Source of the DNA: a virus
Strand: one strand, 5' to 3'
IMG/VR virus record: IMGVR_UViG_3300042557_000594
Location: 1 to 31,571 of that record
Length of the DNA stretch: 31,571 nt
Part shown: positions 1 to 31,571 of the stretch, one piece after another
How positions within the stretch are numbered: the first letter of the stretch is position 1
How the letters are laid out: each line of letters starts with the position of its first letter
The notes under the pieces: generated by a model
Told to the model about the DNA's origin: nothing
Seen by the model: only the letters and a program-made list of their open reading frames with translations
Databases searched by the model: none
Program-made: the position numbers and the translations under genes

Positions 1-226
1 GATGCAACAGGCAGCAGATAAGTTAAGCATCAAAGAAGAACCGGTGCGCGAAGTGAAAAGGGAAAATCCACCACCACTTGAAATTGCACTGATGCGCGAA
101 TACGATGCGCTGCCGCAATGGGATAATAATATCCACTTCCGGGTGTACAAAAACAAGCCGTACCAATTCACCGAATACAGGCAGGAACGTTACAGGGAAT
201 TAATCGAAACGCAAAATGAATACTGA
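1..226 (+). CDS. C-terminal part of replication-associated protein (cut by contig edge)
   Basis: This is the last 74 codons of a gene whose complete copy lies at 30836-31525; the two are the same locus on a circular genome. The protein end is rich in charged and aromatic residues (YQFTEYRQERY) with no recognisable catalytic motif. It differs from the other copy at three residues (NNIH here, NDMR there), which reflects sequence variation between the two contig ends. The stop TGA at 224-226 overlaps the start of the methyltransferase gene by 11 bp, so the two are translationally coupled. Function is discussed under the complete copy. Confidence 0.85.
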   Translation, partial: MQQAADKLSIKEEPVREVKRENPPPLEIALMREYDALPQWDNNIHFRVYKNKPYQFTEYRQERYRELIETQNEY

Positions 227-272
227 AATAGAAAAGCGCGAAGTCATTAGTCAAGTGACCAATGAAGATTGT
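2..272. repeat. Left copy of the terminal overlap (circular closure)
   Basis: Bases 2-272 repeat at 31301-31571 with an offset of 31299. By eye there are seven substitutions, at 85, 91, 127, 128, 133, 135 and 145, and the rest is identical with no indels. The overlap spans the end of one gene and the start of the methyltransferase gene. Reading continues in frame across the join, as expected when an assembler runs round a circular or circularly permuted molecule. The mismatches cluster in 60 bp. Confidence 0.93.
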
Positions 273-851
273 ATGGAACTAATGAGCCGTTATCCTGATA
301 AATACTTTGAGCTTGCAATAGTGGATCCGCCGTATGGATTAGGAAAAAAAATATATTCAGGTGGTACAAAAGGATGTAAATTTCATACATTATTCGGTGA
401 AAATAAATGGGATGACGAAATACCTAATAATAATTATTTTGAAGAATTATTTCGCGTATCTAAAAATCAAATTATTTGGGGCGGTAATTATTTTCCATTG
501 GCACCAACTCGATGTTTAGTAATATGGGATAAAATGAAAGGTGACAATAATTTTTCCATGTTTGAATTGGCATGGACATCCTTTGATAAGCCATGCAAAA
601 TATACAGACAGTCATCAATGAATGAACGCATTCATCCTACTCAAAAACCAATAAAACTGTATGAATGGTTGCTGAATAAATATGCCAATGAAGGCGATAA
701 AATTCTGGATACCCATCTCGGCAGTGGATCAAGCAGAATAGCTGCCGACAAAATGGGCTTTGATTTTTACGCTTGTGAACTGGATAGCGAATACTTTGAA
801 GCGCAGGAGAAAAGATTTAATGAATACAAAAGTCAGCTAACACTATTTTGA
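216..851 (+). CDS. DNA methyltransferase, N4-cytosine/N6-adenine type (beta class)
   Basis: A 211-residue SAM-dependent DNA methylase of the N-6/N-4 methylase family, which methylates an exocyclic amino group in a short target site. The catalytic motif DPPY is at residues 37-40. HPTQKP is at about 140-145 and the SAM-binding motif DTHLGSGSS at about 165-173, followed by ACELD. Catalytic motif before SAM motif marks the beta class; residues 45-135 would hold the target recognition region. No restriction endonuclease lies beside it, so it is an orphan methylase. Likely roles are protection from host restriction or regulation of its own DNA. The gene is visibly richer in A/T than its neighbours, which suggests recent acquisition. 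Confidence 0.93.
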   Translation: MNTEIEKREVISQVTNEDCMELMSRYPDKYFELAIVDPPYGLGKKIYSGGTKGCKFHTLFGENKWDDEIPNNNYFEELFRVSKNQIIWGGNYFPLAPTRCLVIWDKMKGDNNFSMFELAWTSFDKPCKIYRQSSMNERIHPTQKPIKLYEWLLNKYANEGDKILDTHLGSGSSRIAADKMGFDFYACELDSEYFEAQEKRFNEYKSQLTLF

Positions 852-852
852 A

Positions 853-1014
853 ATGAAGCAATACGATAAGCAAAAAGAAACCGACCTGTTGCGCAAACTA
901 TTCGTGCTAACAGCCAAACGAAGTATGCGACCAGCAATGAGTGATAACATGGCAATGCGCCTTATCTTTGAGGAGTTACATTTGCTAACCGAAAAAGACG
1001 AATACAAGTTATGA
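853..1014 (+). CDS. Small hypothetical protein (53 aa)
   Basis: An open frame of 53 codons starting ATG at 853, one base after the methyltransferase stop. It ends TGA at 1012-1014, inside an ATGA overlap with the next gene. The protein is basic and helical in character (starts MKQYDKQKETDLLRKLF, ends [10 protein letters not shown]), with no recognised domain. The tight spacing on both sides is the main support that it is real. I do not recognise its function. Confidence 0.7.
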   Translation: MKQYDKQKETDLLRKLFVLTAKRSMRPAMSDNMAMRLIFEELHLLTEKDEYKL

Positions 1015-1193
1015 CAGTAGGCGAATTGTGGGATAAGCTTGCGCAGTATCACGATGATACTGAAATCTATATTGGTTTCATCAATGGTCATAGCATCGAC
1101 CATGAAACTTTTGAAATTGTAGAAACGCAGGATTTCTATGGCAAGACCACAATTAGTCTAATGATTGAAGACATAGGAATAATCAATAATTAA
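1011..1193 (+). CDS. Small conserved phage protein (60 aa)
   Basis: A 60-residue acidic protein beginning [20 protein letters not shown]. This resembles a widespread group of short phage proteins that start with TVGELIEKL and then a stretch ending in V/I-rich strands. The function of that group is not known to me. It is coupled to the preceding gene by an ATGA overlap and followed after 5 bases by the SSB-like gene, so it belongs to the same early/middle transcript. No metal-binding or enzymatic motif is visible. Confidence 0.8.
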
Positions 1194-1198
1194 ATACA

Positions 1199-1429
1199 AT
1201 GAGCAACTATCAAATGCAAGAAGGGCAGTTTACCCTTTTCAAGAACAACAACGTGGCTAACAACGGTCCACAGTACACAGGTGAAATCATGGTGAATGGA
1301 AAGAAGATGCGACTGGCTGCGTGGGTGAAAGAAGGAAAGAATGGCAAATTCTTTAGTGGTAAGATGAGCGAGCCACTCGTAAAACGTGACGAACCACAAG
1401 ACGAACCATCAGGAGACCTGCCATTCTAA
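1199..1429 (+). CDS. SSB-like small protein with acidic DLPF tail
   Basis: A 76-residue protein with a short beta-rich body ([21 protein letters not shown]) followed by an acidic, proline-containing linker. It ends in DLPF, which closely resembles the C-terminal tip that bacterial single-stranded DNA-binding proteins use to recruit replication and repair partners. It is too short for a full OB fold of the usual 105-120 residues. It may be a minimal ssDNA binder or a decoy for SSB partners. It lies upstream of the annealing protein and exonuclease, a fitting place for a recombination or replication accessory. Its stop shares one base with the next start (TAATG). Confidence 0.65.
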
Positions 1430-1665
1430 TGAACCTGCCTATCCTACCACAAGACAAAGCTAACCATGCAGTGTATGGTGTTGCTATCTACGCTGCTGCG
1501 GCTTCGATATTCAGCGCACCATTCTCAATGATCGTGGTGTTCGCGTTTGCAGCAGGCAAAGAACTGTATGATTCTGTGCTTAAGGAAAAACAATTCAGCA
1601 CGTTGGATATGATAGCTACGCTATGCGGTGGATTGGTTGGAATGTACATTGGTTTGTTTACATGA
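1429..1665 (+). CDS. Small membrane protein, DUF2279/VanZ-like
   Basis: A 78-residue protein with two likely membrane segments, at about residues 15-42 (YGVAIYAAAASIFSAP) and 60-78 (MIATLCGGLVGMYIGLF). The pattern DKANHAVYG near the start and KELYDS in the loop resemble short phage and bacterial membrane proteins with a conserved D-K-x-x-H motif (DUF2279-like, annotated as putative lipoproteins). The biochemical role is unknown. Its stop overlaps the terminase start as ATGA, so both are made from one transcript. Confidence 0.7.
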   Translation: MNLPILPQDKANHAVYGVAIYAAAASIFSAPFSMIVVFAFAAGKELYDSVLKEKQFSTLDMIATLCGGLVGMYIGLFT

Positions 1666-2960
1666 TTGAATACCTGCCTAAACAAAAAGAAGCATTGCGC
1701 GTGCTGGGTAACTCACACCCGGCACGCGTAGTGCTCTTCGGTGGAGCTGCAGGGGGCAGCAAGTCATTTATTGGTTGTGCATGGCAGATAAGCCGTAGGT
1801 TTAAATATCCGGGCACACGTGGTTTGATAGGTAGAAGTAAACTTGACACGCTAAAGAAGACCACGCTTAAAACGTTTTTCGAAGTAGCGCACATGTTAGG
1901 GCTTGCACCTAATGAACACTACACAATAAACAATCAAACACACGTAATCACTTTTGCTAATGGCAGCGAAATAATCTTAAAGGATTTGTTCGCCTATCCA
2001 AGTGATCCTGAATTTCACTCATTAGGTGGTTTGGAATTAACCGATGCCTATGTAGATGAAGCTGCGCAGGTAAGTAAACGTGCTATTGATATACTCCAGT
2101 CGCGCATTCGTTTTAAGCTACGCGAATTCGATTTGCCACCAAAGATGCTACTCACATGCAATCCGTCTAAAGGATGGCTGTATAATGAGTTCTATGCACC
2201 ACACAAAGCAGATAGTTTAGCACAGCACCTTGCGTTTATTCCTTCTTTGCCTACCGACAATCCGCACCTGCCTGAAAGCTACATCGAAACGTTGGAACGT
2301 TTGCCCGAAATAGATAGGCGAAGACTGTTGTATGGTGATTGGGAATACGATGAAAGCGTGGACAACCTATATCAGTACGATGATTTGGTGCGCTGCTTCC
2401 GGGATGAAGAAAGCAAAGGTGATAAGTACATCAGTGCCGACATCGCGCGACTTGGAAAAGATAGAAGTGTCATTTGCGTGTGGCATGGATTGCACCTAAT
2501 TGAAATACACGAACTGCGAAAGCAACCAATCACAACAGTAGTCACTACCATTCGTCAGCTATGTGATAGGCATAACATCAAACTTAGCAATGTGATCTGC
2601 GATGAAGATGGGGTTGGCGGGGGTGCGGTCGATGCGCTCCGTTGCAGGGGCTTCCTTAATGGTGGTCGTGCTAAGCAAGCAGATAAATTTACGAATCAAA
2701 AAGCCGAATGCTATTTCAAGCTTGCGGAATTAATCGAGCAGAACAAAGTAATCTTCAAAGTGAATCAGTTTCGTGATGTGATCGTGCAGGAACTGGATAT
2801 GATACGCAGGCGGCAACCGGAAGCAGACGGCAAACTCGCTGTGATAAGCAAAGATGAAATAGCCCGTATGCATGGCAAGTCACCTGACTATGCAGATGCT
2901 ATCATGATGCGTATGTATTTCGAATTATTCCCGAACTACGGAAGCTATTCATGGGCGTGA
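1662..2960 (+). CDS. terL: Terminase large subunit
   Basis: A 432-residue DNA-packaging motor: an ATPase that pumps DNA into the prohead and a nuclease that cuts the concatemer. Walker A is GGAAGGSKS at residues 27-35 and Walker B is AYVDEA at about 129-134. The coupling motif LTCNPS is at about 164-169. The C-terminal RNase H-like nuclease has acidic residues at D260 (ISADIAR), D314/D316 (VICDEDG) and D409/D412 (SPDYADA). I chose ATG 1662 because it makes an ATGA overlap with the preceding gene; an upstream frame to 1623 would overlap that gene by 43 bp. It is unusual in lying within the replication/recombination unit, far from the other packaging and head genes on the opposite strand. Confidence 0.96.
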   Translation: MIEYLPKQKEALRVLGNSHPARVVLFGGAAGGSKSFIGCAWQISRRFKYPGTRGLIGRSKLDTLKKTTLKTFFEVAHMLGLAPNEHYTINNQTHVITFANGSEIILKDLFAYPSDPEFHSLGGLELTDAYVDEAAQVSKRAIDILQSRIRFKLREFDLPPKMLLTCNPSKGWLYNEFYAPHKADSLAQHLAFIPSLPTDNPHLPESYIETLERLPEIDRRRLLYGDWEYDESVDNLYQYDDLVRCFRDEESKGDKYISADIARLGKDRSVICVWHGLHLIEIHELRKQPITTVVTTIRQLCDRHNIKLSNVICDEDGVGGGAVDALRCRGFLNGGRAKQADKFTNQKAECYFKLAELIEQNKVIFKVNQFRDVIVQELDMIRRRQPEADGKLAVISKDEIARMHGKSPDYADAIMMRMYFELFPNYGSYSWA

Positions 2961-2963
2961 GGT

Positions 2964-2980
2964 GGTTACAATCTGTAACC
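2964..2980. promoter_or_regulatory. Inverted repeat after terL
   Basis: GGTTAC, five bases, then GTAACC form a perfect 6-bp dyad just after the terminase stop and ahead of the next promoter region. There is no T-run behind it, so it is not a standard terminator. It could be an operator for the promoter at 3001-3029. Confidence 0.4.
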
Positions 2981-2987
2981 GATTACA

Positions 2988-3022
2988 ATTTTAACAATTT
3001 TTAACAAGGTAGGTGTAAGTAT
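2988..3022 (+). repeat. Copy 1 of a shared upstream motif
   Basis: The stretch 2988-3007 matches 19 of 20 bases with the minus-strand sequence at 27861-27880. After a short spacer, both copies carry TGTAAGTAT (3014-3022 here). Here it sits ahead of the small-membrane-protein/annealase/exonuclease genes; the other copy lies just upstream of the sigma-like gene. It may be a common regulator site or promoter part. Confidence 0.55.
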
Positions 3023-3029
3023 TTATACT
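3001..3029 (+). promoter_or_regulatory. Possible promoter (TTAACA - 17 bp - TATACT)
   Basis: TTAACA at 3001-3006 and TATACT at 3024-3029 are spaced 17 bp, a sigma-70-type arrangement rather than the Bacteroidota -33/-7 type found elsewhere here. It would start transcription near 3036, 27 bases before the next small gene. The overlapping TATCATTG (3029-3036) is a one-mismatch -7 box but lacks a -33 partner. Confidence 0.4.
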
Positions 3030-3062
3030 ATCATTGCACCATCAATAACAAAAAACAACAAC

Positions 3063-3164
3063 ATGAAAGCAAGTAAAGTAATCAAGTACATCGTATGGGG
3101 CGCAATCTGTTTGGCACTTCTTAACTACTGTCAAGAACTGAATGATTGCCTAATGAAGTATTAA
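3063..3164 (+). CDS. 33-residue single-pass membrane peptide
   Basis: A short open frame (MKASKVIKYIVWGAICLALL then NYCQELNDCLMKY). It has a basic start, one hydrophobic segment of about 15 residues and a polar tail with two cysteines. It begins after an A/C-rich AACAACATG, the usual start context in this genome, and sits directly downstream of the putative promoter at 3001-3029. I do not recognise a family. The context supports translation, but the short length leaves doubt. Confidence 0.55.
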   Translation: MKASKVIKYIVWGAICLALLNYCQELNDCLMKY

Positions 3165-3181
3165 TCTTAAATCACAATAAC

Positions 3182-3859
3182 ATGAACTCATTTCACAAAG
3201 ACAACTTAGAAGCATTGCAGAAGTTCCAGCAAATGCTTAACGCTGCACCTGATAAGGAAGGCATCGAAAAGACACCCGATGGTAAAGCCGTCACGCTGGT
3301 AGTTAGCCACGTAGAAACCACACTCGATGAAATGTTCTTTGGGCATTGGCGCACTGAGAATTTTAAGTGGGAACGCATGGCGAATGAAGTAGTCGGTTCA
3401 CTTGACCTTGTAGTGATTCATCCGATAACCGGGTATGAGTTACGCAGAACAGGTGCAGCATCCATTGTAATCATGGTGGACAAAGTGCCGAGTCACATTG
3501 CTGCTGATCCTATCGAACGCAATAGGTGGGCATTAAACGCAGATAATAAGAAACCGAATGCTTTAGACCTTGCGTTTCCTAAACTTAAAACTGAGTGCCT
3601 TAAAAACGCTGCTGTGTCATTTGGTAAGCTGTTAGGTCGTGACTTGAATCGTAAGAACGTGGATGTGTATAAGCCATTCAAGTTAAAAGGCACACTGGCT
3701 TCAGCGAATAAGGATGTGCAATACTTACACGAACTGATTGAAAAGGCGCATAGCTTAGACGATTGCGATATTATTCTTCAAGCATGCCCACCGGAACTGC
3801 TCAATCAAATCGAACCGTTAATAAATGTTAAAAAGCAACAGCTATCAGGTCTGCTGTAA
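3182..3859 (+). CDS. Single-strand annealing protein, Rad52/Sak-like
   Basis: A 225-residue protein judged to be a Rad52-type annealase, which pairs complementary single strands during phage recombination. Supporting features are an N-terminal beta-rich core (VETTLDEMFFGHWRTENFKW, then strands through the GYELRRTGAAS region) and the helix LKTECLKNAAVSFGKLLGRDL. The latter matches the Rad52-family pattern of a conserved K/A-rich helix followed by FG-x-x-LG. The gene beside it is a YqaJ exonuclease, the usual partner of such annealases. ATG 3182 is preferred to 3146 because it follows the typical AATAACATG context and avoids overlap with the 33-codon gene. Confidence 0.75.
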   Translation: MNSFHKDNLEALQKFQQMLNAAPDKEGIEKTPDGKAVTLVVSHVETTLDEMFFGHWRTENFKWERMANEVVGSLDLVVIHPITGYELRRTGAASIVIMVDKVPSHIAADPIERNRWALNADNKKPNALDLAFPKLKTECLKNAAVSFGKLLGRDLNRKNVDVYKPFKLKGTLASANKDVQYLHELIEKAHSLDDCDIILQACPPELLNQIEPLINVKKQQLSGLL

Positions 3860-3887
3860 TACATTCGCAACAAATAACAACAACACA

Positions 3888-4652
3888 ATGGAACAAGTAA
3901 AATTTAGAGCATCGCAGCTTGGTAAACTTATGACCGATGCACGAACCAAAACAGGTTTATCCGAAACAACTAAGAGCGCATTGCTCGAAGTGTATGTACA
4001 ACAGAAGTACAAACGCTACAAAGAAATCAGCAACAAGTACATTGAAAAGGGAATTGCCGTAGAGAATGATGCCATCGACCTTTGGCGCAGGGAACGTGAC
4101 GCAATCGTGTTCAAGAATGAAGTAAACTTTCAAAATGACTTCATTACAGGCACACCTGATTTGCTAATCAAAGAAGGCAATGAAATAATCAATGTACCGG
4201 ATATTAAAAGCAGTTGGGATATACACACCTTCATTGATGCAAAGGTGAATGAACTAAGCAAAGACTACTATTGGCAAGGTCAAGCTTATTGCTGGCTAAC
4301 AGGTGCGCCTAAAGCTACCTTTTGCTTTGTGCTGGTCAATGCGCCAAGCCAAATGATAGATACGGAAAAGTACCGCCTATCATTGCGCATGAATCTAATA
4401 GATCCACAAAGCAATCCTGAATTCATTAAGAAAGCATCACGCATTGAAAAGAACATGATATTCGATATGCCTACCTACCTTAATGAAAATCCAAACGCTA
4501 ACCTTGAAAGCGACCTTTCGAATTGGGAATACGATATACCAGTGCAGGAACGCATCCACGAAAAGGTTGTGGAGTTTGATGCCGATGCAATCGCAAAGCT
4601 TCAGGAACGTGTACCAATGTGGCGCGAATACTTAAATACTTTGAACGTATGA
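3888..4652 (+). CDS. YqaJ-like recombination exonuclease
   Basis: A 254-residue PD-(D/E)xK nuclease of the YqaJ/lambda exonuclease group, which resects double-strand ends to leave single strands for the annealase. Visible active-site residues are E59 (KGIAVEN), D91 (GTPDLL), D105 and K107 (PDIKSSW), and the helix WQGQAY at 129-134. This is the canonical order for the family. ATG 3888 follows AACAACACA and is 28 bases after the annealase stop; the longer frame to 3825 would overlap it. Its stop forms an ATGA overlap with the hydrolase gene. Confidence 0.92.
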   Translation: MEQVKFRASQLGKLMTDARTKTGLSETTKSALLEVYVQQKYKRYKEISNKYIEKGIAVENDAIDLWRRERDAIVFKNEVNFQNDFITGTPDLLIKEGNEIINVPDIKSSWDIHTFIDAKVNELSKDYYWQGQAYCWLTGAPKATFCFVLVNAPSQMIDTEKYRLSLRMNLIDPQSNPEFIKKASRIEKNMIFDMPTYLNENPNANLESDLSNWEYDIPVQERIHEKVVEFDADAIAKLQERVPMWREYLNTLNV

Positions 4653-5104
4653 ACGCACTATGCACAATAATCATTTGGGGTGGCATGTACTATGCCACAC
4701 CCGAATGGATTTCAAAGCAAATACCTGAATGGATGTGGTCACGCTATGAAATATACATTGCACCGTATGGCACAAAGCTGTCAAGTATTGCAAATGTGAA
4801 TCCGCAAACTACAGCACTGATTGGTTTCAGTGCCGGTGGAATGGATGTTTTAAAAAACTACAATCAGCAATATGCATTGTGTGTGCTGCTTGATTCATCT
4901 ACCCGGAGCAAATACGCATTGATTGAATATGGACCAAACACGTTGATGTTTTACAATGCTGCAAACTGGGGAAGTATAAATAAGAACCTTACAGCTGTGG
5001 CCAATCGCATAAACGAAACAGGCGGCAATGCCGTAAGTTTAGACCTGCAGCATGCAGATATACCAAAATACTTTTTTGATCACTTTAAAAGCGACATAGA
5101 ATGA
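4649..5104 (+). CDS. Small alpha/beta-hydrolase-like protein
   Basis: A 151-residue protein with the nucleophile elbow GFSAGG at about residues 68-73, a likely acid in the LLDSS segment at about 90-94 and a histidine in LQHADIP near residue 137. This is the Ser-Asp-His order of an alpha/beta hydrolase (esterase/lipase/peptidase fold). It is shorter than typical family members (200-300 residues) and lacks an obvious N-terminal oxyanion motif, so it may be a minimal version. No signal peptide is clear, although the first 14 residues are hydrophobic. It is translationally coupled to the exonuclease and to the next zinc-finger gene (ATGA on both sides). The substrate is unknown. Confidence 0.65.
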   Translation: MNALCTIIIWGGMYYATPEWISKQIPEWMWSRYEIYIAPYGTKLSSIANVNPQTTALIGFSAGGMDVLKNYNQQYALCVLLDSSTRSKYALIEYGPNTLMFYNAANWGSINKNLTAVANRINETGGNAVSLDLQHADIPKYFFDHFKSDIE

Positions 5105-5295
5105 GACACAAATGGATGAATGCACACGATTTGGAGCATGAAAATAATGAAGCCAAATCAACATGTATAAAGTGTGGACTTATGAGATTGCGATTAAGCT
5201 ATTTAAGAGGAGAAGAAAACGTTATATACTATCATCCAACATTGCCAAAGCTAACTACTTACAAAGCACCTAAATGTAAAGGAGATAGAATATGA
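5101..5295 (+). CDS. Small zinc-finger-like phage protein
   Basis: A 64-residue basic protein with HKW near the start, CIKCGLMRLRLS at about residues 22-33 and a late cysteine. This H-x-W...C-x-x-C-G-x-x-R pattern is common in short phage proteins and suggests one zinc-binding knuckle. The role is unknown; nucleic-acid binding is possible. It is linked by 4-bp ATGA overlaps to the hydrolase upstream and the GIY-YIG gene downstream. Its DNA is A/T-rich like the following gene. Confidence 0.7.
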   Translation: MRHKWMNAHDLEHENNEAKSTCIKCGLMRLRLSYLRGEENVIYYHPTLPKLTTYKAPKCKGDRI

Positions 5296-5789
5296 GCAAA
5301 AAAGTTTATGATTACCTATTTAAAAAATCCAAAAACAAAAAAGGTTATATCTATTTATGCGAATGCAAAACAGGTTTTTTCTGGAGAAAAGCAAATGAAG
5401 ATATATACCATCCTGAAATTGAATGGAAATATGGCAAGACTATTAACTTGCATAATCGCATGAAGCTTTATGGTGAAAATTATAATCTGTTGCATAAATG
5501 GGAAGTAGATCATTTGTCATTGCGTGAAGAATTAATTAGAACAGATTGGAGCATAACTGAAGATAGAGAATCATTTGATAAAGATAGCCGGGATGAACAC
5601 GTAAGTTTTGATTGTTTTGATATTGTCGAATACTACGCAACCGCACAACTATCAATGAAATATGAATGCAATTATTTCGATGGAGAATTAATGGAAACTA
5701 TTGTAGTAAAAGGAACTAAACAAAAACCACATTTTTTTACTACATCGGAACATGATGGAAGTTTATTGTTAAAAACGATTAGAATGTAA
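5292..5789 (+). CDS. GIY-YIG nuclease-like protein (T5orf172/MUG113 type)
   Basis: A 165-residue protein. GYIYLCE is at residues 18-24, KYGKT at 46-50 and N-x-x-R-M-K-x-Y at 52-60. These match the two-strand core and conserved Arg of the GIY-YIG family, where the first strand is GYIY and the second K-x-GKT. The C-terminal 100 residues match nothing I recognise. A clear catalytic glutamate is hard to place (E74, E75 or E90 are candidates), so activity is uncertain. The gene is markedly A/T-rich compared with flanking genes and could be a selfish homing-type insertion. It overlaps the previous gene by 4 bp. Confidence 0.7.
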   Translation: MSKKVYDYLFKKSKNKKGYIYLCECKTGFFWRKANEDIYHPEIEWKYGKTINLHNRMKLYGENYNLLHKWEVDHLSLREELIRTDWSITEDRESFDKDSRDEHVSFDCFDIVEYYATAQLSMKYECNYFDGELMETIVVKGTKQKPHFFTTSEHDGSLLLKTIRM

Positions 5790-5793
5790 TTTT

Positions 5794-6063
5794 ATGAAAG
5801 CAAAAGACAAAGCATGGCAACTGTACTCGAACTATTTTGATATAGTAGAAGGTGAATCGCAGGAAGGTCAGTTAGCACAGGTACATTTTAAAGCTATCAA
5901 CTGCGCTTTGTACTGCGTGGATGAAGCAATCACAAACGCACCCAGCGACATCATGCAAGACTTTGAAGGAACAGGTGAATACTATTCCGTTAAAGCATAC
6001 TACCACCACGTCAAAAACGAAATACTGAAACTCAATGCCCAAAAGAAACCTAATGCCGCTTGA
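5794..6063 (+). CDS. Conserved hypothetical phage protein (89 aa)
   Basis: An 89-residue, probably all-helical protein beginning MKAKDKAWQLYSNYFDIVEG and containing NCALYCVDEAI. It resembles a group of short Bacteroidota phage proteins of the form MKAKEKA..L...Y.....CAL.AVDEI, which are of unknown function. It starts 4 bases after the GIY-YIG gene stop. No enzymatic residues stand out. Confidence 0.75.
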   Translation: MKAKDKAWQLYSNYFDIVEGESQEGQLAQVHFKAINCALYCVDEAITNAPSDIMQDFEGTGEYYSVKAYYHHVKNEILKLNAQKKPNAA

Positions 6064-6205
6064 TGAACTGAAGGAAGAACGGTTGGTGTTGCTGAATATG
6101 TACATCAATGCAAAGACACGCTACGTCAAAGACAATCTATTTCATAAAATCAAAGCGGTCAATAAAGACCTTTTTACCATAACCAAAGACACAAAGTATT
6201 TATGA
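6053..6205 (+). CDS. Small hypothetical protein (50 aa)
   Basis: An open frame of 50 codons beginning MPLDELKEERLVLLNMYINA and ending in TKDTKYL. It overlaps the preceding gene by 11 bp and the following gene by an ATGA, the coupling seen throughout this unit. That coupling is the main support. The protein is charged and helical, and I see no domain. Confidence 0.65.
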   Translation: MPLDELKEERLVLLNMYINAKTRYVKDNLFHKIKAVNKDLFTITKDTKYL

Positions 6206-6432
6206 CACAAGAGAAAAAAGAAACAGCCATTCGCAGATTGCATCTGGCATTAAAGCGCAAGTTCAAAGGTCAAGCCATACGCATGACGTGGGCTGAAATG
6301 GAAGGACTATTGAACGCAGTGCAAACCATTGAAATGAATCACATCCATGATTCGTACAATGACGGATATACGGATTGTAAAGCAGGACTACCAAATAAAA
6401 CAATACAAGATGAAAGCAACACTAACATTTAA
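6202..6432 (+). CDS. Hypothetical phage protein (76 aa)
   Basis: A 76-residue protein with a basic N-terminal helix (RRLHLALKRKFKGQAIR) and a C-terminal segment HDSYNDGYTDCKAG. That segment resembles the Y-x-x-GY-x-D/E motif in several short phage proteins. No function is known to me. It overlaps the next gene by 23 bp (6410-6432) in another frame. Confidence 0.65.
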   Translation: MTQEKKETAIRRLHLALKRKFKGQAIRMTWAEMEGLLNAVQTIEMNHIHDSYNDGYTDCKAGLPNKTIQDESNTNI

Positions 6433-6622
6433 TTTACCCGAAGAACAAGTAGAATATAACTACACCCTTAACGCTGCCCGGTATAAAGATGCACTCAAAG
6501 ACATCATGGATTTTATACGCAGAGAATATCGAGCGGGTGAACACAATAATGAAACGGCCGAAACTCTTGTTTATCTAATTGATACATTTGCTGAAATCAC
6601 AGAAGGGCTGCTCGATGAATAG
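6410..6622 (+). CDS. Hypothetical phage protein (70 aa)
   Basis: A 70-residue protein starting MKATLTFNLPEEQVEYNYTL, with a helical middle (DALKDIMDFIRREYRAGEH). Short phage proteins with the opening MKA.LEFNLPEE are common and uncharacterised. ATG 6410 is used because the family begins there; the longer frame to 6347 only adds residues read out of frame with the neighbour. This is the last rightward gene of the unit; the terminator at 6951-6977 lies about 330 bases downstream. Confidence 0.75.
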   Translation: MKATLTFNLPEEQVEYNYTLNAARYKDALKDIMDFIRREYRAGEHNNETAETLVYLIDTFAEITEGLLDE

Positions 6623-6648
6623 GTTTCTAATACTTAGTAGTGGGCGCA

Positions 6649-6894
6649 TCATTGCTGCACCTTGCGATAGCCATGCTTCCAAAGAAAACGACCTAAAGCT
6701 TCGCCTTCAGCATCCACTTTCTCCTCACTCCACTCCGGCTGGATGTGGTGAAGGTATTCGTGAATGAGAACAATCATGTAACGCATAGGCGGTAACGTTG
6801 GATCTATCTCAATAACGTTGTCGCAGTACAATCCATCCGCACGTTCCCTTCCCAACTTTCGATGGATAACTTTTGGATGTTGCTTGCGTTTCAT
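6649..6894 (-). CDS. Minimal HExxH zinc metalloprotease-like protein
   Basis: An 81-residue protein with HEYLHH at residues 45-50, preceded by the hydrophobic stretch RYMIVLI. This is the zinc-binding HExxH helix of metallopeptidases; an acidic residue in KVDAEGE (about 60-64) could be the third ligand. It is far smaller than SprT (about 150) or typical gluzincins, but short phage proteins of this type are common. The substrate is unknown. It is the last gene on the leftward strand, 86 bases beyond the phosphoesterase. Rightward genes converge on it from the other side. Confidence 0.7.
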   Translation of the reverse strand: MKRKQHPKVIHRKLGRERADGLYCDNVIEIDPTLPPMRYMIVLIHEYLHHIQPEWSEEKVDAEGEALGRFLWKHGYRKVQQ

Positions 6895-6950
6895 GTTTAT
6901 ATTTGCCGCGTTTGTGTACTATTGTTAATGTTTTTGTTATTTGATTGAAC

Positions 6951-6977
6951 AATGCCCTGCAACGGTGGGGCATTTTT
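6951..6977 (+). terminator. Rho-independent terminator of the rightward unit
   Basis: AATGCCC (6951-6957) pairs with GGGCATT (6968-6974) around a 10-base loop, followed by a T-rich tail on the plus strand. It stops rightward transcription after 6622, reading antisense through the small protease gene. The leftward strand has no T-run at this hairpin. Confidence 0.75.
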
Positions 6978-6980
6978 CTT

Positions 6981-8009
6981 TTACCGAATCTTGCCGTTAA
7001 CAATACGATAGTTACTCACTTCAAATTCACCTGAATCTAATACTTTGATGTGCGCAAATCCATGATGATGCTTGTTGATTGGCATGTAGTCTGGGTGCAG
7101 TTCACATAGACATGCAACAGACCAGCAGGTAGTAATCTTGCCATTGATGTTTGGCTCGCTATGTTCGCTTGCCTGATGGTGGTGACCACACAATGCGCTG
7201 TCTTTTGCACGCAGGAACAAACCACGTGCGATGTTTACCGGGCTGAATACTGATGCGCCAAGCTCATGACCATGTAAAATCGTAAGCTTACCAGCGTGAA
7301 TGATTTGCTTATCCGGAATGAAAGTGATGTTTAACTCATCCAACTTCATCAATGATTCAAAGTTAAACTCATCCATGCCCAGCAAATCAGGTGCATTGCG
7401 CATGATATAATGGTCATAGCGTACATCATGATTGCCGCACTTGTAATAAATCGCAGCATTCGGGAACAACTTGCGTAACGTTTGCAAAAACTGTCTTGTC
7501 ATTAAGACTTCATGCCCAAAGTTCCGTTTGCGTGGATCTTTCTCAAATCGGCTAATAGCATAGAAGTCTATGATGTCACCATTAAGCAGGATTGTATTCA
7601 CGTCATTATCCAAACCATACTTCAATGCCAGCGTTAAAGCTTGAATGTTGTGGTATGGCACGTGAATATCCGACAGCAGCAGAATGTTGTTGTGGTTTAT
7701 CGGTAGTTTAAAAGGTTTGTAGTTCGCTTCCTGCGATGGTGGAAGGTCAAGTGGATTCGCTTCCTGTGGAATCAACTCATTGACCATGTTGGTGAAGTCA
7801 CCAATGTGGTTATCCAACTTTTGAAGCTGTGGAGTTGGTTTGACCGGTTGCAGATTTATCTTATCTAAATATCTGCGGTAGCTTTTCTCTAATGAATTTA
7901 CAGTGGTGTCAAGTGCATACTTCTTTATCAGTTCGCGAATGCGTGGAATAACAGGTCCTGTCCCATCATGTAATTCACGATGTAGCTTTTCGCGGTCTAT
8001 TGTATGCAT
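6981..8009 (-). CDS. Calcineurin-like metallophosphoesterase
   Basis: A 342-residue protein with all five metal-binding blocks of the calcineurin-like phosphoesterase family: DIHVPYH at about 114-120, GDIIDF at about 144-149, GNHD at about 192-195, HGHE near 251 and GHHHQ near 277. The N-terminal 95 residues are basic and helical and may be a separate DNA- or protein-binding part. Members act on phosphodiesters or phosphoproteins. In Bacteroidota phages such genes often sit at the end of the late unit, with unknown substrate. It starts 5 bases after the preceding coiled-coil gene. Confidence 0.93.
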   Translation of the reverse strand: MHTIDREKLHRELHDGTGPVIPRIRELIKKYALDTTVNSLEKSYRRYLDKINLQPVKPTPQLQKLDNHIGDFTNMVNELIPQEANPLDLPPSQEANYKPFKLPINHNNILLLSDIHVPYHNIQALTLALKYGLDNDVNTILLNGDIIDFYAISRFEKDPRKRNFGHEVLMTRQFLQTLRKLFPNAAIYYKCGNHDVRYDHYIMRNAPDLLGMDEFNFESLMKLDELNITFIPDKQIIHAGKLTILHGHELGASVFSPVNIARGLFLRAKDSALCGHHHQASEHSEPNINGKITTCWSVACLCELHPDYMPINKHHHGFAHIKVLDSGEFEVSNYRIVNGKIR

Positions 8010-8014
8010 AGTAT

Positions 8015-8314
8015 TTACTTATTTGCTTTCAAGTAGCCATTCAGTTCAGCAAGGTGCGAACTAATCATAGCAATCTGCGTTTGTATTGCATCAATCTTTC
8101 CTTCCAACTTATCATTCTTACTATTCAATTCAGCTTTCTGTTCTTTCAGCGCATTGTTAATCATCTCAATTTCTCGTTTATGGTAGGTATCTATTCCGCG
8201 CACTTGCCCGGCTAACTTATCCACGCTGCGCTTTAGTGCAAAATATAACGATGCAAGTGATATAGCTGCACCGAGAATTGTAATAACATCACGTAATTCA
8301 AAAGCCATGTTCAT
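8015..8314 (-). CDS. Membrane-anchored coiled-coil protein (lysis cassette)
   Basis: A 99-residue protein with one N-terminal membrane segment (about residues 9-27, DVITILGAAISLASLYFAL). A long charged coiled coil (residues 28-95) with heptad-like spacing follows. The layout resembles an inner-membrane spanin or an XhlA-type holin accessory. It is coupled by ATGA to the overlapping spanin-like gene before it, placing it in the lysis cassette. I cannot tell from sequence alone which of the three membrane/coiled-coil genes is the true spanin. Confidence 0.6.
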   Translation of the reverse strand: MNMAFELRDVITILGAAISLASLYFALKRSVDKLAGQVRGIDTYHKREIEMINNALKEQKAELNSKNDKLEGKIDAIQTQIAMISSHLAELNGYLKANK

Positions 8315-8751
8315 AGGATTGCAAAATATATAGTAGAAAAAGCCAGTCCTGTGATACCAAGTGTCAGTGCTGTGTTAGTAATTATTAACCGTCTGTTCTT
8401 CTTTTTTAATTCGCCTATTTCATTATCCTTTTCAACTGCAATCGCCTTTTCGATGCTTTGCTTATTCTTATATATCTCCGCTAATGTTTCATAACTCGTT
8501 GCTTGAATGCCTGTTATCTTCGCGTAATAGGTAACCTTCAACCGTTCCATTTGATACAGCGAATCAATCTGCATTGCCGTATCATACCAATACAACATGC
8601 TATTGAAGTTGAGATTGAAAAGCTGCCTGTCGTAGGTTGTAAGTTCGGGTATAAAATCCTGCTTTGAGAAGGGAGTCCGATTTTTTGAGGGTTGAGCGAA
8701 ACTTGACATCGTTATCAGTAGCAGAAGCAGAAAGTATATTGTATGTTTCAT
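8311..8751 (-). CDS. Exported coiled-coil protein overlapping the spanin-like gene
   Basis: A 146-residue protein. It has a clear signal peptide (MKHTIYFLLLLLITMSSFAQ), a periplasmic helical region and a C-terminal membrane segment (about 120-145, ITNTALTLGITGLAFSTIYF). There is no lipobox cysteine, so it is not a standard outer-membrane spanin lipoprotein. The start is taken at 8751, where the signal peptide begins; ATG 8766 would add five residues. Its first 152 bases overlap, in another frame, the end of the gene at 8600-9010. This is the nested arrangement typical of Rz/Rz1 pairs. A role at host lysis is inferred from position. Confidence 0.6.
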   Translation of the reverse strand: MKHTIYFLLLLLITMSSFAQPSKNRTPFSKQDFIPELTTYDRQLFNLNFNSMLYWYDTAMQIDSLYQMERLKVTYYAKITGIQATSYETLAEIYKNKQSIEKAIAVEKDNEIGELKKKNRRLIITNTALTLGITGLAFSTIYFAIL

Positions 8752-9010
8752 TGCGGTAGATTTCATTGGTGATTTGTTGCTTTGTGATAATGGTGTCTTG
8801 TTCAATCTTCAAGCTGTCAATTTTTAAGAATAGACTATCTGTTTTTGCGTTATTGGTTTCAATGATTTGGTATAGCGAATCATTGATGTCTTGTAACCTT
8901 TTTATAGCTGGATTTGTTACGGGTTTATTGCATGAACGCACGCTGAAAATAACTACCAGCGTGAGAATCACAACACCCAATCCGATTAAGAGCTTTGTGC
9001 TTTTCCCCAT
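8600..9010 (-). CDS. Putative inner-membrane spanin (Rz-like)
   Basis: A 136-residue protein with a short cytoplasmic start, one membrane segment (about 7-24, LLIGLGVVILTLVVIFSV) and then a periplasmic coiled coil (IKRLQDINDSLYQIIETNNA and onwards). This is the topology of inner-membrane spanins, which span the periplasm to fuse membranes at lysis. It lies directly after the endolysin, overlapping it by 25 bp, and overlaps the next exported protein by 152 bp in a different frame. Confidence 0.65.
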   Translation of the reverse strand: MGKSTKLLIGLGVVILTLVVIFSVRSCNKPVTNPAIKRLQDINDSLYQIIETNNAKTDSLFLKIDSLKIEQDTIITKQQITNEIYRNETYNILSASATDNDVKFRSTLKKSDSLLKAGFYTRTYNLRQAAFQSQLQ

Positions 9011-9567
9011 CGTGTGATGTGTAAGTTTTTGGTTAGTGGTCGAATCTTGTAATACACTCCGTCACGTGACCGACTGTCACGCATTCCTTGATCATTAGTG
9101 TTGCCTTCAATGGTACGCACTGAATACTTGCCTACCCTGTCCACGATACCAGTGTGACCAATGCCTTTGAAACGTTGTTTGCGAAAGCTTGAATAACTCA
9201 AAGTCATTATAAGCACATCGCGGTCACTGAATGCTTGCACAAACTTTCCATCTGTAAATATCACATCGCGCTTGTTGTATGCAGTCGGTGACCAACCTGT
9301 GATGTTATTAGGCACACCACACTCATTCAGCATAGCCATGACAAAGAAACTGCACCACGCATAACCGGGCAACCATCCTTCCTGCTTCATCAATACCTGC
9401 AACGCGGCATCGTTGAAACCTTTATTGTTACCGCCACGCTCTTTTACACCGACGAATGATGCAGCTGTTACCCTTACGCAGTAGCCATCATCAGCATGCG
9501 TAAAATAAACAGGAATGCAGCAAAGTAGAACGCATATAAGAGCAGGTATAAGACAACCTTTTGCCAT
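8986..9567 (-). CDS. Endolysin, CHAP/NlpC-like cysteine peptidase with signal sequence
   Basis: A 193-residue peptidoglycan hydrolase. The catalytic cysteine is C72 in YAWCSFF, the histidine is H138 in GIGHTGIV and the third polar residue is probably E154 in TIEGNTN. This is the order of CHAP/NlpC-P60-like amidases of the TIGR02594 group. Residues 7-25 form a hydrophobic export signal (IPALICVLLCCIPVYFTHA). The enzyme may therefore leave the cytoplasm by Sec or as a signal-anchor-release protein rather than through a large-hole holin. The gene overlaps the holin-like gene by 94 bp, so its signal sequence is encoded over the holin's last membrane segment. Confidence 0.85.
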   Translation of the reverse strand: MAKGCLIPALICVLLCCIPVYFTHADDGYCVRVTAASFVGVKERGGNNKGFNDAALQVLMKQEGWLPGYAWCSFFVMAMLNECGVPNNITGWSPTAYNKRDVIFTDGKFVQAFSDRDVLIMTLSYSSFRKQRFKGIGHTGIVDRVGKYSVRTIEGNTNDQGMRDSRSRDGVYYKIRPLTKNLHITRWGKAQSS

Positions 9568-9893
9568 GTACTTAGATAGGTGTTTAGTTCATGCTTAATT
9601 TCCTTACTGTATACTTCGCGCTGTAGTGCCCTAAAATTGAAACGAATTCCCAAAAAGGTAACGAAGTTAGCAAACACCATGATGAGTGAAGCCAGCACGA
9701 TGTATTGCACGTATTCGGTAGATATGAGCGCATCGCCAAAGTATTCTGCACTCAATGTACCTGCAATCAGGAACACTGCAAACGCAATCGGTATCGACCA
9801 CAAGCCATCGAACAACTGAAGATTGTAGCGAATGAACTTGTAAGTAATACTTGACTGTTCACTTTTTGGTTTTGTCTGCTTCTTTGTTGACAT
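9474..9893 (-). CDS. Putative holin (three membrane segments)
   Basis: A 139-residue membrane protein with segments at about 33-52 (IPIAFAVFLIAGTLSAEYF), 62-83 (YIVLASLIMVFANFVTFLGI) and 112-136 (VVLYLLLYAFYFAAFLFIL). The N-terminus is lysine-rich and polar. Its position directly before the endolysin, with overlapping ends, makes holin the best guess. The sequence itself matches no holin family I can name. Three segments would fit a class I holin. Confidence 0.6.
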   Translation of the reverse strand: MSTKKQTKPKSEQSSITYKFIRYNLQLFDGLWSIPIAFAVFLIAGTLSAEYFGDALISTEYVQYIVLASLIMVFANFVTFLGIRFNFRALQREVYSKEIKHELNTYLSTWQKVVLYLLLYAFYFAAFLFILRMLMMATA

Positions 9894-9978
9894 TGCTTCT
9901 TAATTTAAGTGACAGTTCACGCTCGTATTTACGCAAGCGTTCGGTGTAATCTTGTTTCAGTGTCTTCTTTTCACTCAT
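9859..9978 (-). CDS. Small basic helical protein (39 aa)
   Basis: A 39-codon frame starting MSEKKTLKQDYTERLRKYER and ending EADKTKK. Its start lies in an ATGA overlap with the end of the connector gene. Its 3' end overlaps the start of the holin-like gene by 35 bp. It is highly charged and probably one helix. The overlaps suggest a real, coupled gene, perhaps affecting holin translation. I do not recognise a family. Confidence 0.55.
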   Translation of the reverse strand: MSEKKTLKQDYTERLRKYERELSLKLRSNVNKEADKTKK

Positions 9979-10544
9979 GGTATACGGTTAATGATATTAC
10001 GTGAGTAGGTAGGGCGATAGCTGGTCGATGTATTGCCCGAACTGAATTGATAGTTTAGCGTATTGGTCACATCAGTTCGTGGTGAACGGTCAGGCCATTG
10101 TGCTGTTGAGTATTCAGGAAACAAACTGCTATTCGCACACAAGTAATCGACCAATAAAGTAGTGTAGTGTTCGGCATTTTGACGTGCGCGGTCTATCATA
10201 TCCTTCATGACCAAGTCCGAAACAGGCACAGTATCTTCACTTTGACGTTGTACCAACGTTCCATTGTCCATGCGGTAGCACAGATTCGGAGTTACATCCA
10301 CCATCACCCACCAAAGCAGCATCTTTTGAATGTAATCTTCAAGCAATGTTTCGTAGTTACCGCTTATTGTATTTGCAGCAACGTCTGCTTTTATCTTATT
10401 CAGCAAATCAGTTCCCAAAAATGGAAGCAGCCATTTGTCTTGCGCCAAATAGATGGATGGGTAAAGAAGGTTTGGATCAACACTGCCGTTAATGGTAGTG
10501 TACTTCTTGACGTAGTTCTCGGATATTAATAATACTTCAGCCAT
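9975..10544 (-). CDS. Head-tail connector-like protein (DUF6712-like)
   Basis: A 189-residue protein with a helical N-terminal part (LLISENYVKKYTTINGSVD, AQDKWLLPFLGTDLLNKIK) and a low-complexity Ser/Thr-rich tail. The pattern fits DUF6712-type proteins of Bacteroidota phages, which follow the portal/capsid genes and are thought to be head-completion or connector proteins like HK97 gp6. It starts 8 bases after the portal stop, which supports a neck role. The family assignment is from pattern memory. Confidence 0.6.
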   Translation of the reverse strand: MAEVLLISENYVKKYTTINGSVDPNLLYPSIYLAQDKWLLPFLGTDLLNKIKADVAANTISGNYETLLEDYIQKMLLWWVMVDVTPNLCYRMDNGTLVQRQSEDTVPVSDLVMKDMIDRARQNAEHYTTLLVDYLCANSSLFPEYSTAQWPDRSPRTDVTNTLNYQFSSGNTSTSYRPTYSRNIINRIP

Positions 10545-10552
10545 AGTTTTAA

Positions 10553-12502
10553 TTATTGATTGCCGTAAATAGGATTGGTTGGAAGGAAGCCGTTGTAAGG
10601 CATATCTTCAGGAAGCTTTGCAACGAGTGAGTTGTTTCGCACTTTATAGCCCATACGTTCAGCCATGCTCACTGCGATACGCTGCGCATCAGGATCATTC
10701 GGGTTAATCTTCGAGCCACTTGCATCTACATATATTCGCTTTTCCCAAAAGTGTTTGCAGTTTCCACCGCCTTTGTAGAACCAAATATCGTAAGTAGCTG
10801 CACCTTCAGGTCCCCATCCGGGATTGACTGCAACATTTTCCATTGCCACTATATCTTCTTTGCGATACAGCTTGCCTGCTTCCACCATCTTCTTGCAGAA
10901 TGGGCGCATATTAGCATGAGTAAAGCTACCTGCGTAAACGTAACGAGTAATAAAGTATTTGCCATCGATAATAGCATCCTGCTCACTCTTTGCCGCTGGT
11001 CTTGCTGCACCTGTACGCACTGCGAATTCATGCTCAATTTCTTCATCAGCGTTATATGCATCAATCAATATCCAATCTTCGGATGCATCTTCACCAAGTG
11101 CAATTAATGCATCGCCTACTGTGCTCTCATCAAAGTCAGCATCTACTTTTTTTTTTAATTCAACACTCGATTGAATTACTTCTGTAGGCAACAAAGAACC
11201 GGGTAAAACATCAGCAAAGATTGCATCGATAGTAGCAGGTGGCAAAGTTGGAAATGCAGCTTGAACGATTGCCTTTGCACTGCTCACAGGAACAGCACCT
11301 GCGGAACTTTGCATCACAATATCAATAAGCGAACTAATTTGCGCACCATTCAAAGCTGTAGCAGCTACATCGGTAGTAACTCCACCTGTAGTATCTACTA
11401 CTACTTCTGCCTGCTCAACTGCAAGCGGTGTATTAGGCACAATTTCAAAGGTTACACCCGGAAGCTGATTGCCTAACAATTCTTCAATGCTGTGATTAAT
11501 CATTGCCTGATATGGCTCGACTACTTGCTTGTTGAATATCTCAAGACCTGTTGCCATTTCATCTTTGTTGCTACCGAATCCTGTGTTCTCGCGAATACCA
11601 AAAAGAAGTGGTGTAGTTACACGATGCGCTGTAATAATCTTTTGCTGTGCAGTATCATTCATCAACTGATATTGCTTGTCTGCATCATTAACCGGGAATG
11701 GAGTGATTTCAGTCTTAGGTTGATCACGTTCGTTAAAGAACATAACCACCTTGCCAGCGTTACGCGCACCACTCATTTTGTTCTCCCAGTCCAACATCAT
11801 TTGCTGCTTTTGTTCAGGTGTTGCCTGACCATTGTAGAAGTTAATGATAGTCGAAGGGAAAAGACCGTTTGAGATTTGGTTAATATGGAATATAGATATC
11901 TGCTTATCTAACTCGATGTAGTTAATCGCACTCCAATAATCGGGGCGTGGGTATGAATCGCTACCTGTATATGTGAAGCACCAATAGATTTGACGTGGTT
12001 CTTCATTGCGTGTTAGGTAGTTGTACTTCGGTATGAACTCAGGTGTGTTTTTCTTCTTGCGAATGTTTGACCAATCGTAGCTATGGAAAATACCTATCTC
12101 GCTTTCGTCTTCTTGATTCACCGCAATGCGGCATTCTTCAAATGGTATAGCATTAAGCTTTGATATCACAGTACGGTCATTGCTCCAAATGACTTCGATG
12201 AAGAAGCCACCAAACAACTTCAAATCCTTTGCGCATGCATAGGTCAAAGTATCAATATTCAGCGCATCTAATTCAGCTTGATATTGCTCCGACTGAATAC
12301 CCTTGCCTGCAATCATGTCACCAATAGCCACAACAAGTGAACCATGCACTGGTGATTCGTGCGATAGGTCACGTAGATACTGCGGAAAGTCGTTTTGATC
12401 TCCGTAATTTACCCACCCTTTACGGTCCACTTTTTCTGCATCGCTCTTTGCTACGTATTCACTAAGCTTCAGCGAAACTATATTTGATTCGTTATGGTTC
12501 AT
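10553..12502 (-). CDS. Portal protein fused to a gpF-like minor head domain
   Basis: A 649-residue protein. Residues 1 to about 450 are a portal: a GDQNDFPQYL start, RQIYWCFTY, a helical stem around TPLLFGIRENTGFGSNKDEM and the portal-typical LNGAQISSLIDI...AKAIVQAAFP. Residues 450-649 are a second domain with MRPFCKKMVEAGKLYRKEDI and a late GGGNCKHFWEKRIY. This matches the Cys/His-containing end of Mu gpF-like head morphogenesis proteins. Portals are usually 400-500 residues, so this is a fusion of two virion functions. The two parts are joined at an A10 tract (11147-11156) where slippage would yield a portal-only form. The portal forms the dodecameric DNA gateway of the head. Confidence 0.85.
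   Translation of the reverse strand: MNHNESNIVSLKLSEYVAKSDAEKVDRKGWVNYGDQNDFPQYLRDLSHESPVHGSLVVAIGDMIAGKGIQSEQYQAELDALNIDTLTYACAKDLKLFGGFFIEVIWSNDRTVISKLNAIPFEECRIAVNQEDESEIGIFHSYDWSNIRKKKNTPEFIPKYNYLTRNEEPRQIYWCFTYTGSDSYPRPDYWSAINYIELDKQISIFHINQISNGLFPSTIINFYNGQATPEQKQQMMLDWENKMSGARNAGKVVMFFNERDQPKTEITPFPVNDADKQYQLMNDTAQQKIITAHRVTTPLLFGIRENTGFGSNKDEMATGLEIFNKQVVEPYQAMINHSIEELLGNQLPGVTFEIVPNTPLAVEQAEVVVDTTGGVTTDVAATALNGAQISSLIDIVMQSSAGAVPVSSAKAIVQAAFPTLPPATIDAIFADVLPGSLLPTEVIQSSVELKKKVDADFDESTVGDALIALGEDASEDWILIDAYNADEEIEHEFAVRTGAARPAAKSEQDAIIDGKYFITRYVYAGSFTHANMRPFCKKMVEAGKLYRKEDIVAMENVAVNPGWGPEGAATYDIWFYKGGGNCKHFWEKRIYVDASGSKINPNDPDAQRIAVSMAERMGYKVRNNSLVAKLPEDMPYNGFLPTNPIYGNQ
11147..11156 (-). 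other. A10 slippery tract at the portal/gpF-domain junction
   Basis: On the coding strand ten A residues span TTA AAA AAA AAA GTA (codons about 449-453). A one-base slip either way reaches a stop within four codons: TAG at once in +1, TGA after three codons in -1. Polymerase or ribosome slippage here would release a portal of about 452-456 residues without the C-terminal domain. Confidence 0.6.
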
Positions 12503-12881
12503 AGATTATATCGTTTGGAATGGTATTGATTGGCACGTCAAACCAACTTGTATTGTCATTTAAAACAGCATATCCACGCTCAACAATGCCAACAACTGCG
12601 GCATTGGTAGGATTTGTATTGCTTGAAGAATTCTGTCCGTACACTTCGTAGCGGTATCTACCTGCCAAAGTTAAACCAACTGTGGTAATTGTCAGCTGTG
12701 TAACACGCACCGTTTCATTAACAATCGTGGCAACCTGTGCAAGGTCACTTCCGGTAGTGCTATTTTCTTCGTGTGTGAGAACAATAAGATAGTGCGTGAA
12801 TGCTGTGCTGTAATACTGTCGCGCTTCGTCAAGTGAAAGATACACTTGCTGGTTGGCTGTATTTGTGTTTAAATATATCAT
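12492..12881 (-). CDS. Hypothetical virion protein, beta-rich (129 aa)
   Basis: A 129-residue protein opening MIYLNTNTANQQVYLSLDEA, with alternating strands (THYLIVLTHEEN, YRYEVYGQNSS) and no charged helices. This suggests a beta-sandwich like small decoration or head proteins. It lies between the tail/virion protein and the portal and overlaps the portal start by 11 bp. A terminator at 12897-12928 precedes it, so its expression may be lower than that of the capsid genes. No family is certain. Confidence 0.6.
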   Translation of the reverse strand: MIYLNTNTANQQVYLSLDEARQYYSTAFTHYLIVLTHEENSTTGSDLAQVATIVNETVRVTQLTITTVGLTLAGRYRYEVYGQNSSSNTNPTNAAVVGIVERGYAVLNDNTSWFDVPINTIPNDIIYEP

Positions 12882-12896
12882 TAGCTTCTTTAATTA

Positions 12897-12928
12897 AAAA
12901 GGGCAAGTCAAAGATAACCTGCCCTTTT
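12897..12928 (-). terminator. Terminator between the virion protein and portal block
   Basis: AAAAGGGCA (12897-12905) pairs with TGCCCTTTT (12920-12928) around 14 bases. On the leftward strand the hairpin is followed by a T-rich run. It follows the gene at 12968-13510 and probably reduces read-through into the portal genes. Confidence 0.7.
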
Positions 12929-12967
12929 CTTCAATACAACAAGACACACAGAACGGAAAACAAATTC

Positions 12968-13510
12968 TTAGTAAGCAGGGCTTACAGTAATTCCAGCAAA
13001 GTTATCGAAAGGAACTGTTGTAAATGGCTCAAGGTGTACAGCAGGTGCAAGTTCTTCTGCAACTGTAGTTACCTGATATCCCATTAAATCTGCCTTTTGC
13101 GCACCTGATTGAACAGTGCCAGCTGTAAGCTGTGAACCTTCACCTGCGCCAACAAGCAAAATTTGATCATCATTTGTGCGAACAAACACAATCATTTTCG
13201 CTTTAGCAACATTTAAAAATTCATTGCGCATATCTTGGTTCAACTTACCAAAAGTCCATCCAACTTCCTGTGAGAAAAACAGTGTACCTGTTTCCAAATT
13301 CTTTTGCACCGTTTCAACGTATGAACCTGAGTTACGGAAAGGAACGTAACGATAGATAGTTGCAGTCGGCAATCCGTCTACTTCGCCATTAGTACCACCG
13401 TAAGTGATTCCTGTTTCGAAATCTTCGTAGTTAGCAATCAATACTTCTTTAACACCACCGATACCTTCAAGGCATCCAAGTGTAAAGCCGGTTGTTAATT
13501 CACAAGCCAT
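12968..13510 (-). CDS. Putative major tail tube or abundant virion protein
   Basis: A 180-residue protein with the Cys-Gly-rich opening GCLEGIGGVKEVLIANYEDF that is typical of a Bacteroidota phage virion protein. A beta-rich body and the late segment VTTVAEELAPAVHLEPFTTV follow. Its size, lack of transmembrane parts and position after the capsid between two terminators suggest a highly made structural protein. Major tail protein is the best guess, but a head protein cannot be excluded. Confidence 0.6.
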   Translation of the reverse strand: MACELTTGFTLGCLEGIGGVKEVLIANYEDFETGITYGGTNGEVDGLPTATIYRYVPFRNSGSYVETVQKNLETGTLFFSQEVGWTFGKLNQDMRNEFLNVAKAKMIVFVRTNDDQILLVGAGEGSQLTAGTVQSGAQKADLMGYQVTTVAEELAPAVHLEPFTTVPFDNFAGITVSPAY

Positions 13511-13533
13511 ATTATTATTTTTTTAGTTGGTTA

Positions 13534-13557
13534 AAAGGGGGCTGTTACACCCCCTTT
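13534..13557 (-). terminator. Terminator after the capsid gene
   Basis: AAAGGGGG (13534-13541) pairs with CCCCCTTT (13550-13557) around an 8-base loop. The leftward strand then reads TTTT and further T-rich sequence. It lies in the 60-base gap between the capsid gene and the next virion gene. Confidence 0.75.
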
Positions 13558-13570
13558 ATGAATTTATTGA

Positions 13571-14467
13571 TTATGCACCCCAGTAGGTGATGTCCTCACC
13601 AACTGCAATCTGTGCACCGAGGTAGAAACGTGCGCCGTAACGAACGTTCTGTGAACCATCCAAGTTTTGCATATCCAAAATGAACACTTCGTTCATTTGG
13701 TTTTCCTGCCAAGTACCCAACATCAAGTTGCTTGGTTGAGCAAAGATGATATTGTTAGCAGTCATACCCGGACAAACGTAGATTTCGTACATACCTACGA
13801 AACGCTTGCTTACTTCAGGACCACCTGTCAAGTACCAACCGTTGCCAGCAGCAATCTGTGCTTGCATGTAAGCTTCCCATGCAGCCTGTCCCATGTAGAT
13901 AGCTGGCTTTTCAGCAGCACCTTTCACAGCAGCAGGAGCAGTGTTGATTACATCCCAAATGGTAGCGATAATGTTAGTGTCGCTCAATGCGCCTGAACCT
14001 GCAGATACAGCACCTGAACCACCTGCCTTGATCAAAGTCTCGAATCCATCGTACTGACCAGCGGTTGCATTTACACCTGACCACATGATAGTTTCGTTAG
14101 CAGCAGCAATACCACCTACCAAACGCTCAATAATAGCGTCTTGGATTTGAGTGTTTACGCGACCTGACATTACATCGGCTGTAGACCAATCTGTGAAGAA
14201 GTCCTTCTTACAGATTTGACGCTGAACTTGGAATTCTTCCAAAGTCAAAATGCGCTCGGTCAAAGTGATAGTACCTGTTGGGGTAAAGTCACATGTACCA
14301 GCCGCAAATGATACGGTATCATCAATTTTACGTACTACTGATTTGTAAGGTACGTTTGGCTTCATTGTAACATATCCAGCAGATACGTTAGACAACAAAG
14401 CTTTAGCTACGATTTCACCAGCTAATTCACCTGCATAGGTGGTGGTGAGTGAAGTTGTTGTTGGCAT
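13571..14467 (-). CDS. Major capsid protein (HK97-like)
   Basis: A 298-residue protein judged to be the HK97-fold coat protein. It has no scaffold-like N-terminal extension, which fits the separate scaffold gene immediately upstream. An extended loop region with VVRKIDDTVSFAAGTCDF, a long spine helix around IQDAIIERLVGGIAAANETI, and the A-domain and C-terminal strands (MYEIYVCPGMTANNIIFAQP, RYGARFYLGAQIAVG) match the usual order. The gene follows the scaffold after 29 bases and ends before a strong terminator, as expected for the most abundant virion protein. Confidence 0.9.
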   Translation of the reverse strand: MPTTTSLTTTYAGELAGEIVAKALLSNVSAGYVTMKPNVPYKSVVRKIDDTVSFAAGTCDFTPTGTITLTERILTLEEFQVQRQICKKDFFTDWSTADVMSGRVNTQIQDAIIERLVGGIAAANETIMWSGVNATAGQYDGFETLIKAGGSGAVSAGSGALSDTNIIATIWDVINTAPAAVKGAAEKPAIYMGQAAWEAYMQAQIAAGNGWYLTGGPEVSKRFVGMYEIYVCPGMTANNIIFAQPSNLMLGTWQENQMNEVFILDMQNLDGSQNVRYGARFYLGAQIAVGEDITYWGA

Positions 14468-14496
14468 TTTAAATTTAAATTATGAGGTGAATTAAT

Positions 14497-15084
14497 TTAC
14501 TTTTTTGAACGGATGCTTTCCATGAAGTCGCTGAATGAGTTACCATTCGATGCAACAACAGGTGCAGCGTTTTTCTTAAATTCTTGTGATTTAACTGAAG
14601 GAACAGCAGGTGCTTTCTTAACCGAAGCAAGTTCAGCTTTTACTGTTTCAACTTCATTCTTTGCAGATTCAACGGCTGCGCTGAGTTCAGTCTTTTCAGT
14701 TTCAAGTGCAGCAATTCGCTCCGACAATGAACCGATAACAGCAACGAGGTCTTCGCTGCTCATTTCAGTTGATTGTTCTTCGCGTTCGATTTCGGCAATT
14801 AGACCATCTTCGCCTACGACTACTTTGGTCACACCGTCTTCAAGGATGTATTCGCCTGCAGGAACCGGCACTGGGTTACCTTCAGCATCTTGCGTGTAGA
14901 TATCCACACCTACTACCCACTCATCAGCGGTAGAATAGATTTTTGTACCATCATTCAAAGTACCTTCTACTGCAAACTTTAATTCCGTTGCAGCAGCTTC
15001 TTCTTCGAACTTGATACCAACGCTTGAAGGATCAATGCCGTACTTAGAGAATACGGATTTGATTTGTTCTTTTATGTTTGACAT
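14497..15084 (-). CDS. Putative scaffolding protein
   Basis: A 195-residue, strongly acidic protein. The N-terminal half is beta-rich (KIYSTADEWVVGVDIYTQDA, GEYILEDGVTKVVVGEDG). A long coiled coil follows at about residues 105-155 (IAALETEKTELSAAVESAKN). The C-terminus is flexible and basic (FSDFMESIRSKK), a typical capsid-binding tail. Acidic, coiled-coil proteins just before the capsid gene are usually scaffolds that template prohead assembly and are removed by the protease. It begins a new sub-block after the rightward RHH gene. Confidence 0.75.
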   Translation of the reverse strand: MSNIKEQIKSVFSKYGIDPSSVGIKFEEEAAATELKFAVEGTLNDGTKIYSTADEWVVGVDIYTQDAEGNPVPVPAGEYILEDGVTKVVVGEDGLIAEIEREEQSTEMSSEDLVAVIGSLSERIAALETEKTELSAAVESAKNEVETVKAELASVKKAPAVPSVKSQEFKKNAAPVVASNGNSFSDFMESIRSKK

Positions 15085-15119
15085 CGATTTATATTTGGGT
15101 ATAGTAGCAAAAACGTGAT

Positions 15120-15150
15120 TTTGTTACATGCCAAATCCTTCTTACATTAG
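15120..15150 (+). promoter_or_regulatory. Bacteroidota-type promoter of the RHH gene
   Basis: TTTG (15120-15123) and TACATTAG (15143-15150) are separated by exactly 19 bp. This fits the -33/-7 consensus TTTG-N19-TAnnTTTG with one mismatch in the -7 box. Transcription would start near 15156, about 18 bases before the ribbon-helix-helix gene. Confidence 0.75.
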
Positions 15151-15173
15151 CCGTATAAATAAATACACCTATT

Positions 15174-15308
15174 ATGAAAAAGCCAGCAGAAACGTTTACT
15201 AAGAAGATTTCAGTGAGATTAACCGATAAGCAATACAAAGCTGTGGTGAAAAATGCCAAAGCATCGAAGATGTCAATGGCAGAATACAGCCGCGCGTGTA
15301 TGCTGTAG
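15174..15308 (+). CDS. Ribbon-helix-helix DNA-binding protein (lone rightward gene)
   Basis: A 44-residue protein. A basic leader is followed by the strand KISVRLT and two helices (DKQYKAVVKNAKAS and MAEYSRACML). This is the size and pattern of a minimal ribbon-helix-helix repressor, similar to the DNA-binding part of MobC/Arc-type proteins. It would bind operators as a dimer. It is the only rightward gene inside the leftward late unit, with its own promoter (15120-15150) and terminator (15333-15360). This moron-like layout suggests independent expression, perhaps controlling the divergent scaffold/capsid block or a host gene. Confidence 0.7.
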   Translation: MKKPAETFTKKISVRLTDKQYKAVVKNAKASKMSMAEYSRACML

Positions 15309-15332
15309 TAGATTAGTTTAGATTGTAAAAAA

Positions 15333-15360
15333 GAAGGGGCTCGTTTGCCCCTTTCTTTTT
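15333..15360. terminator. Bidirectional terminator
   Basis: GAAGGGGC (15333-15340) pairs with GCCCCTTTC (15347-15355) around six bases. T-rich tails follow on both strands: T5 at 15356-15360 on plus and six T from 15327-15332 on minus. It ends the RHH gene and the leftward tail/protease block that stops at 15416. Confidence 0.85.
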
Positions 15361-15415
15361 AGTTAAAACCTAAAACCAATTTTATCACGATAACGAAGCG
15401 AAGATAAACAAAATT

Positions 15416-16006
15416 TTACTTCACCAAACCGCTAATGATATTTTCTAATTCAAGAACTAATTCTGCTTCGTAGTTCTTCACACCACTCATAGCCACTCCG
15501 ACTTCATTAAAGAAACCTTCGATGCTGTAACCACGCACCTTTCCTTCCTTCACATCATTCCACACATGATCTTCATCAACCTTTGTACCTATGAACCATG
15601 TGCCATCAGGTAATTCAGGCAAACCAAGTTGTATTGACTTATCATGCTTGCCTTCTTTTATCCATGATTCGACAACTGTCACACCAGTTACTGGTATTTC
15701 GTGTTGCAGATTGGTAGTGTGTTGCAGGTTCTTTTTGAAGAACTGATGTGCGATTGCGCTCACTGTTGCCTTTTCAAAGTATACATAGTATGGCTCACCC
15801 TTTTCGTCATAACGAAGTATCTGCTTATCCGGTATCAAAGCAGGACCATACAGCATCCTACGTTCATCATCCACTTTGGCAAGCTGCATCTTGCTTAATG
15901 CAATCCAATTTTCTTCGATTGCAGGCATGTCTACTAAGCCCATTGCAGTTATTCCCAAACGACCTTCTTCGTCGATTACACACTTAACAATTTTTCTCTT
16001 ATCCAT
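15416..16006 (-). CDS. XkdF-like prohead serine protease
   Basis: A 196-residue protein matching the Peptidase_S78_2/XkdF family of phage maturation proteases. Characteristic segments are GPALIPDKQILRYDEKGEPY at about 54-73, the histidine in LQHEIPVTG (about H102) and the serine in VRGYSIEGFF (about S161). The short run WFIGTKVDEDHVWNDVKEGK before the serine is also typical. It would cleave scaffold and capsid precursors inside the prohead. It lies between the tape measure and scaffold genes. A terminator and the RHH gene separate it from the scaffold it would cut, so the two may be made at different levels. Confidence 0.88.
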   Translation of the reverse strand: MDKRKIVKCVIDEEGRLGITAMGLVDMPAIEENWIALSKMQLAKVDDERRMLYGPALIPDKQILRYDEKGEPYYVYFEKATVSAIAHQFFKKNLQHTTNLQHEIPVTGVTVVESWIKEGKHDKSIQLGLPELPDGTWFIGTKVDEDHVWNDVKEGKVRGYSIEGFFNEVGVAMSGVKNYEAELVLELENIISGLVK

Positions 16007-16025
16007 TTTGCAAATTTAATTTAGT

Positions 16026-17960
16026 TTATCCAATACGTGAAAGGTCTTCTACGTTCTCGCGAATTTCTTGTTGACTTGCTACGTCACCGGCCAACACATA
16101 CGCGCGTGGTGTGTATTGGTCAGGTCTATTGGTTACAAACTGCGCAGCAAGTGGGTTGAATTGCGCAGGTTGTGTTCCACCACCAGTACCTCCACCAAAT
16201 GAAGGTGGAGTGCTATTATTGCCCGGTGTAGAACCACCACCTTGAAACTGTTGTGCTGCAATGGTTGCAACATTGGCAAGACCAGCAGCAACCGCAACAC
16301 CAGCAGCTACAAATGGCGCACCCGGAAATGCAACAGTAATTGGATTCTTTGCTGTGCTATTAAAGATTGAGTTTGCAGATTCGTATGTGCTAATTGTTGC
16401 CTGTGCAATACTAATTGCTTTCTGCACCTTGAATGCTGCCTTTGCCGTCTTTTCATTATTCTTACCAAATGCTGAAGTGATAGCAGCTATACCATCAAGT
16501 GTTTGCTTTGCAAAATCTAACTTTTGCATCTGCGCGTTTTTTTCAATTTGCGCTACTTCATCCGCGTTCATTTGCGCTATAATCGCAATCTGTTCAGCAT
16601 TGCCTTGTGCAGCATCGCGCATGCGCGCATATTTTAAATCAACTAATGCTATTTCCTTATCAATTCCTTCTTGCATTAAGGAAATACCGAATTCTTGCTC
16701 ATTTCTTTGCGCTTGTAATTGCGCATCAAAATCACTTATTTCACTCTTCGAACTTGTAGTAGGTTTTTTAGCGTAATCTTCACGTATTTTTTTATTTAAT
16801 TCAAGAGTATCTTCATATAGCTTTTTTCGTGATTCATATATAGCCTGATTAGTTTTTTGTTCTTCGCTTAATCTATCTTCACCTAATTTTTTTGCACCTG
16901 CCTTTTCTTTTGCATCCTGCGCGTTTAGAATACCATCGCGCTGGTTAATCAATAACGTCAAATTCTTTTCTGCATCTGCAACAATCTTTTCTTGATTCTT
17001 GCGTTCTTCTTCAGGATCAAAAATGCTTTTTACAATAAAGTCATTTACTTGGTCAAAGATTGGTGTGATGCTTATTTTCTCAATGCCTAAACCTAACTTG
17101 TTGAGTATATCGATTGCACCGTTTACGAAACCTTCAAAGAATTCTGCAATCTTGCGTTGCGGAAATGTAACAAAGTCAAGGAACGTTTGCAGATACTTTG
17201 CGTTACGTTCAGCCGCTGCTATCTGTGCTGCTGCTTGTTCCTTTGTTGTTTGTAGTACAACCTGCTGTTCAAGTATCGCGCTGTTTAATTGCTGAAGTTT
17301 TAAATCAGTAATCTGCTTTTCAGTTAAGCCCTGCCGCTTTAAAGTTTCTTCAGTTTGACCTATCAAATCAAACTGTTCTTTGGCTGTGGCTGCTCGTTCC
17401 TTTTGAACGTTTAGTGCTTCCTGTTCTGCATCTGTAACACCGTCAATAAGTGAAAGCAATTCTTCAGCATAAACAATAGCACCGGCAATGGCAGCACCAA
17501 TCAAAAATATAGGATTGGTCAATAATGCCTTACCGACTGATGCGAATGCACTACCTATTCCCTGAATACCTTTGGCAATATCACCCGGCTTGATGTCGCT
17601 GATATTTTGTGCAAGCAACTTCGCACCTTCAGCCGCACCTTCGAAGTCAAGATTCGCAATGCGTGATGTAACGAGACCAAGCGAACCACTAACCTTTTCA
17701 AATGCACCACCTGCCTGTGTACCTACTGCCTGCGCTGCATCCTGAACTTTATCCTTTAATTCACCTGCTGCCTTTGAAAGTTCGCGGTATTTATCCGTTT
17801 GTGGATCAGTAGCAGCTAACTGCGCTTGTAATTCACGCAGCTGTGCCTTGAGTGATTTGCCTGAATTATCCGCGCTGTCAAAAGCATTGCCTAAACTCTT
17901 TAGGTTCTGCTCGCTTTTGGTGGTGTCAATCTCAAAGGTCCGTACAATAGGTTCAGCCAT
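16026..17960 (-). CDS. Tape measure protein
   Basis: A 644-residue, mostly helical protein. It has an N-terminal coiled coil (SLKAQLRELQAQLAATDPQT), hydrophobic segments at about 100-175 (IGSAFASVGKALLTNPIFLI) and 540-570 (AFPGAPFVAAGVAVAAGL), long heptad regions between them, and a Gly/Pro-rich end. This is the normal make-up of a tape measure that sets tail length and passes through the membrane during DNA entry. At about 0.15 nm per residue the tail would be roughly 95-100 nm (inference). No tail-sheath gene is present in the window, so a siphovirus is likely. The start shares one base with the stop of the small gene before it (TAATG). Confidence 0.9.
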   Translation of the reverse strand: MAEPIVRTFEIDTTKSEQNLKSLGNAFDSADNSGKSLKAQLRELQAQLAATDPQTDKYRELSKAAGELKDKVQDAAQAVGTQAGGAFEKVSGSLGLVTSRIANLDFEGAAEGAKLLAQNISDIKPGDIAKGIQGIGSAFASVGKALLTNPIFLIGAAIAGAIVYAEELLSLIDGVTDAEQEALNVQKERAATAKEQFDLIGQTEETLKRQGLTEKQITDLKLQQLNSAILEQQVVLQTTKEQAAAQIAAAERNAKYLQTFLDFVTFPQRKIAEFFEGFVNGAIDILNKLGLGIEKISITPIFDQVNDFIVKSIFDPEEERKNQEKIVADAEKNLTLLINQRDGILNAQDAKEKAGAKKLGEDRLSEEQKTNQAIYESRKKLYEDTLELNKKIREDYAKKPTTSSKSEISDFDAQLQAQRNEQEFGISLMQEGIDKEIALVDLKYARMRDAAQGNAEQIAIIAQMNADEVAQIEKNAQMQKLDFAKQTLDGIAAITSAFGKNNEKTAKAAFKVQKAISIAQATISTYESANSIFNSTAKNPITVAFPGAPFVAAGVAVAAGLANVATIAAQQFQGGGSTPGNNSTPPSFGGGTGGGTQPAQFNPLAAQFVTNRPDQYTPRAYVLAGDVASQQEIRENVEDLSRIG

Positions 17961-18133
17961 TAGTAAATAAGTTTAGATAGTAAATAGATTAGTCCGAAAA
18001 ACAAGATAGAGCGCCATGCATACAGCGTGACAAACCACAGAACACGCTGCCACTTGCGAAGTGAGTAGTTGTGTTCCTTCTTTGTTGCGATGCCAAGCTG
18101 GATGTAGCGCATTGAGTTTTTGATTGAATCCAT
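17960..18133 (-). CDS. Small membrane protein before the tape measure (57 aa)
   Basis: A 57-residue protein starting MDSIKNSMRYIQLGIATKKE, with a basic middle and one C-terminal membrane segment (VLWFVTLYAWRSILFFGLIY). It is joined to genes on both sides by one-base TAATG overlaps, strong evidence that it is translated. Its position, where tail chaperones often lie, might suggest an assembly role, but the sequence does not resemble a chaperone. Function is not recognised. Confidence 0.65.
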   Translation of the reverse strand: MDSIKNSMRYIQLGIATKKEHNYSLRKWQRVLWFVTLYAWRSILFFGLIYLLSKLIY

Positions 18134-21100
18134 TATGTGAGTTTATTTTGTTGGTAGTGTAATGATGCCGTAGCTATTAACGTAATCGGAAACGAAGGCG
18201 CAGCATTTATAGTCAATATAAAACGATGCTGGTCTGTATTGGTAGTAGTATCGATAGTTATTGTGTATGTATAACCTGTGCCAAACGTATCATTGGTTAT
18301 TACGGTTACAGGTGTAGCATATGCAATACCACCTACTTTGGTCAAGCCAAAAGAAAGTATTGCCACATCAATATCCGTTTGCGTATCGTCTTGAATAGTC
18401 AAGTTAAGCATGCAACTCATGGTGGTGCTATCGGGAATCTCTAAGTGTTCACCTGACACTCCTTCAATAAACAACTGTTTCGTAGCACCTGCTGTCGCAA
18501 AACTATCTTTGACATGGAATTGCGTAACGCCTGATTGCGCCCATCCTGATACTGTGTTGGTTGGATTGCCTAAAAGATAACCACCACCAACATGCAAGCC
18601 GGGTAAATTGCTTATGGCATTTTTGCCTAAAAGATTGCTACCATCAACGGATTTGGTTAGTGTCAAATCTTTTCCGACAATCAAGCTGTTTGGATTGCTC
18701 CCGATTACATTGATATTTTCACCTTCTACTACTGATTTAGTTTGTGAAGCAAATAAACTATACAAACTATCATTGCCTGTAGGCACAATGTTGTTCACTG
18801 TTACAATCGAATTGCGGAACTGACCACCGTTGTTTGATGCCCAGCACACACCGTTCACTTCATCCCAAAAATATCCGTATCGTGAACAGCAATCTTCAGT
18901 CGGTTCTACAGCATCACCTTCACCATTCTCAAAGTTTACTTCACCATTTTCGCTTACACCTACAGGAGTAGAAGAACAGTCATTGACTTGATCAAGAAAC
19001 TTAATAAGCTTAACCTTCGTGCTTTCGTTATAACCTACTTTGTAGTCGCTGATTTCAAGTATTCGCCAATAGCTGTCCTGAATCCAAATCTTATCCGCAA
19101 ATGAGAATGTAAGTATATCCTTCAAATCAAGCGCAAAAAATGCTTCCATTATTCTACCTTCAGGCGAGTACAACTCATTCATGAAATTTCGCCAATACAA
19201 ATTGAACAAGTTATTGTATGGATTTGCAATAACAGTGGCAATGTGTGGCGGCACTTCAGGCGCCCAGTTCAAATCATAATCGTCAATGTTTGGGAATGTA
19301 TTGCTGTAATGATTTAAAACAGGTATAGCCGTTGGAGGTGTTGATGTATTATTTACTTCATCAACAAGGCAAATATCAATTGTATTTGCGTAGTATAAGG
19401 CGCGGCTGCCTGGTGCAACAAACTCCAACTGTTCATTGTAAAAGCATTGTATTGGTGTTTGTGTTCCGGGTATAAAAGCGGCAGGTGCGCTGCGAGTTAC
19501 AAGTTGAACCTTTTGGTCACCTATAGCAAAGTCACTTGGTGCTGTCGATGGGTTAATTGTATAACCTTCTGCTTTGTAATCTCCATACACGCGATTAGCA
19601 TCTCTATATAGCTTGCTGTATACATCTTCGCCTGCTGTGTAGGTAAATTGAAAAGTTGCCTTTTGAATATCAACAGTGCTGCTTATGGTAATATCTTTGG
19701 ATATATCAAGCTTGCTTGTCCAGTCTAAAGTGTCACCTGTTCCTATATAACTATTTTGTGGTGCAATTAGAATGCGATTAGGCACAGTGCGACTTGGTAT
19801 GATTGCGCAGTTGTGCATTTTGATAACATCCGAAATAAAATCAATTTGTCGCATATCAGGAGCATTGCCTTGATAATCGACTGTTTGATTGCTATAACTT
19901 ACGGTGTTATTAATTTCCCAAAATGTTCTATTTAAAGCACCATTACCAAAATATACTGTAACTGGATTTTCTGTATTATCTATTCTTAAACCTAAACTTA
20001 CATTCAATCCTTGAGGCAATGACACAGTAAATGTGAATGGGACATTATAATAGAAATTGCTTTGTTGTAATATCTGACTATATGCAATCGAAAGAAAACC
20101 TGGACTGGCTGTACCGTAAAGTCCTATTCGTAAAATTGGAGTTAAACCACTTACAGTTGTTCCGTCTATCATTATAACTCCGTTGAATGTATATTCCCCA
20201 TCAAACGGAACGGTATATTCGTAGTTAGTTGTATCGTAGTTAGCGCTATTATCAAAGACTTCAGTGTTGGCGTTTAACTTCACGCCAGTTGTTGTCACAC
20301 TTAAACTTGTGCTGTTATATGCGCGAAAAAAGTATGCATTTGGTTGGCTGGTTATTGCTAATTGCCTGCTGTTGCAAAAAGGCATCCAGTAGTCACTCAA
20401 TATATTTTGCAACGAACCAGCAACAAGTTCAAATCCCGCTTCAGTGATTATGTTGTTGAACAAAAACCACCAACTAACTGCAGGTGTTAAGTCAGCAGGT
20501 GATATAGGATTATTTGGAGCAAGTATAGGTCGTGAACCAACTGTTCCGTCATTGCTCCACTTTTGCCCACGATCACATAAAGTCCAAATTCGGTCTGCCG
20601 TTTCTGTGGTCACATCGGCATAGTTGTATAGTTCATTGAGGTCTACAAGCGCAGCAATATCACTTAGCTTCTTTTCACCAATGGTGCGAACAAGGTCAGG
20701 TGTTTCAGCATAAAAAGCAACTTCGACTTCGCTAAGTTTACCCATTTGCTTATACACCTTGCGCACACGCAAGTAACCTGTGGCAATAGGTAGCGTATCT
20801 ACGCGGATTTCAGCGGGCAATTTGTAGAAGAAATAGTTCTCCGCACCTTGCTCTACATTGTTGTCGAATAACGCGCCTAATGCTTCCTTATTCGTTTCGC
20901 TGAATGGCAATCTAAATTCGCGACTGAATGCACCCTGTGCTGTGAAGTTGGATAGGTCCTGAAACTTCCAGTTCTGCGATATGCTTTCGTTTTCGTATAG
21001 GTCGATGTAGTATTGCGTTCCTGTTTGCACAATAATATAACCGCCTGCAGCGGCTGAATAATCATCCGCCCATGTACCTGAAAGGTTCAATCTTGTTTGA

Positions 21101-21330
21101 CCGGGCACAGGTGAATCCACAACCATTGAGTTTAGCGTTTTGGTTACGCTGTCACCTGCTGCATTGTAAATCGTAATAGGTTGCGATAATGGTAAGGCTG
21201 CAATTTCAGGTGAGCTTGTAACGACAAATCGCGATAGCGCACCAATACCCATGAGCGTTGGATCATTGCTCATGCTCGCAACGTTCGCAGGTCCTATATT
21301 ATTTACTATCAGTTGTACTTCTCCGTTCAT
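18133..21330 (-). CDS. Large tail tip/baseplate protein
   Basis: A 1065-residue protein. The N-terminal segment NWKFQDLSNFTAQGAFSREF, followed by LPFSETNKEALGALFD, is a pattern seen in large tail proteins of Bacteroidota phages. The middle includes strand-rich domains and a hub-like region (ILEISDYKVGYNESTKVKLI). Residues about 810-830 hold CCSRYGYFWDEVNGVCW, a cysteine-containing motif. The end (about 850-1065) is a beta-rich trailer with LIVGKDLTLTKSVDGSNLLG-like repeats, suggesting a fibre or trimeric module. It probably forms the tail tip that contacts the cell. It is coupled by TAATG to the next small gene. Confidence 0.7.
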   Translation of the reverse strand: MNGEVQLIVNNIGPANVASMSNDPTLMGIGALSRFVVTSSPEIAALPLSQPITIYNAAGDSVTKTLNSMVVDSPVPGQTRLNLSGTWADDYSAAAGGYIIVQTGTQYYIDLYENESISQNWKFQDLSNFTAQGAFSREFRLPFSETNKEALGALFDNNVEQGAENYFFYKLPAEIRVDTLPIATGYLRVRKVYKQMGKLSEVEVAFYAETPDLVRTIGEKKLSDIAALVDLNELYNYADVTTETADRIWTLCDRGQKWSNDGTVGSRPILAPNNPISPADLTPAVSWWFLFNNIITEAGFELVAGSLQNILSDYWMPFCNSRQLAITSQPNAYFFRAYNSTSLSVTTTGVKLNANTEVFDNSANYDTTNYEYTVPFDGEYTFNGVIMIDGTTVSGLTPILRIGLYGTASPGFLSIAYSQILQQSNFYYNVPFTFTVSLPQGLNVSLGLRIDNTENPVTVYFGNGALNRTFWEINNTVSYSNQTVDYQGNAPDMRQIDFISDVIKMHNCAIIPSRTVPNRILIAPQNSYIGTGDTLDWTSKLDISKDITISSTVDIQKATFQFTYTAGEDVYSKLYRDANRVYGDYKAEGYTINPSTAPSDFAIGDQKVQLVTRSAPAAFIPGTQTPIQCFYNEQLEFVAPGSRALYYANTIDICLVDEVNNTSTPPTAIPVLNHYSNTFPNIDDYDLNWAPEVPPHIATVIANPYNNLFNLYWRNFMNELYSPEGRIMEAFFALDLKDILTFSFADKIWIQDSYWRILEISDYKVGYNESTKVKLIKFLDQVNDCSSTPVGVSENGEVNFENGEGDAVEPTEDCCSRYGYFWDEVNGVCWASNNGGQFRNSIVTVNNIVPTGNDSLYSLFASQTKSVVEGENINVIGSNPNSLIVGKDLTLTKSVDGSNLLGKNAISNLPGLHVGGGYLLGNPTNTVSGWAQSGVTQFHVKDSFATAGATKQLFIEGVSGEHLEIPDSTTMSCMLNLTIQDDTQTDIDVAILSFGLTKVGGIAYATPVTVITNDTFGTGYTYTITIDTTTNTDQHRFILTINAAPSFPITLIATASLHYQQNKLT

Positions 21331-21331
21331 G

Positions 21332-22618
21332 TTATGTCCAGTATTCGTTTGCCATTCTTACTTTCAAAGATAGGTTGTAAAGCTTGCCGTCACGTGTCTT
21401 ACGTTCAGTGTATGTGGTATCGTCTAAGTTAACAGGCAGGGCAATGTTCTCACCATTGCGCTGTGTTATCCATACAACCTGATTGCTCACAAGCAATGAC
21501 CGAAGGAATAGGAATTCACCCTCCTGAATGTAGTCGCTGGTTACGGTCAATACTTGCTGTACTAAGTTCCTGCGTTCAAACAATCCGCGATCATCTTTGC
21601 TGAATACGCTTGTTGTATTATTGAATAGAACTTTGCGATATTTCTTGCGCTCAATCTCATCATTCATTTCCGATTTCTTGATGAAGTTGAAGTAGTCCCA
21701 TCCACCGCGACTATTCACCCATCCCAAACGAATCACATCATTGTGGCAATCCTTCTGCCCATAGTAAGCTGCATTGTAGAATCGGTACTTAACACTTGAC
21801 TGCGTGCTTCCTGTTCGGGCAAATACTTCGTAATATCTCCAACCAGGATTGTCTACTTCATTCGGTCTTATTGCAAAACTTGCCCAATCATTCAAGTTAG
21901 CAGGATAAACAGGCAAAGCTTCGATATCGTATGCATTCAATGTTAGAGTTTCGGTAAGTGTTGAATTATTTGCCTTATACAATACAATGCGCACGTTGTC
22001 CACAAGGTTATTGAACATGTAGGTTGCGTTACCCGGTATGCTCAATGTTCCATAGTCAGTTTCGTATGAAGGAATCCACACTATGTTTTGCGCTGTTGGA
22101 TTGCCTGCTCCCCACGTTGGGGCTAAATACCATGAATGCGTGCCAAACTTTCGGTCACTCATTGCGTAGTTAAAACTAACTTCGAGCACGTACTTGATAT
22201 CGTCAACACCAACTTCAGGATTTGGTTTGTAGCCATCGAACACTTGATAGTAACCATTGATCACAATGCGACCTTCCATAGTTACCTCACTACCTTCATT
22301 CTCTGTAAGCACACCACCAACTAACCACCATTCAGTGATGGCTGCGCTAAGCGAATACTTACTCAAATCATCAATGGTATCATCCGTTCCAAAATGATAC
22401 TGCTGGTTGCGTAAATCATCCACAAGTGGCGCAATGTCAAAGTACATGTTATCATCCGGAGCAGGTGACAAATAAAACGTGTACGTTTTAGCATCAACAG
22501 TAATGTTCAAGCCATAGCGGAAACCTTGTTGCGCTACTTCTGTGCTCGATGCAATGAGCATAATTTTTTGACCACGCACCACCCAGTTGAAGGGTTCATC
22601 TATGATTGTTAATGCCAT
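21332..22618 (-). CDS. Tail protein, distal-tail-like (428 aa)
   Basis: A 428-residue beta-rich protein (opening MALTIIDEPFNWVVRGQKIM) with few charged helices and the late, basic-acidic segment IERKKYRKVLFNNTTSVFSK. It lies between the gp10-like protein and the large tip protein, the position of distal tail or baseplate-hub proteins. I recognise it as a typical Bacteroidota phage tail protein but cannot assign a defined family. Its stop is one base beyond the start of the following gene. Confidence 0.6.
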   Translation of the reverse strand: MALTIIDEPFNWVVRGQKIMLIASSTEVAQQGFRYGLNITVDAKTYTFYLSPAPDDNMYFDIAPLVDDLRNQQYHFGTDDTIDDLSKYSLSAAITEWWLVGGVLTENEGSEVTMEGRIVINGYYQVFDGYKPNPEVGVDDIKYVLEVSFNYAMSDRKFGTHSWYLAPTWGAGNPTAQNIVWIPSYETDYGTLSIPGNATYMFNNLVDNVRIVLYKANNSTLTETLTLNAYDIEALPVYPANLNDWASFAIRPNEVDNPGWRYYEVFARTGSTQSSVKYRFYNAAYYGQKDCHNDVIRLGWVNSRGGWDYFNFIKKSEMNDEIERKKYRKVLFNNTTSVFSKDDRGLFERRNLVQQVLTVTSDYIQEGEFLFLRSLLVSNQVVWITQRNGENIALPVNLDDTTYTERKTRDGKLYNLSLKVRMANEYWT

Positions 22619-23143
22619 TTATCTTTTGTTTAAGAGTATTCTATTTTCTACGGATTTGATATAAGCATCCATTAGCTTGTCTTTGTATTCATCCCATGTA
22701 TCGTCTATTGCTTCGCCATAGTAGTTGATTCCTACAATACCATTTTTACCAATGCTGCGTGCGATATTGTATGCTGCGCTTTTGATTGCGCTCTCTGTTG
22801 ACTTGATAAACTCACCTTGTTTGTTTCGCAACTTTAGTGGCTTCATGCGAATCCACTTTTCAATGGCTGCTACCGGTGGCATCTTTGAGTTTGGTTTGCG
22901 CCCGAATTCAATCACATCAGCGTATTGACCAGCTTGACCTTTTACAGTGAAATCAATAGTTGGTTTGCCATATCGAATGCGAATCTTATAGATTAGTGAA
23001 TTGAGCAAATTATCAGGTCTATTCGAACCAACGCGATTCACCATCTTGCCGCGTATTCTTCTTTTGATACGCAGGTTTGATTGCGCACGCTCGATAACCG
23101 TTGCGGCATACTCATTCAACATATCTTCGAATTCCGTTGCCAT
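22619..23143 (-). CDS. HK97 gp10-like head-tail joining/tail completion protein
   Basis: A 174-residue basic protein. FGRKPNSKMPPVAAIEKWIR (about 80-99) and the helix YNIARSIGKNGIVGINYYGE (about 123-142) are hallmarks of the gp10-like family of neck or tail-completion proteins. The family has the order EFGR-x(n)-P-x-x-x-I-x-x-W...A-x-x-I-x-R-x-I-x-x-x-G. It joins head and tail or caps the tail. Its neighbours, the tail-terminator-like domain and tail proteins, agree. It abuts the next gene (start 22618) without a gap and shares one base with the previous one (TAATG). Confidence 0.85.
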   Translation of the reverse strand: MATEFEDMLNEYAATVIERAQSNLRIKRRIRGKMVNRVGSNRPDNLLNSLIYKIRIRYGKPTIDFTVKGQAGQYADVIEFGRKPNSKMPPVAAIEKWIRMKPLKLRNKQGEFIKSTESAIKSAAYNIARSIGKNGIVGINYYGEAIDDTWDEYKDKLMDAYIKSVENRILLNKR

Positions 23144-25662
23144 TAGGTGCGTTCAATTATAAATGACATAGACACAACCGAAGCACTTGTAACAGTAGCA
23201 TTGTTGATCAACTGAATCGACAGCAAATCACCCGCTGCTATGCTTAAGCTATTCACGTTATCGCTTTTTGTTGGCGATGCTCCATCAGCATTTGATACGG
23301 TAACAGTCACAGAACTTGATGTTGCGTTATTACGAATCGTAATCACAAGCGTACCCGTTGCACTTTGCGTTCCACTCATTTTCACGTAAAAGTTCTTGAT
23401 AGTACCAGCTACAGGTACTGCAAAGTGTCGGTTGGATTCGGTAGCGTTAAAGGTTGTAATACCCGAAATCGCAGCATATACAGTAGACGATGCACCAACT
23501 GTTACAGCATATACGTTACCATATGCTAAACTATCTTTCTTATTGTTGATTTGCGTTTGAATCGCTGAAGTAACACCATCCAAATAACCAAATTCGGTAT
23601 TAGATACTGAACCGGTTCCGATGTTAGCTGCATCAATTCCTGTTGGCATATCGCCTGCTGCAAGTGATGTGCCTGCAGTTACAAGTCCTTTGCTATCGTA
23701 TGTGATTTTTGTAGCTGTTGCACCTGTTATTGGTGCATTGCCTGTTAGCTTGCCATTGAATGTTGACCAATCTGCACTGCTCAATGCACCGCGATTCGAT
23801 GCAGATGCAGTTGGTAGGTTGAATGTATGTGTGCTACCTGCGCTGCTTATTGCAAAGTCAGTACCTGCTGTGCCTACTGCAAGGTTTTGAACTTGCGCTG
23901 TGAGTCCATTGATTGCATTGATGCCAGTGCTTAGCGTGGTTATTACTTGACACAAATGCGAATTTTCAGTGTGCAGTACTAAAGTGCGGCCCGATGTAGT
24001 AACAAACACACGTAAGGCCAACCTATCTGTAAGAGCCATTGTTGTGGCTGGCACTGCGAGAGCTGTAAAGTACGCATCTATGACAGTCCCTTGTGTTATG
24101 CCTTCAGGCGTTGCAACATCAGTGGCTAATAGTGTGAATGTGCTGCCATCATACTTATATAATTCAACATAGAACGAAGGTGAGCCACCACCTGATGAAG
24201 CGCTAAAATAAAGTTCAAGGTTAAAGTTTCCACCCGGCACTAATAGCACATTTGGATCATTAGCATCCGTAATGAATTGAGCAATCAATCCATTGCCTGC
24301 CGCATTGGTTCGTGTAAAATCAGTACCTGCACCAAATACAGCTGTCTTGCTCATTTGGTAGTAGGTGCTGCCACCTATTGTACCTTGATTTATTGAGCCG
24401 TTTAAGTAGTAGCTAACTGATGAACCACCTCCACCCGTTATTGGGAAGTTGGCAAGTTGCCCATCACCTCGTACGTATTGTGTTGCAAGCCCTGCTCCTG
24501 AAATTGCAAGTGTTCCAACTGTAGTAATTGGTGAACCTGTTACGTTGAAAGCAGGTGGAACAGTAAGAGCAACCGAAGTAACCGAACCACCCGAAGCAGG
24601 TGTAGTAGCTATCCAGTCTCCTAATAGTGTATTGTAAGTTAGTACCTGCCCATTGGTAACACCTGCAACATTGACATCAGCTAAATCGTCAAGGTTGGTT
24701 GGTATAAAGGGCTTGTTAAGTATCTGCGCAACACCACTCACAGCATTCCAATCACTATTTACTTGCGCTGCAGGAATGGTTGGTTTGTTCAGGATTTGAT
24801 AATCTCCACTCGTTGCGTTCCAATCGACAGGTGTTTGACGCAAGCGATAACCAACATTAACAAGTGTCCAGTAGCTTGTATTAGTTGGTAGCAATCCATC
24901 ATTATTTGCAATGCATCGGTACACGTTACCGTTATACCATACCCTGTCACCAATTAAGTAAGGATTTCCTGTTGCTGTTGTGTGGTTTGCGTTCCATTCG
25001 GTACTAACAAATTCACCACTACCACCACCACCACCTGCTGCATCAATGGTTACACTACCATCCCCATTGTCTGTAATGGTTACGTTTGTGCCTTCAACTA
25101 AGTCAAGGATATTTTGAACTGCGTTATCTACTCCATTGGTGCGAAGTGTCAAGCCGTAACCTGTTCCGCTTCCACCACTTGATGAACCGCCCACGCTCCA
25201 TATTGCAGGTATATCACACGCAGACCAATCCCATGGCACTTCGAGTGTCAAGGTGAATGCAATACCGGTAACTGTATTTTTATATTCTTCGATGAAAGGT
25301 TCAAACGTTGGAATGTTTACAAGCTGCACATCGAAACCGAATAACTCCAAACCGTTGCGCACTTCAGCTATCAAATCTTGCCCTAATCGGATGCAGTCGC
25401 TTATCACTTCACGCTGGTATTCTGCCTTGTATTCTTTGTCGCGTGGTATATCAGCAAACATCACAAGGAATCCAAACTGCATACCGCCCTGAATCGGTGT
25501 GATAGTATCAGGTGTTACGTGCATGAATGGGTATTGATCATCCTGCAGTTGGTCTGCAAGGTCAATCTGCCCATGTGTGAAACGCTTAATCAAAAAGTGA
25601 CCAGCAGCGAAAGCTTCCAGTCGATTGATAAGTACATTGTAGCTGTAGTTGTAGCTATTCAT
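23143..25662 (-). CDS. Tail-terminator-like domain fused to a tail fibre
   Basis: An 839-residue protein. Residues 1 to about 155 (INRLEAFAAGHFLIKRFTHG, FLVMFADIPRDK, TVTGIAFTLTLEVPWDW) look like a tail terminator/neck protein and stop at a Gly/Ser linker. After it come a short carbohydrate-binding-like unit (GDRVWYNGNVYRCIANNDGL then TSYWTL), two DWNA-S-G...QILNKP repeats, fibre-type repeats (VTSVALTVPPAFNVTGSPIT) and a beta-rich C-terminal domain of about 130 residues likely to bind the receptor. Joining a neck protein to a fibre is unusual and raises the question whether fibres sit at the neck or the product is processed. Confidence 0.75.
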   Translation of the reverse strand: MNSYNYSYNVLINRLEAFAAGHFLIKRFTHGQIDLADQLQDDQYPFMHVTPDTITPIQGGMQFGFLVMFADIPRDKEYKAEYQREVISDCIRLGQDLIAEVRNGLELFGFDVQLVNIPTFEPFIEEYKNTVTGIAFTLTLEVPWDWSACDIPAIWSVGGSSSGGSGTGYGLTLRTNGVDNAVQNILDLVEGTNVTITDNGDGSVTIDAAGGGGGSGEFVSTEWNANHTTATGNPYLIGDRVWYNGNVYRCIANNDGLLPTNTSYWTLVNVGYRLRQTPVDWNATSGDYQILNKPTIPAAQVNSDWNAVSGVAQILNKPFIPTNLDDLADVNVAGVTNGQVLTYNTLLGDWIATTPASGGSVTSVALTVPPAFNVTGSPITTVGTLAISGAGLATQYVRGDGQLANFPITGGGGSSVSYYLNGSINQGTIGGSTYYQMSKTAVFGAGTDFTRTNAAGNGLIAQFITDANDPNVLLVPGGNFNLELYFSASSGGGSPSFYVELYKYDGSTFTLLATDVATPEGITQGTVIDAYFTALAVPATTMALTDRLALRVFVTTSGRTLVLHTENSHLCQVITTLSTGINAINGLTAQVQNLAVGTAGTDFAISSAGSTHTFNLPTASASNRGALSSADWSTFNGKLTGNAPITGATATKITYDSKGLVTAGTSLAAGDMPTGIDAANIGTGSVSNTEFGYLDGVTSAIQTQINNKKDSLAYGNVYAVTVGASSTVYAAISGITTFNATESNRHFAVPVAGTIKNFYVKMSGTQSATGTLVITIRNNATSSSVTVTVSNADGASPTKSDNVNSLSIAAGDLLSIQLINNATVTSASVVSMSFIIERT
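24701..24828 (-). repeat. Two tandem fibre repeats
   Basis: The fibre protein carries two adjacent copies of a 20-residue unit: DWNATSGDYQILNKP and DWNAVSGVAQILNKP. The second follows after TIPAAQVNS. The unit is common in phage tail fibres and usually lies in the shaft. Confidence 0.7.
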
Positions 25663-25931
25663 TATCTATTGCGTTTTTTCATTTCCATTTTTTGTACGTA
25701 CACATAGTCCGCTAAGTAGGTCAAATGTGTAAATACTTCATAACACCTTCGCTCCGTAACTGCATCAAACTTCGTTATATCCCTATCGGCTAAGCTTTCA
25801 ATAATATGAAACCAACCGTACACACCTAATCCATCGGGGGTTGCTGTTCCTTCATCTCCTTCACTATCTCCGTTATCTCCTTTGCCAAAAAGACGAGGGA
25901 ATCGTTGTATAGTTCGATTTCTAAACTCGAA
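25662..25931 (-). CDS. -1 frameshift extension of the tail assembly chaperone
   Basis: This frame has no ATG that could give a useful protein. It enters directly from the slippery T9 tract (25930-25938) by a -1 slip out of the gene at 25826-26428. It adds 89 residues, giving a fused product of about 255. The first 36 are an acidic Gly-rich linker (GKGDNGDSEGDEGTATPDG). The rest, GWFHIIESLADRDITKFDAV followed by CYEVFTHLTYLADYV, resembles the conserved C-terminal part of Bacteroidota phage tail chaperones. The stop overlaps the next start as TAATG, as expected of a real coding end. A GTG start at 25823 is the alternative. The layout parallels lambda G/GT. Confidence 0.7.
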   Translation of the reverse strand, partial: FEFRNRTIQRFPRLFGKGDNGDSEGDEGTATPDGLGVYGWFHIIESLADRDITKFDAVTERRCYEVFTHLTYLADYVYVQKMEMKKRNR

Positions 25932-26428
25932 AAAAAAAGCAGCGTATTCAACACATGGTCTAAAGTCAATTCGCCTATGGCATCTTCATACTTACGTTTG
26001 TCATTAGTAGCGTATGGCTCAATGTCGTAATACTTCCCAAACTTTGCCTTCACTGGTCGATATAGTATGCACATCATTTTGTGTGCAGCTTCGCCCATGA
26101 TAACACCATCTTTGTAGATGTCACCGCATACACTGTCCAAGTCCACGTATTCGCCAAACGTCATTGAACTAAGGTCAGGCACGAAGCCCAGTTCATACAC
26201 ACCCACACGCACCTTTCGTTCGAATTCACCGCTGCTCAAACGAATGGCTGCTTCAAACGTTTCAATGATTTCATCAATTACATGTACCTGAAGCAAGCGA
26301 ATACTTTCAGTGCTCTTGCCTGTAATCACACGCACCCGCTCAATCTCATCAACTGCGTTTTGGTAGTCGATGTATTGATTTAGCGTGATGCCTTTCGCGT
26401 TAGCTGCTATGCTAAAGTTTAATTTCAT
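25826..26428 (-). CDS. Tail assembly chaperone, short form
   Basis: A 200-residue protein starting MKLNFSIAANAKGITLNQYI. It contains MTFGEYVDLDSVCGDIY, MMCILYRPVKAKFGKYYDIE and near the end TLLFFSSLEIEL. This pattern is typical of a tail-chaperone-like protein of Bacteroidota phages. Such chaperones coat the tape measure during tail assembly. ATG 26428 avoids overlap with the gene before and starts the conserved region. A T9 tract at codons 163-166 allows a -1 shift into the extension at 25662-25931. The chaperone is 8 kb from the tape measure, not beside it as in most siphoviruses. Confidence 0.7.
   Translation of the reverse strand: MKLNFSIAANAKGITLNQYIDYQNAVDEIERVRVITGKSTESIRLLQVHVIDEIIETFEAAIRLSSGEFERKVRVGVYELGFVPDLSSMTFGEYVDLDSVCGDIYKDGVIMGEAAHKMMCILYRPVKAKFGKYYDIEPYATNDKRKYEDAIGELTLDHVLNTLLFFSSLEIELYNDSLVFLAKEITEIVKEMKEQQPPMD
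25930..25938 (-). other. Slippery T9 frameshift site
   Basis: On the coding strand CTT TTT TTT TCG contains the canonical X XXY YYZ heptamer T TTT TTT in the zero frame. A -1 slip continues with TTC GAG and then 89 open codons to the stop at 25662-25664. Both frames stay open for more than 30 codons after the site. Confidence 0.7.
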
Positions 26429-26462
26429 GCTCTGTTGTATTGTAGTTTTTACGTTCTTTTTG

Positions 26463-26747
26463 TTACAAGTCGGAGTGTACGTTGATAACAACCGGTGCTT
26501 TCTCATCACCTGCATGTGTTACACGCGCTTGTTTAGGTTTGAAGTATTCGAGTAGTGCAGTATAGTGTTTGATGTATTCTTCATCTTCCATTTCATTCAT
26601 GATGCGCATACACTTGGCTGCACCTTGCTGGGTAAACCACTCGCCTAATTCATTCCACATTTTTGTTTTTTCACTCACTGCACCTTTTGGTTTCAAGCCA
26701 CCATGACCGGGCAACAAGTGACCTTTTTCGTTTCTGCTCTTTTCCAT
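26463..26747 (-). CDS. Putative terminase small subunit-like protein
   Basis: A 94-residue protein. A GHLLPGHGGLKPKGAVSEKT opening, the segment LGEWFTQQGAAKCMRIMNEM and YTALLEYFKPKQARV are together typical of short Bacteroidota phage proteins annotated as terminase small subunits or DUF5681-like. Such proteins bind the packaging start site and hand DNA to TerL. ATG 26747 is preferred; a TTG at 26756 would add three residues. In this phage it is in the late unit on the strand opposite to terL, so the pairing is an inference from the family pattern. Confidence 0.55.
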   Translation of the reverse strand: MEKSRNEKGHLLPGHGGLKPKGAVSEKTKMWNELGEWFTQQGAAKCMRIMNEMEDEEYIKHYTALLEYFKPKQARVTHAGDEKAPVVINVHSDL

Positions 26748-26776
26748 GCGATTCAATAAGGTTCGATAAGATATTG

Positions 26777-26917
26777 TTATTTAGCTTCATACTGCGCAAT
26801 ACAGACAGCTATGCGCTGCTGTGCATCAGGATATTCACCTTGCATCTTTGCATCACTCATGCAACGTGCGATGAATTCGTTCTTTTCTTCTTTTGGGGTT
26901 GGTGTTGGTAGGGGCAT
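26777..26917 (-). CDS. Small conserved phage protein (46 aa)
   Basis: A 46-residue protein starting MPLPTPTPKEEKNEFIARCM and containing QRIAVCIAQYEAK. The pattern P-x-P...F-x-x-R-C-M-x(n)-FP/YPD-x-x-QR-x-A-V-C is seen in many phages, either as a free short protein or fused to portal or protease proteins. Its two cysteines may bind a metal. Function is unknown. It begins 6 bases after the preceding gene's stop. Confidence 0.75.
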   Translation of the reverse strand: MPLPTPTPKEEKNEFIARCMSDAKMQGEYPDAQQRIAVCIAQYEAK

Positions 26918-26923
26918 GTTATT

Positions 26924-27370
26924 TTATTTTTCGATTTTACCTAATTGTCTTCTAAACTCAGTAATCAAATCGCGGATGCACGATGCACACCCGGATGGTT
27001 GTTGGTGTTTACCTGTTACCTTGCTGAACCAATGGTATAAAAGCTTCAGGTCTTCATTCTCAATCTTATTCGCCTTATAGATGCGGTGAATAAATACGTC
27101 AAGTGCCGCGATTTCTTCCTGCTTCCAGTCAAGCGCGAACCATTTATGCGCTGGGCATGATGCAAAGCGAAACTTTGTTTTAACAGGCATCACACAACCG
27201 CAAAGCTTTATCTTCTCTTTGTAGTGTGTCACGCTGTTTTCTTCAGGATCTACAGTGTCACCTACGATAAGTGTTCCGCAGGATGAAGTTAGCGGTTTGT
27301 AGAACTTACACTTTTTGCACGTGTTCAATCTCTCGCGTTGAGTGTGCAATGGCACGTTGAAGTTTAACAT
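26924..27370 (-). CDS. Zinc-binding phage protein with Cys clusters
   Basis: A 148-residue protein. CKKCKFYKPLTSSCG (about 18-32), KLCGCVMPVKTKF (about 55-67) and ASCPAHKW form an N-terminal zinc ribbon-like module. A late SGCASCIRDLITEFRR (about 126-141) holds another Cys pair near a helix. This layout is common in Bacteroidota phages, where the proteins lie at the head of late regions; nucleic-acid binding is likely. The 5' end overlaps the sigma-like gene by 65 bp. Its place beside a sigma-like factor suggests a transcription role (inference). Confidence 0.65.
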   Translation of the reverse strand: MLNFNVPLHTQRERLNTCKKCKFYKPLTSSCGTLIVGDTVDPEENSVTHYKEKIKLCGCVMPVKTKFRFASCPAHKWFALDWKQEEIAALDVFIHRIYKANKIENEDLKLLYHWFSKVTGKHQQPSGCASCIRDLITEFRRQLGKIEK

Positions 27371-27839
27371 ATTCTCTTATTCTTTTTAATGCTCGATGTA
27401 TTGAAGTGCGAAGGTAGTTGTATGGAATACCTGTTTCGCGGCTTAATTCTTTGTAGTCAAAATCGGGTTTGCTATATAGACGTAGCAATATGCTATCATA
27501 TTCGTTTAAACGCCCGATTGCACTGTATAAGTATTCACCATCTATGAATGCACCAATCCATGTTTCATCCTGTTTGGTATCTGCTACTTCACGTTCAATG
27601 TGCAATTCGTAGTATTTGCGGTATTTCACAGCATAATCACTTCGGTTGCTGTGCCATGATAACCACAATGCACGATTTACATATTGCTCCACCTTCCCAC
27701 CACACACGATTTCTTTCACATCCTGCTCTGGTCTATCCATTAACCGGGCAAGGACTTCATGCAGTAGATCACTTGCCTTTGTTTTATCGTGAGTAAGCCC
27801 TGTGGCTTTGTTCAGCCACTCGTTGTAATGTTTCCCAAT
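27306..27839 (-). CDS. Sigma-70-like transcription factor, probably with an ATT start
   Basis: The open frame reaches a stop at 27864-27866 and encodes about 177 residues if it starts at ATT 27839. The N-terminal part, not covered from ATG 27740, has KHYNEWLNKATGL and ASDLLHEVLARLM, a region-2-like helix. VEQYVNRALWLSWHS and YRKYYE follow. The C-terminal part (LNEYDSILLRLYSKPDFDYK then ELSRETGIPYNYLRTSIHRA) is a region-4 helix-turn-helix. Sequence similar to the conserved region lies upstream of ATG 27740, so a start there would cut the protein short. The gene leads the late unit and probably directs late transcription. A copy of a shared upstream motif (27844-27880) lies at its start. Confidence 0.65.
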   Translation of the reverse strand: MGKHYNEWLNKATGLTHDKTKASDLLHEVLARLMDRPEQDVKEIVCGGKVEQYVNRALWLSWHSNRSDYAVKYRKYYELHIEREVADTKQDETWIGAFIDGEYLYSAIGRLNEYDSILLRLYSKPDFDYKELSRETGIPYNYLRTSIHRALKRIREYVKLQRAIAHSTREIEHVQKV

Positions 27840-27843
27840 ATGG

Positions 27844-27880
27844 ATACTTACACAGTCGATTTGTTAAAAATAGTTAAAAT
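27844..27880 (-). repeat. Copy 2 of a shared upstream motif
   Basis: On the minus strand 27861-27880 is 19/20 identical to 2988-3007, and both are followed by TGTAAGTAT (27844-27852 here) after 6-8 bases. It lies just upstream of the sigma-like gene and contains two TTTTAAC units. Confidence 0.55.
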
Positions 27881-27893
27881 GTGGTGTAACTTC

Positions 27894-27923
27894 TTGCACA
27901 TTCCAAAAAAGGGTGTACATTTG
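27894..27923 (+). promoter_or_regulatory. Bacteroidota-type early promoter
   Basis: TTG (27894-27896) and TACATTTG (27916-27923) are separated by exactly 19 bp, a full match to the -33/-7 consensus. It would start rightward transcription near 27928, about 27 bases before the first early gene. Confidence 0.85.
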
Positions 27924-27928
27924 TACAC
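27913..27928. promoter_or_regulatory. 16-bp palindrome over the early -7 box (operator)
   Basis: GTGTAC-ATTT-GTACAC is a perfect 6+6 dyad. It covers the rightward -7 box and the likely start site and lies next to a leftward -7 box (27931-27938). This is the expected position for a repressor site. Confidence 0.7.
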
Positions 27929-27930
27929 GT

Positions 27931-27938
27931 CAAAGATA
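27931..27938 (-). promoter_or_regulatory. Leftward -7 box (possible late/sigma promoter)
   Basis: The minus strand reads TATCTTTG, a perfect TAnnTTTG -7 box. The nearest TTG is only 14 bp upstream rather than 19, so the promoter may be weak or need an activator. It would produce a leader of about 85 bases to the sigma-like gene. Confidence 0.4.
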
Positions 27939-27954
27939 AACAAAAACACACACA

Positions 27955-28212
27955 ATGAGCTATTTCACTTTTGAACACGACTGCAGCAATGCACCACTCA
28001 CACTTACTATCGAAGTTGAGTATTCAATCTACAACTTTTCAGGCAACTATTATGAGCCAGCAGAAACATCGGTAAAAGACCACAAATTCAAACTGCTTTG
28101 CGCTGGCATGGATTTAACCTCATGCATCATGAATAGCAAAAATGATAAGTTGATTGCCGAATTAGAAGAAGCAATCATTGAAGCTATTTGGGAAAACGAA
28201 GACAATCAGTAA
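27955..28212 (+). CDS. Early hypothetical protein (85 aa)
   Basis: An 85-residue acidic protein starting MSYFTFEHDCSNAPLTLTIE, with a C-terminal helix (NDKLIAELEEAIIEAIWENE). It resembles short early proteins of Bacteroidota phages of unknown function. It is the first gene of the rightward unit, directly behind the operator/promoter, so it is probably made immediately after infection. No catalytic pattern is visible. Confidence 0.75.
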   Translation: MSYFTFEHDCSNAPLTLTIEVEYSIYNFSGNYYEPAETSVKDHKFKLLCAGMDLTSCIMNSKNDKLIAELEEAIIEAIWENEDNQ

Positions 28213-28234
28213 TCAATTTTAAATCTCAATACAC

Positions 28235-28570
28235 ATGACAAACACAATCACAATTCCAACACGTGCCACTACTGTAGTCGGCACAACTGAAATCAAGTTA
28301 CCTTTTTATTTTACATCCGGTGACTGGACCAAAATCTATTGCTGCATGAATGAGAATTATGTTCTCGTTACTGTATATGCCAATGGTAGTTCAATTCAAA
28401 TCGAAAGCAAGCAATATGAAGATGAGCATGAGGTAGCATTCCGCTTAGAACGCGAAAGCAGAGATAAGCACTATGCAGCTATTGACCTATCTGTATTCAT
28501 GCATAAGTTCAGCGAAGCGCATCGCGAATTGTTTTACCGAGCCAATCCACAATTAAAACCAATCGAATGA
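28235..28570 (+). CDS. Early hypothetical protein (111 aa)
   Basis: A 111-residue protein. Strands in the first half (TEIKLPFYFTSGDWTKIYCC, YVLVTVYANGSSIQIESKQY) are followed by a helical end (DLSVFMHKFSEAHRELFYRA). I do not recognise a family. It is 22 bases after the previous gene and overlaps the helix-turn-helix gene by ATGA, so they are made together. A role in early host takeover or regulation is only a guess from position. Confidence 0.7.
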   Translation: MTNTITIPTRATTVVGTTEIKLPFYFTSGDWTKIYCCMNENYVLVTVYANGSSIQIESKQYEDEHEVAFRLERESRDKHYAAIDLSVFMHKFSEAHRELFYRANPQLKPIE

Positions 28571-28803
28571 AAAAAGATAATCAGCTAAATGGGTTGATTG
28601 CACGCACGCTGGGGAGCAAAGCTGCTCTCCTTCGTGCGATGCAAAGAAGTAACACCCCCATAGTCAAAAAGACACTGCATAATTGGTGCGCAGATCCGGG
28701 CAGCATTAGACTTCGACAGCTAATGAACCTTAGCCATGTGATGCAAATACCACTTTGCGAAGTAATCGATTCCATAACCATTAAACATGAAGGCGATGAA
28801 TAA
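28567..28803 (+). CDS. Helix-turn-helix regulator (candidate repressor)
   Basis: A 78-residue basic protein. The core (SKAALLRAMQRSNTPIVKKT then LHNWCADPGSIRLRQLMNLS) matches a Cro/C1-type helix-turn-helix, with a further helix HVMQIPLCEVID. It is close to Cro size. It would bind a dyad, and the palindrome at 27913-27928 over the early promoter is the obvious candidate. It is coupled on both sides to neighbouring genes. Its own coding sequence holds a long imperfect hairpin (28598-28644). Confidence 0.7.
   Translation: MKKDNQLNGLIARTLGSKAALLRAMQRSNTPIVKKTLHNWCADPGSIRLRQLMNLSHVMQIPLCEVIDSITIKHEGDE
28598..28644 (+). other. Long imperfect hairpin inside the regulator gene
   Basis: About 19 pairs: TTGCA/TGCAA and CGCACG/CGTGCG with one bulged A, a 2x2 internal loop, then GGGGAGCA/TGCTCTCC with one G-T pair, closed by the loop AAGC. 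It begins 31 bases into the gene and would form in the mRNA. Confidence 0.6.
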
Positions 28804-29356
28804 AAGAAGAACAACCGAACTACCCACACGTAGTGATATTTTGTACATCATGAAGAACTTTGACCACATGAGCTTTGAGCAGATGCGCAAAGACCTGAAT
28901 GTGACCAATGGCAAACTCATTAATTGGTGCAAGCTGGTATTCAGCAATGATGATAAGGAGAAAAGGTGGCGCGAAATCGAGCATAACTTGAATCAAATGG
29001 AATTCCATGAAGAATTCACTGACTCGATGCAAAGCGAATACGATGTGCATGACATCAAACGTGTAGGAGATAAACGCTACTATACGGTTAAGCGCAAGAT
29101 TGTGAATGAATACCGCATCTGTTACCTTGTTACACTTGATTATACTACCAATGTATTAGTGCGCTTTGATATTCCTGTCGAACGCAACAGCATAAAGTAT
29201 TGCCCGGTAGCACTTGGCTGTGATTATGAAGTGCATTCGGTTGGCGGTTGGGAGTATTCACACCTTGAAAGGCATCTACCTGTGGTTACCATTCAAGCAG
29301 ATGAAGACTACGTTGGCAAATTTTGGTTAGCAATGTCAAACATGGTACCTGCATGA
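28787..29356 (+). CDS. Hypothetical protein with N-terminal helix-turn-helix (189 aa)
   Basis: A 189-residue protein. The N-terminal part (RSDILYIMKNFDHMSFEQMR then KDLNVTNGKLINWCK) reads like the small homeodomain-type helix-turn-helix common in phages (a conserved 'M-S-x-x-x-x-x-L-N-V-x-x-x-x-I' pattern). The rest is a beta-rich domain with strands such as RICYLVTLDYTTNVLVRFDI. The function of the second part is unknown. ATG 28796 is an alternative start that reduces the overlap with the regulator from 17 to 8 bp. It ends in an ATGA overlap with the nuclease gene. Confidence 0.7.
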   Translation: MKAMNKRRTTELPTRSDILYIMKNFDHMSFEQMRKDLNVTNGKLINWCKLVFSNDDKEKRWREIEHNLNQMEFHEEFTDSMQSEYDVHDIKRVGDKRYYTVKRKIVNEYRICYLVTLDYTTNVLVRFDIPVERNSIKYCPVALGCDYEVHSVGGWEYSHLERHLPVVTIQADEDYVGKFWLAMSNMVPA

Positions 29357-29718
29357 AGCATGATGAAAGCAAGATGCAGCAGCGTTGCGTTGAATGGTTC
29401 CGCTATTCATTCCCACGCACACTCATTGCATCATTCCCAAACGGCGTGTTCATTGGTGGTACACCAATACAACGCGCTAAGCGGTGGAATATCTTGAAAG
29501 CAGAAGGAGCAATGCCCGGAATGCCTGACCTTATGGTTTGCATGTCATCAGGTGCTTATCATGCCCTGTTCATTGAGATGAAGACCGAAAAGGGTAAGTT
29601 ATCCGACACACAAAAAATCGTTCACGCGCAGCTTATCAATGCAGGTTACTGCGTGAAAGTCTGCAGATCATTCGAAGAATTCACATTAACTATCAAAAAG
29701 TATTTGGAAGCAGAATAG
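29353..29718 (+). CDS. VRR-NUC nuclease
   Basis: A 121-residue nuclease of the VRR-NUC family. FPNGVFIGG is near residue 30, PGMPDLMV (catalytic D) at about 59-66 and FIEMKTEKGKLS (catalytic E and K) at about 76-87, followed by QKIVHAQLINAGYCVKV. This is the standard E/D-ExK arrangement of small phage VRR-NUC proteins, which act on structured DNA such as branched junctions. ATG 29353 makes an ATGA overlap with the previous gene. The downstream promoter's -33 element lies within its last codons. Confidence 0.92.
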   Translation: MKHDESKMQQRCVEWFRYSFPRTLIASFPNGVFIGGTPIQRAKRWNILKAEGAMPGMPDLMVCMSSGAYHALFIEMKTEKGKLSDTQKIVHAQLINAGYCVKVCRSFEEFTLTIKKYLEAE

Positions 29719-29733
29719 CTTTGACTATATTTG
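29703..29733 (+). promoter_or_regulatory. Bacteroidota-type promoter before the replication genes
   Basis: TTTG (29703-29706) and TATATTTG (29726-29733) are separated by exactly 19 bp, a perfect consensus promoter. The predicted start (about 29738) is the first base of the stem of the structured leader. Confidence 0.88.
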
Positions 29734-29737
29734 CAAC

Positions 29738-29829
29738 GACTATCCGTATGAAAAAATTTACAAATCCCACCATTACCGCATTGCCATAGCACAATCGTGC
29801 GCGGATAGTCCTTTGCGTGTAGTGGTGGG
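29738..29829 (+). ncRNA. Structured leader RNA with interleaved stems (predicted pseudoknot)
   Basis: A 5' leader with two long helices that cross. Stem 1 is 29738-29746 with 29802-29810 (9 perfect pairs, GACTATCCG/CGGATAGTC). Stem 2 is 29766-29780 with 29814-29829 (15 pairs, one G-U, one bulged U at 29818). Between them is a 4-bp hairpin, 29789-29792/29797-29800 with loop AATC. The order stem1-5', stem2-5', hairpin, stem1-3', stem2-3' is a pseudoknot, or two mutually exclusive folds. The RNA begins at the predicted start site, and stem 2 ends 11 bases before ATG 29841. The topology is similar to HDV-like ribozymes and to Rep-control leaders of plasmids, but I see no P4 helix or conserved catalytic core of an HDV ribozyme. 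Confidence 0.7.
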
Positions 29830-29840
29830 TATTTACTTTT

Positions 29841-30200
29841 ATGATTACCAATTTTGAAGAATTAACTTGCGAATTGAACGCAGTTGAAATCGGTTTGCTG
29901 GATGCACTTACTGATATTCTAAACAATTACACCAAACAACAGCCAGCTAAAAGCGAAAAGATTGTAAGTGATATGAAAATGCATATTGCAAATCATTCTT
30001 TGAACGTTTCATTTAGTGGCGTAAGATTGCGTAAAATGATTAACCACTTACGTCGTGCTGGCACATTACCAATTATTGGTACAAGCAAAGGTTACTACGT
30101 TAGTTACAATCATGACGAAGTATGTAAGCAAATTCAAAGCTTAGTTGAACGCGCTAACTCGATTGAACATTGTGCTAAAGGTTTACTAAAATTTACATGA
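29841..30200 (+). CDS. Winged-helix DNA-binding protein (replication region)
   Basis: A 119-residue protein. The segment NVSFSGVRLRKMINHLRRAG, followed by TLPIIGTSKGYYVSYNHDEV, matches a winged-helix motif: a recognition helix and a GYY wing as in phage wHTH proteins that act in replication or packaging. A C-terminal helix carries ERANSIEHCAKGL. It is the first gene after the structured leader and precedes the replication protein by one base. A role in replication initiation or its control is inferred. Confidence 0.7.
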   Translation: MITNFEELTCELNAVEIGLLDALTDILNNYTKQQPAKSEKIVSDMKMHIANHSLNVSFSGVRLRKMINHLRRAGTLPIIGTSKGYYVSYNHDEVCKQIQSLVERANSIEHCAKGLLKFT

Positions 30201-30201
30201 T

Positions 30202-30960
30202 ATGAAGGATCCAGCGTTCCTTTTTTATTCTTCGGACTTTTTAACCGGAACAATGCTGTTGAACATGGAGCAGAAGGGTAAGTACATTACCCTTCTGTGC
30301 CTTCAGCATAATAAAGGTAGATTATCCGAAAAAGATATGTTGCACATATGTGGTTCATATGATGCTGATGTCTTCGGCAAATTCGTAAAAGATGAAGAAG
30401 GTTTCTTTTTTAACGAGCGTTTAAGCATTGAAATGCAGAAGCGTAAAGCTTATTCCGATAGCCGAAGAAACAATAGAACCAAAAAAGATGTGTCGAACAT
30501 ATCTAAAACATATGTTCCACATATGGAAAATGTAAATGAAAATGAAATTGAAAATATAAATGAAGTTATAGTTGAAGATGCAAATGAAAAAAAAGTAACG
30601 CGCAAACGATTCGTTAAACCTGAAGAACATGAAGTGTACAACTTGATGGGCGAACTGAATGCGACAGGTAAAAACTTTATGAGTGAAGATAGATTAGTTA
30701 ATTTCGCTCGCACCTTTATGGATCACTACGAAGCTAATGGCTGGATAGTAGGTAAATCTTCAATGAAGGATTGGCAAAGTACAGTGCGCAACTGGATGCG
30801 CAGAGAATGGGATAAAATTAAAAATCAAAAATCATATGGCAAACAATCAAATTCAACAGCAGACAGCATTGCAAAAGCTAATGCACTTTACGCCGAAGCA
30901 GTCGCTATCAGTCGAGCACGCGATAACACAAGACCAGATTGGTCTCCTTCGGAAGCTTGA
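30202..30960 (+). CDS. Replication initiation-like protein (DUF1376/O-like)
   Basis: A 252-residue protein. The N-terminal segment DPAFLFYSSDFLTGTMLLNM, followed by EQKGKYITLLCLQHNKGRLS, matches the DUF1376-type winged-helix of phage replication proteins. The middle is a variable, Asn/Glu-rich linker. A helical C-terminal domain (VYNLMGELNATGKNFM, DHYEANGWIVGKSSMKDWQS) resembles the domain that contacts helicase loaders. It would mark the phage origin. It follows the winged-helix gene by one base and overlaps the next gene by 125 bp in a different frame. Confidence 0.75.
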   Translation: MKDPAFLFYSSDFLTGTMLLNMEQKGKYITLLCLQHNKGRLSEKDMLHICGSYDADVFGKFVKDEEGFFFNERLSIEMQKRKAYSDSRRNNRTKKDVSNISKTYVPHMENVNENEIENINEVIVEDANEKKVTRKRFVKPEEHEVYNLMGELNATGKNFMSEDRLVNFARTFMDHYEANGWIVGKSSMKDWQSTVRNWMRREWDKIKNQKSYGKQSNSTADSIAKANALYAEAVAISRARDNTRPDWSPSEA

Positions 30961-31525
30961 CAAAGAAACAACCAAAGACAAAATCATTCAGTTGGTTACG
31001 CGATGTACTCAACTAATGAATGTGCAAAATAACATGAACGGTATGCAGATTGAATTCTGTGCTGAGAACATCATGGAAAAAATGTATATGTATTCACTTG
31101 AAGATGTGCAGCTGTGTTTAGATCGCGGTGCTATTGGTGCCTATGGTACAATTTATAACCGCATAGATCCTGCAACAATACTTGCATGGTTTCCTTTGTA
31201 TGATCAAGAACGTCAGGTATATGTAACTGCGAAAAAAAATGCTGAACAGCAATCAAACAACATCTACGAAATGTTCCAGCATCCGCAAATCATGGAAGCT
31301 ATGCAACAGGCAGCAGATAAGTTAAGCATCAAAGAAGAACCGGTGCGCGAAGTGAAAAGGGAAAATCCACCACCACTTGAAATAGCACTCATGCGCGAAT
31401 ACGATGCGCTGCCGCAATGGGATAACGATATGCGCTTCCGGGTATACAAAAACAAGCCGTACCAATTCACCGAATACAGGCAGGAACGTTACAGGGAATT
31501 AATCGAAACGCAAAATGAATACTGA
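30836..31525 (+). CDS. Replication-associated protein, helicase-loader-like by position
   Basis: A 229-residue protein (opening MANNQIQQQTALQKLMHFTP). It has the conserved-looking segment YMYSLEDVQLCLDRGAIGAY then GTIYNRIDPATILAWFPLYD, a pattern of Bacteroidota phage proteins (DUF6633-like) next to replication initiators. No Walker motif is present, so it is not an ATP-driven loader; it may recruit host helicase. The first 125 bases overlap the replication protein gene in another frame; a later start would lose the N-terminal helices. The gene crosses the circular junction, and its end is duplicated at 1-226. Confidence 0.6.
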   Translation: MANNQIQQQTALQKLMHFTPKQSLSVEHAITQDQIGLLRKLDKETTKDKIIQLVTRCTQLMNVQNNMNGMQIEFCAENIMEKMYMYSLEDVQLCLDRGAIGAYGTIYNRIDPATILAWFPLYDQERQVYVTAKKNAEQQSNNIYEMFQHPQIMEAMQQAADKLSIKEEPVREVKRENPPPLEIALMREYDALPQWDNDMRFRVYKNKPYQFTEYRQERYRELIETQNEY

Positions 31526-31571
31526 AATAGAAAAGCGCGAAGTCATTAGTCAAGTGACCAATGAAGATTGT
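31301..31571. repeat. Right copy of the terminal overlap
   Basis: This repeats bases 2-272 with seven mismatches. Reading from the gene at 30836-31525 continues at the left edge into the methyltransferase gene. It supports a circular or circularly permuted 31.3-kb genome. Confidence 0.93.

Follow-up and report, generated by a model that had tools for sequence, protein, structure and literature searches.

The 5' end of a phage replication operon was found to carry a pseudoknotted leader which, from comparison of its homologues, is a conserved structured RNA family with compensatory changes beyond chance in all of its helices. The window, meaning the whole stretch of DNA analysed, is a 31,571-base IMG/VR virus record, and the nearest cultured phages by terminase are Flavobacterium phage 11b (48% identity) and Cellulophaga phi10:1. 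A VRR_NUC nuclease gene (29323-29718) and a winged-helix-like gene flank a promoter and the 92-nt leader, which together are best read as a portable promoter and 5'-UTR cassette of Bacteroidota phages that mostly serves the replication-initiation operon. The family is well supported, its pseudoknot is backed by covariation, and neither Rfam nor the cultured-phage and plasmid collections searched contain it.

Fold of the leader

An earlier reading, made from the letters of this one sequence (the sequence-only reading), had described interleaved helices of 9 and 15 pairs with an internal hairpin, and these helices were confirmed with the backing of covariation. Helix P1 joins 29738-29746 to 29802-29810 (GACTATCCG/CGGATAGTC) through 9 Watson-Crick pairs and is possibly lengthened by a T29747-G29801 wobble; its 5' strand is the predicted 5' end of the transcript. 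Helix P2 joins 29766-29780 to 29814-29829 through 15 pairs with U29818 bulged, and P3 is a 4-pair hairpin (29789-29792 with 29797-29800) of the form GCAC-AATC-GTGC at 29789-29800. The strands of P1 and P2 interleave, giving a three-stem H-type pseudoknot of about 92 nt at 29738-29829 of the + strand.

The A-rich linker J1/2 (29747-29765) ends in AAAU and is 18-21 nt long across members, J2/3 (29781-29788) contains a TTGCC motif that is invariant in the alignment described below (A1) but was part of the first search pattern, and the P1 and P2 3' strands are linked by CTT (29811-29813), which is invariant in A1 but lies inside the search patterns. An 11-nt A/U-rich spacer (29830-29840; consensus TATTTAGTTTT) leads to the start codon. 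The AAAU of J1/2 (29762-29765) can pair with AUUU at 29831-29834, which would extend P2 to about 6 nt before the ATG. AAAU occurs together with UAUUU in 90 of 101 members; as these bases hardly vary, the case for the extension comes mainly from the diverged member L379, which has a 6-pair version of it.

The P1 duplex energy averages about -14 kcal/mol. The minimum-energy nested fold always chooses P2, the folding program used being one that cannot represent pseudoknots. Judged on the comparative evidence that follows, it is nearly certain that the leader is a real three-stem pseudoknot structure.

Homologues and covariation

Pattern searches of viral contigs gave at least 114 instances in the fetched loci, with at least 65 distinct cores. 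Alignment A1 was made from 65 distinct cores and contains only members with 9-of-9 P1 pairing; the position of the P1 5' strand was taken as the best-pairing one within a 30-nt range, a choice that favours P1, while P2 and P3 were not so chosen. Two further pattern matches scored 7 in P1 pairing and are unrelated chance matches. A set of 101 members was also used, for which the filter demanded G as the first base of P1.

The covariation test in homologues that had been proposed for this leader was passed decisively. In A1, 99.9% of 1814 pair cells are paired, with a single unpaired cell, and changes on both sides of the helix are seen at 16 of the 28 pairs. These fall in all three stems: 7 of 9 pairs in P1 (100% of cells paired), 5 pairs in P2 (100% paired, with the bulged 3' strand pairing throughout the alignment) and 4 of 4 in P3 (99.6% paired). 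The covariation score was 0.533, compared with 0.214 for shuffled alignments, a control that ignores relatedness (about 12 effective sequences at 90% identity), and at most 0.087 for slid partners, a control that does not ignore it and in which pairing falls to 29-50%.

P1 in particular occurs as many nine-letter sequences (for example GACTATCCG, GCGTACCCT, GCTCGTTCG and GCGACTCAG), with the partner strand matching each. Of the 17 P1 alleles among the 101 members, GCTCCTTCC alone is not fully paired and needs one bulge. The motifs TTGCCATAR and CCTTT belonged to the first search pattern, so their conservation in first-pattern members is not evidence. Members found with the second pattern mostly retain TTGCC, and the bases that follow it vary (TTGCCG, TTGCCT, TTGCCATT).

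Wobble pairs read as G-U on the + strand, which indicates that the sense RNA is the structured strand. A single-stranded DNA or cruciform element was considered and rejected on account of these wobbles and of the fixed spacing to the promoter and the ATG.

The crossing helices had been taken as very unlikely to arise by chance in a single sequence, and whether this holds depends on the way of counting. Among 2000 dinucleotide shuffles of 351 nt, 81 (4%) had two crossing helices with no fewer than 9 and 11 pairs when G-U pairs were freely allowed; with few G-U pairs, the count was 6 of 5000 (about 0.1%). The single sequence is therefore suggestive by itself, and it is the covariation that proves the fold.

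It had also been suggested that stem 1 and stem 2 form a switch, with one or the other, or both, in place. An either/or switch gained no support from the comparison, as no mutually exclusive conserved helices were found: the two crossing stems are both kept in all aligned members, their strands do not overlap, and no competing or alternative helix covaries, the top long-range covarying pairs all lying within P1, P2 and P3. As P1 and P2 are both kept and there is no third covarying helix, a standing structure is indicated rather than an either/or switch.

Promoter and boundaries of the leader

A pattern scan placed a predicted sigma-A-type Bacteroidota promoter at 29703-29733 (+), consisting of TTTG (29703-29706), a 19-nt spacer and the -7 box TATATTTG (29726-29733). 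The TAnnTTTG box ends exactly 4 nt 5' of the first G of P1 in 97 of 101 members, and the same distance is kept in the diverged members L379 and L161 (TACTATTG) and L334 (TATATTGC). In Flavobacterium psychrophilum, boxes of this type sit at -12 to -5 (PMC9723704), and on this basis the predicted +1 is G29738, the first base of P1. That base is G in 101 of 101 members, where the filter required it, and also in all of the at least 114 instances, where G was not required. The 4-nt spacing and the F. psychrophilum data both support the earlier proposal that a Bacteroidota promoter directs transcription from the 5' strand of stem 1. As in 5'-terminal stabilisers, the P1 helix begins at the predicted +1 with no 5' overhang. 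A perfect TTTG-N18-22-TAnnTTTG match occurs at just one other place in the window, 6872-6905 (+), and no copy of the pseudoknot was found there.

The 3' boundary is similarly constrained, since the distance from the end of P2 to the start codon is mostly 10-12 nt across members, though the first genes are unrelated. As the distances from promoter to P1 and from P2 to ATG are both tight, the element would be essentially the whole 5' UTR. It is an unusual trait for a leader to reach from the first transcribed base as far as the ribosome footprint, as this one appears to do from the predicted start.

Proposed mode of action

The leader may act in cis to limit translation and to seal the 5' end of the messenger, a proposal given an even chance of being right. 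The comparison supports a transcription start at the first base of P1 and a leader that folds with P1 and P2 both maintained; between the end of the fold and the start codon there are about 11 nt, or 6 nt if the A/U extension forms. Because P2 lies inside the ribosome initiation footprint, the leader would probably set and limit how much the first gene is translated; with its 5' end locked in P1, the mRNA would probably also be shielded from decay that depends on that end. A ribosome on the short leader ORF before P1 closes could melt P2 and open the gene, so that translation would be mainly co-transcriptional; this is the least certain step. Structure around the start codon lowers initiation in Flavobacterium (PMC6847099), and the E. 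coli enzymes RppH and RNase E depend on single-stranded 5' ends (PMC3997798), although they may not be the enzymes of the phage host. A stable P2 near the AUG and protection of the 5' end push expression in opposite directions. The conserved unpaired bases in J1/2 and J2/3 may be the site of a bound factor that is outside this model.

The same 5' geometry could also reflect a pure 5'-end stabiliser or insulator, in which P1, without unpaired 5' nucleotides and packed against P2, gives a long-lived, context-independent mRNA whose translation is unregulated. This fits the coincidence of the first G of P1 with the predicted +1, seen in every one of the 97 members whose box is canonical, the freedom of the P1 sequence to vary while its pairing is maintained, the stability of the P1 duplex given above, and the stabilisation of E. 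coli mRNA by 5' secondary structure (PMC3997798). A simple 5' hairpin would suffice for such a role, however, and the crossing P2, the conserved unpaired bases and the fixed AUG distance are left unexplained, so it is considered rather unlikely.

The position of a leader RNA of about 90 nt immediately downstream of a phage promoter also recalls processive antitermination, in which the RNA would act on RNA polymerase for reading through terminators of the replication operon, as in phage HK022, where putL lies just downstream of PL (PMC9378689). The tight AUG distance of unrelated genes would not be expected in that case, and the topology differs, put being two stem-loops; this explanation is regarded as very unlikely. 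The constancy of the P2-to-ATG distance in front of unrelated genes is better accommodated by the cis-acting leader that limits translation and seals the 5' end.

Genes served and genomic context

In the window, the first gene (29841-30200, +; ATG at 29841) encodes a protein matching phrog_2113, called winged-helix-like in the sequence-only reading. The second operon gene (30202-30960, +) encodes a replication initiator-like protein beginning MKDPAFLFYSS, which matches phrog_15768 and, weakly, the primosomal protein phrog_9327. Neither of these served genes gave a match in Pfam and their PHROG matches are only weak or unnamed; the functional names given here to them and to the other served genes are partly putative, going by sequence type.

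The MKDPAFLFYSS-type protein is the direct first gene in 26 members and a MRESTVFYRSFYEA-type protein in 19, and further first genes are MKNNGY-type proteins, small ORFs, a ParB-like protein and helicases. The same P1 allele is found before many different genes. It had been claimed that the leader controls the replication genes, and most members do front a replication module, but some front a helicase, ParB-like, small ORF or HNH-type gene instead.

An element match was present in 36 of 48 contigs picked by terminase similarity and length regardless of the element; two of the 36 match only in part, at contig ends, and the 12 without a match include fragments that may stop short of the locus. 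In the near-complete relatives G027 and G048, which have no element, the nuclease gene overlaps the next gene, and this argues that the element is a modular cassette. The empty site lies at L285 4347 and L287 5875, where the next gene begins before the nuclease gene has ended. A diverged copy in a different phage (L334 4409-5003, minus strand) stands before a 163-aa HNH-type gene beside a terminase gene and suggests that mobile genes can carry the promoter and leader with them.

A single copy is the rule in complete or near-complete relatives. Two genomes have two copies each, one before a helicase gene and the other before the replication block: G006 (L290 2811-2900 and 5191-5282, with differing P1 alleles) and G010 (L289 7-98 and 2351-2440). 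A multi-copy repeat element was rejected, as genomes usually hold one copy and two were seen only in G006 and G010. Both ends of the window (2-226 and about 31300-31525) carry one and the same gene segment, in two versions that differ (DNNIHFRVYKN and DNDMRFRVYKN in the protein), which may be due to a mixed population or to imperfect circular assembly.

The gene content of the relatives bears on whether the pseudoknot is a translational operator, bound by a phage or host protein that represses or activates the replication gene in the manner of T4 gp32, whose target on its own mRNA is a 5' pseudoknot followed by an initiation region with less structure (PMC535899). The candidate binder is the phage SSB (1199-1429 in the window); an SSB-like protein is encoded in 16 of the 17 relatives tested, and the conserved unpaired bases could serve as a binding site. 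SSB is equally present in G027 and G048, which have no element, however, and it was not found in G007, which carries one. As the first genes served are unrelated, simple autoregulation is unlikely, and the operator explanation as a whole is thought improbable.

Leader open reading frame

A putative short ORF, MKKFTNPTITALP* (29748-29789, +), overlaps J1/2, the P2 5' strand and J2/3. It starts about 10 nt from the predicted 5' end, covers the P2 5' strand, and is kept as a 13-codon ORF in 89 of 101 members, in which its ATG lies 18 nt from P2; the spacer 5' of the ATG varies by 0-3 nt. In about 12 of 101 members the frame or the stop is disrupted; L032 lacks the ATG and L334 the entire ORF, so the ORF cannot be essential in every member. 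A leader peptide as the product was rejected, as its residues vary freely under P2 and the ORF is broken or absent in the members just named. The ORF may still act as a ribosome-entry device. In L091 and L379 it spans the entire pseudoknot and stops beside or overlapping the downstream ATG, which could be translational coupling or chance.

A leader ORF that spans the P2 5' strand, together with many P1 alleles, would also suit control of the plasmid kind, in which translation of the leader peptide opens the pseudoknot, an antisense RNA closes it and the P1 alleles act as incompatibility types; in I-complex plasmids leader peptide translation is required for Rep synthesis (PMC10286972). The pattern scan of the window gave no perfect minus-strand promoter, though, and the peptide is unconserved where the RNA varies and its ORF is lost in some members, making this explanation highly improbable.

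The ORF also raises the further, but unlikely, idea of a nascent-RNA timer. Ribosomes would enter at the leader ORF only until the P1 3' strand was transcribed, after which the closed knot would seal both the 5' end of the mRNA and the initiation region to leave a closed, stable messenger. If true, such a timer would require no protein repressor and would suit any downstream gene, and the leader would belong to a new class of phage leader RNA, one in which the replication initiator is translated essentially from nascent RNA.

Searches of known collections and significance

The HDV-like ribozyme fold is a nested double pseudoknot with a P4 and a catalytic C in J4/2. The stem order of the leader had been compared with this fold, and the strand order alone agrees with it; an HDV-like ribozyme was rejected because there is no P4 or J4/2, only CTT separates the P1 and P2 3' strands, J1/2 has 18-21 nt, and Rfam gave no match. 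In Rfam 15 no family reached its gathering cutoff, the sole weak match scoring 17.7 bits against a cutoff of 43, and nothing apart from this chance match appeared at E values up to 10. A self-cleaving ribozyme or metabolite riboswitch of a new class is extremely unlikely given this result and the lack of a competing helix in the alignment, even though the leader is a pseudoknot with conserved unpaired bases and the fluoride and preQ1-II riboswitches are three-stem pseudoknots (PMC11262651).

The cultured-phage and plasmid collections searched contained only short chance pieces, and Flavobacterium phage 11b and the first 50 kb of Cellulophaga phi10:1 had no element match. In the search for host or prophage copies, two exact-pattern matches among genome contigs were both due to chance, and none was found in 395 Bacteroidota genomes with stricter filters and no positive control. 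A literature search, with most subscription journals outside its scope, found no description of the leader. The earlier suggestion of a possibly new RNA class agrees with the Rfam comparison, in which no family matched, and the leader would be a new family of a known kind, the cis-acting phage leader RNA.

To our knowledge, Bacteroidota naturally lack Shine-Dalgarno sequences. The leader seems to be delimited by the transcription start on one side and the start codon on the other, which makes it an unusually clean case in which to study how translation and mRNA life are controlled from the 5' UTR in this group. It also looks like a modular expression part, moved by phages between unrelated genes, and could serve in Bacteroidota expression cassettes.

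Comparison with known systems

Like the T4 gene 32 operator, the leader places a pseudoknot 5' of the initiation region of a phage replication mRNA. The T4 pseudoknot is about 28 nt and is followed by more than 40 less structured nt (PMC535899), whereas the leader here has three stems in about 92 nt, stops about 11 nt short of the AUG and precedes unrelated genes. T4 has its pseudoknot before the SSB gene itself; the first genes here are of winged-helix, initiator, helicase and other types, and the SSB gene is several genes downstream of the element.

The 5'-terminal stem-loop stabilisers of the ompA leader type share with it pairing from the first transcribed nucleotide (predicted here), but theirs is a local hairpin and the 5' strand here pairs across a second helix in a pseudoknot. 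The I-complex plasmids have a RepZ/RepA leader pseudoknot, reportedly described by Asano and Mizobuchi in 1998 (cited in PMC10286972). This pseudoknot and a short leader ORF precede the initiator gene, which resembles the arrangement here; unlike in those plasmids, no antisense promoter was seen here by pattern and the leader ORF is dispensable in some members.

The strands of the leader follow the order S1a-S2a-S3-S1b-S2b, as do those of the coronavirus frameshift element. That element, together with the preQ1-II and fluoride riboswitches, is likewise a three-stem H-type pseudoknot (PMC11262651). The leader has no Rfam match to any of these families and, in contrast to the coronavirus element, lies upstream of the gene it serves and not inside a coding overlap. 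HK022 put is, like the leader, a phage RNA right after an early promoter (putL); it consists of two stem-loops of about 70 nt and acts on RNA polymerase (PMC9378689), whereas the 3' boundary of the leader described here is tied to the start codon.
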